64,000 bases of DNA from contig JAKLGA010000015.1 of assembly GCA_022710975.1 (NCBI GenBank), positions 124,001-188,000 on the forward strand. The letters are read 5' to 3'. The notes below the pieces were generated by a model. That model made no database searches and had not been told where the DNA came from. It was given only the letters and a program-made list of their open reading frames with translations. The DNA comes from Myxococcota bacterium. Its GTDB lineage: Bacteria > Myxococcota > B64-G9. Each line of letters begins with the position of its first letter. Position 1 is the first letter of the stretch. Of the stretch, positions 1 to 64,000 are shown piece by piece. A program made the translations under genes and the position numbers.

Positions 1-2
1 CC

Positions 3-1274
3 GTGCTGGGCGATCCGATCCTGCACAGCCGCAGCCCGGAGCTCTACCGGGCCGCGTTCGCCGCCCGCGGCCGCGCGGACGCCTACACCCGCGTGCTGTG
101 CGGCCAGGCGGGCCGGGCCGTGGAGCTGGTGCGCGGCCTGGGGCTCTCGGGGGCGAACGTCACCAGCCCGCTCAAGGAGGCGCTGGCCGGGCGCGTGGAC
201 CGGCTGGAGGGCGCGGCCGCGCGGCTCGGGGCGGTCAACACGCTGGTCGTCCGCGCGGGCCGGCTGATCGGCCACGACACCGATCCGGACGGGGTGCGGG
301 GCGCCCTGCGCGAGGCCGGCGTGGCCCTGCCGGGCCGGCGCGCCGTCGTGCTGGGCGCGGGCGGCGCCGGGCTGAGCGCGGCCCTGGCGCTGGTCGAGGC
401 CGGGGCCAGGGTGACGCTGCTGAGCCGCACACCCGGGCGGGCCGCCGCCGCCGCCGCGCGGGTGGGCGCGGCGCACGCCCCGCTCGCGGACGCGCGCGCG
501 CAGCTCGCCGGGGCCGAGCTGGTGGTGGGCTGCCTGCCACGCACGGCCGCGGCGCCCGAGCCCGGCTGGCTGGCGCCCACGGCGACGGTGCTGGACGCCA
601 ACTACCCGGACGGGGCCCTGGAGCGCGCGGCCCGGGCGCGGGGCTGCCGGGTGGTCCCGGGCCTGGGCTGGCTGCTGCACCAGGCGGCCGCCGCCCACGC
701 CCTGCTCCTGGAGGAGCCGGCGCCGCTCCAGGAGATGCGCGCCGCGCTGGCCGCGCCCGCCGCCGCGCGCGGGCCGTGGCTCTCCCTGGTGGGCTTCATG
801 GGAGCGGGCAAGAGCAGCCTGGCCGCGCTCCTGGCCGAGCGTCTGGGCTGCGCCTGCGTCGATCTGGACCGGGACATCGAGGCCCGCGCCGGGCGCTCGA
901 TCCCGCGCCTGTTCGCCGAGCAGGGCGAGCCCGGCTTCCGCGCCCTGGAGCGCGCGGCGCTCGCGGCCCTGCCGCTCGATCGGCGGCTGGTGCTCGCCTG
1001 CGGCGGTGGGGCGCCGCTGGACGAGGGCAACCGGGCCCGGCTGCGGGCCGGCGGCCCGGTGGTGTGGCTGTGGACGTCGCTCGCGACCGCGCTCGGCCGG
1101 GCGGGCGCCGGGGGCCGGCCGCTCCTCGAGGGCCGGTCGCCGGCGGAGCTCGAGGCGCTGTACGCCGCGCGCCTGGCCGCCTACGCCCGGGCGGCGGAGC
1201 TGGTGGTGGACGCCGAGCCGGCCGCAGGGCTGGTGGCGGAGAGGATCGCGGATGCGCTGGGTGCGGCCGGGTAA
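3..1274 (+). CDS. aroE-aroK: Shikimate dehydrogenase-shikimate kinase fusion (5' partial)
   Basis: A two-enzyme fusion for two successive shikimate-pathway steps: NADPH reduction of 3-dehydroshikimate, then ATP phosphorylation of shikimate. Residues 1-250 carry the AroE substrate motif GDPILHSRSP and a dinucleotide-binding GAGGAG. Residues from about 258 form an AroK domain with Walker A GFMGAGKSS, the shikimate-binding DLDRDIEARAG, and GGGAPL. The frame is open to the window edge and AroE normally has a few residues before its GxPIxHSxSP motif, so the true start lies upstream. Only the first few residues should be missing. It overlaps aroA by 23 bases. AroE and AroK are separate proteins in most bacteria, so the fusion is unusual. 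Both assignments rest on clear motifs; the fusion is direct, since no stop or frameshift lies between the domains. Confidence 0.93.
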   Translation: MLGDPILHSRSPELYRAAFAARGRADAYTRVLCGQAGRAVELVRGLGLSGANVTSPLKEALAGRVDRLEGAAARLGAVNTLVVRAGRLIGHDTDPDGVRGALREAGVALPGRRAVVLGAGGAGLSAALALVEAGARVTLLSRTPGRAAAAAARVGAAHAPLADARAQLAGAELVVGCLPRTAAAPEPGWLAPTATVLDANYPDGALERAARARGCRVVPGLGWLLHQAAAAHALLLEEPAPLQEMRAALAAPAAARGPWLSLVGFMGAGKSSLAALLAERLGCACVDLDRDIEARAGRSIPRLFAEQGEPGFRALERAALAALPLDRRLVLACGGGAPLDEGNRARLRAGGPVVWLWTSLATALGRAGAGGRPLLEGRSPAELEALYAARLAAYARAAELVVDAEPAAGLVAERIADALGAAG

Positions 1275-2514
1275 GCTGGGCGGACGGCTGCGGGCCCCGC
1301 CGTCCAAGAGCGTCACCCTGCGGGCGGTGGCCGCCGCCGCGCTGGCCGAGGGCACCTCCAGCCTGCTCGGACCCTCCACCTGCGACGACGCCCGCGCGGC
1401 CCTGGCGGCCGCCCGGGCCCTGGGCGCCGAGGTGGAGGAGCGCCCGGGCGAGTGGCGGCTGCGGGGTCTGGCCCGCGAGCCCGCGGCCGAGCTCACCTGC
1501 GGCGAGTCGGGCCTGTGCCTGCGCGCCTTCGCCTGCCTGGCCGCGCTCGGGCCGCGGCCCTGCCTGCTGCGGGCCGAGGGCAGCCTGCGGACCCGGCCGG
1601 TGGGCCCGCTGGAGGCGCCGCTACAGGCCCTGGGGGCGGCCTGCGAGACCGCCGCGGGCTTGCCCCCGGTGCGGGTGCGGGGGCCGCTGCGGGGCGGGCG
1701 CGCGCGTGTGGACGGGGCGCACACCTCCCAGCTCCTGACCGGGCTGCTGCTGGCCGCGCCGCGCTGCCCCGAGGACAGCCTGCTCGAGGTGACCCGCCTC
1801 GCCTCGGCCCCCTACGTGCGGCTCACGCTGGAGGTCCTGCAGGCCTTCGGGCTCGCGCTGGAGGCGGAGGCGGGGCTCACCCGCTTCCGCGTGCCGGGCG
1901 GCCAGCGCGCGCGGGCGGCGCGCCTGGAGGTCGAGGGCGACTGGTCCGGGGCGGCCTTCCCGCTGGTGCTGGGCGCGCTGGCAGGCCCCGTGGCCGTGGA
2001 CGGCCTGCGGCCCGCCTCGGCCCAGGCCGACCGGGCCGTGCTGGAGGCCCTGGCCGCGGCCGGGGCCACCCCGGCCTTCGGCCCGGACGGCGCGCTCGGG
2101 GTGGAGCGGGCGGCGCTCCGGCCGTTCGAGTTCGACGCGCGCGACTGCCCGGACCTGTTCCCGCCGCTGGCCGCGCTGGCGCTCGGCTGCCCGGGCACGA
2201 GCCGGCTCATCGGGCTCGGGCGGCTACGCCACAAGGAGAGCGATCGGGCCGCGGCCCTGATCGAGGAGCTGGGCAAGCTCGGCGGGCGGCTGGGCGCGGA
2301 GGGCGAGGCGCTGCGGATCGAGGGCGGTCGGCCGCTCCGGGCCGCGCGGATCGATCCGCGCGGCGATCACCGCATCGCCATGGCGGCCGCGGTGGCCGCG
2401 GTGGCCCTGGGCCAGGGCGCGGCGCTGGAGCAGCCGGGCTGCGTGGCCAAGTCCTACCCGGCCTTCTTCGACGATCTGGCCCGCCTGGGCGCGGGCGTGG
2501 AGGAGGAAGCGTGA
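1252..2514 (+). CDS. aroA: 3-phosphoshikimate 1-carboxyvinyltransferase (EPSP synthase)
   Basis: Transfers enolpyruvate from PEP to shikimate 3-phosphate, the step after the kinase encoded just upstream. The 420-residue protein has the family landmarks: the N-terminal substrate loop PSKSVTLRA, GDWSGAAFPL in the middle, RHKESDR and the C-terminal DHRIAMA. The frame is open further upstream, but that part is antisense-like noise inside the kinase. I chose ATG 1252 because it places PPSKS about 13 residues in, as in known enzymes; a GTG at 1261 is possible. It lies inside the 3' end of the aroE-aroK gene, so translation is probably coupled. It ends in a GTGA overlap with aroC. Confidence 0.94.
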   Translation: MRWVRPGKLGGRLRAPPSKSVTLRAVAAAALAEGTSSLLGPSTCDDARAALAAARALGAEVEERPGEWRLRGLAREPAAELTCGESGLCLRAFACLAALGPRPCLLRAEGSLRTRPVGPLEAPLQALGAACETAAGLPPVRVRGPLRGGRARVDGAHTSQLLTGLLLAAPRCPEDSLLEVTRLASAPYVRLTLEVLQAFGLALEAEAGLTRFRVPGGQRARAARLEVEGDWSGAAFPLVLGALAGPVAVDGLRPASAQADRAVLEALAAAGATPAFGPDGALGVERAALRPFEFDARDCPDLFPPLAALALGCPGTSRLIGLGRLRHKESDRAAALIEELGKLGGRLGAEGEALRIEGGRPLRAARIDPRGDHRIAMAAAVAAVALGQGAALEQPGCVAKSYPAFFDDLARLGAGVEEEA

Positions 2515-3506
2515 ACACCTTCGGTCGGCTGCTGCGCGTGCACCTGCTCGGCGAGTCGCACGGGCCCGTGGTGGGCGTGCTCCTGGACGGCTGCCCGGCC
2601 GGGCTGCCGCTCGCGCCCGAGGATCTGGAGGCCGACCTGGCCCGACGGCGCGCGGGCGCGCCCGGCACCACCGCGCGGCGCGAGGCGGACCGGCCCCGCG
2701 TCCTGTCCGGCCTGCACCAGGGCCGCACCACCGGGGCGCCGCTGCTGATCGCCTTCGACAACGGCGACGTGGACTCCGCGGACTACGCCGGGCTCGAGCA
2801 CACCCCGCGGCCCGGCCACGCCGATCTGGCCGCCCGGCAGAAGTACGCCGGCTGCGCCGACCCGCGGGGCGGCGGGCACTTCTCCGGCCGGCTGACGGTA
2901 GGCCTGGTGGCGGCCGGCGTGCTGGCCAAGCGCCTGCTCGGCCCGGCGCGGGTGGAGGCGCGGCTGCTCGAGGCGGGCGGTCGGCCGGACGCCGAGGCGG
3001 CGGCGGCGGAGGCCGCGGCCGCGGGCGACTCCGCGGGCGGGCTGATCGAGTGCCGGGTGAGCGGGCTGCCCGCCGGCCTGGGCGAGCCGTTCTTCGATCC
3101 GGTCGAGGGGCTGCTGGCGCACGCGCTGTTCGCCCTGGGCGGCGTGCGGGGGATCGAGTTCGGGGCCGGCTTCGCCTCGGCGCGCATGCGCGGCAGCGAG
3201 TGCAACGATCCCATCCTCGACCCCGCCGGGCGCACGGCCACGAACCACGCTGGCGGAGTGAACGGCGGGCTCACCAACGGCAACCCGCTCGTCTTCCGCC
3301 TGGCGGTGAAGCCCACCTCCAGCATCGCGCTGCCCCAGCGGACGGTGGACGTGCGCTCCGGCCAGCTGGTCGAGCTGCGCGTCCCGGGCCGCCACGACGC
3401 GTGCCACGCGCTGCGCCTGCCTGTGGTGGTGGAGGCGGTCACCGCGCTGGTCCTGGCCGACCTCACCCTCGTCCAGCGCGGCCTGGCCCACGGGGCGTGG
3501 ACCTGA
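2511..3506 (+). CDS. aroC: Chorismate synthase
   Basis: Converts EPSP to chorismate using reduced FMN, completing the pathway begun by the two genes upstream. The GTG start at 2511 shares GTGA with the aroA stop and gives MNTFGRLLRVHLLGESHG, matching the family N-terminus. Flavin and substrate motifs RPGHADLAARQKY and RGGGHFSGRLT are present. This is the variant with HFSGR in place of the commoner SSARET. At 331 residues it is shorter than the roughly 360-residue enterobacterial enzyme. It is the last gene of the cluster; the next gene has its own promoter. Confidence 0.93.
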   Translation: MNTFGRLLRVHLLGESHGPVVGVLLDGCPAGLPLAPEDLEADLARRRAGAPGTTARREADRPRVLSGLHQGRTTGAPLLIAFDNGDVDSADYAGLEHTPRPGHADLAARQKYAGCADPRGGGHFSGRLTVGLVAAGVLAKRLLGPARVEARLLEAGGRPDAEAAAAEAAAAGDSAGGLIECRVSGLPAGLGEPFFDPVEGLLAHALFALGGVRGIEFGAGFASARMRGSECNDPILDPAGRTATNHAGGVNGGLTNGNPLVFRLAVKPTSSIALPQRTVDVRSGQLVELRVPGRHDACHALRLPVVVEAVTALVLADLTLVQRGLAHGAWT

Positions 3507-3510
3507 GGGC

Positions 3511-3540
3511 TTCCCCTGCGGCGGCCGGTCTGCTTACACT
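3511..3540 (+). promoter_or_regulatory. Predicted promoter of the thermonuclease gene (leaderless layout)
   Basis: A -10 box TACACT (3535-3540) lies 18 bases after a weak -35 TTCCCC (3511-3516). Only six bases separate the -10 from the ATG at 3547 and there is no Shine-Dalgarno, so transcription should begin at or next to the start codon. Confidence 0.45.
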
Positions 3541-3546
3541 CGCGAC

Positions 3547-4092
3547 ATGGGGTGCCCCAGGATCCTCTCCCCGGCGCTGGTCCTCTCGCTGTGGCTGACG
3601 CTGCCTGGCTCCGCCCGGGCCGGCGAGGTCCTGGAGCCTTTCGAGGGGCGGGTGGTGCGCGTCCTGGACGGGGACACGGTCGAGGTGCTCACGCTGGAGG
3701 GCGAGCGGCGCGTGCCGGTCAAGGTGCGCCTGCACGGGGTGGACTGCCCCGAGAAGCGCCAGCCCTTCGGGCAGAAGGCCAAGGAGGCCGCGCTCCGCCT
3801 GGCCGGCGGCCAGCAGGTGAGCGTCGTGCCCAGGGACCGCGATCGCTACGGGCGCACGGTGGGCGTGGTGCGGCTGCCCGACGGCCGCAGCCTGAACGCG
3901 GAGCTGGTGCGCCTGGGGCTGGCCTGGTGGTACCGGCGCTACGCCCCGCGGGCGCGCGAGCTGGAGGAGCTCGAGGCCCAGGCCCGCGCGGCCAGGCTCG
4001 GCCTGTGGGCCGACCCCAGCCCGCAGGCGCCCTGGGACTTCCGCAAGGCGCAGCGCGGCGAGCGCCGCGGCCGGGGCAAGCACCGGCGCTGA
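3547..4092 (+). CDS. Secreted staphylococcal-nuclease-like protein (TNase domain)
   Basis: Likely an exported Ca2+-dependent nuclease that cuts DNA or RNA. The 181-residue protein opens with a Sec signal peptide (hydrophobic residues about 8-22, cleavage near ARAG) and then a single TNase domain from about 31 to 157. Active-site equivalents of the S. aureus enzyme are visible: D41 in VLDGDTV, R61 in VRLHGVDCPEK, D66, E69 and R103 in DRYGRTVG. All catalytic positions being intact argues for activity. It stands alone between the aro cluster and a convergent gene 4 bases away. A role in nutrient scavenging or predation would fit an exported nuclease but is not shown by the sequence. Confidence 0.85.
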   Translation: MGCPRILSPALVLSLWLTLPGSARAGEVLEPFEGRVVRVLDGDTVEVLTLEGERRVPVKVRLHGVDCPEKRQPFGQKAKEAALRLAGGQQVSVVPRDRDRYGRTVGVVRLPDGRSLNAELVRLGLAWWYRRYAPRARELEELEAQARAARLGLWADPSPQAPWDFRKAQRGERRGRGKHRR

Positions 4093-4096
4093 CGGC

Positions 4097-7000
4097 TCAG
4101 GCGGCGGGGGCGCAGGGTGGCGCGGCCTCGCGGGCGGTGCGGGCCTGCTCGCGATCGGCGGAGGCCACCATGCGCCGCATGGCGCGCAGGTAGTCCTCGG
4201 CGCGCTCCAGGTAGAAGGCCAGCGGCCTGGAGAAGTTCTTCGAGACCAGCCCGTCGACCAGGAGCTGGCTGATCTCGCGCTGGCGCTCCAGCACGGCCTG
4301 GGAGCGCAGGAAGATCTGCCGCTCCTCGCCGTCCATGCGCCTGAGCAGCCGCCGCAGCATGGAGCGCGCGCGCGGCTGGTACATCCAGAAGTAGAGCAGG
4401 TCGAGCGCGTTGAGGATGAGCCCCCGTTCCAGCTCCGCGGCGTCCGCCTTCACGGCGCGGATGAACTCCTTGGGGCTGGCCAGCAGGGCCAGCACGTCCT
4501 GGTCCGGGTAGAGCAGCTCCAGCTTGCCATGGCAGTCGAAGAGCTGCTGCAGCTTGGTGGTGTAGTCGCGCATGCGCTGGTCCAGGTTGACCAGCCGGTC
4601 GGCCGAGCCCTCGATGAAGCCGGCCACCATGTCGGAGGCGGCCTTGGAGATGATGGCCGCCCACTTCTGCAGCTCGGTGTCCACCGCGTCGCCTGGCGCG
4701 CCCTGCCACATGAACAGCGCGCGCAGGCCGGCGTTCAACCCGAAGGCGATGGGGATGGAGAGCACGGCGCGGAAGAAGTTGGCCACCACCGCGCTGCGCG
4801 GCAGGCCGCGGACGTAGTTGTGGGACGAGATGTAGGCGCCGTTGGCGATGGCCATGACCGAGTACAGCAGCAGCGGGCCGGTGTGGGTGGTGATGCCGAG
4901 GCCGCGGTCCATCAGCAGCGACTTGACCAGGTAGTCGAGCAGCGGCACGGAGAAGCCGGTGTACAGCAGCGAGTCGGCCACCCGGCCCCAGCTCACGTGG
5001 TGGTTCCAGCGCAGCAGCGGCGAGCGCCGCAGGCCGCCCCCGCCCAGCACCGACTGCAGGATGTTCCGCAGCCCGGTGATGCCGAACCAGATGAAGGCCC
5101 CCAGGTAGGCCAGCACCCACCAGTCCTTGGTCAGCGCGAAGGTCAGGAAGGCCGGGATGAACCCCAGCATGATCTTGAGGATCAGCAGCAGCTGCGTGTT
5201 CAGGTAGGCCGGCGAGGTGACCACCTGGCCGCCGGCCGGGCGCGGCGGCTCCAGGCTGAGCCCGTCGTGCGGATCCTCGCGCAGGCCGCCCAGGGTGGCC
5301 ACGTTGCCCAGGCCGCCGACGCGCGTCTGGACCGCCTCGATGGTCCACTCCTCGCTCTTCTCCAGGCCGAGGCCGCGCAGGCCGGGCAGGCGCCGGAGCG
5401 CGCGCAGCAGCGGGTGGTTGCGCGGGGACAGCGGCGAGGGCGCGGTGTAGGTCACCTGCAGGCGCGCCGTGGTCAGCACCGGCAGCACCTCGCGGGAGCG
5501 ATCGTCGGCCTGGACGATCTCGGCCTGGGCGCGCGGTGGCAGGGTGCTGGTCAGCGCCAGGCCCATGCCGTGGATGCTCGCGGAGCGGCCGGCCGAGTCG
5601 CTGCCCACGCGCGTGGACAGCGGCGTGCCCCGGTAGGCCTGCATCAGCGAGCCCACGTCGGCCAGGATGCGCTGCAGCTTCTCCACCCGCTCGGCCGAGT
5701 GCGGCCCGGCCTGCACGCGCGCGATCAGCCGGCGCACCAGGCGCTTCAACGCCACCACGTGGGCCTCGTTGAGCGCGTGGCGCAGCTCGTCGATCTCGGC
5801 GCAGCTCCTGGCCTTGCCGGCCGCCCAGTCCTTGAGGTTGAACACCTCCAGGTGGGTGATGCGGCCGCGGCAGTCGTACAGGATCTCGAGCACGTCCTCG
5901 GTGCTCAGATCGCTCAGGTTGAGCGTCAGGCGGTAGCCGGCCGGCAGCTTGTGGATGGCCTCGATCACCTCCGGCAGCGAGCGCCTGAGCTGCGCGGGCG
6001 TGTCGGGCGAGTCCGAGGGCACGTTCGGATCGGGCAGCTGGGGGTTGGCCGCCGGGCGCAGGTAGCGCTCCCAGATCGCCTGCGCGTCGAGCTCGCTCAT
6101 CAGGGCGACCTGGCGCTCGAGGTCGGTGCGTCGCTGGGGGTCGGCCTGGGCGTACTCGGCCCGCAGCGCGCGCACCCGGCCGCGCATGGCCTCCAGCAGG
6201 CGCCGCTGCAACAGCTCGGCCAGGTGCAGCAGCGAGGGCTGGCCGGCGCCCACCAGGGCCAGGAACGCCTCCTCGGTGATGGGCTCGAGCTCGAGCCCGA
6301 ACTGGTGGTTCAGCGACAGGCGGTGGCGGGTGTTGAACTCCTGCAGCACCCGCAGCACGTGGCGCTGGCGGTGCTCGGAGATGGCCTTGCCGTCCTCCAT
6401 GAAGGCGCGCACCGGCGGCTCCGCCAGGAACTCGAGGAAGTCCCGCGCGCCCAGGAAACCGCGCGGCACCCAGATCACCTTGGCGTAGCCCTCGCGGAAG
6501 CGCCCCGGCACCTCGATGCCGATGCGCACCGTGACCCCCATGATCTCGGCCGCCTCCATGAGCTCCGCGGCCACCTCGTCGCGCACGTGGTGGTAGTAGA
6601 CCACCTGCAGGAAGCGGATGCCCTTGATCCAGGCGTCCAGGATCATGTGGGTGGGGGACTTGCGCCCCTTCGTGTTGGCGTCGTGCACGTGGTCGTCGAA
6701 GGCCACCTGGTTCCAGGCCTCGGGCATCTCCAGCAGGTGGTAGCGCCTGAGCAGGCGGCGGATGAGCCGGGGGCGGCCCGAGGCGGCGGCGTGGAAGTCG
6801 TGGGCCAGCTCGAGCTGGCGCTGCGGGTCGCCAGCCGAGCGCAGCAGGTCCTTCACGATCGACAGCAGCACCCGGGCGGTGTTGAGCCTGAGGTGGCTCG
6901 AGGCCGCGTGGATGACCTCGTCCCGCAGCGAGCGCAGCGCGGCCAGGCGCTCGCTGGCCTTGCCCGCCTCCAGGGAGTCGAGCAGCGCCAGCGCCGCGTG

Positions 7001-7240
7001 GGCGATGCGCACGTCGCTGGCCGCGGCCAGCTCCTTCACCCCGTGGGGGTGCAGGTAGGGATCGACCAGGCGCCGGAGGGAGCGCGAGGGCTTGTCGCGG
7101 TTCTGCAGCTCGCGCACGGTCTCCAGCAGCGCGTAGTCGCGCGGATCGAAGTACAGGCGTCCGCGCCGGGCGGGCAGGGCGTGGCCGTTCTGCCGACCGG
7201 GGTCGGTCACGTCGTCGTCGAAGTGCGAGTCCACGTGCAT
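4097..7240 (-). CDS. Large protein with PHP-like N-terminal motifs and a C-terminal membrane region
   Basis: I do not recognise this 1047-residue family. Residues 1-680 look soluble; about 682-840 hold four or five hydrophobic segments; the last 200 residues are charged and helical. Residues 182-245 resemble the start of a PHP phosphoesterase domain: a DDHVH cluster with HxH at 184/186, then KSPTHMILDAWIKGI, a YYHH (217-218) where PHP proteins have TDH, and GIEV (241-244) where they have the GxE ligand. The spacing fits, but the later PHP motifs are not obvious. That suggests a divergent or degenerate metal-dependent hydrolase domain tied to a membrane, and is inference. It is transcribed away from the aminotransferase operon, with its own promoter at 7280-7307, and has only a weak Shine-Dalgarno. 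Confidence 0.6.
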   Translation of the reverse strand: MHVDSHFDDDVTDPGRQNGHALPARRGRLYFDPRDYALLETVRELQNRDKPSRSLRRLVDPYLHPHGVKELAAASDVRIAHAALALLDSLEAGKASERLAALRSLRDEVIHAASSHLRLNTARVLLSIVKDLLRSAGDPQRQLELAHDFHAAASGRPRLIRRLLRRYHLLEMPEAWNQVAFDDHVHDANTKGRKSPTHMILDAWIKGIRFLQVVYYHHVRDEVAAELMEAAEIMGVTVRIGIEVPGRFREGYAKVIWVPRGFLGARDFLEFLAEPPVRAFMEDGKAISEHRQRHVLRVLQEFNTRHRLSLNHQFGLELEPITEEAFLALVGAGQPSLLHLAELLQRRLLEAMRGRVRALRAEYAQADPQRRTDLERQVALMSELDAQAIWERYLRPAANPQLPDPNVPSDSPDTPAQLRRSLPEVIEAIHKLPAGYRLTLNLSDLSTEDVLEILYDCRGRITHLEVFNLKDWAAGKARSCAEIDELRHALNEAHVVALKRLVRRLIARVQAGPHSAERVEKLQRILADVGSLMQAYRGTPLSTRVGSDSAGRSASIHGMGLALTSTLPPRAQAEIVQADDRSREVLPVLTTARLQVTYTAPSPLSPRNHPLLRALRRLPGLRGLGLEKSEEWTIEAVQTRVGGLGNVATLGGLREDPHDGLSLEPPRPAGGQVVTSPAYLNTQLLLILKIMLGFIPAFLTFALTKDWWVLAYLGAFIWFGITGLRNILQSVLGGGGLRRSPLLRWNHHVSWGRVADSLLYTGFSVPLLDYLVKSLLMDRGLGITTHTGPLLLYSVMAIANGAYISSHNYVRGLPRSAVVANFFRAVLSIPIAFGLNAGLRALFMWQGAPGDAVDTELQKWAAIISKAASDMVAGFIEGSADRLVNLDQRMRDYTTKLQQLFDCHGKLELLYPDQDVLALLASPKEFIRAVKADAAELERGLILNALDLLYFWMYQPRARSMLRRLLRRMDGEERQIFLRSQAVLERQREISQLLVDGLVSKNFSRPLAFYLERAEDYLRAMRRMVASADREQARTAREAAPPCAPAA

Positions 7241-7279
7241 GGCGCCGCCCTCGGGCCGCGCGGGGCGGCCCTGCCTCCG

Positions 7280-7307
7280 AGAGTAGGCCAGCAGGCCTGG
7301 AAATCAA
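7280..7307 (-). promoter_or_regulatory. Predicted promoter of the 1047-residue protein gene
   Basis: Read on the minus strand, TTGATT (7302-7307) and TACTCT (7280-7285) are 16 bases apart. The -35 lies inside a small AT-rich dyad at 7298-7314 (TGGAAAT, 3-base loop, ATTTCCA), an unusual AT pocket in this GC-rich DNA that could also be an operator. Confidence 0.45.
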
Positions 7308-7369
7308 ATTTCCACCCGGGTCCCCGGCCGTGGTACCCCTGGGTCGGGCGGGGAGGAGGTCCTGGCGCC

Positions 7370-8557
7370 ATGCAGCCCTGGCTGCTCGAACCCGGCTGCC
7401 GTTACCTGAACCACGGCTCCTTCGGGGCCTGCCCGCGGCCCGTGCTCGAGGCCCAGCGCGGGGTGCAGGAGCGCATGGAGGCCAACCCCATGCGCTTCTT
7501 CCTGCGCGAGCTGGAGCCGGGCCTGGATCGCGCCCGCGCGGCCGTGGGGGCCCTGGTGGGCGCCCGGCCCGGGGACCTGGTCTTCGTGCCCAACGCCACC
7601 CACGCGGTGAACGCGGTGCTCAGGAGCTTCCCGCTGTCGCCCGGCGACGAGCTCGTGGCGCTCGACCAGTCCTACCCGGCCTGCCTGAACGCGCTGCGCT
7701 TCGCCGCCGGCGAGCGCGGCGCCCGCGTGGCGCTGGCCCGGGTGCCCTTCCCGCTGGCGTCGGCCGACCAGGTGGTCGCGGCGGTGCTGGCCGCGCTCGG
7801 GCCGCGCACGCGGCTCGCGCTGCTCGACCACGTGACCAGCCCGACCGGGCTGGTGCTGCCCCTCGAGCGGCTGGTGCCCGAGCTCGAGGGGCGCGGGGTG
7901 GCCTGCCTGGTGGACGGCGCCCACGCGCTGGGCATGCTGCCGCTGGCGCTCGACCGGCTGGGCGCCTCGTACTACACCGCCAACGCCCACAAGTGGCTGT
8001 GCGCCCCCAAGGGCGCGGCCATCCTGCACGTGCGCGCCGATCGGCAGGCCGGGGTGCGGCCGCTGGCCATCAGCCACGGGGCGGGCGCCCCGCGCGCCGA
8101 CCGCGGCCGGTTCCTGGCGGAGTTCGACTGGGTGGGCACCGACGATCCCAGCCCGTACCTGGTGCTGCCCGAGTGCATCGCCTGGCTGCAGGGGCTGGAC
8201 CCCGGCGGCCTGGCGGGGCTGCAGGCCCGCAACCACGCCCTGGTGCTGGCGGGCCGCCGCCGGCTGCTCACCGCCCTCGGCCTGCCGCCGCCCTGCCCGG
8301 AGGAGATGCTGGGGGCGCTCGCCTCGGTGCCGCTCCCACCCGCGCCCGGCGCGGTCGCGCCCGGGCCGCTGGGGCTCGACGGGCTGCAGGGGGCCCTGGC
8401 CGCGCGCGGTTTCGAGGTGCCGGTGTTCCCCTGGCCCGCCCCGCCGGCCCGGGTGCTCAGGATCTCGGCCCAGGCCTACAACTCGCTCGAGGACTACGCG
8501 CTCCTGGCCGCCGCCCTGGGCGCGTGCCTGGCGGCGGAGCGCGGAGGCGCCAGGTGA
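7370..8557 (+). CDS. Class V PLP-dependent aminotransferase (isopenicillin-N-epimerase-like)
   Basis: A 395-residue fold-type I PLP enzyme of the class V aminotransferase/cysteine desulfurase group, in the branch often labelled isopenicillin N epimerase-like. Visible landmarks are NHGSFGACP near the N-terminus, VDGAHALG (cofactor-binding Asp), and the Schiff-base lysine in NAHKWLCAPKG. The open frame extends nearly 3 kb upstream only as a shadow of the opposite-strand gene. ATG 7370 is chosen because a strong GGGAGGAGG (7351-7359) precedes it and the protein then begins right at the family N-terminus. It overlaps the transporter gene by GTGA, suggesting the two act on related substrates. The true substrate cannot be read from sequence; an amino acid or peptide-derived amine is likely given the neighbour. 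Confidence 0.82.
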   Translation: MQPWLLEPGCRYLNHGSFGACPRPVLEAQRGVQERMEANPMRFFLRELEPGLDRARAAVGALVGARPGDLVFVPNATHAVNAVLRSFPLSPGDELVALDQSYPACLNALRFAAGERGARVALARVPFPLASADQVVAAVLAALGPRTRLALLDHVTSPTGLVLPLERLVPELEGRGVACLVDGAHALGMLPLALDRLGASYYTANAHKWLCAPKGAAILHVRADRQAGVRPLAISHGAGAPRADRGRFLAEFDWVGTDDPSPYLVLPECIAWLQGLDPGGLAGLQARNHALVLAGRRRLLTALGLPPPCPEEMLGALASVPLPPAPGAVAPGPLGLDGLQGALAARGFEVPVFPWPAPPARVLRISAQAYNSLEDYALLAAALGACLAAERGGAR

Positions 8558-10737
8558 GCGACGCGCGCGACCAGGCGCCCGCGCGGCGCAGCAAGTTCCC
8601 TCCGCTGTTCTGGCTGGCGATCGTGTTCGAGTTCTTCGAGCGCGGCGCCTACTACGGGGTGATGAGCGCCCTGGTGGTCTACCTGACCGACGAGCTGGGT
8701 TACTCGAAGACGGACACGGGGCTGCTGACCGGCACCGTCACCCCGCTGATCTACTTCATGCCCATCGTGGCCGGGGCGCTGGCCGATCGTTTCGGCTTCC
8801 GGCGGATGCTGTTCGCCGCCTTCGCGCTGCTGGGCGGCGGCTACGCGCTGGCCTCCCAGGCCCACGCCTACGCGGCCATGTTCGGGGCGCTGTTCGTCAT
8901 GGGGCTGGGGGCGGGCACCTTCAAGCCCATCATCTCCGGCACCATCGCGCGCACGACCGACCCGACCAACGGGGCGCTGGGCTTCGGCATCTTCTACTGG
9001 TCGATCAACCTGGGCGCGCTGCTGGTGCCCCTCATCCTGGTGCCCCTGCTGAGGTCCAGCCTGGGCTTCGCCTGGGTGCTGATCGCCGCCTCCCTGGGCA
9101 CGGGCATCCTGCTGCTGCCGACCGCGCTCTTCTACCGCGAGCCGCCCAGGGCGCCGGCCCCGGCCGGCGCGGCCCCCGCCGAGGCGAAGCCCGGCCTGCT
9201 GCTCACCCTGGCCCGAGCCTTCGAGATCATCTACAGCCCGGTGGTGCTGCTCGGCGGCTGGGCGCGCCGCTCCCGGGCGGGCCTGGGGGTGACGGCGTTG
9301 CTGGTCCTCGGCCTGCTCGGCTGGGGCACCCACCGCTTCCTGCACCCCGCGGGCGCCACCCGGGTGGTGGCCGCCCGCGCCCAGGCGCTCGGCGTGGGCA
9401 CCCTGGTGGTCGAGGTGGCGCCCAACCTGTGCCGGCGCGAGGCCTTCGCCCTGGAGACCGAGCCGGTCAGCAACCGGGCGCTGCTGAAGCTCTTCCGCCC
9501 GGAGCGGCTGGCGGAGGACCACCCGGCGCTGGCCCGGGCGCTGGGCGAGCAGGCGGGTTTCCTGGGGCCGGTCCCCCTGGCGACCCTGGCCGCGCTGCGG
9601 GACGCGGCGGCCGCCAAGGTGGTGCTCGAGGTGCGCCTGGAGGCGCCGCCCGAAGGGGGCTTCCAGCTCGAGGCCCCGGCGGGGAGCCCGCGGGCCCTCC
9701 TGCGGCTGGCCGATCGCGACGTCTTCCGCGCCGAGCGCGAGGCCGTGCTGCGCGCCCTGCAGGCTGAGCCGCGCCTGGCCGGGCTGCCGGCCGCGGCGCT
9801 GGACGAGTTGGTGGGCAAGGCCTCGGCGCGCTCGTTCTTCGTGCTGTTCCTGGGGCTCATGCTGCTGTCCGCCTGCCTGGCGCTGCGCCTGGCCCCGCTC
9901 GCGGGCGGCCTGCGCGGCGCGGCCGGCTGGCTCGAGGCCCTGGGCGCGCTGGGGGTGCTGTACGCGCCGGTGTGGCTGCTGCCGGATCTCAGCCTGTACG
10001 CGCGCATCTTGTCCTCCGTGCTCGGGCTGACGCTGCTCGCCCTCTTCCTGCTCGAGCGGGAGGAGACCGCCCGCTACCGCGACCACGCCCGCTTCCTGGC
10101 CATGATCGCCATCTACTCGGGCTTCTGGGTGCTGTACTTCCAGATGTTCGGCACCGTGCTGTGGTACGTCCAGGCCTACGTGGACGCCAGCGCGCTGGAC
10201 GCGCTGCTCAGCCCGGTGATGAACGGGCTGTTCGGCTTCTTCGGCCTGGAGCGCTCCTGGCGCTTCGACGTGGAGTTCGTGACAGTCATCAACGCCTTCA
10301 CCATCGTGTGCCTGCAGCTCCTGGTGAGCCACCTGGTGAAGAGGACCCGCCCGCTGCCCACCATGGTGGCCGGCATCCTGATCGCCACGGCGGGCATGGC
10401 GCTCTTGTCCCTGTCCACCGGCATCTGGGTGTTCCTGGCCGGGGTGATCATCTTCTCGCTGGGCGAGATGACCGCGCACCCCAAGTTCATCGCCTACGTG
10501 GGCCAGATCGCCCCGCCCAGCCGGGTGGCCATGTACATGGGCTACCTGTTCCTGTACGGGGTGCTGGGCTCGAGCGTGGGCGGGGTGCTGGGCGCGGAGC
10601 TGTACGTGCGCTACGTGGACGAGCTCGGCCAGCCGCGCGCGCTGTGGCTCATCTTCGCCGGCCTCGGCCTGTGCATCGCGGTCGGCCTGGTGCTCTACGA
10701 CCGGCTGGTCTCCCGCCGGCAGGCCCGTCCGGCTTGA
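8554..10737 (+). CDS. POT/PTR2-family transporter with a large central insertion
   Basis: A proton-coupled oligopeptide-type transporter in the inner membrane. The first half has the family's ExxER signature in FEFFERGAYYG (26-30) and an MFS motif ADRFGFRRM; the second half resumes with FWVLYFQMFGTVLWY near 525. At 727 residues it is about 200 longer than usual. The extra part, about 230-510, replaces the usual linker between the two six-helix bundles. It holds one hydrophobic segment (about 245-258), a soluble domain of roughly 165 residues (262-425) rich in acidic and Arg residues, and three more hydrophobic segments. GTG 8554 overlaps the aminotransferase stop, so the two genes are translationally coupled. 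Substrate is unknown; peptides or amino-acid derivatives are the family norm. Confidence 0.82.
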   Translation: MSDARDQAPARRSKFPPLFWLAIVFEFFERGAYYGVMSALVVYLTDELGYSKTDTGLLTGTVTPLIYFMPIVAGALADRFGFRRMLFAAFALLGGGYALASQAHAYAAMFGALFVMGLGAGTFKPIISGTIARTTDPTNGALGFGIFYWSINLGALLVPLILVPLLRSSLGFAWVLIAASLGTGILLLPTALFYREPPRAPAPAGAAPAEAKPGLLLTLARAFEIIYSPVVLLGGWARRSRAGLGVTALLVLGLLGWGTHRFLHPAGATRVVAARAQALGVGTLVVEVAPNLCRREAFALETEPVSNRALLKLFRPERLAEDHPALARALGEQAGFLGPVPLATLAALRDAAAAKVVLEVRLEAPPEGGFQLEAPAGSPRALLRLADRDVFRAEREAVLRALQAEPRLAGLPAAALDELVGKASARSFFVLFLGLMLLSACLALRLAPLAGGLRGAAGWLEALGALGVLYAPVWLLPDLSLYARILSSVLGLTLLALFLLEREETARYRDHARFLAMIAIYSGFWVLYFQMFGTVLWYVQAYVDASALDALLSPVMNGLFGFFGLERSWRFDVEFVTVINAFTIVCLQLLVSHLVKRTRPLPTMVAGILIATAGMALLSLSTGIWVFLAGVIIFSLGEMTAHPKFIAYVGQIAPPSRVAMYMGYLFLYGVLGSSVGGVLGAELYVRYVDELGQPRALWLIFAGLGLCIAVGLVLYDRLVSRRQARPA

Positions 10738-10794
10738 CGGCGGGGAGGGGGTCTGGGAAAAGGGGTGGGGCACGGGGCCTGCCTCGGAGGAGCC

Positions 10795-12006
10795 ATGGAA
10801 TCGGCCGTGAAGCTCGTGGACGGGGTGCACTGGGTCGGGGCCAACGACCGCGAGACCGACCTGTTCGAGAACATGTGGCCGCTGCCCAAGGGCGTGGCCT
10901 ACAACTCGTACCTGGTGCAGGGCCGGAAGACCGCGCTCATCGACACCATCAAGACCGTGTCCGGTCCGCCCTTCCTCGCCAAGGTGCGCGAGCTCCTCGG
11001 GGGCCGCAAGCTCGACTACCTGGTGGTCAACCACGTCGAGCCGGACCACTCGGGCATCCTGAACGTGGTGCGCCAGGTGTTCCCGGGCGTCGAGCTCGTG
11101 GGCAACAAGAAGACCGCCGAGTTCCTGCTGCACCTGCACAAGGTGACGGACGGGATCCGGGTGGTGGCCGACGGCGAGACGCTGGACCTCGGTGGGCACA
11201 GGCTCACCTTCCACCTGGCGCCCATGGTGCACTGGCCCGAGACCATGGTCACCTTCGAGCACGAGCACGGCGTCCTGTTCTCCTGCGACGCCTTTGGGGC
11301 CTTCGGCGCCCTGGACGGCGGCCTGTTCGACGACGAGATCGACGTCGACGAGGCCGAGAGCGAGATGCTGCGTTACTACTCCAACATCGTGGGCCGCTAC
11401 AGCGTGATGGTGCAGAAGGCGCTCGCCAAGCTGGCCGGCCTGCCGGTCGAGATCATCGCGCCCTCCCACGGGCCGGTCTGGCGCAAGGACCCGGCCAAGG
11501 TCATCGAGCGTTACCGCCGCTGGAGCCACTGGGAGGCCGAACGCGGGGTGGTGCTGTGCTACGGCTCCATGTACGGCAACGTCCGCAAGATGATGGAGGC
11601 GGTGGCCGAGGGGCTGGTGGCCGGCGGCGAGCGGCGCCTGGTGGTGCACGACGTGTCGCGCGCCCACCTGTCGACCATGGTGCGCGACGCCTGGCGCTAC
11701 CAGGCCGTGCTGCTAGGCGCGCCGGCCTACGACACCCTGCTGTACCCGCCCATGGCCCACCTGGTGGACCTGTTCGAGCGCAAGGGGCTGAAGAACCGGC
11801 TGCTGGGCATCTTCGGCTCCTACGGCTGGAGCGGGGGCGGCGTGAGCGCGCTCAAGGAGTTCGCCGGGCGCTGCGCCTGGGAGCTGGTGGAGCCGGTGGT
11901 GGAGGCGCGTTTCCAGCCGGCCGAGGAGGCGCTGGCGGCGTGCCGTGAGCTGGGTAGCCACGTGGCCGCGCGCCTGCGGGCGCAGGCCGAGCCCGGGAAA
12001 ACATGA
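10795..12006 (+). CDS. A-type flavodiiron protein (FprA/ROO-like)
   Basis: A cytoplasmic flavodiiron oxidase that reduces O2 and/or NO to harmless products, protecting oxygen-sensitive metabolism. The N-terminal metallo-beta-lactamase-like domain keeps every iron ligand: H80, E82, D84 and H85 in NHVEPDHSG, H146 in MVHWPE, D165 in FSCDAFGAFG and H225 in SHGPVW. A flavodoxin domain follows from about 252, with the FMN loop CYGSMYGN. The 403-residue length is normal for class A, with no extra rubredoxin domain. ATG 10795 is preceded by CGGAGGAG; an in-frame ATG at 10765 lacks this. It leads a four-gene run with Sel1, nadE and rluA genes and suggests microaerobic or fluctuating oxygen conditions. 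Confidence 0.92.
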   Translation: MESAVKLVDGVHWVGANDRETDLFENMWPLPKGVAYNSYLVQGRKTALIDTIKTVSGPPFLAKVRELLGGRKLDYLVVNHVEPDHSGILNVVRQVFPGVELVGNKKTAEFLLHLHKVTDGIRVVADGETLDLGGHRLTFHLAPMVHWPETMVTFEHEHGVLFSCDAFGAFGALDGGLFDDEIDVDEAESEMLRYYSNIVGRYSVMVQKALAKLAGLPVEIIAPSHGPVWRKDPAKVIERYRRWSHWEAERGVVLCYGSMYGNVRKMMEAVAEGLVAGGERRLVVHDVSRAHLSTMVRDAWRYQAVLLGAPAYDTLLYPPMAHLVDLFERKGLKNRLLGIFGSYGWSGGGVSALKEFAGRCAWELVEPVVEARFQPAEEALAACRELGSHVAARLRAQAEPGKT

Positions 12007-12017
12007 GGGAGAACCGC

Positions 12018-13133
12018 ATGGCGACCAAGCAGACCGCGAGATCCAGGCAGACCAAGAAGACCGGGCAGACCGGCCAGACCGGCGCGGGCAGCCTGCGCCA
12101 GCGGGCGGCGGCCGGCGACGCGCCGGCGCTCTTCGCCCTGGCCCAGGCCGAGATGCCCAAGGACGCCCGCCGGGCGGTGGCCTGGCTGCGGGCGGCGGTC
12201 GAGGCCGGGTATGCCCCGGCCATGGTCGAGCTGAGCTGGTGCCTGGCCGAGGGCGCGGGCGTACGGCGCGATCGCGCCGCGGCGGCGGCGCTGACGCTCC
12301 GCGCGGCCGAGCTCGGCGATCCGCTGGCGCAGCTCAACGCCTGGGCCGTGCTGGAGCACGGGCTGGGGGTGAAGGCCGAGCCCAAGGCCGCCCGGCGCTG
12401 GCTCGAGGCCTCGGCGCGGGCCGGGCTGTCGCTGGCCCAGGTCGAGCTCGCGGACCACCTGCTGCAGGAGGGCGGCGCGGCCCGCAAGCGCAAGGCGGTG
12501 GCCTGGCTCACGCTGGCGGCCCGGGCCGGCGATCCCGAGGCCCAGTGGCACCTGGGGCTGCTGCACGAGCAGGGCGACGGTGTGCCGCGCTCGGCCAAGA
12601 AGGCGGTCGGCTTCTACCGGCAGGCCGCCCGGGCGGGCGACCCGGTGGCCCAGCTCAGCCTGGGGCTGCTCACCCAGGCCGGCGACGGGATCCGGCGCGA
12701 CGCGCGGGCCGCCTTCGCCCTGTTCCGCGCCGCGGCCGAGGCCGGCCTGGCCGAGGCCCAGGCGGTGCTGGCCGACTGCTACCAGGGCGGGGAGGGCACG
12801 CGCCGCGATCTGCGCCAGGCCCTGCGCTGGTACCGGCTGGCGGCCGGGCAGGGCGAGCCGGCCGCCATGGCGGCGCTGGGGCTGATGCTGGCCTCCGGCC
12901 AGGGGGTCAAGGCCGCGCCGGCCGAGGGGCTGCGCTGGCTCCGGCGGGCGGCGGACCGGGACGACGCCGACGCCCACTACTACCTGGGCGTGCTGTACCT
13001 GGCCGGCCAGGGCGTGCGGCCGAACCAGGCCCGCGGGCTGGCCCACCTGCTGCGCGCGGCCCAGCTCGGGGACGAGGAAGCGGCCGAGATCCTGGCCGCC
13101 CTGCACGTCTCCGAGGCGGCCCGGGAGGCGTGA
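12018..13133 (+). CDS. Sel1-repeat (TPR-like) protein
   Basis: A 371-residue protein built almost entirely of about nine Sel1-like repeats of roughly 36 residues, with consensus A..w...AA..Gd..Aq..LG.ly..G.GV. Such solenoids bind partner proteins; no catalytic motif is present. No signal peptide is seen, so it is probably cytoplasmic. ATG 12018 has GAGGGAGA in front; an ATG at 12003 overlaps the flavodiiron stop (ATGA) and would add five residues. The first 25 residues are a basic, Thr/Gln-rich tail beginning MATKQTARSRQTKK, which contains the hexapeptide TKQTAR of the histone H3 tail. The gene is followed after 7 bases by nadE, so it is in the same operon. Its partner is unknown. Confidence 0.85.
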   Translation: MATKQTARSRQTKKTGQTGQTGAGSLRQRAAAGDAPALFALAQAEMPKDARRAVAWLRAAVEAGYAPAMVELSWCLAEGAGVRRDRAAAAALTLRAAELGDPLAQLNAWAVLEHGLGVKAEPKAARRWLEASARAGLSLAQVELADHLLQEGGAARKRKAVAWLTLAARAGDPEAQWHLGLLHEQGDGVPRSAKKAVGFYRQAARAGDPVAQLSLGLLTQAGDGIRRDARAAFALFRAAAEAGLAEAQAVLADCYQGGEGTRRDLRQALRWYRLAAGQGEPAAMAALGLMLASGQGVKAAPAEGLRWLRRAADRDDADAHYYLGVLYLAGQGVRPNQARGLAHLLRAAQLGDEEAAEILAALHVSEAAREA

Positions 13134-13140
13134 AGCTCGC

Positions 13141-14778
13141 ATGCGCATCGCGCTGGCCCAGCTCGATCCGACCGTGGCCGATCTCGGCGGCAACGCCCGC
13201 AAGCTCGAGGCGGCCTACGCCCGGGCGGTGGCGGCCGGGGCCGAGCTGGTGGTGTTCTCCGAGCTCGCGCTGATCGGCTACCCGCCGCTCGATCTGCTGG
13301 GGCGGGACGAGTTCGTGGCCGCCGCGGGCCGGGAGCTCGGCGCGCTGGCCGCCCGGCTGGGGGCGGTGCCCGCCCTGGTCGGCTGCGTGCTGCCGAACCC
13401 CGGACCCGGCGGCCGGCCGATCCAGAACGCCGCCGCGCTGCTGCAGGGCGGGCGGGTGGTCGCGGCGCAGGCCAAGACGCGCCTGCCGACCTACGACGTG
13501 TTCGACGAGGACCGCTACTTCGAGCCGGCCGAGGCGCGCCGGCCGCTGCAGATCGCCGGCCAGCGGGTGGGCGTCACCGTGTGCGAGGACATCTGGGAGG
13601 GCCCGCACGAGGGCCGGCGGCGCTACCCGGTGGATCCGGTGGCCGAGCTGGCCGCGGCCGGCGCGGAGCTCATCGTCAACCTGTCCGCCTCGCCCTTCTA
13701 CGCCGGGCGCGGCCGGGAGCGGGAGGAGCACCTGGGCGGCGTCGCCCGGCGGCTGGGGCTGCCGGTGCTGCTCGTCAACCAGGTGGGCGCGGACGACAGC
13801 CTGCTGTTCGACGGCCGCAGCCTGTGCGTGGGACCCGACGGCGCGCTGTGGGCGCGGGCCGCGGCCTTCCGCGAGGACCTGGTGCTGGTGGACACCCGGA
13901 CCGGCCAGGGCGAGCTCGGCGCCCCGCCGCCCGAGGGCGAGCAGGAGCTGCACGACGCCCTGGTCATGGGCCTGCAGGGCTACGCGCGCAAGTGCGGCTT
14001 CCACCAGGCGGTGCTCGGGCTGAGCGGCGGGGTGGACTCGGCCCTGGTGGCGGCGCTGGCCGCCGACGCCCTGGGCGGGGAGCGGGTGATCTGCCTGGGC
14101 ATGCCGTCGCGCTACTCGGCCGCGATGAGCCTGGAGGACGCCGCGCTGCTGGCCCGCCGGCTGAGGGCGCGGTTCCACGTCCTGCCCATCGACGGCCCGC
14201 AGTCGGCGCTGCTCGAGGCGCTCGCGCCCGTGCTGGGCGACGTGCGGCTCACCCTGACCGAGGAGAACCTGCAGGCGCGCGTGCGCGGCGCGCTGGTCAT
14301 GGCGGTCAGCAACCAGACCGGGGCGCTGCCGCTCGCCACGGGCAACAAGAGCGAGCTGGCCTGCGGCTACTGCACGCTGTACGGCGACATGGCGGGCGGG
14401 CTGGCCCCCCTCGGCGACCTGTGGAAGCACCAGGTCTACGCCCTGTCCCGCTTCGCCAACCGCGCCGGCGAGGTGATCCCCGAGCGCGTCCTCACCCGGC
14501 CGCCCTCGGCCGAGCTCCGGCCCGACCAGACCGATCAGGACAGCCTGCCACCCTACGCCGAGCTGGACGCCATCCTGGAGCTGTACGTCACCGAGGGGTT
14601 GGGCCGCGAGGCCATCGTGGCGCGCGGCCACCCGACCGCGACGGTCGAGCGCGTCATCCGCCTGGTCGAGCGCTCGGAGTACAAGCGCCGCCAGGCGGCC
14701 CCGGTGCTGCGGGTCACCCGGCGCGCGTTCGGCGCGGGCCGGCAGATCCCGGTGGCGCGGGCGCTGTCCGGGGGTTGA
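13141..14778 (+). CDS. nadE: Glutamine-dependent NAD+ synthetase
   Basis: Makes NAD+ from nicotinate adenine dinucleotide, using ammonia from glutamine. The N-terminal nitrilase-type amidase domain shows its Glu-Lys-Cys triad at E41 (VFSELALIGYPP), K112 (QAKTRLP) and C148 (VCEDIWEG). The C-terminal ATP-pyrophosphatase domain has SGGVDS near 295 and ATGNKSE further on. The 545-residue length is typical of the glutaminase-containing bacterial type. It sits 7 bases after the Sel1 gene and 9 before the pseudouridine synthase gene, so expression is probably operonic. Confidence 0.95.
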   Translation: MRIALAQLDPTVADLGGNARKLEAAYARAVAAGAELVVFSELALIGYPPLDLLGRDEFVAAAGRELGALAARLGAVPALVGCVLPNPGPGGRPIQNAAALLQGGRVVAAQAKTRLPTYDVFDEDRYFEPAEARRPLQIAGQRVGVTVCEDIWEGPHEGRRRYPVDPVAELAAAGAELIVNLSASPFYAGRGREREEHLGGVARRLGLPVLLVNQVGADDSLLFDGRSLCVGPDGALWARAAAFREDLVLVDTRTGQGELGAPPPEGEQELHDALVMGLQGYARKCGFHQAVLGLSGGVDSALVAALAADALGGERVICLGMPSRYSAAMSLEDAALLARRLRARFHVLPIDGPQSALLEALAPVLGDVRLTLTEENLQARVRGALVMAVSNQTGALPLATGNKSELACGYCTLYGDMAGGLAPLGDLWKHQVYALSRFANRAGEVIPERVLTRPPSAELRPDQTDQDSLPPYAELDAILELYVTEGLGREAIVARGHPTATVERVIRLVERSEYKRRQAAPVLRVTRRAFGAGRQIPVARALSGG

Positions 14779-14787
14779 CGCCGCACC

Positions 14788-15720
14788 ATGCGCGTGGGCG
14801 ACGACTTTCGCGAGTGGATCCTGGGGGCGGAGGCCCACGGCCAGCGGCTGGACGTGGTCCTGGCCGCGCGCCTGGGGCTCAGCCGCTCGGCCCTGCGGGC
14901 GCGCTTCTCCGCGGGCGTGGTGCTGCTGGACGGCCGGCCGGGCCGCTGGGGCGAGCGCCTGCGCGCGGGCGCGGTGCTGCGCGTCCCGCGCCTGGCGCGG
15001 CCCGAGCCCGAGGTGGAGGTGCGCTACCGGCTGCTCGCCCAGGACGACTGGCTGGTGGCGGTCGACAAGGGCCCGGGCGCGCCGGTGCACCCCTCGCGCT
15101 CCTTCCGCACGCGCACGGTGCTCTCCAAGCTGCGGGCCGAGCTCGGCGACGCGGCGCTGCGGCCCGCGCACCGCCTGGACCGGGAGACGAGCGGGGTGCT
15201 CCTGTTCGGGCGCACGGCGCTGGCGGCCTCCCGGCTGGGGGAGCAGTTCGCCCGCCACACGGCGCAGAAGCGCTACCTGGCCGTGGTGCGGGGGGCGCCC
15301 GCCTTCACCCGGCGGGTGGTCGAGCTGCCGCTCGGGCGCGATCCCGACTTCCCCGTCCGCTGCCGCATGCGGGTCGACGAGCGCGGCGGACAGCCGGCGC
15401 GCACCGAGCTCGAGGTGCTGGCGCGCCTCGCCGACCGGGCCCTGGTCGCGGCCGTCCCGCGCACGGGCCGCCAGCACCAGATCCGGGTGCACCTCGCCGC
15501 CCTCGGCCACCCGCTGCTCGGCGACAAGCTCTACCAGGAGGGCGGCCGGCCCTACCTGGACCAGATCGGCGACCGGCTGGGGGCCGAGTCGCTCGCGCGC
15601 CTCGGCCACACTCGCCAGGCGCTGCACGCCGAGCGGCTGGCCTTCACCCACCCCGGCACGGGCGAGCGGCTCACGCTCACCGCGCCGCTGCCGGAAGATC
15701 TCGAGCAGCTACTCGGATAG
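14788..15720 (+). CDS. RluA-family RNA pseudouridine synthase
   Basis: Isomerises uridine to pseudouridine in rRNA or tRNA. An N-terminal S4-like RNA-binding segment (about 15-70) precedes the synthase domain, whose catalytic Asp is D131 in HRLDRETSG. RTGRQHQIRVHLAALGHPLLGD, also typical of RluA/RluC/RluD enzymes, is present in slightly varied form near 228-250. Length (310) is normal. Which RNA position it modifies cannot be told from the sequence. It ends the operon and is followed by a large hairpin that may terminate it. Confidence 0.9.
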   Translation: MRVGDDFREWILGAEAHGQRLDVVLAARLGLSRSALRARFSAGVVLLDGRPGRWGERLRAGAVLRVPRLARPEPEVEVRYRLLAQDDWLVAVDKGPGAPVHPSRSFRTRTVLSKLRAELGDAALRPAHRLDRETSGVLLFGRTALAASRLGEQFARHTAQKRYLAVVRGAPAFTRRVVELPLGRDPDFPVRCRMRVDERGGQPARTELEVLARLADRALVAAVPRTGRQHQIRVHLAALGHPLLGDKLYQEGGRPYLDQIGDRLGAESLARLGHTRQALHAERLAFTHPGTGERLTLTAPLPEDLEQLLG

Positions 15721-15743
15721 CAGTCAGGCGCCGTGCCCGCGCT

Positions 15744-15801
15744 CCGCGGGGGTCTGCCTGCTTCGGCAGCAGAGCCGCGCTCGCAGGTCAGACCCCCGCG
15801 G
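15744..15801. terminator. Large nested hairpin between convergent genes
   Basis: Arms 15744-15761 and 15783-15801 are complementary over CCGCGGGGGTCTG plus an inner CTGC/GCAG. Within the loop region lies an alternative small hairpin CTGC-TTCG-GCAG with a stable UUCG tetraloop (15758-15769). It lies between two convergent genes, so it may serve both strands. There is no T-run, so classic intrinsic termination is uncertain. Confidence 0.45.
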
Positions 15802-15841
15802 CGCCCACGTCCTGTGGCTGGCGGCCTCTCCGTAGGCATCG

Positions 15842-15875
15842 GGAACCAGGAACTTGGAACTTGGAACGCGGAACC
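15842..15875. repeat. Short GGAAC-type tandem repeat
   Basis: Four to five imperfect copies of GGAAC separated by two to four bases (GGAACCA, GGAACTT, GGAACTT, GGAACGC, GGAACC) lie just past the end of the cyclase gene. No gene is seen here. It looks like a simple minisatellite rather than an operator. Confidence 0.6.
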
Positions 15876-15884
15876 GGGCGCGCA

Positions 15885-16892
15885 TCAGGGCGCCGGCGGG
15901 GGGGTCACGCGGGTCGGATCGTCGTCCTGGACCAGGGCCGAGGCGACCCGGTTGCGGCCGTGCTGCTTGGCCAGGTAGAGGAACCGGTCGGCTTCGGCCA
16001 CCAGATCGGCCGCGCGGCGGTGCCGGGTGGGATCGAAGGTGGCCACGCCGATCGACACGCTCACCCTGAGCGGGTGCGCCTGGCCGCCCTGGTCGTGGGC
16101 GCTGAAGTGGCTCGTGGCGATCGTGCGCCGGATGCGCTCGGCGAAGGACTGGGCCTGGGCCGGGCTGATCTGCCGCAGCATGATGGCCAGCTCGTCCCCG
16201 CCGCAGCGGCACAGCACGTCCTCCACCCGGATGGCGTCGGCCACCAGGCGCGGCACCCGCCGCAGCACCTCGTCGCCGGCCAGGTGCCCGAGCTGGTCGT
16301 TGATCGTCTTGAAGTGGTCGACGTCCACCAGGCACAGGCTGAGCGGCGCCCCGTGGCGCAGGCTGAAGGCGAACTCCTGCTCCAGCCGCCCGCTGAAGTA
16401 GCGCTGGTTGAAGGCCCCGGTCAGCCCGTCGCGCACCGTGGCCTCGAAGAGCTGGCGCTGGAACTCGGCCTCGAAGCGGTCCATGTAGGTCAGCTTCAGC
16501 ACCAAGCCGGCGCCGAGCACCAGCCGATCCCCGTCGCGCAGCGGCGCGGCCTCGACGCGCGCGCCGTTGACCAGGGTGCCGTTGCGCGAGCCCAGATCGA
16601 AGACCATCAGGTCGCCCTTGGCCGCGAGCTCCAGCCGCGCGTGGCGGCGGCTGACCGAGTCGTCCTCCAGGGCCAGGTCGGCCTCCTGGGTCCGCCCCAG
16701 GGTCAACCCGCCCGCGCCCACCTCGAGGGCCAGGCCGGCCTGGGTGCCGGTCATCACCACCAGGTGGGGCCGGCGCTCGGCCTGGCCCCAGGCCTGGGCC
16801 GCCGCGCTGGCCGCCTCCGGGCTGTCGGTGGGCTGGGTGGTCTCGTCGAAGGCTTCCTTCGTCAGGCTGGGCGTCGAGGGCTGGACCTCCAC
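15885..16892 (-). CDS. FHA-GGDEF protein (probable diguanylate cyclase)
   Basis: Probably makes cyclic di-GMP in response to a phosphothreonine signal. Residues 55-125 form an FHA domain (LGRTQEADL, SRRHARLEL, GSRNGTLVNG) and about 150-325 a GGDEF domain. The active-site motif reads CGGDEL (230-235), a permitted variant of GGDEF. Five residues before it is an intact product-inhibition site, R222-V-E-D225. The frame is open for 52 more codons, but GTG 16892 has AGGAGGT with a 6-base gap and gives a sensible 335-residue protein. FHA-GGDEF pairing is well known in Myxococcota, where Ser/Thr kinases are many; no kinase is adjacent here. Confidence 0.88.
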   Translation of the reverse strand: MEVQPSTPSLTKEAFDETTQPTDSPEAASAAAQAWGQAERRPHLVVMTGTQAGLALEVGAGGLTLGRTQEADLALEDDSVSRRHARLELAAKGDLMVFDLGSRNGTLVNGARVEAAPLRDGDRLVLGAGLVLKLTYMDRFEAEFQRQLFEATVRDGLTGAFNQRYFSGRLEQEFAFSLRHGAPLSLCLVDVDHFKTINDQLGHLAGDEVLRRVPRLVADAIRVEDVLCRCGGDELAIMLRQISPAQAQSFAERIRRTIATSHFSAHDQGGQAHPLRVSVSIGVATFDPTRHRRAADLVAEADRFLYLAKQHGRNRVASALVQDDDPTRVTPPPAP

Positions 16893-16921
16893 GGGGACAC
16901 CTCCTGCAGGGGCAGAGTTCC

Positions 16922-16951
16922 TGTGTAGCGCGCCCGCCCGACTCTTGTCAC
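16922..16951 (-). promoter_or_regulatory. Predicted promoter of the FHA-GGDEF gene
   Basis: On the minus strand GTGACA (16946-16951) and TACACA (16922-16927) are 18 bases apart, about 30 bases before the GTG start and its AGGAGGT. It sits back-to-back with the promoter of the plus-strand lipoprotein. Confidence 0.45.
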
Positions 16952-16964
16952 GCGAAATTTCCGG

Positions 16965-16994
16965 TTGCCTGGGGGGGCGGAGGCCGCCTAGACT
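16965..16994 (+). promoter_or_regulatory. Predicted promoter of the collar-like lipoprotein gene (leaderless layout)
   Basis: TTGCCT (16965-16970), an 18-base spacer and TAGACT (16989-16994). Only seven bases lie between the -10 box and ATG 17002, and no Shine-Dalgarno is present. The same TTGCCT-18-TAGAnT-7-ATG arrangement recurs at 63762. Confidence 0.55.
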
Positions 16995-17001
16995 GCGGTC
17001 C

Positions 17002-17529
17002 ATGACGCGCCCTGTCACCGTCCGCACGGCCACCGCCCTGACCCTCATGGGCCTGCTTGCCGGCCTGCTCGCCGCGCTGCCCGGCTGCCCGGGCCAGAGC
17101 GGCGGGGTGCCCAGCGGGCTGATCGCCGCCTTCGACCGCGAGTGCCCGGACGGCTGGACGCGCTACGACGGGCTGGACGGGCGCTTCCCGCGCGGGGCCC
17201 CCGCGGCCGGGGCCACGGGCGGCGAGGCCGAGCACGCGCACGCCTTCGACATCACCGCGCACACCTCCAAGGACGGCGCGCACGAGCACCCGCTGGCGGC
17301 CGGCGAGGCGATCGAGGTGGACCCCGGCTTCTTCGGCAACGTGGGGCTGTGGAAGGGCTACGTGCAGAGCTTCGAGGAGGGCGGCCGGGTCCGGGAGAAG
17401 GCCAGCCGGGCGCTCGGCAAGACCGACCTCGAGGGCGCGCACGACCACCTGATCTCGGTCACCGGCGACTCCGAGGCCTCGAGCACCCTGCCCCCGTACC
17501 TAGATCTCGTCTACTGCCGGAAGGACTGA
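17002..17529 (+). CDS. Lipoprotein with phage tail-collar-like sequence
   Basis: A 175-residue predicted lipoprotein (lipobox LPGC, lipidated C29). The mature part starts GLIAAFDRECPDGWTRYDGLDGRFPRG, which resembles tail-collar/microcystin-dependent-type domains, where a CPxGWxxxxGRFxxG motif is followed by His-rich metal-binding turns. The His clusters are here: HAHAF (80), HEHPL (95) and HDHLI (148). The C-terminus ends STLPPYLDLVYCRKD, and LPPYLxLxYCxK is also typical of those domains. It is a single isolated gene, so a phage origin would be a domesticated remnant; a secreted adhesin or sugar-binding role is equally possible. The domain call rests on pattern resemblance only. Confidence 0.6.
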   Translation: MTRPVTVRTATALTLMGLLAGLLAALPGCPGQSGGVPSGLIAAFDRECPDGWTRYDGLDGRFPRGAPAAGATGGEAEHAHAFDITAHTSKDGAHEHPLAAGEAIEVDPGFFGNVGLWKGYVQSFEEGGRVREKASRALGKTDLEGAHDHLISVTGDSEASSTLPPYLDLVYCRKD

Positions 17530-17545
17530 ACGGGACGACCGCGGC

Positions 17546-19303
17546 TCAGGGCGAGGGGCAGCCGGTCGAGAGGTCCAGCCCGCGCGCCTCGAGGGCCGCG
17601 ATGTTCGCGGCCTGGGCCGCGCAGTCGATCGGGTTGCCGGAGAGGCTGATCCAGTCACCCTCGCCGAGACCGGGGTTGGCGAGCAGCGGTGCGAGATCGG
17701 TGATCTGGTTGCTGGCGAGCTCGAGGGTGGACAGGTTGATCATTCCGACGAAGGGGTTCAGGTCCGAGACCAGGTTCCCCTCCATCTCGAGACGGACCAT
17801 CGCGGTCATGCCGGCCAGCGGAGAAGCGTCCGCAACGTCATTGTAGTCGAGGTCGAGTCGCTCCATCGCGGTGAGCGCGGCCAGCGCCTGGATGCTCCGC
17901 TGCTCCTGGCCTTGCAGGTCGAGCTCACGCAGCTCGATGAGGCCGGCCAGGGGATCGAGAGAGCCAATCAGGGGTTGGTCGAGGAACCCACGCTTGATGC
18001 TCAGGCGCTTCAGGTGGGGGAGATGGGCCAGGGGATAGATGGCGCCGACCCGGGTGTAGCCGATGTCGAGATCTTCGAGGGCCGTGAGACCCGAGATTGG
18101 ACCGAGGTCCATGAGCCTCCTGTTGCGCATGAGGTTCAGCAGGGTCAGCCGGGTGAGGCCGGCCAGGGGCGTGAGGTCCACGAGGTCGGCGTCGTGCACG
18201 TCCAGCTTCGTGAGCTGGGGCATGGCGGCGAGCGGGGTGAAGTCCTGGATGGGGTTGCCGCCCACGTCCAGGTCGGTCAGCGATGGGATGTCGAGGAGCG
18301 GCGTGAGATCCGTGATCTCGTTGTAGGCCACCCGCAGGCGGGTGAGCTGGCTGAACCCGGCGAGCGGGGTCAGGCTGGTGAGATCGGAGACGTTCTCCTG
18401 GGTGACCTCGAGATCCGCCAGCCTCGGGAGGGCCGCGAGTGGTCCGAGGTCCTGGATGCCGAAGTTCGAGGCGATGCGAACTTTGCGCAGGGAGCGTACG
18501 CCGGCCAGCGGAGAGAGATCCGAGACCCCCTGGCACTCGACCACCAGCTCCTCCAGGTTCACCAGGCAGGCCAGCCCACGCAGATCGTGGATGAGCGACT
18601 CGTCGGGCATGTCGTACATGCACCCGATCGGGAGCACGGTGATCGGCTCCAGGTCGGTCAGTGTCAGGGGGCCCGTGTGGCGGTCGCTGAGCCCGCGGAT
18701 CCATGACTCGAGGTTGGGATCCGGGAAGCCGATCGGGCCCGTGCACTCGAGGGGGATGCAGCGACCGTCCTGGCACAGCTCGTCCACGCGGCAGTCGGAG
18801 TCCCTGACGCAGATGTCGCTGCAGGCAGAACCGGCGCCTGCGCAGGTGCACTCGCCGGCCTGGCATTGGTAGCCCCGGGGGGTATCGCAGGCCTGCCCAC
18901 AACCCCCGCAGTGGGCGGGGTCGGCCTGCAGGTCGACGCAGCCTCCCTCGCAGGGGGCGAGCCCGATCGCCGCGCACTCGAGGGGCACGCAGACACCTTC
19001 CAGGCAGTGTTCCTGCCCAACGCAAGACCTGCCGCAGGTGCCGCAGTGGGACGGGTCTGCCGTCAGGTCCACGCAGCGCTGCTCGCACTCAGACAGGCCG
19101 AGTTCGTGACAGTCCGACGGACAATCGCAGACTCCGTAGCCTTGGCCGTCGGACCGACAGACCTGCTCCCCGAGGCCGCCAGCAGGGCAGGCGCAGGTGA
19201 CCTGCGAGTCCGGCGCGCAGGGCGGCGCGGCCTCTTCGCCACAGGCCGCGAGCACGCAACCAGCGCACAAGATGGCTGCCAGGGATGTGAGGAGCGCTCG
19301 CAT
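17546..19303 (-). CDS. Cysteine-rich lipoprotein with leucine-rich repeats
   Basis: A 585-residue surface lipoprotein (lipobox LAAC, lipidated C21). Residues about 60-155 hold two copies of a module of form CxxxGLxxCxxxCVDLxxDPxHCGxCGxxC. These are followed by a Cys-rich stretch to 187 and then about 14 leucine-rich repeats of the SDS22/internalin type (LxxLxxLxVxxNxIxDLxPL) from about 240 to the end. The mixture suggests an extracellular binding protein with a disulfide-stabilised stalk. The open frame runs 60 codons further upstream, but ATG 19303 has GAGGAGGA in front and yields the signal peptide. It lies 10 bases after the gene for a related cysteine-rich lipoprotein, so they form an operon. 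The ligand is unknown. Confidence 0.8.
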   Translation of the reverse strand: MRALLTSLAAILCAGCVLAACGEEAAPPCAPDSQVTCACPAGGLGEQVCRSDGQGYGVCDCPSDCHELGLSECEQRCVDLTADPSHCGTCGRSCVGQEHCLEGVCVPLECAAIGLAPCEGGCVDLQADPAHCGGCGQACDTPRGYQCQAGECTCAGAGSACSDICVRDSDCRVDELCQDGRCIPLECTGPIGFPDPNLESWIRGLSDRHTGPLTLTDLEPITVLPIGCMYDMPDESLIHDLRGLACLVNLEELVVECQGVSDLSPLAGVRSLRKVRIASNFGIQDLGPLAALPRLADLEVTQENVSDLTSLTPLAGFSQLTRLRVAYNEITDLTPLLDIPSLTDLDVGGNPIQDFTPLAAMPQLTKLDVHDADLVDLTPLAGLTRLTLLNLMRNRRLMDLGPISGLTALEDLDIGYTRVGAIYPLAHLPHLKRLSIKRGFLDQPLIGSLDPLAGLIELRELDLQGQEQRSIQALAALTAMERLDLDYNDVADASPLAGMTAMVRLEMEGNLVSDLNPFVGMINLSTLELASNQITDLAPLLANPGLGEGDWISLSGNPIDCAAQAANIAALEARGLDLSTGCPSP

Positions 19304-19313
19304 GGCGTCCTCC

Positions 19314-20192
19314 TCAGGGGCCTGCCTGGCAGGACCCGGAGTGACAGAGCGGGGTCGGTTCGCTGCAGACGATTCCGCAGCCGCCGCAGTTCTCCGGATC
19401 TCCCCAGGGGTCCACGCATTCACCCGGGCAGGCGAGGTAGCCCCACATGTCGCACCAGCTCGGGTAGTACACCTCGCAGCCACTGGCCCGGCAGACCTCG
19501 ACGTCCCCGCAGGCGAGGTCGCACTGGCCGCAGTGCAGCGGATCGTTCGCCAGGTTCACGCACTCCTCGCCGCACAGGGCCAGCCCCTGGAGCGCGCAGT
19601 GGTCGGCCGTGCAGGCGCTGTCCGCGCAGACCTCGCCCTCCGCGCAGGCTCGGCCGCACTCGCCGCAGTGCTGGCGATCGTGGCGGGTGTCGGCGCAGGT
19701 GCCGGAGCAATCGGCCAGGCCGGCTGGACAGAGGCAACGACCATCCTCGCAGACCTGCTGTGTAGTCGGGTCGCATGCGCGGCCGCACTGTCCGCAATTC
19801 CGCGAGTCCCTAGCGAGGTCCACGCAGCCCTCCGGGCACTGCGCAAGGCCGTAATCAGTGCAGCCCTGCGCCAGGCACTCCCCGGAGGTGCAGGGCACGC
19901 CAGGCGAGCAGGCGCGTCCGCAGGCGCCGCAATTCGCCGAATCCACCTGGAGGTCCGCGCAGCCCGAGGGACAGGGCAGGAGCCCGAGCGCTTCGCAGCC
20001 GTCGCACACGCACGCCCCGAACCCGGAGCCATCCGCCAGACATGCCGTGGTGCCCTGGGGTCTGCCCGGACAATCGCACCTGATCTGCAGCCCGGGTGGG
20101 CACCCACGGTCGTCCGCCGTCCCGCAGCCGTCCAGGCCGAGCAGCAGGACGAGCAGGCCCGCTGTTCTCGATGCGATCGGTTGGCGCCTCAT
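19314..20192 (-). CDS. Cysteine-rich lipoprotein with five CGxCGxxC modules
   Basis: A 292-residue lipoprotein (lipobox LDGC, C23) made of about five copies of the module CxxxGLxxCxxxCxDLxxDxxHCGxCGxaC, with over 50 cysteines. It is clearly paralogous to the N-terminal part of the LRR lipoprotein encoded next. Modules of this kind are common in Myxococcota surface proteins and are probably disulfide- or metal-stabilised. ATG 20192 is preceded by AAGGAG. It may be co-transcribed with add, whose stop lies 72 bases upstream. Function unknown. Confidence 0.78.
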   Translation of the reverse strand: MRRQPIASRTAGLLVLLLGLDGCGTADDRGCPPGLQIRCDCPGRPQGTTACLADGSGFGACVCDGCEALGLLPCPSGCADLQVDSANCGACGRACSPGVPCTSGECLAQGCTDYGLAQCPEGCVDLARDSRNCGQCGRACDPTTQQVCEDGRCLCPAGLADCSGTCADTRHDRQHCGECGRACAEGEVCADSACTADHCALQGLALCGEECVNLANDPLHCGQCDLACGDVEVCRASGCEVYYPSWCDMWGYLACPGECVDPWGDPENCGGCGIVCSEPTPLCHSGSCQAGP

Positions 20193-20264
20193 CCCCGGAT
20201 GCTCCTTGGAACAGATAGGATCATCCTGCCACGGCGGGCCGCGCCGGGGAAGGCCGCCGTGGCC

Positions 20265-21356
20265 TCAGCGGGATCCGGAGGGCGCGTCGGTCGGGCCGCC
20301 GTTCAGCCCCTGGCCGGCGCAGGCCCGGTAGCCGGCCTCCACCTTCTCCAGCAGCTTCGCGCGCGCGGGCTCGTCCAGGAAGGCGGCCTGGACCGAGTTC
20401 CGCTCGAGCCGCAGGAGGTCGTCGAGCAGGTAGCCCCAGCGGGAGACCGCCACGTCGTAGTTGTCGAGCAGGCCGGTGCGGTGGATGGCGGGGTCGTCCG
20501 CGTTGAGGGTGACCCGCACCCCGGCCTGGTCGAGCTGCGGCAGGGGGTGGGCCGAGAGGTCGTCCACGCACCCGGTCTGGTAGTTGGAGACGGGGCACAG
20601 CTCCAGGGCGACCTTCTTCTCCACCAGCAGCCCGATCACGCCCGGGTGCCGGGCCGCCTCGAGGCCGTGGCCGATGCGCTGGGCGCCCAGGAGCTCCACC
20701 GCCGAGCGCACGTGCTCGGGGGAGGTGCCCTCGCCGGCGTGGATGGTCACCCCCAGGACCCCCGTGTCGCGCACCCGCTCGAAGGCGCGCACGAACTCGT
20801 GGTTGGGGTGGTCGAACTCGTCGCCGGCCAGATCCACGCCCACCACGCCCAGCTCGTGCAGCGCGACCGCGTGGTCGATGAAACGGCGCCACAGGTCGTC
20901 GTCCTGCCGCTCGCGCACCAGCGTCACCAGGTAGCGCACCCCGACGCCGTGCTCCTCGCCCGCCTCCTGGCCGGCCTCGGCCACCGCCTGCATGGCCGCC
21001 TCGGCCCGGAGCTTCCCGGTGCGCGATAGGTTCTCCGGTGAGAAGCGCAGCTCCAGGTGCACCACCCCCTCGCGGGCCGCGTCCTCGACCTCCTCGCGCA
21101 CGACGCGCTCCACGTCCTTGTAGGAGCCCCACCAGTCGCCGCGGAACTTGGTCAGGAAGTGCTTGAGGCTCCTGGGCTCGCCCTCGCTCCAGGTGACGAA
21201 GGGCGCCAGCGCCTCCGGGCTCGAGAGCGGCAGGTTGATCCGGCGGGCGCGCCCCAGCTCCCACTGGGTGCGCAGCCGCATGGCCCCCTCCAGGTGGCGG
21301 TGGAGCTCCACCTTGGGCAGGCTGCGCAGCACATCCAGGCGTTCGTCGTGCTCCAT
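20265..21356 (-). CDS. add: Adenosine deaminase
   Basis: Hydrolyses adenosine (and deoxyadenosine) to inosine in purine salvage. The TIM-barrel metal site is complete: HxH at H19/H21 in ELHRHLEGA, the HAGEG catalytic loop, RIGHG and the metal-ligand Asp in NADDP. It has 363 residues, close to the E. coli enzyme. The frame continues far upstream as a shadow; ATG 21356 begins six residues before the conserved LPKVELHRH region. It is divergent from the coiled-coil lipoprotein gene, 135 bases away. Confidence 0.93.
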   Translation of the reverse strand: MEHDERLDVLRSLPKVELHRHLEGAMRLRTQWELGRARRINLPLSSPEALAPFVTWSEGEPRSLKHFLTKFRGDWWGSYKDVERVVREEVEDAAREGVVHLELRFSPENLSRTGKLRAEAAMQAVAEAGQEAGEEHGVGVRYLVTLVRERQDDDLWRRFIDHAVALHELGVVGVDLAGDEFDHPNHEFVRAFERVRDTGVLGVTIHAGEGTSPEHVRSAVELLGAQRIGHGLEAARHPGVIGLLVEKKVALELCPVSNYQTGCVDDLSAHPLPQLDQAGVRVTLNADDPAIHRTGLLDNYDVAVSRWGYLLDDLLRLERNSVQAAFLDEPARAKLLEKVEAGYRACAGQGLNGGPTDAPSGSR

Positions 21357-21418
21357 GGGGGCCCATCCTAGCCGCCCCGCGCCGGCCCCACAAGGGCCTG
21401 CGCGGCGCGCGGCGCGCC

Positions 21419-21446
21419 TTGACTTGGGAGGGCCCGGGGGTATCAT
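21419..21446 (+). promoter_or_regulatory. Predicted promoter of the coiled-coil lipoprotein gene
   Basis: TTGACT (21419-21424) and TATCAT (21441-21446), 16 bases apart, sit about 45 bases before ATG 21492, which has its own AGGAGG. This is one of the most consensus-like promoters in the window. Confidence 0.55.
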
Positions 21447-21491
21447 GCCAGCCGGATCGACGCCGCCGTGGGCGGTTCCGAGGAGGCTCCG

Positions 21492-22037
21492 ATGAAGCGG
21501 TTCGCGTGGCTCCTGTGCCTGGCCCTGGCGCTCGCGGCCCTGGCCTGCGCGCCGAAGGCGACCGAGGCCGACTGCCAGGCGGCCTGCGAGAAGCAGGTGA
21601 ACCTCCAGACCCCCGCGGCGCCGGCCCAGCCCGTGGACGAGGCGGCCAAGGTCGAGGACGAGTTCGCCAAGAAGATCGACGACGCCATGAAGGCCAAGGA
21701 GGACGCGCTCAAGGTCCTCGACGACGAGCTGGCCGCCAAGCTGGCCGCGGCCGCCAAGGACGAGGACAAGGCCGCGCTCAACACCGACTTCGCGGCCAGG
21801 CGGGCGGCCAAGGAGGCCGAGCTGAACCCGTCCATCGACGAGCTGGCCAAGCAGAAGGAGGCCGCCATCGAGGCGGTCGGGGTGGCTCGCGAGAAGGCCC
21901 AGGCCGAGGCCGCGAGCAAGCACGCCGACGCGGTGAAGGGCTGCGCCACCGCCTGCCTCCAGGCCGAGACCAAGAAGCCCAGCACGGACTGCCGCCAGAA
22001 CGCCATGTCGCTCGACGAGTTCAACGCCTGCAAGTGA
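21492..22037 (+). CDS. Small coiled-coil lipoprotein with four mature cysteines
   Basis: Unrecognised family. The 181-residue precursor has a lipoprotein signal (LAALAC, C19). The mature chain is Ala/Lys/Glu/Asp-rich and almost wholly helical (about 50-150), with heptad-like spacing. Cys pairs flank the helix: DCQAACE near 31-36 and GCATAC near 154-159, plus DCRQ and the penultimate C. The CxxxC pairs at both ends of the helix suggest a disulfide-closed helical hairpin, as in CHCH-type proteins. ATG 21492 has AGGAGG at 21481-21486. It is a monocistronic gene between add and the chaperone operon. Confidence 0.7.
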   Translation: MKRFAWLLCLALALAALACAPKATEADCQAACEKQVNLQTPAAPAQPVDEAAKVEDEFAKKIDDAMKAKEDALKVLDDELAAKLAAAAKDEDKAALNTDFAARRAAKEAELNPSIDELAKQKEAAIEAVGVAREKAQAEAASKHADAVKGCATACLQAETKKPSTDCRQNAMSLDEFNACK

Positions 22038-22050
22038 GCGTCGGGCGGGC

Positions 22051-22099
22051 AAAGGACCCAGGGGACTGCAAGGGCCCAGGGGACGGGGAACCAGGGAAC
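22051..22099. repeat. 18-bp minisatellite (intergenic copy)
   Basis: About two and a half copies of an 18-base unit close to AGGGACCCAGGGGACWGC lie between the coiled-coil lipoprotein gene and the next promoter. A near-identical array in inverse orientation lies inside a gene at 33659-33700. Confidence 0.65.
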
Positions 22100-22114
22100 A
22101 CCCTGGCGTAACGT

Positions 22115-22144
22115 TTGCTCGGCGAGGGATCCGTGTGGTAGGCT
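22115..22144 (+). promoter_or_regulatory. Predicted promoter of the SurA-like/pdxA/uvrA operon
   Basis: TTGCTC (22115-22120), an 18-base spacer and TAGGCT (22139-22144), with TGG before the -10 as an extended -10. It gives an untranslated leader of about 100 bases before ATG 22252. Confidence 0.4.
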
Positions 22145-22251
22145 GCCCCGCCTTGAGAGGGTCCGGGAAGTCCGTGCGGCTCCCGGCGGTTACGGCCCGG
22201 GCGCGGCAGGGGCAAGGGCCCCGGCCCGCAGAGCCCAGGAGGAAGAAAATC

Positions 22252-23364
22252 ATGGTGCGCGAGCTGTGTGCGGTGTGCGTGTGCGTGCTGGGCCTCGGGC
22301 TGGCGGGTTGCCCCGGCGGCGGTGGGTCGGGCGGCGCCGCGGCGGGCAAGGCCGGCGGGGAGGGCGCCGCGGCCGGCAGCGGCGAGGTGGTCGCCCGGGT
22401 CGGGGACGTGACCATCACCCTGGCCGAGTTCGAGGACCAGCTCAACCAGCAGAACCCGCTCATCCGCGCGCGCTACAACTCGCTGGAGCAGAAGAAGAAG
22501 CTCCTCGACAGCCTGGTGGAGCGCGAGGCCATGGTGCTGGAGGCCCGTCGGCTCGGGCTGGAGCAGGACCCGGACATGCAGCGCGGCTACAAGAAGATCC
22601 TGGCCCGCCACCTGGTCAACACCGAGTTCAACGGCAAGGTCGTCAAGGATCTGGACGTGCCGGAGGCCGAGCTGCAGAAGTATTACGACGAGAACCGCGA
22701 GCGCTACAACGCGCCGGAGAAGGTCCGCCTGTACCTGATCTTCCTCGAGGCCCCGGCGGCCGACGCGGCCAAGCGCAAGGCGGCCAAGGCCAAGGCGGCC
22801 GAGCTGCACACCAAGCTGAAGGCGGCGCCGACCGATCGACGCCTGTTCCTGGAGCTCGCCCGCGAGCAGTCGGCGGACAAGCTCACCAGCCAGGTGGGCG
22901 GGGACACCAACTTCAAGACCCACGACCAGCTCGTGGAGCTGTACGGCGCGCCCGTGGCCGACGCAGGGTTCGCCCTCAAGGCCGCCAACGATCTGGCGTC
23001 GGTGCTCGAGACCGACAAGGGCCTGTTCCTCCTGCGCCAGGCCGGCCGGCAGGCCGCCCTGGACCTGCCGCTGGAGAAGGTCAAGGGGCAGATCCGCACC
23101 ACCCTGTTCGCCAAGGCGCGCGGCGACGCGTACAAGGCCTGGGTGGACGGGGTGAAGACGAAGTCCGGCGTGCAGGTGTTCGACGAGGTGCTGTCGAAGG
23201 CCAAGGTGGACACCGCCGGGGCGCCGGGCGGCGGCCTGGCCGCCCCGCCGCGCGAGCTGCCCCGGCCGGGCAAGCCCGAGGCCCTCAAGGTCCCGGCCGG
23301 CGCGATCGTGCCGGCCCCCGGTGGGCCGGGCGCCGAGGAGCCCGCGCCGGCCAAGGCGCCCTGA
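22252..23364 (+). CDS. SurA-like periplasmic lipoprotein, parvulin domain degenerate
   Basis: First of three tandem relatives of the SurA/PpiC chaperone family. The 370-residue lipoprotein (LAGC, C19) has a Gly/Ala-rich linker, a SurA_N-type helical segment (VARVGDVTITLAEFEDQL to about 120), then a parvulin-like region from about 160. The first parvulin histidine (HIL in active enzymes) is replaced: the strand reads VRLYLIFLEAP. The second (YGYHI) is GLFLLRQAG. It is therefore probably a chaperone without isomerase activity. The C-terminal 45 residues are Pro/Ala-rich and disordered. ATG 22252 follows CAGGAGGAAG. It likely acts on outer-membrane protein folding from the inner leaflet of the envelope. 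Confidence 0.8.
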   Translation: MVRELCAVCVCVLGLGLAGCPGGGGSGGAAAGKAGGEGAAAGSGEVVARVGDVTITLAEFEDQLNQQNPLIRARYNSLEQKKKLLDSLVEREAMVLEARRLGLEQDPDMQRGYKKILARHLVNTEFNGKVVKDLDVPEAELQKYYDENRERYNAPEKVRLYLIFLEAPAADAAKRKAAKAKAAELHTKLKAAPTDRRLFLELAREQSADKLTSQVGGDTNFKTHDQLVELYGAPVADAGFALKAANDLASVLETDKGLFLLRQAGRQAALDLPLEKVKGQIRTTLFAKARGDAYKAWVDGVKTKSGVQVFDEVLSKAKVDTAGAPGGGLAAPPRELPRPGKPEALKVPAGAIVPAPGGPGAEEPAPAKAP

Positions 23365-23376
23365 GCGAGGAGCCGC

Positions 23377-24330
23377 GTGCGTCTCGCCGGACCGATCGCG
23401 GCCCTGGCCGCCACGGCGCTGCTCGGGGCCGGGTGCCCGTCCGGCGGTCCCCCGCCCCAGCCGGCGGAGGAGTGGCCGGCCGTGATCAACGGCGAGCCGA
23501 TCCGCCTGGCCGAGTTCCAGGCGGCCTTCAGCGGGCTGGTGCAGGCGGGCAAGGGCTTCTTCTCCGACCCCGAGACGGCCCGCAGGGTGAAGCGCGATCT
23601 GCTCGAGCGGATGATCGACGAGCGGCTGCTGCTGCAGGAGGCCCGCCACCGCCAGGTGAGCGTGGATCCGGCCCTGGCGCAGGCCTCGCTGGAGCTGCTG
23701 GGCCGCCAGTACCCGCGGGAGGTGCTGGCGCAGGATCTCAAGGCCGGCGGCCGCAGCCTGGAGCAGTACCGGGCCGACACGCTGGCGACGCTGACCATCC
23801 AGCGCCTGCTCAAGCAGGAGGTGCTGGATCGCATCGCCATCTCCCGCGAGGACGTGGACGGGTACTACCAGCTCCACAAGGAGCGCTTCGTGCGCCCCGA
23901 GGAGGTGCGGGTGCTGCAGATCGTCACCCGCACCGAGGCCGAGGCCGAGGAGCTGCGCAAGCAGATCACCCAGCGCGGGGCCTCCTTCGAGGAGCTGGCC
24001 CGCAAGCACTCCCTCGGCCCGGAGGCCGCGCGGGGCGGGGACCTGGGCTTCTTCCCCCGGGGGCGCATGCCGCCGGCCATCGAGGAGGTGGCCTTCAAGC
24101 TGTGGCCCGGGCAGGTGAGCAAGGTCACCCCCTCGCCCTACGGCTTCCACCTGTTCAAGCTGGTGGAGCAGCGACCGGCCCGCGCCCTGTCGCTGAACGA
24201 CGCCCGCCAGGAGATCGAACGCACCTTGATCGAGGAGCGCGCCAAGGAGGCGGAGAGCTTCTTCGTGCGCACGCTGCGGGAGAAAGCGACCATCGAGCGC
24301 GATCTGCGCCTGCTCGATCGCATCCAGTGA
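23377..24330 (+). CDS. SurA-like periplasmic lipoprotein, parvulin domain partly degenerate
   Basis: Second of the tandem trio; 317 residues from a GTG at 23377. The N-terminus MRLAGPIAALAATALLGAGC is a lipoprotein signal (C20). SurA_N-like helices span about 35-150, then a PPIC domain 165-265. The domain is recognisable from SFEELARKHSLGPEAARGGDLGFFPRG and YGFHLFKLVE, but its first histidine is lost (VLQIVT where active enzymes have HIL). A C-terminal helix completes the SurA plan. It starts 12 bases after the previous gene. Confidence 0.83.
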   Translation: MRLAGPIAALAATALLGAGCPSGGPPPQPAEEWPAVINGEPIRLAEFQAAFSGLVQAGKGFFSDPETARRVKRDLLERMIDERLLLQEARHRQVSVDPALAQASLELLGRQYPREVLAQDLKAGGRSLEQYRADTLATLTIQRLLKQEVLDRIAISREDVDGYYQLHKERFVRPEEVRVLQIVTRTEAEAEELRKQITQRGASFEELARKHSLGPEAARGGDLGFFPRGRMPPAIEEVAFKLWPGQVSKVTPSPYGFHLFKLVEQRPARALSLNDARQEIERTLIEERAKEAESFFVRTLREKATIERDLRLLDRIQ

Positions 24331-24344
24331 AGGGAGGCCGTCTC

Positions 24345-25319
24345 ATGACCCGTGTCGCCATCGGCCGCGCCTGGCTCGCCGCCGCGGTCCTCGCGGCGGT
24401 CCCGGCCTCGGCCGGCGAGGTCCTCGACCGCATCGCGGCCGTGGTCAACGAGGACGTCATCCTGCTCAGCGAGGTGGACCGGCAGTGCCAGGACTCCCTG
24501 GCGCAGGTGCCGGGCGGGCTGCCGCTCGACGAGGAGCTGGGGCGCAAGCGCCAGATCCGCCGCCAGGCACTGGAGAGGCTGATCGACGAGCTGCTGCTCG
24601 CCCAGCAGATCCGCGGGGCGGCGATCGACGTCGACGACGAGCAGGTCGCCCGCTACATCGCCAGGCTGCGCGAGGACAACAAGATGTCGGAGGCGCAGTT
24701 CGAGGCGGCTCTGGTCCACGAGGGCAAGAGCCTGGACGCCTTCAAGGCCGAGGTGCGCAAGATGCTCGAGCGGCAGCGGCTGATGGGCCGCGAGCTGGCC
24801 GGCAAGGTGAACGTGACCGAGAAGGAGGTCGAGGAGTACTACCGCACGACCTACCTGGAGGGCGGCGGGGTGCACAAGGTGCGCGCCAGCCACATCCTGT
24901 TCGCCCTGCCCGAGAGCGCCACCGCCGAGCAGGACCAGCAGGTCCGCGCGCGGGGCGAGGCCGTGCTGAAGGCCATCCAGGGCGGGGCCGACTTCGCCGA
25001 GACCGCCAAGAAGGAGTCGGACGATCCCAGCGGCCCGCTGGGCGGCGACCTGGGCTGGTTCCGGCGCGGGGACATGGTGGCCGCCTTCGAGACCGCCGCC
25101 TTCGCGCTGAAGAAGGGCGAGATGACCGACGGGCTGGTGCGCACGCAGTACGGCTACCACATCATCCAGGTCACCGGCACCGCGGAGGAGGCCCCGCCCG
25201 CGCTCGACCAGGTGTCCGAGGACATCCGCCGGCGCCTGATGATCGACAAGCAGGAGCGCTTCCAGCGCAACTGGCTCGAGGACCTGCGGCGGAAGGCCTT
25301 CGTCGAAATCAAGCTGTGA
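24345..25319 (+). CDS. SurA-like periplasmic peptidyl-prolyl cis-trans isomerase
   Basis: Third and most canonical of the trio, a soluble periplasmic chaperone-isomerase for outer-membrane proteins. Of 324 residues, 1-23 are a Sec signal (cleavage near ASAG). The N-domain starts DRIAAVVNEDVILLSEVD, just like SurA. The single PPIC domain keeps both active-site histidines, in ASHILFALPE and YGYHIIQVTG, and the GGDLGWFRRG loop. E. coli SurA has two PPIC domains, here one. ATG 24345 follows AGGGAGG. It is followed directly by pdxA, the same order as surA-pdxA in E. coli. Confidence 0.88.
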   Translation: MTRVAIGRAWLAAAVLAAVPASAGEVLDRIAAVVNEDVILLSEVDRQCQDSLAQVPGGLPLDEELGRKRQIRRQALERLIDELLLAQQIRGAAIDVDDEQVARYIARLREDNKMSEAQFEAALVHEGKSLDAFKAEVRKMLERQRLMGRELAGKVNVTEKEVEEYYRTTYLEGGGVHKVRASHILFALPESATAEQDQQVRARGEAVLKAIQGGADFAETAKKESDDPSGPLGGDLGWFRRGDMVAAFETAAFALKKGEMTDGLVRTQYGYHIIQVTGTAEEAPPALDQVSEDIRRRLMIDKQERFQRNWLEDLRRKAFVEIKL

Positions 25320-25335
25320 GCGCGGAGCCACCGCC

Positions 25336-26288
25336 TTGCCCACCCTCGGCGTGACCATGGGCGATCCGGCCGGCGTCGGGCCGGAGGTGCTGCTCCTGGC
25401 CCTGGCGCGGGGCGCCCTGCCCGGCGGGGCCCGGGTGCGCGTGTTCGGCGACCGGGGCGTGCTGGCCGAGCGCGCCGCCCGCCTCGGCCTGGAGCCGCCC
25501 GCGGAGCTCGTCGAGGCCTGCCGGCTCGCCCCGGGTGAGGCGCCGCCCGGGGCCTACACGCCCGCCGGCGGCCGGGCGCAGGTCCAGTGCCTGGAGGCGG
25601 CCGCGGCCGAGCTCGGCGCCGGGCGGCTCACCGCCCTGGTGACCGGGCCGCTGCACAAGCGTGCCCTGGTCGAGGCGGGCGCGCCCGGCCCCGGCCAGAC
25701 CGAGTTCCTGGCCGCGCGCCTGGGCGCGCGCCTGCCGGTCATGATGCTGTGCGGGCCGCGCCTCCGGGTGGTGCTGGCCACCACCCACCTGCCGCTGCGC
25801 GAGGTGCCCGGCGCGCTCACCCGCGCGGGGCTCGTGGAGCTGGTGCGGGTCGGCGCCGCCGAGCTGCGGCGCTACTTCTGCCCGGACGGGCCGCGCCTGG
25901 GGCTGGCGGCGCTGAACCCGCACGCCGAGGAGGGCGGCCTGCCGGGCCGCGAGGAGCGCGAGATCCTCGCGCCCGCGGTGGCCGAGCTCTGCGCGCTCGG
26001 CCTGCAGGTGGAGGGCCCGGTGCCGGCCGACTCGCTGTTCGCGCAGGCCGCCGAGGGCCGCTACGACGCCGCGGTGGCGCTGTACCACGATCAGGGCCTC
26101 GGGCCGCTGAAGGCGCTGCACTTCCACGACGCGGTCAACGTCAGCCTGGGGTTGGGCCGGGTGCGCACCTCCCCCGACCATGGCCCGGCCTACGCGCTGG
26201 CCGGCACGGGCCGGGCGGACCCGACCAGCATGCGCGCGGCCATGGAGCTGGCGCTGGCCATGGCGCTCCGGGACCGGGGCGCGCCGCC

Positions 26289-26292
<4 letters not shown>
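25336..26292 (+). CDS. pdxA: 4-hydroxythreonine-4-phosphate dehydrogenase
   Basis: An NAD-dependent step of the DXP-dependent vitamin B6 pathway. GDPAGVGPEV opens the protein; the three metal-ligand histidines appear in TGPLHKRAL, ATTHLPLRE and YHDQGLGPLK. At 318 residues it is near normal length. The start is a TTG at 25336, placing MGDPAG 8 residues in, as in the family. It overlaps uvrA by GTGA and follows the SurA-like gene by 16 bases. Confidence 0.93.
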
Positions 26293-29114
<2,822 letters not shown>

Positions 29115-29157
29115 CCCAGATCTTGGTCCTGTCTCGAAAGGCAACGGAGCATCAAGG

Positions 29158-30240
29158 ATGACAGCAGTCAGACCTAGGATTGAGCGTGTCGTGGGGATAC
29201 TTCTGATGGTCTGCTGCTTGGTAGGCTGCACGCCTAGGAACGAGAACGCAGGTGATGCAGTACTTTCCGAGAAGCACGCTGCAGGTATGAATTGGTCTGC
29301 GCAGAATAGTGTAACTTTGATCAGTATTGAAGGTATCAGAAGTGTACGACTCGAATACAAGGATAGCGGGGAACTGTGGGCCGATGGATTCGCACTCGGG
29401 AACCTGGAAGAGAAGAAGAGGATTGAAAGGGAAATATCAGAACGAAAGATGTCGTTAGGCGCTCTTGGCTACAGTGAACCCACAGAAGGCATCCCCACAG
29501 GAGCGGTCTCTCTGTGCGGCATTTTTATCCATCCGCCATTTCAAGTGGAGTGCCGCATATGTGAAATGGTTGGAACTCCAGGAAGGTCATTGATCATAAA
29601 CGGGGTAGTTGCATCAACCACGTGCCCCTCCGAAGAGAAGTGTGCCGCAGGAGCAGAGACCAAGGCGAATGGGAGATACGAGAATCATCAAGAAGATAGA
29701 ACATGCTTCGACTTGTTTCATGCTAGGCTGAAAGAAGCAGAACAGGCAGTTGCGCAGCTTCCGGTTGAGGCGGACGAATCAAGCGTGCTTGGGGTAGTTC
29801 GTCAAGCGATTGGTGACACGTCGGCCCTTACTTGCGTGAAGAGCATTACAGTTGCTTATACTCCAGAGAACGACAGCAACGACAGCGATGTCACTATCGG
29901 GTACCTGCATACTTCTCCGAACGGCGTGGATATTCGTAGCTATGTCATCTATGATACTTCGCGCACGATCAGTAAGAAACTTGCGAAGAAAACCTCTGTT
30001 GATCCCGAACGACAAGCCATTGAGAAGTGCGAGAGGGAGAAAGAGCTTGTCATTAGTAGTCTTCGGAGTGGATGGTTTGTGCAAGCGAGCGGAGACCGGT
30101 TGAGTCCGTCGACTTCGACAAGCGAGAAAGTTGCGCAGATACATGCGATTCTTGGCACAAACTACGATGTGCGCTTGTTGGGGAGGCTATTGGTGTTGTA
30201 TGGCGCCATCTGCCCAGAATGCTATCTTGCAAATAGGTAA
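29158..30240 (+). CDS. Unknown lipoprotein A of the low-GC island
   Basis: No recognised family. The 360-residue protein starts with a lipoprotein signal (LVGC, C24). The mature chain is mixed alpha/beta with several cysteines (VSLCGIF, VECRICEM, STTCPSEEKC, DRTCFD, CPEC), a helix about 180-200 and a C-terminal helical part. Base composition and codon use (AGA, ATA, TTA, GTA common) differ sharply from uvrA just upstream, pointing to recent transfer. It shows a weak but collinear resemblance to lipoprotein B at 30368: an ING segment, a following long helix, and RSY/F.I....KK. ATG 29158 has GGAG eight bases before it. I cannot assign a function; an envelope-anchored inhibitor, immunity or surface protein would be guesses. 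Confidence 0.7.
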   Translation: MTAVRPRIERVVGILLMVCCLVGCTPRNENAGDAVLSEKHAAGMNWSAQNSVTLISIEGIRSVRLEYKDSGELWADGFALGNLEEKKRIEREISERKMSLGALGYSEPTEGIPTGAVSLCGIFIHPPFQVECRICEMVGTPGRSLIINGVVASTTCPSEEKCAAGAETKANGRYENHQEDRTCFDLFHARLKEAEQAVAQLPVEADESSVLGVVRQAIGDTSALTCVKSITVAYTPENDSNDSDVTIGYLHTSPNGVDIRSYVIYDTSRTISKKLAKKTSVDPERQAIEKCEREKELVISSLRSGWFVQASGDRLSPSTSTSEKVAQIHAILGTNYDVRLLGRLLVLYGAICPECYLANR

Positions 30241-30259
30241 TTGTCACGGGAAGTACTCT

Positions 30260-30313
30260 ATGAAAACTCACTGGGTCCTTTGGCTGCTTGTCCTTGCCTG
30301 CGCTGTTGCCTGA
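30260..30313 (+). pseudogene. 17-codon stub: lipoprotein signal peptide ending in a stop
   Basis: ATG 30260 opens MKTHWVLWLLVLACAVA followed directly by TGA. This is a near-perfect lipoprotein signal peptide (LVLAC) with nothing behind it, and GGGAAG stands shortly before the ATG. It lies between the two island lipoproteins. It may be the head of a lost third gene or a real short leader peptide; I favour a remnant. Confidence 0.45.
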
Positions 30314-30367
30314 CCCGCTCGGTGCCATGGGTTGGTGGAAACGGTCGGGACAAGGCGGGTGGACAAT

Positions 30368-31510
30368 ATGTTGCCAATTGTAAGATATCTGTCTTTGGCA
30401 TTCTTGTGTGCCATTCTGAGCTGTGGAAATGCCCGCGATGCTGCTCAGGCGGATGATCCACTCAAGAACGTCCTTCTGAGGCATGGTGTTGCGCCTGGCG
30501 TGGCTGATGCCCTAGCCCAAATGCTTCAAAGGTTCGATGTTATCGCAGACGAGGGGGGCAGACTGTTTCTGCGAAGTGCCCATCTAACCGGCACGAACAA
30601 GGTCAATCTAGAATATCCCGTGGAGGTTATCATGGGAACCTCTGCGAATTCTGATGCCGTCTTTCTCAGGAGAGCAGACGGGAAAGATATTGCATCGCCG
30701 CCAAAGGAGTTGCCCCCATCCTTTCCAGCTGAGCTGGTGGAATATGCGATCGATATTCATCCGCTATCTATTGCCGACAAGTACTCTATTCCATATGGAA
30801 TCATCTTTGCCTATGGATATAAGATTGTCGCGCCAATCAACCTTCAGGTGGTCGTATTCGGGGACCTCTCGGGAAAACTGTTCATAAATGGTATTTCTCC
30901 GGTTGTTTCCGGACGACTCAATGGTGTGACCTCTGGAATATCGCGCCATGACCTTGCAGAACATTTCGATCAAATGGCAAAGGCGATCGAATCCGTGGCT
31001 TTGCTCCTCAGCAGGTCGATCGGCCTATGTGGAGCTCTGGAAGTAACGGTTGGCAGCCAAGTTAAAACAAACAATCTGCGAATGCTTAGATTGGCTGACT
31101 GCAATGGGCAATGTGCAAGAATAGATTATCAATACTTGACGAACAATCAGCTGTTCATCGCCAATCACAATCCAGCGTATTCATTGCTGGATAGTGGCGT
31201 CAGAAGCTTCAATATCTGCATCCCAGAAATCAAGAAGAAGAGTGTTGAAGATGGCGAGAAAGATATCAACAATGCGCTTCTCCTTGCGAAAACCATCCAG
31301 GACTCACTGGTGCAGGATCGAGTGCCGGTGTTCCTGGGCGGATTCATGGCTGCAGGTATCTCAAGGGAGAAATTTGAGAATCTCATGCAGCGCTGCAAGC
31401 GAGGCCTTCAGGCATTCGAGGCGCCGCTGGAAGGGTTGAACCTTCCTGAATCTGCCGTTCTCGAAATCAAGGCCAATTGCACCAGAATTCTTGATGTAGA
31501 CCGCCCATGA
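30368..31510 (+). CDS. Unknown lipoprotein B of the low-GC island
   Basis: No recognised family; 380 residues. From ATG 30368 the first residues MLPIVRYLSLAFLCAILSC form a lipoprotein signal (C19); the frame could start earlier at a TTG (30332) but this would bury the signal, so I chose ATG. The mature chain has helices about 28-45 and 190-215, a beta-rich middle (YEYPVEVIMG-like, LQVVVFGDLSGKLFINGIS), and cysteine pairs CGAL and DCNGQC. Low GC like its neighbour. Collinear similarity to lipoprotein A suggests ancient duplication. No transport or enzyme motif is seen. Confidence 0.68.
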   Translation: MLPIVRYLSLAFLCAILSCGNARDAAQADDPLKNVLLRHGVAPGVADALAQMLQRFDVIADEGGRLFLRSAHLTGTNKVNLEYPVEVIMGTSANSDAVFLRRADGKDIASPPKELPPSFPAELVEYAIDIHPLSIADKYSIPYGIIFAYGYKIVAPINLQVVVFGDLSGKLFINGISPVVSGRLNGVTSGISRHDLAEHFDQMAKAIESVALLLSRSIGLCGALEVTVGSQVKTNNLRMLRLADCNGQCARIDYQYLTNNQLFIANHNPAYSLLDSGVRSFNICIPEIKKKSVEDGEKDINNALLLAKTIQDSLVQDRVPVFLGGFMAAGISREKFENLMQRCKRGLQAFEAPLEGLNLPESAVLEIKANCTRILDVDRP

Positions 31511-31573
31511 AAAGAGGTATTTACGCGCCATGACTGACCGGCCGGGCACCTTGAATTAAACCGGAGCAGGCAT

Positions 31574-33163
31574 TTGGGAGCAGAGCCGTTGCAGCGCTGG
31601 CAGATCGCGTCCTCGGCCACCTGCCTGGTGCTCGCGCTCCTGGCCGGAGGCTGGCGCGCCTGGCAGGCGCGGCGGGAGCCGGACCGCGGGCGACCTGGGC
31701 GGTTGGAGCTGGCCGGGCTCGGCGCGCTCTTCCTGGGGGCCTGGCTCCTGCGCGCGCTCCTCTCGCCCCACACCCTGCTCCACGAGAACGCCCACGGCTA
31801 CGAGCTGCTCCAGGGGGCCTTCTCCCTCGAGGGGTACTTCTGGCACGGGGCCGGCTACTACACCTTCTTCCACGGGCTGACCTGGCTCCTGGGCGACTCG
31901 CCGGCGGTCGTGTTCCACGGCAACGCCGTCCTGGGCGGGTGCGCGGCGGTGCTGGTGTGGGCCGTGGGCCGGAGGCTGTTCGGCCCCGGAGCGGCCGCCT
32001 GGCTGGCGGCCCTGGCCTGGGCGGCCTGGCCCGCGGCGCTCCGGGAGGGCGGCAGCGAGAGCATGCTGCCGCTCGGGGTGTGCGCCGGGCTGCTCGGGCT
32101 GTGGGCCTGGCTGGACGGCTTCCAGGCGGGTGGCCGGCCGAGCTCGCTCCTGCTGGCGGCCGCGGCGCTGGCCTTCACCGCCCAGGTGCGGCCTGAGCTC
32201 GCGCTCTGGCTGGCGCTCCCGCCGCTCGGGCTGGCGGCCTGCCCCGGGTGGCGCGTCGCGCTCCGCCGGCCCGCGCTCTGGGCCGCCCTGGTCGCGCTGG
32301 GGCTGCTCCTCGCCCCCGGGTTGGTGTTCCGCCTCCAGGACCTGTCCTCGTCCGGCCTGCCCGGCTACCTGGAGCTCGGGCCCGGGCGCTTCCTCGCGGC
32401 GCTCGTGTCCCCGGAGCACCTGCTGCTCCGGCCGGGCTGGACCCCCGCGGCCGTGTGGGTGCTCCTGCCGCTCGGGCTGTGGGCCGGGCTCCGGCGGGCG
32501 CCCCGGGCGCTGCCCCTGCTGGTCGGCGGCACCCTGGCGCTCGCCTGGATCGGCCTGGCGGCCCGGGGCGGCCTGGCCACCCAGGTGCGCCTGCAGCAGC
32601 CCGTGCTGCCGCTGCTCGCCCTGCTGGTGGGCCTGGGTGGCGCCTGGCTGGCCGGGCAGGCGCCGGCGCGCGGCCGGGCCGCCGCGGCCTTCGCGCTGGG
32701 CCTCGCCCTGCTCGCGACCGGGCTCGCGCGCGCCCCCCGGATCCGCGCGCTGGCCACGGCGCAGCACGAGTTCGCCTTCCAGGAGCTCGTCCTGCCCGCG
32801 CTGCCCCCGGGCTGCGGCCTGGTCATGCCCGATCGCTTCATGGCGGACCGGGTGATCTCCACCGAGCTGGCCACCTGGCGGCTCCGCGGCCGGCCGCTCG
32901 CGGAGCTCACGCCGTTCCTGGCGGACCCCCGGGCGGCGGCCGGGGCGCCCTGCTGGGTGCTCTACCGGGGGCTCACCTGCCACCTGTTCACCCACGCGGA
33001 GAGCCCGCCGGCGGACGGGCTGCGGCCGGAGTGCCGGGCCCCCGAGGCGCGTTTCCGGCTCCGGCCGATCTTCGAGCAGACCCTGCCGGCCGTCCCCTAC
33101 GACTACCTGCGGCTGCCCGCCCCCGAGGTGCGCCTGGGGCTCTACCGGCTGGTCCCGCGCTGA
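31574..33163 (+). CDS. Polytopic membrane protein, GT-C glycosyltransferase-like
   Basis: A 529-residue inner-membrane protein with about 10-12 hydrophobic segments and the layout of GT-C enzymes (PMT/ArnT, GT39/GT83): a first long periplasmic loop holding an acidic motif (LLHENAHGYELLQGAF, residues about 70-85) after the first two helices, many helices, then a soluble C-terminal part of about 130 residues. These transfer sugars from lipid carriers to proteins or lipids outside the membrane. The usual DE/DD motif is not clear; E72 or E79 might act. The start is a TTG at 31574 with GGAGCAGG before it. Composition returns to high GC, so this marks the island's right edge. Confidence 0.65.
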   Translation: MGAEPLQRWQIASSATCLVLALLAGGWRAWQARREPDRGRPGRLELAGLGALFLGAWLLRALLSPHTLLHENAHGYELLQGAFSLEGYFWHGAGYYTFFHGLTWLLGDSPAVVFHGNAVLGGCAAVLVWAVGRRLFGPGAAAWLAALAWAAWPAALREGGSESMLPLGVCAGLLGLWAWLDGFQAGGRPSSLLLAAAALAFTAQVRPELALWLALPPLGLAACPGWRVALRRPALWAALVALGLLLAPGLVFRLQDLSSSGLPGYLELGPGRFLAALVSPEHLLLRPGWTPAAVWVLLPLGLWAGLRRAPRALPLLVGGTLALAWIGLAARGGLATQVRLQQPVLPLLALLVGLGGAWLAGQAPARGRAAAAFALGLALLATGLARAPRIRALATAQHEFAFQELVLPALPPGCGLVMPDRFMADRVISTELATWRLRGRPLAELTPFLADPRAAAGAPCWVLYRGLTCHLFTHAESPPADGLRPECRAPEARFRLRPIFEQTLPAVPYDYLRLPAPEVRLGLYRLVPR

Positions 33164-33173
33164 GGCGAGCGGC

Positions 33174-33830
33174 TCAGCGCATGCTGCGCATGAGCACGCC
33201 GGCCGAGTAGATCAGGTAGCTCAGGACCCCGACCGCGGCCAGCACCAGCGCGTACACGAACCAGCGGGTGCGGCTCTTGCTCGCCTCGCGATCGGTCGGC
33301 TGCAGCCCGCCCGGCAGGAGCTTGGCCTGGGCGAGCTGCAGGCTGCGCTGCTGCATGCGCGCCAGCAGCGCCGGCGCGGCGCCCTGCTGGGCCAGCAGCC
33401 GGTACTGGCGGGTGGCGTAGTCCAGCCGGCCGGCCCGGTCGCAGGCCGACAGGAACTGCTCGTGCAGCGGCTCGTCCCCGGGGTTCGCCAGGATGCTCTG
33501 CCACACCGCCGCCGCCTCGGGCGGGTCGGGCGGCAGCGCCTGCGGGTCGAACTTGGAGAACATGAGCCCGCAGCGGTGGCAGGCCACGGGATCGGCCTGG
33601 GTGTGCCCGCACTTGGGGCAGGTGACCCCGCCAGGCGGGGCCTTCTTGTCCTGGCTCGGAGTCCCTTGGGTCCCTGCTGTCCCCTGGGTCCCTGCCTCTG
33701 TCAGATTTCGCGCGTTCGCCAGGAAGCTCACCTGCCGGCAGGCCGGGCAGCGCAGCCGCAGGCCGGCCTCCGAGGTGGTGAACTCCTGGAGCTCGACGAT
33801 GTCGCGGCAGCTCGGGCACTGGATCTTCAC
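33174..33830 (-). CDS. Zinc-ribbon membrane protein
   Basis: A 218-residue protein with zinc-ribbon motifs at its N-terminus (CPSC at about 5 and CPAC at about 27), a second ribbon CPKCGHTQADPVACHRCG (about 63-80), a helical middle and one C-terminal membrane helix (about 195-214). It is probably an inner-membrane protein facing the cytoplasm. Between the two ribbons is a Gly/Thr/Gln linker encoded by the 18-bp minisatellite (33659-33700). GTG 33830 overlaps the protease stop (GTGA). Related ribbon proteins are widespread in Deltaproteobacteria, mostly without known function. Confidence 0.72.
   Translation of the reverse strand: MKIQCPSCRDIVELQEFTTSEAGLRLRCPACRQVSFLANARNLTEAGTQGTAGTQGTPSQDKKAPPGGVTCPKCGHTQADPVACHRCGLMFSKFDPQALPPDPPEAAAVWQSILANPGDEPLHEQFLSACDRAGRLDYATRQYRLLAQQGAAPALLARMQQRSLQLAQAKLLPGGLQPTDREASKSRTRWFVYALVLAAVGVLSYLIYSAGVLMRSMR
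33659..33700 (-). repeat. 18-bp minisatellite inside a coding region
   Basis: Read on the minus strand, two tandem copies of GCAGGGACCCAGGGGACA encode AGTQGT-AGTQGT in the linker of the zinc-ribbon protein. The unit matches the intergenic array at 22051-22099. The frame stays open because 18 is a multiple of three. Confidence 0.7.
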
Positions 33831-34765
33831 GGTGTCACCTGGCTCAAGAATACAGGGGTGAAGGTGGCGATGGCCAGCCCCACGCAGGCCCAGCCCACCA
33901 GCCGCCGGGCCGGGGCGAGGGGGGTGGCCTCGTCCTGGACCGGCGGGTGCTGCCGGCCGATGAAGTGCAGCAGGACCGCCCACAGCAGCCAGCCGGCCAT
34001 GCCGGCGCCGCGTAGCACCCAGCCGATCAGCCCCTCGGCCACCAGCCGATCCACCCAGGGCTGCCAGGTGAGCGCCAGCGTGCAGGCGAGCCCGAGCAGG
34101 CCGAGCACGAGGACGCCCGCGCGCACCAGCCGCGCCAGCCGGGCGTGCCAGCGGGGGCCGAACAGCGCGTAGGTCACGTGCCCGCCGTCGAGCTGGCCCG
34201 CGGGCAGCAGGTTCAGGCTGGTGACCAGCAGCCCGATCCAGCCGGCCCAGGCCAGGGGGTGCAGCCAGATGTCGTCGCCCGGCAGGAGCCCGGGGTGGGC
34301 CAGGTGCTTGAGCAGCAGGTAGAGGAGCGAGTTCCCCTCCAGGACCGCGCCCGGAGGCAGCTCGGCCAGCGGGCGCACCTCGGACAGGGTGAGCCCCAGG
34401 TAGCAGACCGGGATGGCCACCAGCACGCCCGCCAGCGGCCCGGCCGCGCCGATGTCCAGGAGCGCCGCCTGGCGGCGGGGCGGCTCGCGCATGGTGATGA
34501 CCGCGCCGAAGGTGCCGAGCGGCGTGTAGGGCACCGGGATGAAGTAGGGCAGCGAGGCGTCCACGTGGTGCACCCGGGCCGCGGTGAAGTGGCCCATCTC
34601 GTGCACCAGCAGGATGCCCATGATGGCGCTCATGTACACCAGGCCCGCCAGGAAGTCGCCGTCCTGGCTGCCGGCCTGGAAGGTGGTGGCGCAGGTGGCG
34701 AGCAGCAGCAGCAGGTGCAGCCACAGCCGGCGCGGGCGCGGGGGGGGTGTCGACGGCTCGGTCAT
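33827..34765 (-). CDS. Site-2 protease family metallopeptidase (M50)
   Basis: A membrane-embedded zinc protease of the S2P/RseP type, which cuts transmembrane segments of regulatory substrates. The 312-residue protein has about six membrane segments; the zinc motif is HEMGH (55-59) in the first third and the third ligand lies in NLLPAGQLDGGH (D193). No PDZ domain is present, unlike RseP. It starts 10 bases after the LpoA-like gene and overlaps the zinc-ribbon gene. The substrate is unknown; neighbours suggest envelope stress or cell-wall roles. Confidence 0.85.
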   Translation of the reverse strand: MTEPSTPPPRPRRLWLHLLLLLATCATTFQAGSQDGDFLAGLVYMSAIMGILLVHEMGHFTAARVHHVDASLPYFIPVPYTPLGTFGAVITMREPPRRQAALLDIGAAGPLAGVLVAIPVCYLGLTLSEVRPLAELPPGAVLEGNSLLYLLLKHLAHPGLLPGDDIWLHPLAWAGWIGLLVTSLNLLPAGQLDGGHVTYALFGPRWHARLARLVRAGVLVLGLLGLACTLALTWQPWVDRLVAEGLIGWVLRGAGMAGWLLWAVLLHFIGRQHPPVQDEATPLAPARRLVGWACVGLAIATFTPVFLSQVTP

Positions 34766-34775
34766 GGACCTGGGG

Positions 34776-36851
34776 TCAGCTCCCGGCCGGGGCCGGCTCG
34801 GGCCCGAGCTCGATCTCCTTGATCTCGTCCCGCTTGACGGTCAGCAGGAAGAGCTCCTTCTCGGCCTCGCCGTCCTCGCGGAAGCGGGTGCGTCCGGTGG
34901 CGCCCTCGAAGCCCGCGAGCTCGAGCAGCGCCTTGCGGAAGGCCGGCCGGGTCTGCGGCCGGGCGCCCTCGACCACCTGGCGCACCATGAGGGCCGAGTC
35001 GTGGGCGTGCGCGTCCACCGCGTCCGGGTTGCGGTCGAACTGGGTCTTGAACTTGGCCACGAACATCCGGGTGACCGGCCGGCTGGAGTCGAGGAAGAAG
35101 CCGTCGGTGAAGATGGCGCCCTGCACGTAGCGCTCGGCCCACTCCACCAGCTTCGGGTTGTTCCAGCCGTTGCCGCCCAGCAGGTAGACCATGTCCGGCT
35201 TGTACCCCAGGCTGTCCTTGGTCCGATCGAGCTGGTACTGGCTACTGGTCTTCAGCACGATGTCCTCGAAGGCCAGGGCCGGGGCGAGCAGCGCCACGTT
35301 CTCGAAGTAGTCGGGCACGAAGATGGCCTGGAAGTCGATCTCCGGCTTGAGGGTCTTGCGCAGCTTCTCGACCGCCCGCTGGCGGGCCAGGTTGCTGTCC
35401 GTGTCGCGCCGGATCTTGGCCACCGCCTGGATGTACTCCCAGCGGGCCTGCACCCAGAAGCGCCCGACCATCTTCTTGACCGGCTCGGTGTAGGTCTTGG
35501 TGTCCGGCTCGTAGCGCTCGGCCGCGCGCACCTCGGCTTTGTCGTGCTTGCGGATCTCGTCCCAGAAGGCGTTGACGAAACCCACCCCGTACTTGTCGTT
35601 GGGGTAGAGCAGGGCGAAGCGCTTCACCCCGAGCCTGGCCGTGGCGTAGTCCACCAGGGCCCTGGCCTGGGCCTCGAGGGTGAGGAAGTTGCGGAACACG
35701 TAGGAGCCCACCCCGGTCAGCCCGGGCCGGGCGCTGAGCGCCAGCAGCGGCACCTCCAGCTCCTGGGCCTTGATGGCCGCGGCGTAGGCCTCGCCGGTGA
35801 ACATGGGCCCCAGGACGCAGGCCACGTGCTCCTGGAAGACCAGCTCCTCGACCATGGCCGCGGCCTGCTCGGGCTTGCCGGCCGTGTCGCGGATGACCAG
35901 CACCAGCGCGGGCCGGTCGGCGCGCGGCTCCTCGAACACCCCGGCGCCGAGCTGGATGCTCTCCAGCGCCTTCTGGCCGTACTCGCGGTACTCGCCGGTC
36001 AGCGGTAGCAGCACGCCGATGGCCACCGGGTTCACCTTGTCGCGGTCCAGGATGCGCTTCAGCAGCGCGCCGGCCTCGCCGCTCCGCGCGTGGCCGGGCC
36101 AGCGCGCCACGAAGTCCTCGAGCACCCGGCGCGCCTCACCGAGCTCGCCCACGTGGTAGAAGATCTTGGCCAGCTTCAGCGTGGCCATGTCGGCCGGGAA
36201 GTCGGTCCCGCCGCGCAGGATCTCGACCGCCTCGCGCACGGCCTTGAAGCTGAGCGCGCCGTCCAGGAGATCGGTCACCTTCTGGCCCAGCACCTCGCGC
36301 TGGGCGGGATCGGCCACCAGGCGGTGCAGCGCCGCGTACCAGCGCAGCGCCTCGAGGGGCGCCCCGGCCCGCTCGTAGCTCTCGGCCAGCATGCCGGCCA
36401 CCTCGGCCTTGCGCTTCTCGTCCGGCAGGCGGTCGAAGACCGACTGCAGGGTCGGCAGCGCCTCCTGGACGCGGCCGAGCTGGACCAGCAGCAGGCCCAT
36501 GCGCACGGTCGAGGGCAGGTAGTGCGAGCTCGAGGGGAACTCGGCCACCACCCGGCGGAAGGCCTCCAGGGCCGGCTCGGCGCGCCCGGCGGCCTCGTGC
36601 AGGCCGCCCAGGGCGAACAGGGCGTCGGCCGCCCGCGGACCCTCCGGGAAGTTCTCGAGGTAGGCCTCGAGGCGCGCGCGGGCCTCGTCCGTGCGCCCGG
36701 CCTTGAGCGAGGCCTCGGCGTCCTGGTAGGTGAGCCGCTCGCCCTCCTCCGGGCTCACCTCGCGGCCGCCCACCACGACCGTGGGCGGCGGACAGGCGGG
36801 CAGCAGGCACAGCGCGCACAGGGCGGCGGCGATGGGTCTGAGGCTCGGCAT
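34776..36851 (-). CDS. LpoA-like lipoprotein: TPR repeats plus periplasmic-binding domain
   Basis: A 691-residue envelope lipoprotein (LLPAC, C20). Residues about 35-270 are TPR-like repeats (YQDAEASLKAGRTDEARARLEAYLENFPEG and following). Residues 285-690 form a type I periplasmic-binding fold that opens VAIGVLLPLTGEYREYGQKAL. This N-TPR/C-PBP architecture is that of LpoA/LppC, which activates penicillin-binding protein 1A from the outer membrane. Sequence alone cannot exclude a branched-chain amino-acid sensor. It follows dnaJ by 53 bases and precedes the S2P gene by 10. ATG 36851 is preceded by AGGAAGGG. Confidence 0.78.
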   Translation of the reverse strand: MPSLRPIAAALCALCLLPACPPPTVVVGGREVSPEEGERLTYQDAEASLKAGRTDEARARLEAYLENFPEGPRAADALFALGGLHEAAGRAEPALEAFRRVVAEFPSSSHYLPSTVRMGLLLVQLGRVQEALPTLQSVFDRLPDEKRKAEVAGMLAESYERAGAPLEALRWYAALHRLVADPAQREVLGQKVTDLLDGALSFKAVREAVEILRGGTDFPADMATLKLAKIFYHVGELGEARRVLEDFVARWPGHARSGEAGALLKRILDRDKVNPVAIGVLLPLTGEYREYGQKALESIQLGAGVFEEPRADRPALVLVIRDTAGKPEQAAAMVEELVFQEHVACVLGPMFTGEAYAAAIKAQELEVPLLALSARPGLTGVGSYVFRNFLTLEAQARALVDYATARLGVKRFALLYPNDKYGVGFVNAFWDEIRKHDKAEVRAAERYEPDTKTYTEPVKKMVGRFWVQARWEYIQAVAKIRRDTDSNLARQRAVEKLRKTLKPEIDFQAIFVPDYFENVALLAPALAFEDIVLKTSSQYQLDRTKDSLGYKPDMVYLLGGNGWNNPKLVEWAERYVQGAIFTDGFFLDSSRPVTRMFVAKFKTQFDRNPDAVDAHAHDSALMVRQVVEGARPQTRPAFRKALLELAGFEGATGRTRFREDGEAEKELFLLTVKRDEIKEIELGPEPAPAGS

Positions 36852-36904
36852 CGGTCCCTTCCTCCTCGAGACGCACTCCACTCTGGTCCAGGCCCGGCGT
36901 GGAA

Positions 36905-37684
36905 TCAAGGACCGCGCGCCAGGGCGAGCAGGCGCGCGTGCCGGGGGTAGCGCTCCGCGGGCAGGGCCTCCAGTGCGCGGGCGAGCCGCGCCCGCTCCTC
37001 CGGCGCGAGCCCCCGGGGCAGCTCGAGCTGGAGCGTCACCACCAGATCGCCCCGCGCGCCGCCGCCCTCGGGGGGCAGGCCCTGGCCCCTGAGGCGCAGG
37101 CGCTGACCCTGGCGCGCGCCGGCCGGCACGCGCACCTCGAGCGTCCCCGTCAGGCCCGGCAGCGCGAGCTCGCCGCCCCACAGCGCCACGGGCAGCGGCA
37201 CCGGCAGCGCGCAGGCGAGCTCCCGGCCGCGCCGCTCGAACAGGGGGTGCGCCCGCACCTGCACCTCGATGAGCAGATCGCGGGCCGGCCCCTCGCCCTG
37301 GCCCCGCACCCGCAGCAGGCTGCCGTCCTCGAGGCCCGGCGGGACCCGCACCTCCAGGCCGCGGCGCTCCCCGCGGGCCAGGCGCAGGCGCAGCTGGTAG
37401 CTCGCGCCCGCCACCAGATCACCGAGCTCCACCCGCAGCCGGGTGCGGAGCTCCCGGGCGCCCGGGGCGTGGGGCGCGAGCCGGGCGCGCGGCGCGCGGT
37501 TGAGCTGCCGGTAGGCCGCGGACACCCGGCGGAACTCCTCGGCCCGGCGCGCGTCGCCCGGGTGCCGGTCGGGGTGCAGCTCCTTGGCCAGCCGCCGGAA
37601 GGCGCGCTTGACCTCCTCGCGGCTCGCCCCCGCGGGTAAGCCCAGGATCGCGTGGGGGTCGTCCGCGGGCGGACGGGCAGGCAT
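36905..37684 (-). CDS. DnaJ-type co-chaperone (CbpA-like, no zinc finger)
   Basis: Stimulates the DnaK ATPase and hands over clients. The J domain (residues 8-62) has the essential HPD at 37-39; the rest is two beta-barrel client-binding domains (LRVRGQGEG, LRLRGQGLP motifs) without the zinc-finger or Gly/Phe segments. At 259 residues it is shorter than DnaJ or CbpA because the linker is nearly absent. It begins 11 bases after dnaK, so it is the dedicated partner in this operon. Confidence 0.88.
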   Translation of the reverse strand: MPARPPADDPHAILGLPAGASREEVKRAFRRLAKELHPDRHPGDARRAEEFRRVSAAYRQLNRAPRARLAPHAPGARELRTRLRVELGDLVAGASYQLRLRLARGERRGLEVRVPPGLEDGSLLRVRGQGEGPARDLLIEVQVRAHPLFERRGRELACALPVPLPVALWGGELALPGLTGTLEVRVPAGARQGQRLRLRGQGLPPEGGGARGDLVVTLQLELPRGLAPEERARLARALEALPAERYPRHARLLALARGP

Positions 37685-37695
37685 GGCGCGGGCGC

Positions 37696-39546
<1,851 letters not shown>

Positions 39547-39580
39547 GGGTCTACTGGCCTCCCGCTTCACCCCGGCCCGC

Positions 39581-40321
39581 TCAGTCGCTGGCCGGGCCCT
39601 CCCCGGCGGCGCCCTCGTCCCCGTCCGCGCCTGGCCCCGCCTGTGTTTCTGCCGGCGCCTTCGCGACCACCACCAGGGCCGGTCGCAGCAGGCGATCGCT
39701 CAACATGAACCCGCGGTGGAGCTCCTCCACCACCGTCCCGGGGGGGACGTCGCGGGACTCCTTCTGGCTGATGGCCTCGTGCCGGGCCGGGTCGAAGGGC
39801 TGGCCCTGGGCGCCGAAGGCGACCACCTGGTGCCTGGCCAGGCTGTCGAGGAACTGGCGCAGGACCATCTCCACGCCCTCGCGCAGCGCCGCCAGCGCCT
39901 GATCCGCGGAATCCTTGGGAACGTGGGCCAGGGTCCGATCCAGGTTGTCGACGATCGGCAGCAGGTCCTTGGCGATCCCCTCCAGGCCGTACTTGAGGGC
40001 CTCCTGCTTCTCGCGCTGCGCCCGCTTGCGGATGTTGTCGGCGTCCGCGGCCACCCTGAGCATGCGCTCCTTGGCCTCGGTGGCCGCGGCGCGGGCCTGG
40101 TCCAGCTCCTCCTGCAGGGCCCGCAGCCGCCCGGCGTCGGCCGGCGCTCCGTCGGCGGCGGGCCCGTCGCCCGCGCCGGCCGGAGGCGGCGAGCCCACCT
40201 CCACGGCGACCACGGTCTCCTCGTCGGCCGGCCCGGGGGCGTGCGGGGAGACCCCGCACAGGTCCTCGGCCAGGTCGGCGGGGATCTGCACCTCGAAGCC
40301 CTTCTTGTCCTCTCTGCCCAT
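39581..40321 (-). CDS. grpE: GrpE nucleotide exchange factor
   Basis: Removes ADP from DnaK. Of 246 residues, about 1-75 are a low-complexity acidic/Ala region, 80-140 the long dimerising helix ([34 protein letters not shown]), then the beta-wing ([48 protein letters not shown]). FDPxxHEAI and GYxLxxRxLRPAxVxV-like motifs confirm it. ATG 40321 is the only start with a plausible short leader; the frame's 52 upstream codons run into the promoter. First gene of grpE-dnaK-dnaJ. Confidence 0.93.
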
Positions 40322-40373
40322 CGCCTCACTCCACCGGCCTGGCCCTCCGGCGCACAGGCCAGTAAGCCACGGG

Positions 40374-40403
40374 ACTGTATTGCGAACTCGGCTTCGGCTG
40401 CAA
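40374..40403 (-). promoter_or_regulatory. Predicted promoter of the grpE-dnaK-dnaJ operon
   Basis: TTGCAG (40398-40403), 18-base spacer, TACAGT (40374-40379) read on the minus strand. It looks like a housekeeping promoter. No CIRCE element and no CTTGAAA/CCCCAT heat-shock sigma-32 boxes are visible, so heat control, if any, works otherwise. Confidence 0.5.
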
Positions 40404-40448
40404 GGTTTTTTCGGCGCGCCTGCTCCCCGGCCCCCCACCCGAGGCGCC

Positions 40449-40478
40449 TTGACCCCTCCGGGCGGGGTGTGGTTCAAT
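40449..40478 (+). promoter_or_regulatory. Predicted promoter of the regulator-TPR-serS operon
   Basis: TTGACC (40449-40454), 18-base spacer, TTCAAT (40473-40478), about 30 bases before ATG 40510 with its GAGGAG. It is back-to-back with the grpE promoter. Confidence 0.55.
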
Positions 40479-40509
40479 CGGCGCGCGACAGATGGGTCCG
40501 AGGAGCGCC

Positions 40510-41388
40510 ATGGAGCCCGAAGGGCAGACGATCATCAGCCGTCACGGGCGGTTCTTCGCCCGGGGCCAGGCCGTCTTCTCCGAGGGCGAGCCCGCCCTGG
40601 AGATGTACCTGGTCCACAAGGGGCGGGTGCGCGTCGTGCGCCGCGTCGACGGCGAGCCGGTCTGCCTGGAGGTCCTGGGGGAAGGGGACTTCTTCGGGGA
40701 GCGGGCGCTGCTGGCGCCGGGGCCGCGGGCGGTCAGCGCGTTCGCGGACGAGGACACCTGGCTGGTCCCGGTGGACGCGGCCACCCTGCGGGGCCTGCTG
40801 TCCGACCAGCCCGAGGTGGCCTGGCGGTTCGTGGGCCGCCTGGCCGAGCGCCTGGAGTCCCTGGAGGAGCGCCTGCTGGGGCTCATCACCCGGGCCGAGC
40901 GCGGACGGGTGGCCGAGGCGCTCTACCGCCTGGCCGGGGACGCCGGGGACGGCCAGGTGCTGCCGCTCGATCCGGTCCTGCTGGCGACCCGGGCGGGCGT
41001 GCTGCTCGACCGGGCCGAGCGCGATCTCGCGCAGCTCGAGCGCACCGGCGTGCTCGCCAGGGGCGCGGACGGGGCCTGGCGCCTGGCCTCGCGCCGCGCG
41101 CTCGAGGACTACGTGGAGTACTGCGCCCTCAAGGCGCGCTTCGACCCCCTGCACCTGGACGAGCTGGCGACCTTCACCGGCCTGGGCCTGGCCGAGGTGG
41201 AGGCCCTGGCCGAGAAGGTCATCCGCCGGCGGCTCGGCAGGCAAGCGTCCGGGCCGGGGGAGCACCCGCTGCACACGCCGCTGCAGCGTTACCTGGAGCT
41301 CAAGCTGCGCTTCGAGTTCACCCAACCCGCGCGCGACCGGGACCGCGGGGCACGACAGGGGCTGAGGACCGATGAAGGTTCAATGTGA
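40510..41388 (+). CDS. Cyclic-nucleotide-binding-domain protein (CRP/FNR-like sensor)
   Basis: Residues about 10-125 form a cNMP-binding beta-roll: FARGQAVFSEGEPALEMYLVHKGRVRV, then GEGDFFGERALLAPGPRAVSA with the FGE of the ligand pocket. The C-terminal part (about 130-292) is helical and could include a winged helix (LDELATFTGLGLAEVEALAEKVIRRR) but does not match the canonical HTH_CRP closely. It may regulate transcription or act on a protein partner. ATG 40510 is chosen over ATG 40492 because GAGGAG lies 4 bases before it. Its end overlaps the next gene by 17 bases, so the pair is surely coupled. Confidence 0.78.
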   Translation: MEPEGQTIISRHGRFFARGQAVFSEGEPALEMYLVHKGRVRVVRRVDGEPVCLEVLGEGDFFGERALLAPGPRAVSAFADEDTWLVPVDAATLRGLLSDQPEVAWRFVGRLAERLESLEERLLGLITRAERGRVAEALYRLAGDAGDGQVLPLDPVLLATRAGVLLDRAERDLAQLERTGVLARGADGAWRLASRRALEDYVEYCALKARFDPLHLDELATFTGLGLAEVEALAEKVIRRRLGRQASGPGEHPLHTPLQRYLELKLRFEFTQPARDRDRGARQGLRTDEGSM

Positions 41389-44300
41389 GAAGTGCGCGTC
41401 CGAGTACAACATCGACGAGGCACGCATCCCGGCCGAGGGGCTGCAGATCAAGTGCCCGCGCTGCATGGCCGTCTTCCTGGTGACCCGCGGCGCCCAGCCC
41501 GCCACCGCCGGCGATCTGTTCGACCTGGCGGAGGAGCCCGGGTTGCCTCCGCCGCCGGTGGCCGGGGGCAAGGACGACCTGGAGCTGGACCTCGGGGGGG
41601 AGGAGCTGCCCCAGGCGGGTTCGGCCTTCTCCCAGGGCCCGAGCAGCTCCAGCCTGCCCCCCATCGGGGGCGGCTCCAGCCTGCCCCCCATCGGCCGCGG
41701 CTCCAGCCTGCCCCCCATCGGGGGCGGGGCGGCCAGTCGGGCCCCGGCCCCGCCGGCGGCCGGCGGCGGCGGCGCCTTCGACATGCCGCAGGACCTCAGC
41801 GACGAGCCGATGCCGGAGCTCGACGTGCCTCAGCCCACGCCCGGCGCCGAGGGGCAGATCTTCGACTTCATCGACCACGAGATCGGCAGCGAGGATGACG
41901 CCGCCAAGGACGCGCCGGCCGACGTGCGCTACCGCATTCGCCGCAAGAGCGGCAAGGTGTTCGGCCCGTTCGACACCGCCACGGTGAAGAAGATGCTGGG
42001 CGAGCACCAGCTCATGGGCAACGAGGAGGCCTCGGTCGACGGCCGCACGTTCAAGCCGCTGGGCGCCTACGGGGAGTTCGCCGAGGTCATCCGCCAGCTC
42101 ATGGACGAGCCCGTGGTGGCCGCCCCGGGCGAGGCCGGCAACCTGGCCGGCCTGGAAGACGACGCGGCGGTCATCGGCGGCTCGCTGGCGCCCAAGGGGG
42201 TCGAGTTCGCCGACGCGCCCGCCCTGACCAAGCCGAAGCGCGGCGGGGGGCCCGGCGCGGGCCTGTTCCTCGTCCTCGGGCTGGTGGCCCTGGTGGTGCT
42301 GGCCGGGGTGGGCCTGGGCTTCACCAAGTACGGCTTCTTCGGCCTCAAGCTGATCACCGGCAAGGGCGGGGGCGGCGGAGGCGGCGGGGGCGGCTCGGAC
42401 GTGGTCGACGAGAGCCGCATGCACTTCTTCGAGGACACCTGGGCCGGCTACACCAGCGTCGTCAGCATCCTCGATCCGCGCGCCAGGGCCGAGGACGCCA
42501 GCCAGGACGATCTGTCCATCCTGGGGCTGTCCTACGCCGCGCTGCTGCGCAACTACGGCGCCAACGCGGAGTACGTGAAGCGGCTGGGCGAGGTGCTGGA
42601 GCAGCTGCGCGAGGAGGCCCCGGGCAGCGCGGACGTGACCCGGGTGGAGGCGGCCCAGCTCATCCTGGCCGATCCGGTCCAGGCCAGCGCCAGGCTGCAG
42701 CCGCTGCTGGGCGAGAAGTCGCGCGACAAGGAGGCCCTGTACCTGGCCGGCTGGGCGGCCGCCTACCAGAAGAACTGGCGCGACGCGGCCACCTTCTTCG
42801 ATCAGGCCACGGTGATCGATCCGGACTTCGCCAAGGCCTTCCACGCCATGGGGGACATCCAGTCCCTGCAGGGCGACTTCGACAGCGCGGCGGCCTTCTA
42901 CGACAAGGCCCTGGAGAAGAACCCGCGCCACGTGAACTCGGCCGTGGAGCAGGCCCGCATCGCCATCGAGGTCAAGCAGGACTTCCCCCAGGGCGAGGGC
43001 CTGCTGGGGGTGGTGTTCGGCAAGCACTTCGAGTCGCTGGCGCCGGGCGAGCGGGCCAAGGCGCACCACCTGCGGGCCCAGCTCTACATGAAGCAGCGGG
43101 CGCGCGACAAGGTGGTGCAGGAGCTGAACGCGGCCATCAAGCTGGTGCCCTCGCGGGTCGAGTACCTGGCGTTCCTGGGCAACTTCTATCTGGAGATGGG
43201 CGAGTTCGGCAAGGCCAAGGAGATCTTCGAGAACGCGCTCGCGCAGGAGCCCAAGAACCTGGAGGCGCTGCTGGGCAAGGGCCGGGCCCTGTGGCAGAAC
43301 GGCGACATCGTCCAGTCCAAGATCCTGTTCGAGCAGGTGGCCCAGGGCGAGCCCTCCGATCCGCGGCCGATCTACTTCCTGGGCCGGGTGTCCGAGGACC
43401 TCGAGCGCCCCGACGAGGCCGAGAAGCTCTACCAGAAGGCCGCCGAGCTGGCGCCCAACTACCTCATGGCGCGGGTGTCGCTGGCCCGCCTGCTGCTCAA
43501 GCAGGGCAAGCTGGCCGATGCCATGGATCAGCTCTCGCAGGCCAGCAAGGTCAACCCCAACTCGGCCCTGGTGCGCAACGGGCTGGGCGAGGTCTACCTG
43601 GAGCAGAAGAACATCCGCCTGGCCGAGACCGAGTTCCGCGAGGCGCTGAAGCTCGATCCCGAGCTGGCCTCGGCCCACTTCAACCTGGCGCGGGCGCTGC
43701 GCGACTCGGGCCGCATCCCCGAGTCGCTGGAGGAGTTCGAGAAGGTGGCCGGCATCTCGCCGCGCTACCCGGATCTCGCCCTGGAGCAGGGCTGGTCGCT
43801 GTACCAGAGCAAGCGCTACCCCGACGCGCTCAAGATGTACGAGGCCGCCATCCGCGACAACCCCAAGGACGACCGCCTGTACGTGCGGGCGGGGCTGTCG
43901 GCCAAGGCCGGCAAGGACGCCCAGGCCGCCCTGAAGCACTTCCAGATGGCGGCCGGGCTGAACCCCAGGAACGCCGAGGCGCTGTTCCAGCTGGCGCTGA
44001 TCTTCCAGGAGCAGAAGGACCACGAGCAGGCCCTCGACCTGCTGCGCAAGGCCGGCGAGCTGGAGAAGGAGCGGGCCGAGACGCACTTCCACATGGGCCT
44101 GTCGCTGATGGCCACCGAGCTGGTCACCGACGCCATCGACGAGTTCCGTACCGCCATCCGCCTCAAGCCCGACTACGTCGAGGCGCTGCTCTTCCTGGGC
44201 CGGGCGCTGGCCGAGCGCCAGCTGCAGACCGAGGCCATCCAGTACTTCAACCAGGTGCTCAAGGTGCAGCCCGACCGCGTCGACGTGCTGCTCGATCTGG

Positions 44301-44635
44301 GCGACTGCCACACCCAGCTCAACAACTACGCCAAGGCGCTGATCGCCTACAAGGGCGCGGTGACCAAGAACCCCCGGGCCAAGCAGGCGGCCTACCGGCT
44401 GGCGCGCACCTACGACGAGCTGAACAGGAAGGCCGACGCCATCAAGTACTACCTGCTGGCCGCGCGGCAGGAGCCCGACGACGCCATGCCGCACTACTAC
44501 CTGGGCTACATCTACAAGGCCCAGGGCAAGAACAAGCAGGCCAAGGCCGAGTTCCGCCGCTACCTCGAGCTCCGGCCCGACGCGCCGGACGCCGACGAGG
44601 TGCGCGAGGAGATCGAGTACCTGCGGGGAGGGTGA
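41372..44635 (+). CDS. Zinc-ribbon/GYF-like/TPR single-pass membrane protein
   Basis: A 1087-residue modular protein. Residues 1-40 are an MJ0042-type zinc ribbon (C5, C8, C28, C31). A disordered linker contains three SLPPIGxGS repeats (95-121). About 186-245 is a GYF_2-like domain (YRIRRKSGKVFGPFDTATVK). One membrane helix spans about 297-318, then ten consecutive glycines, then about 18 TPR repeats from 385 to the end. The ribbon and GYF parts would face the cytoplasm and the TPR solenoid the periplasm. Similar ribbon-TPR proteins in Myxococcota are linked to motility and secretion complexes, but the role here is unknown. It is coupled to the cNMP-binding protein and followed by serS after 11 bases. 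Confidence 0.75.
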   Translation: MKVQCEKCASEYNIDEARIPAEGLQIKCPRCMAVFLVTRGAQPATAGDLFDLAEEPGLPPPPVAGGKDDLELDLGGEELPQAGSAFSQGPSSSSLPPIGGGSSLPPIGRGSSLPPIGGGAASRAPAPPAAGGGGAFDMPQDLSDEPMPELDVPQPTPGAEGQIFDFIDHEIGSEDDAAKDAPADVRYRIRRKSGKVFGPFDTATVKKMLGEHQLMGNEEASVDGRTFKPLGAYGEFAEVIRQLMDEPVVAAPGEAGNLAGLEDDAAVIGGSLAPKGVEFADAPALTKPKRGGGPGAGLFLVLGLVALVVLAGVGLGFTKYGFFGLKLITGKGGGGGGGGGGSDVVDESRMHFFEDTWAGYTSVVSILDPRARAEDASQDDLSILGLSYAALLRNYGANAEYVKRLGEVLEQLREEAPGSADVTRVEAAQLILADPVQASARLQPLLGEKSRDKEALYLAGWAAAYQKNWRDAATFFDQATVIDPDFAKAFHAMGDIQSLQGDFDSAAAFYDKALEKNPRHVNSAVEQARIAIEVKQDFPQGEGLLGVVFGKHFESLAPGERAKAHHLRAQLYMKQRARDKVVQELNAAIKLVPSRVEYLAFLGNFYLEMGEFGKAKEIFENALAQEPKNLEALLGKGRALWQNGDIVQSKILFEQVAQGEPSDPRPIYFLGRVSEDLERPDEAEKLYQKAAELAPNYLMARVSLARLLLKQGKLADAMDQLSQASKVNPNSALVRNGLGEVYLEQKNIRLAETEFREALKLDPELASAHFNLARALRDSGRIPESLEEFEKVAGISPRYPDLALEQGWSLYQSKRYPDALKMYEAAIRDNPKDDRLYVRAGLSAKAGKDAQAALKHFQMAAGLNPRNAEALFQLALIFQEQKDHEQALDLLRKAGELEKERAETHFHMGLSLMATELVTDAIDEFRTAIRLKPDYVEALLFLGRALAERQLQTEAIQYFNQVLKVQPDRVDVLLDLGDCHTQLNNYAKALIAYKGAVTKNPRAKQAAYRLARTYDELNRKADAIKYYLLAARQEPDDAMPHYYLGYIYKAQGKNKQAKAEFRRYLELRPDAPDADEVREEIEYLRGG
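41651..41731 (+). repeat. Three 27-bp tandem repeats in a linker
   Basis: Three copies of a 27-base unit encode SLPPIGGGS, SLPPIGRGS and SLPPIGGG in the disordered linker between the zinc ribbon and the GYF-like domain. Third positions differ slightly, so the duplication is not brand-new. Confidence 0.85.
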
Positions 44636-44640
44636 GGTAG

Positions 44641-45924
<1,284 letters not shown>

Positions 45925-45939
45925 GGCGAGGGCGGGCCC

Positions 45940-46287
45940 TTGCGCGTGCTCAACCAGACCCGCGGCCAGGTGCTGGCCGAGCGCGCCTGGGAGGCCCTGA
46001 GCGCGGGCGCGCGCATGAAGGGCCTGCTGGGCCGGGACGGGCTGGCGGCGGGCGAGGGGCTGTACATCCGGCCGTGCACCTCGATCCACAGCTGCTTCAT
46101 GCGCTTCGTGTTCGACGCGGTCTTCGTGGGCCAGGACGGCCGGGTGCTGCACGCCGTCCGGCGCATGCGGCCCTGGCGCCTGTCCCGCATCGTGCTCGCG
46201 GCCGAGGGCGTGCTGGAGCTGCCCGCGGGCGTGCTCGAGGCGACCGGCACCGAGCCGGGCGATCAACTCGTGTTCGAGGGGAGGTGA
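45940..46287 (+). CDS. DUF192-family protein
   Basis: A 115-residue protein of the DUF192 family, known by its KGLLGRxxLxxGEGLxIxPCxSIHxxFMRFxxDxxF pattern, seen here almost intact (GLLGRDGLAAGEGL, CTSIHSCFMRFVFDAVFV). The biochemical role of the family is not settled. The start is a TTG at 45940. It sits 15 bases after serS and 4 before the oxidoreductase. Confidence 0.85.
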   Translation: MRVLNQTRGQVLAERAWEALSAGARMKGLLGRDGLAAGEGLYIRPCTSIHSCFMRFVFDAVFVGQDGRVLHAVRRMRPWRLSRIVLAAEGVLELPAGVLEATGTEPGDQLVFEGR

Positions 46288-46291
46288 GCCC

Positions 46292-47299
46292 ATGCGGGCC
46301 TGGGCCATCGAGCGTTTCGGGCTGGACGGGCTGCGGCTGGGCGAGCGGCCCGAGCCCCGGCCGGGCCCCGGCGAGGTGCGCGTGCGGGTGAAGGCCTGCT
46401 CGCTGAACTACCGCGACGTGCTGATGGCGACCGGCGCCTACAACCCGAAGCAGCCCCTGCCGCTCCAGCCCCTGTCCGACGGGGTGGGCGTGGTGGAGGC
46501 GCTCGGCGAGGGCGTCACCCGGGTGAAGGCGGGCGAGCGCGTGGCGGGCATCTTCGCCCAGCGCTGGCTGGCGGGTCCATTCACCCCCGAGGCGCGCGCC
46601 TCGACGCTGGGCGGCCCGCTGCCCGGGATGCTGGCCGAGGCGGTGGTGCTCTCCCAGGAGGGCCTGGTGCGCGTGCCCGGGCACCTGTCCGACGAGGAGG
46701 CCGCCTGCCTGCCGTGCTCCGCGCTGACCGCCTGGAACGCGCTGGTGGTCCAGGGCCGGCTGCGGGCCGGCGACAGCGTGCTGGTGCAGGGCACGGGCGG
46801 CGTGTCCACCTTCGCCCTGCAGCTCGGCGTGCTGATGGGCGCGCGGGTCATCGTCATCTCCGGCAGCCGCGAGAAGCTCGAGCGGGCCCGCGCCCTGGGC
46901 GCCTGGCAGTGCATCGATCGGCAGGCCACCCCCGCCTGGGACGTCGAGGCCCGGCGCCTGACCGGCGGGGAGGGCGTCGACCACGTGGTGGAGGTGGGCG
47001 GGGCGGACACGCTGGCGCGCTCGCTCAACGCGGTGCGCATGGAGGGCGGGGTGTACGTGATCGGCGTGCTCTCGGGCGTCCAGGCGGCGCTGCCGGTCAC
47101 CGCGGTGCTGATGAAGCAGGTCCGGCTGCAGGGCGTGTTCGTGGGCAGCCGGGAGATGTTCCTGGCGCTCAACCGCGCCGTCGAGGCGGCCCGCCTGGCG
47201 CCGGTCGTCGACCGGGTGTTCCCCTTCGACCAGGCGCCCGCCGCCTTCCAGCACATGCAGCAGGGCAAGCACTTCGGCAAGTTGGTCCTCAAGGTGTAG
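46292..47299 (+). CDS. Zinc-free NAD(P)-dependent MDR oxidoreductase (quinone-reductase-like)
   Basis: A medium-chain dehydrogenase/reductase of 335 residues. The N-terminal GroES-like domain (VRVKACSLNYRDVLMATGAY) and Rossmann domain (VLVQGTGGVSTFALQLG) match the quinone oxidoreductase/NAD(P)-dependent alcohol dehydrogenase group. The catalytic and structural zinc Cys/His ligands are absent. SGSREKLERARALGA after the second strand suggests NADP(H). Substrate unknown. ATG 46292 follows GGAGGTGA. Its last 11 bases overlap the convergent GH31 gene. Confidence 0.82.
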   Translation: MRAWAIERFGLDGLRLGERPEPRPGPGEVRVRVKACSLNYRDVLMATGAYNPKQPLPLQPLSDGVGVVEALGEGVTRVKAGERVAGIFAQRWLAGPFTPEARASTLGGPLPGMLAEAVVLSQEGLVRVPGHLSDEEAACLPCSALTAWNALVVQGRLRAGDSVLVQGTGGVSTFALQLGVLMGARVIVISGSREKLERARALGAWQCIDRQATPAWDVEARRLTGGEGVDHVVEVGGADTLARSLNAVRMEGGVYVIGVLSGVQAALPVTAVLMKQVRLQGVFVGSREMFLALNRAVEAARLAPVVDRVFPFDQAPAAFQHMQQGKHFGKLVLKV

Positions 47300-49088
47300 G
47301 CGCCCGGGGCGCCTCGATCTCCACCCGCCGCTCGCCCGCCGCCGCGGCGAGCTTGACCCACAGCCGGCGCGCCTCGGCCTGGTAGCACCAGCCCTGCGGG
47401 GCGGCGTCCAGCGCGGCCCGGTCGGGCAGCGCGGGCAGCGCCTCGCCCCCGAGCCGCACCGCCGCGGGCGCCCCCTCGGCGCGCACCCCGAGGTAGGTGG
47501 AGCGCGGCGCCTGCGACAGGCTCACCCGGCTGCCCCCGGCCGCGCGCTGCGCCTGGAGCTGCACCGGCTCGTCGTCCTCCCCGTGCAGCTCGAAGCCGGT
47601 CGGCGCCGGGCCGGGCCACACCAGCACGCTCAGGCAGCCCGCGGCCGCGTCGCTGCCCAGCCCGGTGGCCAGGACGGCGTCCTGCAGCGGCAGGATGGCC
47701 CCCTCGCGCACGTACAGCGGGATGCGCTCGAGCGCCGAGGTGTCCACGCCCGGGAGCGTCTGGCCCCCCTCGAGCGGCGCGGCCCCGGGCGCCCACCAGT
47801 CGTACCAGCGCGCGCCGGCCGGCAGCGCCACGTCCCGGCGGCCCGTGTCGTCGAGCACCGGTGCCACCAGCAAGGCCTCCCCCAGCATGAAGCGCCAGTC
47901 CCCAGGCCAGTCGGCCTCGTCGCCCTGCGGGCGCAGGATGGGCTCGCCGCCCGCGTGCGCCTGCTCGGCCAGGCTGTAGAAGAAGGGCACCAGGGCGTGG
48001 TGCAGGTGGCTCCAGAAACGGTAGAGCGCCACCACCTCGGCCTGGCGCTCGGGCACCGTCCAGGGGGTGATGTTGGCCCGGCCGTGGAGCTGCATGAAGG
48101 GGCTGAGCGCCCCGAGCGCGGTCCAGCGGGCGAACACCTCGCTGCGGAAGGGGATGGTCTCCAGCATGTCCTGATCGTCGCGGTCCAGGTAGCCGCCGAT
48201 GTCCGAGCCGAGCACGGCGTAGCCGGCCCGGGCCGAGCGGAACATGTGGTCGAGGGCGTCGATCTGCCCCAGCCAGTCGCGGCGCTGGTCGCCCACCCAG
48301 GCGACCGGGGCGTGCTCGGGCCGGGCGAAGAAGCGCCCCTCGAACTGGTAGCTCCGGTCGTAGGGCCGGACCATGGTCAGGAATTCCTCGGGCCCGCGCG
48401 TCCGCACCCCGTGCGCGTAGAAGTCGCGGTAGTAGGCCTCGGAGTAGGCCTGGTGGGCGACCGGGCCCTGGAAGGTCTCGAGCGTGGGCGTGTCGATGTA
48501 GCTCTCGCCGAAGTCCAGCTTGAAGCCGTCCACCCCGAGCGCGAGCAGCGGGGCCTGCAGCGCGTGCCAGAACTCGACCGCCCGGGGGTGGAAGAAGTCG
48601 AGGCCCCCGCCCCAGCCCTTCCACCAGGAGTAGGTGGCCCCGCCGTTGACCAGGTAGCCGCGCCGGCTGGCGGTGGTGAAGATCTCCGGCGGGCCCGCGT
48701 AGCTGTCCCCGCCGGGCTCGAGGTCGAACGAGCTCTGGTTCACCATCTGCGTGCACCACAGCACCAGGCGCAGGCCGTCGGCGTGCAGGTCGTCGAGCAG
48801 CGCCTCGAAGTCGTGGTAGCGGATCGGGTTGGGCTCGAAGGTGTTGTAGTCGGTCTCCCAGGGGCTGTCGAGCACCACCACCCCGAAGGGGATGTCGCGC
48901 TCCTGGAAGCCGCGCACGAAGGCGTAGGTGTCGTCCGTGTCCGAGATGTCCTTGGAGATCCACGGCTCGAAGGCCCAGCGCGGGGTGTGCAGCGGCGGAT
49001 CCTGCCCGGGGCCGGAGCCACCCTCCTGGCAGCCGGCCAGCAGGCCCGCCGCCAGGGCCAGGCCGGCCAGGGTGCGCAGCGTGCCCAC
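47289..49088 (-). CDS. Secreted GH31 alpha-glycosidase lipoprotein
   Basis: A 599-residue lipoprotein (LLAGC, C20) with a glycoside hydrolase 31 TIM barrel. The catalytic nucleophile is D192 in GVDGFKLDFGES; the acid/base is D267 in WVGDQRRDW; GSDIGGY (297 on) contributes to the -1 site. The protein begins directly at the barrel (RWAFEPWISKDISDTDDTY), so the N-terminal beta-sandwich of many GH31 enzymes is absent, but a C-terminal beta-sandwich is kept (LPLQDAVLATGL to the end). Alpha-glucosidase, alpha-xylosidase and related specificities cannot be told apart. The start is a GTG with GGGAGG upstream. With two other lipoprotein genes it forms a glycan locus. Confidence 0.87.
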   Translation of the reverse strand: MGTLRTLAGLALAAGLLAGCQEGGSGPGQDPPLHTPRWAFEPWISKDISDTDDTYAFVRGFQERDIPFGVVVLDSPWETDYNTFEPNPIRYHDFEALLDDLHADGLRLVLWCTQMVNQSSFDLEPGGDSYAGPPEIFTTASRRGYLVNGGATYSWWKGWGGGLDFFHPRAVEFWHALQAPLLALGVDGFKLDFGESYIDTPTLETFQGPVAHQAYSEAYYRDFYAHGVRTRGPEEFLTMVRPYDRSYQFEGRFFARPEHAPVAWVGDQRRDWLGQIDALDHMFRSARAGYAVLGSDIGGYLDRDDQDMLETIPFRSEVFARWTALGALSPFMQLHGRANITPWTVPERQAEVVALYRFWSHLHHALVPFFYSLAEQAHAGGEPILRPQGDEADWPGDWRFMLGEALLVAPVLDDTGRRDVALPAGARWYDWWAPGAAPLEGGQTLPGVDTSALERIPLYVREGAILPLQDAVLATGLGSDAAAGCLSVLVWPGPAPTGFELHGEDDEPVQLQAQRAAGGSRVSLSQAPRSTYLGVRAEGAPAAVRLGGEALPALPDRAALDAAPQGWCYQAEARRLWVKLAAAAGERRVEIEAPRAPTP

Positions 49089-49099
49089 GCGGCCTCCCT

Positions 49100-50551
49100 T
49101 CACTCGGGGCAGGCGGGCAGGCTGGCGAGATCGGCCCACCAGTCCGCCGGGAGCCGCAGGCGGTAGGTGTCCACGCTGCCGTCCCCGCCCGGCCAGTCCG
49201 CGCCCCACAGCACCGTGCGCCCGTCGCCGGAGATGGGCGAGTAGGCCTCGCGCGGGTAGCCGTCCGGGCCGGGGTAGTCGTTGTGGGTGTCGGCCAGGCG
49301 CCACACGCGCGGGTGCTCGGCGTAGGGCCGGAGCTCCAGCATGACCGCCTGGTTGCGCAGCCAGCTCGCGCTGCCCGGCTCCGAGTAGGTGCTCAGGTAC
49401 ACCCAGCCGCGGATGGCCGGATCGGTGAAGCGCCCGAAGTGGAAGCCGCCCACGTCCCAGCCGAGATCCTCGTGGTACAGCATGGTCTGGGTCTCGCCCG
49501 TGCGCAGGTTGGTGTAGGCCAGGGTGTCGCTGTCGGCCGCCGGCCAGTTCGAGTTGTTCACCTGGCACACGTAGGCCGCGTCGCCCTCGGCGGTGAAGGC
49601 CCAGCCGCCGTGGGTCTCGTCGTTGCACACCTTGAGGGGGTCGGTGAAGTCGAGCGCGAAGGCGTGCGGCCCGTCGAAGGCGTCCCCGCGGTCGGTGCGC
49701 GGGAAGAGCGCCACCACGCGATCGCCGAGCGGCGAGACGTCCACCATGTTGGGCCGCGGCAGCTCCGCGCCCTGGCCGCCCAGCGCGTGGAACAGGTCGA
49801 GGTCGAGGGTACCGAGCACGGTGTCGGTCTGCCTGTCGTAGGTCACGATGGCCAGCATGGGGTTGGTCGCGCCGTCGTACGGGCCGCGCAGCATGAAGGC
49901 CCAGATCCGGGAGTCGGCCGAGGAGTCGCCCTCCACGTCGTTCAGCGCCTCCTCGCAGCCGGGCACGTCCAGGGCGAAGTCGTGCACCAGCGCGGTCGCG
50001 CCGCTGGCGGCGTCGTACTCCCGCAGCGCGCAGCCCTCGCGGTAGAACAGGAAGAGCGGCCGGGCGCCCGAGTGGTCCCAGCGCAGCTCGGCGCTCTCGT
50101 GCGAGTTCAGCTCGCTCACCACGCGGTGGACGCCGTCGTCCGCGGCGCGGAGGATGATAGTCTGGCCCGCGCCGCTCCCGGGCGGGGTCTCGCCGTCCTT
50201 GACCAGGAAGTAGTACTCGCCCGAGCTGTTCTCCGCCCGCCAGCGCGAGTACACGGGCCGCAGCACGCCGTGCGCCTCGGCCGCGGGGAAGTCGGTCGCG
50301 TCGGCCGCCTTGCACACCTCGGCCCCGAAGAAGGGATCCCGCACGCAGGCGCCCCGGGCCGGCTCGGCGGCCGCGGACACCGGGGGCAGGGCGAAGGCGC
50401 TCGTGTCCCCGCGGGTGTAGGGGTGCACGTTGGCGCAGGGCACGAACGGGCCTCCGTCGCCGTCCGGCCCCCCGTCCGCGGGGGAGCCGCTGTCCTGGCA
50501 GCCCGCCGCCAGCAGGCAGGCCAGGGTGAGGCACAGGCTCAAGGTCCGCAT
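49100..50551 (-). CDS. Lipoprotein, probable beta-propeller
   Basis: A 483-residue lipoprotein (LLAAGC, C18) followed by a Gly/Asp/Pro-rich stalk (to about 37). The rest has repeated beta-strand blades: RPLFLFYREGCALREYD, NPMLAIVTYDRQTDTVLGTLDLD, DRVVALFPRTDRGD, TLAYTNLRTGETQTMLY and SPISGDGRTVLWGADWPGGDG. The pattern (short strand, turn with N/D/T-G, strand) fits a seven-bladed propeller of the oligogalacturonate-lyase/TolB-like type. No lyase catalytic residues can be confirmed. It starts at ATG 50551, divergent from the alpha/alpha-barrel gene, and runs into the GH31 gene after 11 bases. A glycan-binding or polysaccharide-lyase role is plausible from context only. Confidence 0.68.
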   Translation of the reverse strand: MRTLSLCLTLACLLAAGCQDSGSPADGGPDGDGGPFVPCANVHPYTRGDTSAFALPPVSAAAEPARGACVRDPFFGAEVCKAADATDFPAAEAHGVLRPVYSRWRAENSSGEYYFLVKDGETPPGSGAGQTIILRAADDGVHRVVSELNSHESAELRWDHSGARPLFLFYREGCALREYDAASGATALVHDFALDVPGCEEALNDVEGDSSADSRIWAFMLRGPYDGATNPMLAIVTYDRQTDTVLGTLDLDLFHALGGQGAELPRPNMVDVSPLGDRVVALFPRTDRGDAFDGPHAFALDFTDPLKVCNDETHGGWAFTAEGDAAYVCQVNNSNWPAADSDTLAYTNLRTGETQTMLYHEDLGWDVGGFHFGRFTDPAIRGWVYLSTYSEPGSASWLRNQAVMLELRPYAEHPRVWRLADTHNDYPGPDGYPREAYSPISGDGRTVLWGADWPGGDGSVDTYRLRLPADWWADLASLPACPE

Positions 50552-50573
50552 GGCGCGCTCCTCCTCGGGCCCC

Positions 50574-50603
50574 AGGGTAGCGCATGCGGCCAGGTGAGGT
50601 CGA
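50574..50603 (-). promoter_or_regulatory. Predicted promoter of the propeller/GH31 genes
   Basis: On the minus strand TCGACC (50598-50603) and TACCCT (50574-50579) are 18 bases apart, 23 bases before the ATG at 50551 with its GAGGAGGAG. A plus-strand extended -10 (TGG TAGACT, 50621-50626) for the divergent gene lies close by. Confidence 0.45.
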
Positions 50604-50655
50604 GGCCGCGGTCGCCGTGGTAGACTGCGGCGGGATCGCCACGCGGGAGCGAGGC

Positions 50656-53088
50656 ATGGGCGCGACTCGGCTGGGATGGCTCGTCGGTCTGCTGGCCCTG
50701 GGCGGCTGCGGGGAGGCGGGGCGCACGCCGCCGACCCCCAGCCTGTGGCCCGCGCCGCGGATCGAGCGGCTGGACCCCGGGCCGCTCGGCGCGCTCGGCT
50801 GGCTGGCGGAGACCTCCCCCTGGGTGTCGGCGGGCTGCGGGCCCGGCCAGCCCCGGGAGGCCCGCCAGATGGGCGATCTGGCCGTGGGCAACGGGAGCGT
50901 GTTCGCCCTGACCGGCTACGCCTGCCCGCTCAACACGCTGCACACCATGATCGGCCCGAGCTACCAGAAGGAGGACGCCTTCTTCGACGACACCTCCTCG
51001 GCGCTGTGGGCGGAGGACGGCGGCGGCGCGCCGGCCGCCGAGGCGACCGTGGACGGGGCCATGTTCCGCTTCCGGGACGGGCCGCTGGTCGTCCACCGCG
51101 AGCGCTCGGCGCGCCTGGAGCTGGTGAGCATCACCTTCGCCCCGCTCGACGATCCGGCCGGCTCGGCCGCGGGCGCGTGGGCGCCCCAGGGCCCGGCCGC
51201 GCGGGCCCTGGTGCGGGTGTGCCTGGTGCGCAACCTGGGTGGCGAGACGGTGGAGGGGGTGGAGCTGCGCACGGACGCCGGGGACGCGGTCCGCCAGGAT
51301 CGCCAGCGGCGGCTGGTGGCGCTCGAGCCGGCCGGGGCGGCCACGCCGGAGAGCCTACCGCTCGGCGCGCTGGCGCCCGGGGAGGTTCGCCGGGTGGCGC
51401 TGGCCTACCTGCTCTCCCAGGCCGGGCAGGGCGAGGACGAGACCCTGGCTGCGCTCCAGGCGGCCGGGGCGGACGCGCTGGCCGCGGACACGGCCGCCTC
51501 CTGGCGGGCGTTCCTGGCACGCGCGGCCCGGGTCGAGTCGCCCGATCCCATGCTGGACGACCTGTGGCGCGGGCTGCTGCTGGCCGTCAAGGTGCAGCAG
51601 GCCGCCCCGGGCGGCTTCTCGCCCATGTCGGAGTACTCGCGCCTGTGGACCCGCGATCTGATCGGGCCGGTGCGCCTGCTGCTCGGCGCCGGGCTGCACG
51701 AGGAGGTGCGCGCCGCGCTCGAGTACTACCACCTGGCCGCCGCGGCCGAGGGCGACTACGCGAACTCCTTCCGCCTGGACGTGCCGGCTGAGCCCGCCCC
51801 GCCCGAGCCGGACTGGGCCGCGCTGCCGCCCTTCGAGGGCCGCACCGCGGCCGAGGGGCCGAGCCACGTGCCCTGGATGGCCCGGCTGTACGCGCTGGCG
51901 TCGGGCGACCACACGCTGGCCGGGCGCTGGTTCGAGTTCCTGCGCCGCGGGGTGACGGCCCAGCCGCGGGACGCGCGCGGGCTGCTGGGCTTCTCCGGGG
52001 ACGAGACCTACCGCCCGGCCATGGCCGTGGCGCTCGACTGGGACATGCAGTACGCCTTCGAGACCCTGAGCCTCTCGGCCAACTCCTCCTTCCTGCTGGT
52101 GGTGGCCGCCGAGGGGCTGGCGGCCGAGGCCGAGGCGCTGGGCCGCCCGGCCGCGGACGCGCTCGCGCTGCGGGCGCTGGCGGACCAGGCGCGCGCGGAC
52201 GCCGAGGCGGCCTTCTGGGACGAGGCCGGGGGCTACTACCTGCCCTTCCTCGACCGGGTCGATGCCGCCATCCGCCCCCCGCCCTTCGAGGACGTGGCCG
52301 CCCAGCCCCTGTGGACCGGCTACCTGGCGCCGGAGGCGCCGCGCGCGCTCACCAACCTCGCCACCGCCGTCCAGCGCCTGGGCCGGGCGGACGGGCTGTG
52401 GATCTCGCCGCTCGGCCCGAGCTACGACGACTTCATGGGGCTGGGCATCCACGCGGGCGTGTACACCGGCATGGCGCCCGCCTACGCGCTCCACTCCCTG
52501 GCCGCGGTCGATCACCCCACGGCCGAGGCGGCCTTCCAGAGCATGCGCTGGGTGCCGTCACCCTCGGGCAACCTGGGCGAGATGCAGATCGCCGACGATC
52601 ACTCGGCGCTCCAGCTCATCTACGACGCGAGCGGCCAGCTCGGGGACTACTCCGCCCGCTTCCGCCCCTGGGAAGGCGGCATCACCGGGGAGGCGCTGCT
52701 CGCCTTCCTGGCCGGGCCCGGGCTGGACGCGGACGCCGGGCGGGTGCGGCTGGCCCCGCGGCTGCCGAGCGGCTGGCCGGGCATGGCCTGGCGCAACCTG
52801 CGCCTGGGCCAGACCCGCTTCGACCTGGAGGTGGAGGAGCAGGGCGGCCGGCGGGTGACGCGTATCACCCCGGCCGCGGGCAGCCTGAGGGTGGAGCTCG
52901 CGCTGCCGCTCGGGCAGGCGCGCGTGGGCGCGGTGCGCCTGGGCGGCCGGCGCCTCGGCGCGGACGAGCTCGGGCTGCGCGAGCTCTTCGGCCTGCCGCG
53001 GGTCGTGCTGCCCGGGGCCGAGGCCTCGGCCGCGGCCCCGCTCGAGGCGGTGGTGGAGTGGGAGCCGGTTGACCCGGCCGCGCCGTGA
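50656..53088 (+). CDS. Lipoprotein with (alpha/alpha)6-barrel glycosidase-like domain
   Basis: An 810-residue lipoprotein (LGGC, C18). An N-terminal beta-sandwich of about 280 residues precedes a helical barrel (about 300-700) with SEYSRLWTRDLIGPVRLLL, a WxRD motif of the glucoamylase/debranching-type alpha-alpha barrels. The barrel has repeated helix pairs and acidic residues in GFSGDETYRP, DEAGGYYLPF and YDDFMGLGIHAGVYTGMAP. The C-terminal region (about 700-810) is a small beta domain. Which acid catalyses is not clear. Together with GH31 and the propeller lipoprotein it suggests surface breakdown of an alpha-linked glycan. ATG 50656 has GGGAGCGAG upstream; the frame's earlier ATG 50584 would precede the likely promoter. 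Confidence 0.7.
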   Translation: MGATRLGWLVGLLALGGCGEAGRTPPTPSLWPAPRIERLDPGPLGALGWLAETSPWVSAGCGPGQPREARQMGDLAVGNGSVFALTGYACPLNTLHTMIGPSYQKEDAFFDDTSSALWAEDGGGAPAAEATVDGAMFRFRDGPLVVHRERSARLELVSITFAPLDDPAGSAAGAWAPQGPAARALVRVCLVRNLGGETVEGVELRTDAGDAVRQDRQRRLVALEPAGAATPESLPLGALAPGEVRRVALAYLLSQAGQGEDETLAALQAAGADALAADTAASWRAFLARAARVESPDPMLDDLWRGLLLAVKVQQAAPGGFSPMSEYSRLWTRDLIGPVRLLLGAGLHEEVRAALEYYHLAAAAEGDYANSFRLDVPAEPAPPEPDWAALPPFEGRTAAEGPSHVPWMARLYALASGDHTLAGRWFEFLRRGVTAQPRDARGLLGFSGDETYRPAMAVALDWDMQYAFETLSLSANSSFLLVVAAEGLAAEAEALGRPAADALALRALADQARADAEAAFWDEAGGYYLPFLDRVDAAIRPPPFEDVAAQPLWTGYLAPEAPRALTNLATAVQRLGRADGLWISPLGPSYDDFMGLGIHAGVYTGMAPAYALHSLAAVDHPTAEAAFQSMRWVPSPSGNLGEMQIADDHSALQLIYDASGQLGDYSARFRPWEGGITGEALLAFLAGPGLDADAGRVRLAPRLPSGWPGMAWRNLRLGQTRFDLEVEEQGGRRVTRITPAAGSLRVELALPLGQARVGAVRLGGRRLGADELGLRELFGLPRVVLPGAEASAAAPLEAVVEWEPVDPAAP

Positions 53089-53097
53089 GGGTAGGGT
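53069..53097 (+). promoter_or_regulatory. Predicted promoter of the ATP-grasp gene (leaderless layout)
   Basis: TTGACC (53069-53074), 17-base spacer, TAGGGT (53092-53097), with seven bases to ATG 53105 and no Shine-Dalgarno. The -35 is inside the last codons of the preceding gene. Confidence 0.5.
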
Positions 53098-53104
53098 CTC
53101 GACC

Positions 53105-53782
53105 ATGAAACCGAGCGAACTCCTGTCCGCCGCCCGCGCCAGGGGGCAGACCACCCTGTCCGAGGACGACTCGCGCAAGGTGCTCGAGGCCTACGGGCTG
53201 CCGCTGGTCCCCAGCCGCCGGGTGGGCTCCCTGGACGAGGCCCAGGCCGCGGCCCGGGAGCTGGGCTTCCCGGTGGCGCTCAAGGGCACCGGCGCCCGCC
53301 TGGCCCACAAGACCGAGGCCGACGTGGTGCGGCTGTCCCTGCGCGACGCGGCCGAGCTGGAGGCGGCCTACCGGCACGTCCAGCAGAAGGGCGGGGAGCT
53401 CCTGGAGGGCATGCTGGTGCAGCGCATGCTGCGCTCGGAGCGGGAGTTCGTGGCCGGCCTGAGCCGCGATCCGCAGTTCGGCCCCTGCGTCATGTTCGGC
53501 CTGGGCGGCATCTTCACCGAGGTGCTCCAGGACGTGAGCTTCCGCGTGGCGCCCATCGAGACCCGGGACGCCGAGGAGATGATGGACGAGATCAAGGGCG
53601 CGAAGCTCCTGGGGCCCTTCCGCGGGAAGCCGGCCGTGGACCGCGCGGCGCTGGCCGCGCTGCTGGTGGCTCTCTCCAGGCTGGGGGCGGAGCTGGAGGC
53701 CGTGGCCGAGGTGGACATCAACCCCATCCTGATCGACGGCTCCCGGCCCGTGGCGGTGGACGCCCTGGTCGTGGTGAAGTGA
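53105..53782 (+). CDS. ATP-grasp acyl-CoA synthetase (ADP-forming) beta-subunit-type protein
   Basis: A 225-residue ATP-grasp_5 protein like the beta subunit of ADP-forming acetyl/acyl-CoA synthetase, which converts acyl-CoA, ADP and phosphate to acid, CoA and ATP. It shows LGFPVALKGTGARLAHKTEADVV (ATP-binding Lys, His of the phosphate relay), GPCVMFGLGGIFTEVLQDVSFRVAPI and DINPILI. The CoA-binding alpha part is not nearby, so it must pair with a distant partner or work alone. ATG 53105 is preferred because it opens a normal N-terminus and fits the leaderless promoter. Confidence 0.82.
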   Translation: MKPSELLSAARARGQTTLSEDDSRKVLEAYGLPLVPSRRVGSLDEAQAAARELGFPVALKGTGARLAHKTEADVVRLSLRDAAELEAAYRHVQQKGGELLEGMLVQRMLRSEREFVAGLSRDPQFGPCVMFGLGGIFTEVLQDVSFRVAPIETRDAEEMMDEIKGAKLLGPFRGKPAVDRAALAALLVALSRLGAELEAVAEVDINPILIDGSRPVAVDALVVVK

Positions 53783-53785
53783 AGC

Positions 53786-54514
53786 CTACTGCAGCTCGCG
53801 GAACTCGGCCCGGCGGTTCTTGCCGAAGGCCTCCTCGGTGCTGTCCGGGTCGGCCGGGCGCTCCTCGCCGAAGGAGATGATCTCCAGCCGCTCCGGATCG
53901 ACGCCCAGCTTCACCAGGAACTGCCGGGTGGCCATGGCCCGGCGCTCGCCCAGCGCCAGGTTGTACTCGGTCGAGCCGCGGCTGTCGCAGTGCCCCTCGA
54001 CCTGCACCCGCAGCGCGGGGCGCGCGCGCAGGTACTCGGCGTTCTGCTCCAGGTCGGCGCGGGCCTTGTCGGTCAGCTCGGCCGCGTTGAAGTCGAACAG
54101 CACGGTGACCAGGGCGGCGGGGCCGCTGGGCGCCTCGGCGGGGGTGTTGTTCATGGCCCGGGCGGCCTCCTGGGCGGCCAGCTCGGCCAGGCGCTTCTTC
54201 TCCGCCTCCTCCGCGGCCTTCTTCTTCTCGTCGCACTCCTTCCTGGCCTTGTCGGCCAGGCTGCGCGCGGCCAGGTAGGCGGCCTTGGCCTCGTCGTACT
54301 TCTCGGCCTTCATCAGCCCCTCGGCCTGCTCCATGGCGGCCCGGGCGGCCGCGACCAGCTCGGGCGCGCAGTCCTTGAGCTTGTCGAGGTCAGCCATGGC
54401 GCGTTCGGCCGCGTCGATCTCGGGCTGCGGGATCTTCTTCGGGCAGCCGGCCAGGGCGAGCGCCGCGACGAGCAGAAGGATCTTCGGGGCCAGGCGGGGC
54501 AGTGCGGTCCTCAT
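53786..54514 (-). CDS. pal: Peptidoglycan-associated lipoprotein Pal
   Basis: Outer-membrane lipoprotein (LAGC, C24) that anchors the outer membrane to peptidoglycan and works with TolB. After a helical, Lys/Glu/Ala-rich linker (about 35-125) the OmpA-like domain begins VTVLFDFNAAELTDKARADL and contains VEGHCDSRGSTEYNLALGERRA and NRRAEF, the peptidoglycan-binding signature. The coiled-coil linker is longer than in E. coli Pal. It starts 16 bases after tolB. Confidence 0.92.
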   Translation of the reverse strand: MRTALPRLAPKILLLVAALALAGCPKKIPQPEIDAAERAMADLDKLKDCAPELVAAARAAMEQAEGLMKAEKYDEAKAAYLAARSLADKARKECDEKKKAAEEAEKKRLAELAAQEAARAMNNTPAEAPSGPAALVTVLFDFNAAELTDKARADLEQNAEYLRARPALRVQVEGHCDSRGSTEYNLALGERRAMATRQFLVKLGVDPERLEIISFGEERPADPDSTEEAFGKNRRAEFRELQ

Positions 54515-54530
54515 GGCGTTCCCCCTCCGC

Positions 54531-55844
54531 TCACTTCTTCTCGGGCGCCCAGGGGCCCCAGGCCGGGTTGGTGTACTCGCCCGAGCCCTTGGAGATCATG
54601 CGCTGGTTGGTGCCGTCGGCGTTCATGATGTACAGCTTCGACTCGCCGGCGCGGGTGGAGTTGAACACCACCAGGTTGCCGTCCGGGCTCCAGCGCGCGT
54701 GCTCGTTGTTGCCCTGGTCCTGGGTCAGGCGGCGGATCTCGCCGGTGTCCGGGTTGACCTTGAAGATGTCGTACACCAGGCGCTCGTCGCGCGCGTTGAA
54801 CAGGATCCAGTCCCCGCGCGGAGACCAGTCCGGGGTCTGGTTGTAGTTGCCCTGGAAGGTCAGGCGCCGGGGCTCGCCGCCCGCGGCGGATATCACGTAG
54901 ATCTGGGGGTTCCCGGAGCGCTCGGACACGAAGGCGAGCTGCTTGGAGTCCGGCGACCAGGTGGGCGAGGCGTCGATGGCGAAGTTGTTGGTCAGCCGCG
55001 CGACCTTCGTGCCGTCCGGGGCCATGCGGTAGATCTCCGAGTTGTCGTCCTTGCTCAGCGTCATGGCGATGGCGCTGCCGTCCGGCGCCGCGGCCACGCC
55101 GATGTTCAGCCCGCGCTGCTTGCTGACCTGGTTCATCCGGCCCGTGGCCAGCTCCACCCGCCAGGCGTGCGGGCCGCCCTTCAGGTAGGAGGAGAAGTAG
55201 ACGTAGCGGCCGTCCGGGCTCCAGGCCGGCAGCAGGTTGATGCTGTCGTTGCTCACCAGGCAGCGCTCCCCGAACCCGTCGAAGTCCATCAGGCAGATGG
55301 CCTTGTTGCCCTTCACCTTCTTGGCGAAGGCGATCTGGGTGGAGAACACGCTGCGCACCCCGGTGAAGTGCTTCACGATGCGGTCGGCGAACTGGTGCAC
55401 CAGCGGGCGCAGGTTGTCCTTGGGGCCCTTCAGCTTGAGCTGCAGGAGCTCCTTGCCGGTGGCCACGTCGAACAGCCGGCCCTCCAGGATCACCTCGGCG
55501 CCGTCGATGGCCACCCCCGCCTTGGCCAGCCCCTCGGCGCCCACGTTGAGCCAGTCGGGGAAGTTGATGGCCGCGCCGGTCAGGCCCTCCTTGGCCGGAT
55601 CGGCCAGGTAGGAGCGCGGATCGAGCACCTTGAAGGACCCGGCGATGCCGAGGTCGTTGCGCAGGATCTCGGCGCCCTCCTTGGCCAGGGCGGCCGCCCC
55701 GGTGCCCAGCTCCTTGAAGGCCGGCACCGCGATGGGGTAGGGGCGGAAGTTGGGGTCGTCGATGGGGGGCAGGTAGTCCTGGGCGGGGGCGGCGGCGCCC
55801 CAGGCGAGCCCCAGCAAGCATCCGAGCAGCGCGATCTTCTTCAT
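54531..55844 (-). CDS. tolB: Tol-Pal system protein TolB
   Basis: Periplasmic beta-propeller that links Pal to the inner-membrane Tol motor. The 437-residue protein has a Sec signal, an N-terminal domain (PIAVPAFKELG to about 165), and WD40-like TolB repeats such as LLPAWSPDGRYVYFSSY, PTWSPDSKQLAFVSERSGNPQIYVI and ARWSPDGNLVVFNSTRAGESKLYIM. Length is normal. ATG 55844 begins MKKIALLGCLLG, chosen over an ATG 17 codons upstream that would precede a Shine-Dalgarno-like GCAGGAGCTCG. Confidence 0.94.
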   Translation of the reverse strand: MKKIALLGCLLGLAWGAAAPAQDYLPPIDDPNFRPYPIAVPAFKELGTGAAALAKEGAEILRNDLGIAGSFKVLDPRSYLADPAKEGLTGAAINFPDWLNVGAEGLAKAGVAIDGAEVILEGRLFDVATGKELLQLKLKGPKDNLRPLVHQFADRIVKHFTGVRSVFSTQIAFAKKVKGNKAICLMDFDGFGERCLVSNDSINLLPAWSPDGRYVYFSSYLKGGPHAWRVELATGRMNQVSKQRGLNIGVAAAPDGSAIAMTLSKDDNSEIYRMAPDGTKVARLTNNFAIDASPTWSPDSKQLAFVSERSGNPQIYVISAAGGEPRRLTFQGNYNQTPDWSPRGDWILFNARDERLVYDIFKVNPDTGEIRRLTQDQGNNEHARWSPDGNLVVFNSTRAGESKLYIMNADGTNQRMISKGSGEYTNPAWGPWAPEKK

Positions 55845-56237
55845 GTTCGTCGAGCTCCTGCGCAATCCGGTTCGAGGCCGACCGGAGAGTAGCACGCCCC
55901 GACCAACCGGCCAAGGCGAATCACTTGTTCCAGCACCCTCTGCCTGTCGTCAATCATGTCGCCGGGTGGCGGCGAGGGGGCCCCCATCCACGCGGAGCGC
56001 CGAGTGAGCATGGATGGGGAGCGAGCCGACAGGACCCGGCAGGTCGTGTTGCCGGAATTCATCGCCGGGGCCCTCGGGGTGTCCCCGCTCCGGGCCTGCG
56101 GAACTCGCAGATCGGTCCCGCGCAGGCTTCGGCGTTCCTTGCTCAAGGTTGTTTTCTCCCTCACCTGCGCGGTGGGTGGTGGAGGCTCAGACAGTCCTCG
56201 GCCCTTCGGGGGACGCCCGCTCGGGCCCTGTACCGCC
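55845..56237. other. Intergenic stretch inside the tol cluster
   Basis: A gap of 393 bases splits tolB-pal from tonB/tolA. Near its left end is a minus-strand promoter for tolB; the remaining 320 bases hold no reading frame with a recognisable product, no hairpin followed by T-run and no tRNA. Its base composition is a little less extreme than in the flanking genes, so it could be an old insertion remnant; I cannot say which. Confidence 0.5.
55886..55914 (-). promoter_or_regulatory. Predicted promoter of tolB-pal
   Basis: TTGGCC (55909-55914), 17-base spacer, TACTCT (55886-55891) on the minus strand, about 40 bases before ATG 55844. It lets tolB-pal be expressed independently of tolQR-tonB. 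Confidence 0.5.
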
Positions 56238-56987
56238 TCACATCTTCGACGACTGGAAGGGGATGCCGATTCCATCCTTGGCATAGCGCTCCGCGAGCTC
56301 CTTGGGCGGGGGCTCGAACGGGGCGGCTTTGCGGATGGCGGCCTCGACCGCGGAGTCGTACAGCTCGTTCCCGGAGCGGCTCTCGAAGCTGAGGTCCCGG
56401 ATGGCGCCGCTCGCCTCCAGGCGCACGATCACCACGGCCTTGAGGAACAGCCGCTCCTTCTCCGGGATCAGCTCGGGCACCGAGTAGTTGCGCTTCACCG
56501 CCTGGTACATCTTGGTCAGGTAGGCGTTGCCCTTCTCGGCGATGAGGGAATCGCCCTCGTCCACCCCGTCGGGCGAGCCGTCCTGGCTGTACTGGGTCTT
56601 CTTGACCTCGTCCGCGAGCGCGGCCAGGGCGTTGTTCTGGTCCTTGGAGTAGTCCTCGCGCCTGGGCGGGCGCTCGGCCGGCTTCGGCGCCGGGGGCGCG
56701 TCGGGCCGGGGCGCCACGGCCGGGGCGGGCGCGGGTCTGGGGGCGGGCGGGGGCTTGCGATCGTCCCTGTGCGGGAGCTGGTTCTTGGGGCGCTCCTCGC
56801 CCTTCTTCAGCAGCCGGGTGATCATCACGTGGTCCTTGCTCGGACCCGTGTCGCCCCCGAAGATGCCGCCGGCCAGCACCGCCAGGATGAGCCCCGCGTG
56901 CACCCCCGCCGAGGCCAGGATGGCGAGCCACACCATCGGCTGCGGTTTCAGGTAGGCGTACTGTGCCCGGATGTCCACGCTCGTCAT
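56238..56987 (-). CDS. TonB/TolA-type energy-transducing protein
   Basis: A 249-residue single-pass protein: cytoplasmic N-terminus, membrane helix about 18-42 (MVWLAILASAGVHAGLILAVLAGG, with the SH of the TonB signature as S27-H30), Pro/Ala/Lys-rich spacer (about 65-110) and a TonB_C-like domain (LTKMYQAVKRNYSVPELIPEKERLF through AAIRKAAPFEPPPKEL). In this cluster, downstream of tolQ and tolR, it most likely takes the place of TolA, linking the ExbB/TolQ motor to Pal-TolB. TonB and TolA C-domains cannot be told apart reliably by eye. AGGAG precedes ATG 56987. Confidence 0.84.
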   Translation of the reverse strand: MTSVDIRAQYAYLKPQPMVWLAILASAGVHAGLILAVLAGGIFGGDTGPSKDHVMITRLLKKGEERPKNQLPHRDDRKPPPAPRPAPAPAVAPRPDAPPAPKPAERPPRREDYSKDQNNALAALADEVKKTQYSQDGSPDGVDEGDSLIAEKGNAYLTKMYQAVKRNYSVPELIPEKERLFLKAVVIVRLEASGAIRDLSFESRSGNELYDSAVEAAIRKAAPFEPPPKELAERYAKDGIGIPFQSSKM

Positions 56988-57023
56988 CGCTCCTGTTCAG
57001 ACGGACGGCCCGCGGCCCGGGTC

Positions 57024-57443
<420 letters not shown>

Positions 57444-57454
57444 GGCTCGCCCCC

Positions 57455-58195
<741 letters not shown>

Positions 58196-58245
58196 CTCGC
58201 CCTCCGGCGTTGTCGGGCGCCGCGGACGCCCGCGGCGCTGGGGGA

Positions 58246-58275
58246 TCCGTAGCACGCCGCCCGCGGCCGGCGCAA
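58246..58275 (-). promoter_or_regulatory. Predicted promoter of tolQR
   Basis: TTGCGC (58270-58275), 18-base spacer, TACGGA (58246-58251) on the minus strand, about 50 bases before ATG 58195. Confidence 0.45.
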
Positions 58276-58304
58276 GAACCGGCCCCGCCTGCCGGGCCGC
58301 CACC

Positions 58305-58334
58305 TTGACAGGTTTCCTGCCTCAAGCGAATATC
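58305..58334 (+). promoter_or_regulatory. Predicted promoter of the Ig-repeat lipoprotein
   Basis: A perfect TTGACA (58305-58310) is followed after 17-18 bases by GAATAT/AATATC (58328-58334). About 65 bases lead to ATG 58399, which has GGAAGGAG. Confidence 0.5.
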
Positions 58335-58398
58335 AACCGTCGGGCCCCCAAGCAGAATTCGGTATGCGCCCGGCGGCGACAAGGGAAGGAGCGGACCC

Positions 58399-60915
58399 AT
58401 GAGACGTTTGCTGGCGGTGATCCTTGCGACCCTCATCCTCTCGGGCGTGGGGCTGGTCGGCTGCGACGGCGGGCCGGGCGACTGCGGCAGCGGCGAGAGC
58501 CCCGGGATCTTCCTGACCGTGACCGGCAGCAACATCGAGGCCAACGGCTCGGACTTCTTCCGGGTGACCATCACGGCCCGGGACGAGACCTGCCAGAAGC
58601 TGCCCGCGGGCACCGCCATCCAGCTCACGCTGCGGGACGGGGATCCCGAGGGGGTCGGCTACTTCGCCTCGAACAACGAGACCAGCGTGACCATCCCGCT
58701 GACCGATCTGGGCGCCTCGACCCAGGTCAAGAGCAGCGTGCCGGGCAGCGTGCTGCTGTCCGCCTTCTCCGCGGACTACCCGTCGCTGGCCGCGATCCCC
58801 AGGGAGCTCGAGTTCGTCGAGCCCCAGACCACGGGCCAGTGCGGCGTGGAGGTGACCGCCGAGATGCCCTCCATCCTGGCGGACGGCGCCTCCTCGACCC
58901 GCATCACCGCGGTGCTGACCGGCGACGACGGCCAGCCCATGCCCGGCGCCACCGCGGTGAACTTCACCACCACGCTGGGGACCTTCACCGGCTCCGGGGA
59001 CAACTCGTTCGACACCACGGCCTCCGCCGGCCAGGCCGAGGCCGTGCTCAAGAGCGAGCTCTTGACCGTGGCGGACGAGGCCACGGTGACCGCCTCCTTC
59101 GTATGCAACGACGCGGCCCACACCAGCGAGTCCAACTACGTGGTGGTGCGCTTCGTGCTGGAGATGGACCGGCCCCAGGTGGTGCTCACCTCGAACAAGT
59201 CGACCGTGCTGGCGGACGACGCCAGCACCGTGGATCTGACCGCCGAGGTGTTCGCCGCGGGCGGCGCCCGGGTGGGCGCGGGCGAGCAGGTAGACTTCCA
59301 GACCGACCTGGGCACGTTCACCGAGAACGGCCAAGACGAATACTCAGCCATGACCGACGCGGACGGCAAGGCCTACGCCACCTTCAAGGGCGGCACCCTG
59401 GGCGGGCTGGCCACCATCACCGCGGCGATCTACCTGGACGGGCAGAACGCCAACCACCAGGTGCAGATCAACGTGCGCCAGGTGGGCTTCGTGGAGTTCG
59501 ACTCGGCCACCACCTTGAAGCTCGGGGTGCGCGGCAGCGGGGTGAACGAGACCAGCCAGGTGGTCTTCAACGTCAAGGACACCTCGAACCAGCCCTTCCA
59601 GGGCGTGCTGGTGAACTTCACCCTGTCGAGCGCCCCGCTTGTGACGCTCGATCCGCTGTCGGTCCTGACCGACGCGACCGGGAAGGCTGTCACCACGCTG
59701 AAGTCCGGATTCCTGGCCACCAGCGTGACCGTGACCGCGGAGGCCTCGGTGGGCAACGTGAAGATCTCTGCCACCTCGCCCGCCTTCGCCATCGAGGGCG
59801 CCAAGCCGGTCAATAAGTCCATGTCCTTCGTGTGTGAGAGGTTCAACGTCGGCGGGTTCAACCTCGTTGGTGTGGTGACCAACTGTTCGGTCAGCCTGGC
59901 GGACCGGTACTCGAACAAGATCGGTTTCGCGACGAGCGTCCTGTTCAGCGCGGAGGCTGGGCAGATCGATGGCAGCGCCGTGACCGTCGAGACCGGGGAG
60001 AACAAGGGTATCGCCGCGGCCACCATCCGTACCTCCGAGAACACCCCCAAGGACGTCCCACCGCTGGCCAATGAGCCGCGCGTCACCGATGGGCCCCTGA
60101 CGCGGAATCCGCGAGACGGCCTGGTGACGCTCATCGCCTACACCACCGGCGAGGAGTTTTTCAGCGACGACAACCAGAACGGCGTCCGTGACGCGAACGA
60201 GAGCTTCGTCGACTCTTCGGAGCCGTTCGTCGACAAGAACGACGATGGGATCTGGAATGGTGGCGAGGCCCTCATGGACTCGAACGGCAACGGGATTTGG
60301 GATTCGTTCAACGGCGTCTGGGACGGCAACACCCAGATCTGGGACCAGACCTGGATGGTCTGGAGCGGCGTCCCGACGACCTACCCGGACAACAACGCGA
60401 TCGGTACCGCCTGTGCCCAGTCGTATTCCTGGGGAGTCCTTTGCCCCAACTCTCCTTACACCTACACGCCCGAGGGATTCGGCTTCGCTCCGATCTGTTA
60501 CGAATCGACAGGCGGGTTCTACTACCACCTGGGAGATCAGAACCTGAATCCGGTGAACGAGTCGGCGACCATCTCGGTTGCCTTCAACGGGAAGTTCAGA
60601 CTTGTGGGTGGCGACCCGAGCCTGCCGTACAACGTGACCGATTCCCTCGGGACGAGCGTGGAGCAGCGCTTCGTGGGCGATCTCGCGACGCTCGCATCCT
60701 GCGACGAGTCCGTCGACCTGATCTGCTATGAGGTCGCGATCATCGGCGAGGAATTCCCCGGGGTTTCCGGCACGTTCACGATGGAGGGCCCCTCCAACAT
60801 TGCAGACTTCGGAATGGGCTCGGTCTCCGTCATCATGACCTACAAGGATGACGAAAGCGCTACCGAATCCAGATCGGTCAGCGTCGGCCTGCCCGGGGAG
60901 TACGGCTGCTTCTGA
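58399..60915 (+). CDS. Ig-repeat lipoprotein with calcium-loop-like region
   Basis: An 838-residue surface lipoprotein (LVGC, C22). About 35-455 are four invasin/Big_1-type Ig-like domains, each about 105 residues, with the repeating VTAExxxILADGxSxTxITAxxxDxxGxPxPGxxVxFxTxxGTF and DxxGxAxAxLxSG phrases. The remainder is not recognised, except about 585-635, where DxNxNG-type loops (DDNQNGVRDANE, DKNDDGIWNGGE, DSNGNGIWDSFNG) resemble EF-hand or dockerin calcium loops. Likely an adhesin or exopolymer-binding stalk. Third-position GC falls in the last third, after about 59800, suggesting a different origin for that part. Confidence 0.82.
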   Translation: MRRLLAVILATLILSGVGLVGCDGGPGDCGSGESPGIFLTVTGSNIEANGSDFFRVTITARDETCQKLPAGTAIQLTLRDGDPEGVGYFASNNETSVTIPLTDLGASTQVKSSVPGSVLLSAFSADYPSLAAIPRELEFVEPQTTGQCGVEVTAEMPSILADGASSTRITAVLTGDDGQPMPGATAVNFTTTLGTFTGSGDNSFDTTASAGQAEAVLKSELLTVADEATVTASFVCNDAAHTSESNYVVVRFVLEMDRPQVVLTSNKSTVLADDASTVDLTAEVFAAGGARVGAGEQVDFQTDLGTFTENGQDEYSAMTDADGKAYATFKGGTLGGLATITAAIYLDGQNANHQVQINVRQVGFVEFDSATTLKLGVRGSGVNETSQVVFNVKDTSNQPFQGVLVNFTLSSAPLVTLDPLSVLTDATGKAVTTLKSGFLATSVTVTAEASVGNVKISATSPAFAIEGAKPVNKSMSFVCERFNVGGFNLVGVVTNCSVSLADRYSNKIGFATSVLFSAEAGQIDGSAVTVETGENKGIAAATIRTSENTPKDVPPLANEPRVTDGPLTRNPRDGLVTLIAYTTGEEFFSDDNQNGVRDANESFVDSSEPFVDKNDDGIWNGGEALMDSNGNGIWDSFNGVWDGNTQIWDQTWMVWSGVPTTYPDNNAIGTACAQSYSWGVLCPNSPYTYTPEGFGFAPICYESTGGFYYHLGDQNLNPVNESATISVAFNGKFRLVGGDPSLPYNVTDSLGTSVEQRFVGDLATLASCDESVDLICYEVAIIGEEFPGVSGTFTMEGPSNIADFGMGSVSVIMTYKDDESATESRSVSVGLPGEYGCF

Positions 60916-60942
60916 CGAAGCGCCGGCTCCAGCACGGCTTCG
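60916..60942 (+). terminator. Weak hairpin after the Ig-repeat gene
   Basis: CGAAGC (60916-60921) and GCTTCG (60937-60942) pair around a GC-rich loop directly after the stop codon. There is no T-run, so termination strength is doubtful. Confidence 0.3.
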
Positions 60943-60958
60943 CACGGGGGGTCCCATA

Positions 60959-61215
60959 GGGGACGTTGTTAAGTTATTGACTTATTGACCTCGGCCTCTC
61001 GATCGAGACAGGGTGGGGACATGCCGCGGGGACCTCGGCTCGACGTGGAGGGAGCGCTGCACCACGTGATGGTGCGCGGCATCGAGCGCCGCGATCTGTT
61101 CCGCTCCGACGCCGACCGCGAGGACCTCCTCGAGCGCCTCGCCATCCTCGTCCCTGGCTGAAAGACCCCGGCACCAAGACACGGTCCCAAGTCCATACCT
61201 GACCCGGGGACGTTG
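60959..61215. repeat. Direct 10-base repeats bracketing a transposase remnant
   Basis: GGGGACGTTG occurs at 60959-60968 and again at 61206-61215, bracketing the truncated transposase. Between the first copy and the gene are two copies of TTATTGAC (60975-60989). They may be ends of a REP-type mini-element. Confidence 0.4.
61021..61161 (+). pseudogene. Truncated REP-associated (Y1-type) transposase
   Basis: ATG 61021 begins a 46-codon frame, MPRGPRLDVEGALHHVMVRG then IERRDLFRSDADREDLLERL, the N-terminus of the Y1_Tnp/RAYT transposase family (MPR.lR.d..GalyHVm.RG.nr..iF.dd.Dr..fLe.L). It stops with TGA right after LVPG; the catalytic HUH and Tyr regions, normally within a further 130-250 residues, are absent. 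It is therefore a dead fragment left after insertion or deletion. Confidence 0.8.
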
Positions 61216-61368
61216 GCAAACCCCGCGTGTGTGAATCGCTCCAGGCATTCCTCAGGGGAAGGGGCGAAGGCGGACCATTGGGCCCGCATGCCCGCTGATT
61301 CGACGGGAGCGCGCGGATCTTGAAACGCGCCCAGCCCTCCGGGTGCCGCAGGTCAGGCCGGATCCTGG

Positions 61369-61374
61369 TACAAT
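61369..61374 (+). promoter_or_regulatory. Extended -10 box of the pilP gene
   Basis: TACAAT preceded by TGG is close to a perfect extended -10. No good -35 is visible. ATG 61420 with GGAGGAGGAG is about 45 bases on. Confidence 0.5.
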
Positions 61375-61419
61375 GGGCTGTGTCCGGGGGGATGGAGGTC
61401 GAAACTGGAGGAGGAGCGC

Positions 61420-61905
61420 ATGCGGGAGATGAGGCGTTCGCGGATCCTGCCCGGGTTCGTGGCGATGGTCGCCTGCGCGCTGGTCCTACCGGCGCTCGCC
61501 CTGGCCGGGGACGACTACCAGGCCCTCGGCAAGCGCGACCCGTTCAGCTCCACCTACCGCCCCATCGTCGAACGCCCGCGGGACGTGGCTCCGGCGGATG
61601 GCCCGCTCGCGAGGCTCGACCTCGCCCAGCTCCGGCTGGTGGCCGTGGTCGTGGGCACCGGCCGGTCGCTCGCCTTCGTGGAGGCCCCGGACGGGGTGCA
61701 GCACGCGGTGGCGCCGGGCACCCGGCTCGGCCGGAACGGCGGCAAGGTCGAGCGCATCGGCAGAGGCGAGCTGGTGGTGGTCGAGAGGGTCCTCGGCGAG
61801 CGCGGGCCGCGCGTGGTGCGCACCGTGCTCCGCTTGCAGGCCGGCCCCTCGGCCGTGGACGCCCTCCGGCCCGCGGCCCAGCCCTGGAGCGCCCTCCGGC
61901 GCTGA
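61420..61905 (+). CDS. pilP: PilP-like type IV pilus assembly protein, orphan
   Basis: A 161-residue periplasmic protein that matches PilP: KRDPFSSTYRP, then LDLAQLRLVAVVVGTGRSLAFVEAPDGVQHAVAPGTRLGRNGGKVERI and ELVVVERVL. In type IV pili PilP bridges the PilN/PilO inner-membrane complex to the PilQ secretin. Unlike usual PilP it is not a lipoprotein; the signal looks Sec-type (LALAGDD). No pilM, N, O or Q lies nearby, so it is an orphan, either relocated or serving a related machine. ATG 61420 is chosen for its strong GGAGGAGGAG. Confidence 0.78.
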   Translation: MREMRRSRILPGFVAMVACALVLPALALAGDDYQALGKRDPFSSTYRPIVERPRDVAPADGPLARLDLAQLRLVAVVVGTGRSLAFVEAPDGVQHAVAPGTRLGRNGGKVERIGRGELVVVERVLGERGPRVVRTVLRLQAGPSAVDALRPAAQPWSALRR

Positions 61906-61917
61906 CCGCCCGCGCCC

Positions 61918-62208
61918 TCAGCACTCCTCGAGCTCGCCCTGGGCCTGGCAGCCCGTGCAGGCGCAGGTGACCTGGGCGCACGTCGCGGCGTGCACCGCCT
62001 CGCAGTTTTCGGAGGCGATGTCGGCCACCGCCCGCGGGTTGCTCTCCTGGCGGCAGACCTCGGTCACCCAGGTGCTGGTGCTCCCGTCGCAGGTGACCTG
62101 GCAGGTGCAGCGGTACGCGGTGCCGGGCTGACCCGCCTCGCAGCCGGCCGCCGCGAGCGCGGCCGCGGCGCCGAGCCCGAGGGCGAGGGCGAATTCCACG
62201 AGCCTCAT
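61918..62208 (-). CDS. Small cysteine-rich lipoprotein
   Basis: A 96-residue lipoprotein (LAAAGC, C24) whose mature chain has about a dozen cysteines (RCTCQVTC, VCRQ, NCEA, TCAQVTCACTGC, final C). No known family. GTG 62217 would also work, but ATG 62208 has GGGAGG eight bases before it. Probably disulfide-knotted at the cell surface; may be related in style, not in sequence, to the CGxCGxxC lipoproteins at 17.5-20.2 kb. Confidence 0.62.
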   Translation of the reverse strand: MRLVEFALALGLGAAAALAAAGCEAGQPGTAYRCTCQVTCDGSTSTWVTEVCRQESNPRAVADIASENCEAVHAATCAQVTCACTGCQAQGELEEC

Positions 62209-62245
62209 GTCCTCCACCTCCCGCCGCGTCGCCTGCCGGCGCGGC

Positions 62246-63385
62246 TCAGTCGTACTCGCCGTCCCAGAGCGCGTCCAGGAAGGTCTGCCAGGGCAGGATG
62301 TCGACGCCCTGGAGCCGGCGCGGGCGCGCGGCCAGGCAGACCAGCAGCCGGCGCTTCAGCGGGCCCTCCTCCGCCAGGGCCATGAGGCCCTTGAGATCGC
62401 GCTCGCTCACGACCTCACGGGCCTTCACCTCGACCGCCGTGTGCTCGTCCAGGATGAAGTCCACCTCGAAGCCCGAGGTGGAGCGCCAGAAGGCGAGCGC
62501 GCCGTCGCCCCGGTAGTCCAGGCGGGTCGACAGCTCGTGGAACAGGTAGGTCTCGAAGGCCAGCCCGAAGGCCGGCGAGCGCGGCTGGATGGGCCCCTCC
62601 CGGCGCAGGTGGCGGGCCACTCCCGGGTCGAAGAGGTAGAACTTGGAGGTGCCGATCGGCTTGCGCTTCAGCCCTCGCTTCCAGGCCGGGAGGGTGTGGG
62701 CCAGCAGGGTGTCCTGGAGGATCTGGAAGTACTCCTGCACCGTGCTGCGCGGGACCTGGGCGTCGCTGGCGATCTTCGACAGGTTGATGAGCGTCCCGTG
62801 GCACAGGGCCGCGACCTCCAGGAAGCGGCCGAAGGCGGGCACGTTGCGGGTCAGGCCCTCGGCGGCCACCTCCTCGCGCAGGTAGCTCCCGGCGTAGTCC
62901 CGCAGGTCCTCCTCCGGGCTGTCCGACAGGTAGATGGAGGGGATGAGCCCGTGGTTGAGCGCGCGCTCGAGCTCGAAGGCCCGGCCGAGCTCGCGGCGGA
63001 CGAAGGGGTGCAGGGTCAGCGTGCGCGCCCGCCCGCCCAGCAGGTTCACCCCGCCGCGGCGGAGCTTGCGGGCGCTCGAGCCGGTCAGCAGGAAACGCGC
63101 GCGGCGCTCCTCGATGAGCAGGTGCACCTCGTTGAGCAGCTCGGGCAGGCGCTGCACCTCGTCGATGACGATGAGCTCGCCCTGCGTGCGGCACTCCTCG
63201 CGCAGCAACGCCGGCCGGCGGCCGAGCTCGAGGTACACCTCGGACTGCAGCAGGTTGTAGGTCCTGGCGGCGGGCAGGGCCTCGCGCAGCAAGGTGGTCT
63301 TGCCTGTCTGGCGCGGGCCGAACAGGAAGGCCGAGCGCTGCTTCAGCTTGGCGCCGAGATCCAGCAGGCGGGGGACGTAGGCCAT
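62246..63385 (-). CDS. AAA ATPase with DUF4143-type C-terminus
   Basis: A 379-residue P-loop ATPase of the AAA_14/DUF4143 group: Walker A FGPRQTGKTTL (23-32), Walker B ELIVIDEVQR, the sensor FLLTGSSARKLRR, a winged-helix-like middle (NLSKIASDAQVPRSTVQEYFQIL) and a C-terminal nuclease-like part (DYRGDGALAFWRSTSGFEVDFIL...AVEVKA), where E/V-D-F-I and E-V-K resemble the PD-(D/E)xK core. These genes behave as mobile single-gene accessories in many bacteria and their role is not settled. A 48-bp dyad just upstream is probably its operator. Confidence 0.85.
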   Translation of the reverse strand: MAYVPRLLDLGAKLKQRSAFLFGPRQTGKTTLLREALPAARTYNLLQSEVYLELGRRPALLREECRTQGELIVIDEVQRLPELLNEVHLLIEERRARFLLTGSSARKLRRGGVNLLGGRARTLTLHPFVRRELGRAFELERALNHGLIPSIYLSDSPEEDLRDYAGSYLREEVAAEGLTRNVPAFGRFLEVAALCHGTLINLSKIASDAQVPRSTVQEYFQILQDTLLAHTLPAWKRGLKRKPIGTSKFYLFDPGVARHLRREGPIQPRSPAFGLAFETYLFHELSTRLDYRGDGALAFWRSTSGFEVDFILDEHTAVEVKAREVVSERDLKGLMALAEEGPLKRRLLVCLAARPRRLQGVDILPWQTFLDALWDGEYD

Positions 63386-63395
63386 GGGCGCTCCC

Positions 63396-63443
63396 TGACG
63401 ACGGTTCCGTCATTTATCATGATAAATGACGGGAGAGTCGTCA
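63396..63443 (-). promoter_or_regulatory. 48-bp interrupted dyad upstream of the ATPase gene
   Basis: The core 63407-63432 is a perfect 26-base palindrome centred on ATTTATCATGATAAAT. Outside it, after four unmatched bases on each side, TGACGAC (63396-63402) pairs with GTCGTCA (63437-63443). It begins ten bases before the ATPase ATG (63385) and is AT-rich in GC-rich DNA, so it is most likely an operator or promoter control site for that gene. Confidence 0.65.
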
Positions 63444-63462
63444 AGTATTGGGGGCGTCCTGC

Positions 63463-63702
63463 TCAGAACGCGCAGGTCAGGCCGAGGTCCAGCTCCACGT
63501 CCACGTGGTTGGCGTCCACCCCCCGGCCCTGCTCGTCCTCCCACATGAGGTTGCGGTAGCCGAGGTCGAAGTTGGCGCTGAAGCCCAGCCAGCGCAGGAA
63601 CATCCACCTCACCCCGAAGCCGCCGGCCACGGTGTAGCCGTAGCGCGGCTCGCAGGGCTCGCAGCTCGGGTACACCCGGCCGTTGAAGCCGAAGGTGGTC
63701 TT
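63463..63702 (-). pseudogene. 3' fragment of an outer-membrane beta-barrel gene
   Basis: About 80 codons read FGFNGRVYPSCEPC, then RYGYTVAGGFGVRWMFLRWL, GFSANFDLGYRNLMWEDEQG and HVDVELDLGLTCAF. The alternating pattern, aromatic strands and C-terminal Phe fit the last strands of a porin-like barrel. No start codon or signal peptide precedes it; further upstream the frame runs antisense to a promoter and to the next gene. It is a decapitated remnant. Confidence 0.65.
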
Positions 63703-63761
63703 TCGAACCCTCTCTAGCGCCTCCGGGCGTCGCCTGCAACCCCTTGGACCTAGCAGCGTTC

Positions 63762-63791
63762 TTGCCTGTCCCGCGTGCGCTCTGGTAGAGT
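63762..63791 (+). promoter_or_regulatory. Predicted promoter of the last gene (leaderless layout)
   Basis: TTGCCT (63762-63767), 18-base spacer, TAGAGT (63786-63791) preceded by TGG; seven bases to ATG 63799; no Shine-Dalgarno. Its layout matches the promoter at 16965 base for base in spacing. Confidence 0.6.
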
Positions 63792-63798
63792 CTGGCCG

Positions 63799-64000
63799 AT
63801 GGTCCCCGGCTTCAACCACAACATCAAGCACAAGGGTCTGATCTTCCATATCCAGACCGAGGACTCGGGCACCCAGAACCCGCACATCATCACCCACCTG
63901 TTCGTGGGTGGGAACATCCTGGCCACCAAGAAGACCTCCTACGCCGACATCGTCCAGGCCGAGAACCTGCCGGAGATCGTGCGCGAGCTGATGCAGGAGC
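63799..64000 (+). CDS. Conserved hypothetical protein (3' partial)
   Basis: The window ends inside this gene after 67 codons: MVPGFNHNIKHKGLIFHIQT followed by EDSGTQNPHIITHLFVGGNI and LATKKTSYADIVQAENLPEI. I recall similar openings (NHNIKHKG...FHVQTEDSG...HIITHLF.GG.I) in Myxococcota/Deltaproteobacteria hypothetical proteins; no function is known to me. No signal peptide, so probably cytoplasmic. Confidence 0.72.
   Translation, partial: MVPGFNHNIKHKGLIFHIQTEDSGTQNPHIITHLFVGGNILATKKTSYADIVQAENLPEIVRELMQE

Follow-up and report, generated by a model that had tools for sequence, protein, structure and literature searches.

The open reading frame at positions 4097–7240 (minus strand) of the window, by which we mean the whole 64,000-nucleotide stretch of a Myxococcota contig that was analysed, raises the question of what a protein that joins PHP-like metal-site motifs to a block of membrane helices could do. 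An earlier note, written from the letters and their translations, read it as a membrane-tethered, divergent PHP phosphoesterase with a possible regulatory or nucleotide-related function. The frame encodes 1047 residues and is monocistronic here. On comparative sequence grounds it is a genuine gene and not a chance frame, because hundreds of genomes encode full-length relatives that are about 50% identical to it. All of its features given below lie on the minus strand.

A family that joins PHP and membrane domains

A scan with one genome per species found relatives encoded on 248 stretches. The best 80 of these are full-length or almost full-length and share 46–55% identity with the window protein; most come from Desulfobacterota, and one is from candidate division KSB3. 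The conservation counts given here come from an alignment of 81 full-length sequences. The family is present in 10 of about 195 genomes of the window's own phylum and in 20 of 198 genomes of the Desulfosarcina phylum sample. Four genomes (G339, G226, G259 and G315) hold two or three copies each, and at one locus (L011) a second member, from about position 3415 onward, is adjacent to the first (29 bp) and convergent with it. Near protein position 355, two other members (L088 and L089, genomes G133 and G134) are longer by an additional insertion of several tens of residues. Scans of the window protein against Pfam and NCBIfam returned chance matches only, none above cut-off, and the NCBIfam models NF041577, NF047791 and NF041661 did not match it. 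Thirty-five members scanned against Pfam also gave chance matches only. Even with E as high as 10, the PHP model PF02811 matched none of these members nor the window protein, the family being too divergent for it. A PDB sequence search with the main family likewise gave chance matches only, no relatives were found in plasmid and phage collections, and the PADLOC models for anti-phage defence proteins did not match. A search of open-licence papers turned up no membrane-fused PHP family. The earlier note knew of no described family with this architecture, and as far as Pfam, NCBIfam and this literature go, the bacterial protein family joining a degenerate PHP domain to a membrane domain is undescribed.

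The soluble part of the protein is predicted to carry a PHP (beta/alpha)7 barrel. In an AlphaFold2 model built on the 81-sequence alignment (pLDDT 85.1, pTM 0.83), an N-terminal all-helical domain (residues 24–166; positions 6743–7171) precedes a variant PHP barrel (residues 176–640; positions 5321–6715), which the fold search and profile comparison also identify. The seven barrel strands lie at residues 180–186, 210–216, 237–248, 251–260, 435–441, 463–468 and 542–546, and a large helical insertion between strands 4 and 5 (residues 265–430; positions 5951–6448) contains an invariant histidine, H339, in the motif 'GQ.S..HL'. The 26 top-ranked entries in VIA-align are all PHP proteins, led by 3o0f (Z 19.5, rmsd 2.9 over 256 residues) and including 2yb1 (Z 18.2), RNase AM 9etk (Z 18.0) and Pol III alpha (Z around 12), and the first unrelated row stands at Z 6.3. 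The four Foldseek matches under E 0.001 are also all PHP proteins. AlphaFold, which had been named earlier as a way to check the fold, therefore returns a PHP barrel, and the proposed fusion of a divergent PHP domain to a membrane domain is borne out at the level of the predicted model.

RNase AM (YciV/RNM) and 3′,5′-nucleoside bisphosphate phosphatase (9etk, 7ug9, 2yb1, 3o0f) have the same seven-stranded barrel (Z 18–19.5), and they share with the family the insertion between strands 4 and 5 and the HxH, GxE and GSD motifs; their 'GRPHIA' corresponds to the H339 motif. These PHP proteins are soluble, of about 290 residues and with a complete ligand set, whereas the family has five of nine ligands replaced, a much larger insertion, and N-terminal, membrane and C-terminal domains in addition.

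The hydrophobic helices noticed earlier downstream of the PHP-like motifs occupy residues 682–880. Predicted models and conservation together define a membrane domain (positions 4601–5197) of six predicted helices (682–704, 708–734, 751–780, 789–811, 815–845 and 850–880), of which the first and fifth are the most hydrophobic and the fourth and sixth only moderately so. All six carry invariant polar or charged residues; D769, K773, H807, N808, R811, R824, K866, D870 and E877 are invariant in the domain, and its mean column identity is 76%. It is followed by a helical C-terminal domain, possibly HEAT-like (residues 881–1040; positions 4121–4600). A separate model of residues 672–1030 (pLDDT 85.6) had no Foldseek match among PDB structures at E ≤ 0.001, an absence that does not show a new fold, and its best VIA match, to WapL at Z 7.5, falls on the C-terminal helices only. 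A relationship of the membrane domain to Gcr/SpecificRecomb (PF10136) was rejected, the hhalign P of 0.86 being no better than that of shuffled controls. Ten of about 195 genomes in the window's phylum encode the membrane domain, and these same ten encode the PHP core. Both lie in one reading frame in nine of them; the tenth (G027) has the gene divided between two contigs. The lack of an apparent signal peptide, the even number of helices and the basic residues in the loop after helix 2 would together place the PHP domain and the C-terminus on the cytoplasmic side.

Ancestry of the barrel and fate of its metal ligands

Profile–profile comparison by hhalign aligns residues 165–300 to PHP proteins of the same phylum with P about 1e-5 and with HxH and GxE in register, and reversed and column-shuffled controls of this comparison gave no signal. 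Since the controls are null and the fold agrees, the likeness to PHP proteins goes beyond chance. The C-terminal half of the PHP core (residues 418–575) alone was not significant against PHP profiles, so that the mapping of ligand positions 7–9 rests on barrel topology, the GSD motif and a distant subfamily. This subfamily comprises a protein from the window's phylum (L202:7046–9970) and one from the Desulfosarcina phylum (L232:8196–11057), which are 40% identical to each other and have the PHP, membrane and C-terminal parts of the main family in the same layout. A profile of the two picks up proteins of about 300 residues in dozens of genomes. Seven that were fetched match it with E from 2e-10 to 5e-8, all from motif I to strand 4 and three with further ordered blocks at the 'GRPHIA' helix and/or the 'AHP' strand; three of these proteins were tested against Pfam, and all are PF02811 (PHP). 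Both distant members also match NF041661 and NF041577 directly, at scores far below cut-off (20–24 bits versus 400–500). The best of these weak matches (E 2e-5; 24 bits against a cut-off of 500) is to NF041661, phosphoribosyl 1,2-cyclic phosphate 1,2-diphosphodiesterase (cyclic phosphate dihydrolase), a soluble enzyme of phosphorus metabolism with full metal sites. The distant subfamily keeps histidine at position 6 ('RQHF', 'RKHF') and at position 7 ('IHP', 'NHP'), and the barrel thus descends from a metal-binding PHP domain. We place the distant subfamily, as an intermediate, between ordinary PHP enzymes and the main family.

Three-metal PHP domains use nine ligands with the consensus H, H, D/H, H, E, H, C/H, D/N, H (PMC3666897), and the full set of the catalytic trinuclear centre (PMC3666897, Table 1) is absent in the main family. 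Four positions are kept, namely 1 (H184, 81/81), 2 (H186, 81/81), 5 (E243, 75/81) and 8 (D548, 77/81), and five are replaced, by K191 at 3 (79/81), Y216 at 4 (81/81), K254 at 6, N441 at 7 (71/81) and A550 at 9. The 'HVH' that was first taken for a metal-site motif is indeed present at 184–186, within motif I (D182-DHVHDANTKGRK-194; positions 6659–6697), where D182, D187, G192, R193 and K194 are as invariant as the two histidines, predicted metal ligands, and where K191-G-R-K forms a putative anion-binding stretch in place of the PHP 'SDG'. The 'GIEV' at 241–244 is equally real and contains PHP motif III, G241-I-E243 (positions 6512–6520), with G241 in 81/81 and with E243 at the place of the ligand that bridges metals in canonical PHP domains. 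N441 (positions 5918–5920) occupies the place of the 'AHP' histidine and is H in the distant subfamily, and D548, in G546-SDSAG-551 (positions 5588–5605), matches the C-terminal PHP ligand of 'GSDxH'. Residue 550, where histidine has been replaced, is A in the window protein and T in most relatives. The ligand set first proposed, H184, H186, H218 and E243, stands in three of its members, but H218 has to be withdrawn and D548 had been missed. The 'YYHH' from which H218 was taken is present, at 215–218 and not at 217–218; residue 218 is H in only 10/81 and otherwise mostly F or Y, which rules it out as a metal ligand, and residue 217, which matches the position after the 'TDH' histidine, is N in 77/81. 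The equivalent of that histidine is the invariant Y216, the distant profile aligned to 3e0f placing 'AYYD' under 'ADHD'.

On the model of characterized PHP sites, the four retained residues, H184, H186, E243 and D548, would form one metal site, and their places on the barrel strands suggest that they converge in space. In YcdX, the HxH pair binds the same metal as the PHP aspartate, which is Zn2 in DnaE1. In the DnaE1 of M. tuberculosis, Zn1 and Zn2 share the glutamate as a bridging ligand, and the aspartate is a Zn2 ligand that also activates the water (PMC5636811). In 6/81 members E243 has given way to S or Q, and in 4/81 D548 has given way to G; HxH is intact in all of these. Serine replaces E243 in five members with an intact motif I (L002, L004, L010, L013 and L008); two of them, L002 and L004, belong to a single genome bin, so that paralogues coexist. 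These losses indicate that metal binding may be dispensable, and because of them we do not claim catalysis, which the replacement of five of nine ligands also makes uncertain. PHP catalysis normally uses at least a metal pair.

A close parallel for the ligand loss is the variant PHP domain of E. coli DNA polymerase III alpha, which, as in the family, keeps the barrel, has lost five of nine ligands and carries positive side chains at some ligand positions (PMC3666897). The replaced positions are 1, 4, 5, 7 and 9 in Pol III alpha but 3, 4, 6, 7 and 9 in the family, and the one PHP domain is attached to a polymerase, the other to a membrane domain. The variant PHP of Pol III alpha has been considered structural, and variant PHP domains have been called inactive (PMC3666897), yet pyrophosphatase activity has been reported for that of E. 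coli Pol III (PMC4822814), so that the residue losses are compatible with either state.

Gene neighbourhoods

No neighbour is conserved in all members, and most relatives, the window gene included, lack glycerol-phosphate or phosphate genes nearby. In several members, a minority, the genomic partners are GDPD with the Glp/Ugp system or PiT-DUF47 phosphate uptake, proteins that have no homology to the family and are linked to it by association only. In L012, the gene is followed on one strand by GDPD, GlpA, GlpB and GlpC; GDPD is also a neighbour in L003 and L006. UgpBAEC lies upstream in the KSB3 genome (L016), and Ugp genes are convergent with the family gene in L001, L031, L211 and L212. DUF47 lies upstream and the glycerol kinase gene GlpK downstream in L004, and PiT-DUF47 is upstream in L030. 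In the distant subfamily, GDPD directly abuts the gene of L232 and PiT-DUF47 follows that of L202. Glycerol-phosphate/phosphate genes occur in 16 of 109 regions versus none of 40 control stretches from the relatives' genomes (Fisher p 0.005), a value to be read with the facts that the categories were chosen after part of the same loci had been viewed, that the 109 regions are not independent, some sharing one ancestral arrangement, and that one of the 16 (L054, weakly GlpC-like) is doubtful. Three regions fetched later (L202, L232 and L317) are further instances outside those used to choose the categories. The neighbourhoods examined showed no sign of an RNA or nucleotide theme; they suggest instead a role in glycerol-3-phosphate and phosphate metabolism, and the nucleotide-related function first considered is not supported.

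Other contexts were seen as well. In a Desulfosarcina-like group (L037, L048 and L055, also L034 and L052), small lipoprotein-like genes flank the family gene, with the sequences 'CTHKPYHP...WTIDHEACE' and 'GCSGVQVNQDYDPATDF', a local conserved context. In the window, the gene stands alone between nuclease-like and aminotransferase-like genes; positions 3–1274 form a single frame that combines shikimate dehydrogenase-like with shikimate kinase-like sequence, and AroA- and AroC-like frames come next (all read by eye). The G+C content of positions 28001–32000 is 0.60 versus about 0.73 elsewhere, and this segment was possibly acquired.

Proposed function and alternatives

From the predicted fold, the homology, the ligand replacement, the fixed architecture and the gene neighbourhood, we infer, with confidence that falls a little short of even, an inner-membrane protein in which a variant PHP barrel would face the cytoplasm, followed by the six-helix membrane domain and the helical C-terminal domain. 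The barrel would derive from the RNase AM/nucleoside-bisphosphate-phosphatase/cyclic-phosphate-dihydrolase branch. Two metal sites of the trinuclear centre would have been lost and the ligands of one (H184, H186, E243 and D548) kept, with the conserved K191, R193 and K194 standing where the 'SDG' ligand was. Such a protein would most likely bind one divalent metal, together with a phosphate ester, at the surface of the membrane. It would act in the assimilation of glycerol-3-phosphate, glycerophosphodiesters and phosphate, the likeliest activity being that of a one-metal phosphoesterase.

The loss of five ligands, and the natural loss of E243 or D548 in members with HxH intact, would also suit a PHP barrel that does not hydrolyse anything. 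We consider it possible, though not probable, that the barrel is a receptor for a phosphorylated metabolite (glycerol-3-phosphate, a glycerophosphodiester, phosphate or a lipid head group) and acts as a gate or regulator of the membrane domain to which it is fused, or of the Ugp and PiT-DUF47 transporters encoded next to it. The invariant basic, K/R-rich motif I, the many invariant polar residues inside the membrane helices and the presence of transporters and the PhoU-like DUF47 among the neighbours are consistent with a receptor, for which the structural role ascribed to the Pol III alpha variant PHP (PMC3666897) is a precedent. However, over 90% of members retain E243 and D548, a degree of conservation that seems higher than a site for binding alone would call for, and the pyrophosphatase activity reported for the same E. 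coli domain (PMC4822814) also argues against a purely sensory barrel. The best-supported reading is a membrane protein with a variant PHP domain that either processes or senses a phosphoester in glycerol-phosphate/phosphate assimilation; between the two we lean slightly toward a one-metal phosphoesterase over a pure sensor. The conservation of the membrane domain, its invariant residues and its strict co-occurrence with the PHP domain would fit a membrane domain that is itself an enzyme or transporter for phospholipids or glycerophosphate, the PHP domain processing its product or substrate; this we regard as unlikely, since the domain has no fold or sequence match to a known activity and the invariant residues could be structural. 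An enzyme tethered to the membrane that processes nucleotides or RNA in the manner of RNase AM or 3′,5′-nucleoside bisphosphate phosphatase is very unlikely, for although these enzymes are the closest folds and the distant subfamily weakly matches NF041577, their metal pair is not conserved in the main family, the scores lie far below the equivalog cut-offs and the neighbourhoods examined show no such theme.

Turning to the family as a whole, a protein of about 1000 residues conserved at about 50% identity likely matters to its hosts, and this family, unmatched in Pfam and NCBIfam, is spread across Desulfobacterota and patchily elsewhere. It places a PHP barrel in a membrane-embedded architecture. 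Within the one family the metal ligands are lost by degrees, the distant branch keeping positions 6 and 7 and the main branch not, which makes the family a natural series in which to study the function of a PHP site whose metal cluster is gone. The glycerol-phosphate and phosphate gene neighbours of the relatives are new here and are the first testable clue to the role, and since the family now has a predicted fold, predictions for individual residues and a metabolic setting, it is directly testable. More tentatively still, we suggest that the family consists of membrane enzymes or sensors whose PHP barrel once held several metals, now has a phosphoester site with one metal or none, and was coupled to a new type of six-helix membrane domain; it may link glycerol-phosphate or phospholipid turnover to phosphate uptake in anaerobic bacteria.

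Follow-up and report, generated by a model that had tools for sequence, protein, structure and literature searches.

Three kinds of described system bear on the locus analysed here. ORFan genomic islets and other small acquired cassettes are short, deviate in GC content, are confined to one lineage with an empty site in its relatives, and carry unknown genes. A second comparison is with strain-specific surface cargo. The third is with the myxobacterial SitBAI cassettes for lipoprotein toxins, among whose published hallmarks are a type I signal on SitB, a toxin domain of the nuclease type at the C-terminus and an immunity gene downstream (PMC5562445).

The locus lies in the window, by which is meant the whole stretch of 64,000 nucleotides that was analysed (contig 7, positions 124001–188000). 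The host genome comprises 7.13 Mb in 29 contigs and is 98.6% complete. A MYXO-CTERM model has 48 matches in this genome and none in any of 14 control genomes, and the host is therefore a Myxococcota-type bacterium. Between uvrA and the gene of a PMT_2-like membrane protein the window contains two genes of predicted lipoproteins, on what is very probably a recently acquired and unameliorated fragment of ~2.4 kb from a donor of ~50% GC.

Composition and anatomy of the island

The island (29115–31573) has a GC content of 50.5%, compared with an average of 72% for the window. In 500-bp steps the fraction falls from ~0.70 to 0.49 past uvrA, and has returned to 0.72 at 31500. GC at the third codon position is 52% in the island and 98% in the neighbouring genes. 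By codon position (1/2/3) the values are 0.54/0.46/0.52 for gene 1 and 0.58/0.39/0.53 for gene 2, against 0.75/0.49/0.99 for uvrA and 0.80/0.57/0.98 for the PMT_2-like gene on the right. The codon-usage distance between the island and uvrA is 1.05 (neighbours ~1.0), while that between gene 1 and gene 2 is 0.42. The sharp fall in GC after uvrA with its recovery at the next gene, and the accompanying change of codon use, had been described in an earlier note on this sequence; both are borne out, and at both edges. The two open frames of the island extend over 398 and 374 codons. In 300 first-order Markov simulations with the dinucleotide make-up of the island the longest frame has a mean of 141 codons and a maximum of 326, so that both long ORFs exceed chance. 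The features of the locus are itemized in Table 1.

Table 1. Features of the island and its flanks, in window coordinates
Feature	Coordinates	Strand	Basis or remark
uvrA, left flank, kept across the family	26280–29114	+	Pfam UvrA_DNA-bind 2e-38, UvrA_inter 1.5e-32
CGGAGCA, weak candidate target-site duplication, left copy	29145–29151	+	repeat comparison
Left intergenic spacer, GC 0.56	29115–29157		left junction inside or just past the spacer
Gene 1, 360-aa ORFan, predicted lipoprotein, lipobox LVG/C24, cysteine-rich mature part	29158–30240	+	ORF translation
17-codon ORF MKTHWVLWLLVLACAVA, similar to the signal peptide of a lipoprotein and interrupted by a stop codon	30260–30313	+	sequence
Gene 2, 380-aa ORFan, predicted lipoprotein (AILS/C), ATG 30368	30368–31510	+	ORF translation; open from TTG 30332
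MKRGIYAP and stop, its ATG sharing bases with the gene 2 stop (ATGA)	31507–31533	+	sequence; inference
CGGAGCA, weak candidate target-site duplication, right copy	31562–31568	+	repeat comparison
PMT_2-like (dolichyl-phosphate-mannose-protein mannosyltransferase-like) membrane protein, right flank	31574–33163	+	Pfam; G008 orthologue directly after uvrA

The ORFs of gene 1 and gene 2 do not overlap. The start of gene 2 is probably the ATG rather than the upstream TTG, because the signal peptide then sits at the N-terminus; the TTG would put 12 extra residues ahead of it. The 17-codon ORF between the genes is in the frame of gene 2, with one TGA between them, and is possibly the remnant of another lipoprotein gene. 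At the right edge the short frame that begins within the stop of gene 2 may be the beginning of the donor gene that followed, truncated at the right junction.

The CGGAGCA pair has ~0.3 chance matches expected in the stretches compared, and its left copy overlaps the ribosome-binding-like sequence GGAG. Neither terminal inverted repeats nor a convincing target duplication are found at the island, and direct repeats of 11–18 nt within it are near chance level. The ORF list and the family libraries contain no integrase or transposase for the island, there is no tRNA in the window and no Rfam element was found. Promoter-like and terminator-like sites are no more numerous in the island than in shuffled sequence. 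An integrative mobile element would be expected to carry an integrase or a transposase, to adjoin a tRNA or att site and to be marked by repeats; the island has none of these beyond chance level, in agreement with the earlier statement that no mobility gene or clear direct repeat is visible. It had further been proposed that the locus may be the core of an undescribed system. Missing mobility genes do not make it one, and the putative operon remnants suggest a fragment.

The uvrA locus in related genomes and the genomic setting

The product of uvrA is 63–70% identical in seven genomes of the same family. In one of these (G008), which belongs to another genus, uvrA ends at L019:6017 and the PMT_2-like orthologue begins at L019:6021, so that 3 bp separate the two within a block that is otherwise collinear. 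The orthologue is 42% identical over its whole length and the N-termini align from residue one (MDTELLQR in G008, MGAEPLQR in the window). Next come the zinc-ribbon and M50-peptidase genes, in the same order as in the window. In five further genera (G001, G002, G004, G005 and G006) uvrA passes directly into the converging zinc-ribbon and M50 genes, and both the PMT_2-like gene and the lipoprotein pair are absent from the uvrA locus. Two genomes were left out of the comparison: the contig of G007 ends just past uvrA, and the best UvrA match of G003 is a different UvrA copy. Across the host family the same conserved uvrA–M50 locus ranges from ~51% to 72% GC (L023, L024 and L020 compared with the window). 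Further UvrA-like matches are present in the host's own genome at C2:253428-257615 and C27:269291-273397, several of them within one long frame (1826 and 1722 codons), which suggests UvrA paralogues that are fused or long.

The empty site in G008, together with the absence of the pair from five genera, indicates that the pair is an insertion into the lineage of the window. The simplest history has two steps, in which the line shared with G008 gained the PMT_2-like gene and the line of the window subsequently acquired the low-GC pair; loss of the pair from G008 instead of a gain is formally possible. The two properties expected of a recently transferred island are both observed: its composition departs from that of the host, and the site is empty in relatives. 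The proposal of the earlier note that a two-gene piece had been transferred, for which it had advised comparing the site in close relatives, is upheld by the composition break, by the clean site in the other genus of the family, and by the lack of any trace of the pair at the five same-family loci or in the phylum. The codon usage of family members with ~51% GC lies at a distance of 0.30–0.33 from that of the island, compared with 0.42 between the island genes themselves, and a donor within the same family is possible on this measure.

In 1.64 Mb sampled from the genome there are 29 low-GC stretches of at least 0.8 kb. Their contents are varied and most are in contig C24, where low-GC islands cluster over positions ~1–220000 (L054, L099–L108) in an apparently mosaic region. 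Assignment of the pair to a general class of lipoprotein islands was considered and rejected, since elsewhere in the 1.64 Mb there is only one weak lipoprotein-like call. The pair stands alone, within a neighbourhood that is conserved.

Several other features were observed in passing. The exported ORFs at L099:9540-12717 contain repeated motifs of the type GGGYSN. At 61022–61163 of the window a short high-GC ORF start (MPRGPRLDVEGALHHVMVRGIERRDLFRSDADREDLLERL) resembles, by eye, a truncated REP-associated (Y1) transposase. In contig C2 (L060, 13589–19843) a Cas1-like ORF is followed by a long CRISPR-like repeat array, whose repeat unit, when translated, gives VSIPFISGKVLR, FNPLHLGEGPAT and FQSPSSRGRSCD.

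The two proteins and their relationship

Both proteins have N-termini of the lipoprotein type when read by eye, MTAVRPRIERVVGILLMVCCLVG for gene 1 and MLPIVRYLSLAFLCAILS for gene 2, each running directly into a cysteine. A positive n-region, a hydrophobic core and a lipobox ([LVI][ASTVI][GAS]C or near) can be recognised in each, and on these grounds the earlier description of both as lipoproteins would hold. LVGC24 of gene 1 is a core lipobox, and ILSC of gene 2 has leucine at −2, which is a tolerated variant. A crude lipoprotein filter picked gene 2 alone, gene 1 being missed owing to Glu9. A surface location of both proteins is plausible from these signals.

Searches of both proteins against Pfam, NCBIfam, PHROGs and PADLOC gave insignificant matches only, and at the thresholds applied no relative was detected among PDB sequences, in 195 searched genomes of the phylum or elsewhere in the host's own genome. 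Genome, viral, phage and plasmid collections also contained none, in scans by exact short peptides that detect close relatives only and would let distant ones outside the phylum escape. A match of gene 1 in G001 (E = 0.004) is spurious, falling on the atpD/atpC genes, and weak plasmid matches (E ~1–9) are located in ketosynthase, metE or hypothetical genes. No direct precedent was found in the literature on ORFans and myxobacterial lipoproteins. Both protein families appear to be undescribed.

The two proteins had also been called apparently paralogous, on the basis of a weak collinear match. The motif itself, IPxG....G..I..P...G....LxING, is present in both, and the best segment aligned by hhalign from single sequences is the IPxG...GxLxING stretch around it. 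As a sign of common descent it fails, being no better than chance (hhalign P = 0.19). BLASTP between the proteins gives E = 41, in effect nothing, and shuffled sequences score equally well: the fractions are 0.70 with BLOSUM62, 0.16 with BLOSUM45 and 0.75 with PAM250 in local alignment, and 0.29–0.88 in global alignment. By sequence comparison, then, the two proteins exhibit no significant similarity and the claim of paralogy is not sustained. AlphaFold2 models calculated without an alignment have pLDDT values of 41.5 and 36.5, too low to count; at this low confidence, strands and helices follow one another in a similar order over the C-terminal two thirds of both, and Foldseek returned nothing for them at E ≤ 0.001.

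Origin, possible role and comparison with known systems

The explanation that we favour, with a probability of roughly 60% when taken as a whole, is that of an acquired ORFan-lipoprotein pair, a fragment of a longer operon, expressed by read-through and with an accessory role in the envelope. A fragment from the ~50% GC donor would have entered between uvrA and the PMT_2-like gene. The donor operon would have been longer and have included further lipoprotein genes, as suggested by the 17-codon ORF and the start that overlaps the end of gene 2. Transcription probably occurs by read-through from uvrA, because no promoter or terminator rises above chance and uvrA, on the same strand, ends 43 bp before gene 1. 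Judging from their sequences, both products would be exported by Sec, receive a lipid on the lipobox cysteine, form disulphide bonds and be anchored in the envelope. Anchoring would probably be in the outer membrane, because neither protein has aspartate at +2. The two might then act jointly as accessory envelope factors, for example in recognition, exclusion or protection. This last step is a guess, and any specific joint function in the envelope is doubtful.

A strong rival, if somewhat unlikely in itself, is that the island is functionless passenger DNA. A random piece of an operon of another genome would have been taken up by illegitimate recombination and would not yet have decayed. The putative remnants of an operon, one between the genes and one at the right edge, are in keeping with such a piece, as are the absence of a promoter of its own and the isolation of both genes in the phylum. 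Both long frames are intact, however, which requires either youth or selection.

The pair could alternatively be leftover cargo of a phage or plasmid, with the lipoproteins serving in superinfection exclusion or the masking of phage receptors. Phages do carry lipoprotein exclusion proteins, and the island is small acquired envelope cargo of the ORFan type. The classic exclusion lipoproteins are nevertheless small and the proteins of gene 1 and gene 2 several times larger, there is no match in phages, IMG/VR, PHROGs or plasmids, and the island is without a phage gene; this origin is quite unlikely.

A SitBAI-like cassette, for a contact-dependent toxin or for kin discrimination and delivered in lipoprotein form, is improbable. 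The small immunity gene is absent downstream, where a PMT_2-like membrane protein is encoded instead. No nuclease or toxin domain is found with any library (a novel toxin domain would escape), and lipidation is suggested for both proteins, in contrast to SitB with its type I signal. These differences outweigh the Myxococcota-type host with its MYXO-CTERM matches, the presence of lipobox proteins on an acquired segment, and the description of the sitA genes as polymorphic and acquired by horizontal transfer (PMC5562445).

A more ambitious reading would make the two proteins the first members of two new lipoprotein families (or of one, diverged past detection). They would depend on each other in the envelope, as a toxin does on its protector or a receptor on its co-receptor, and would spread as a minimal cassette out of an operon with several genes of this kind. 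As a joint claim this is distinctly improbable. Native, fast-evolving low-GC genes that were never transferred are very improbable. In their favour, no donor was found and some genomes of the family have ~51% GC locally, but the site is empty in G008, the pair is absent from the other five informative genera, and third-position GC differs as strongly as noted from that of the adjacent genes. An assembly chimera or contamination within the contig could yield a composition break, and the estimated contamination is 2.08%, but this is extremely unlikely because both flanks are whole within a contig of 203,708 bp and the order beyond them matches G008, and a chimera seldom rejoins a collinear neighbour.

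As an acquired ORFan-lipoprotein pair, the island would provide a cleanly bounded case of a high-GC bacterium gaining envelope genes without visible mobility machinery. If the two proteins are true partners, they would enlarge the set of strain-specific surface factors in myxobacteria-like organisms, and it is in this guessed role that the pair resembles known surface cargo.

Within the same genome the closest parallel is the exported pair at L099:9540-12717 in contig C24, which is likewise adjacent, of ~47% GC, without a Pfam match and located in a low-GC island. The genes of that pair are true paralogues, 69% identical, while those of the window are not demonstrably related. With SitBAI (PMC5562445) the island shares an exported lipobox protein, an acquired segment and a Myxococcota-type genome. 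It differs in having neither an immunity gene nor a toxin domain in Pfam or NCBIfam, and in encoding two lipoproteins rather than one together with a protein bearing a type I signal. The likeness to ORFan islets extends to all the properties listed at the outset, namely small size, deviant GC, restriction to one lineage, an empty site in relatives and unknown genes. The differences are that here the empty site is defined at the level of single bases and that both genes encode predicted lipoproteins. The island belongs to an ordinary type of ORFan insertion, and its empty site is well documented.
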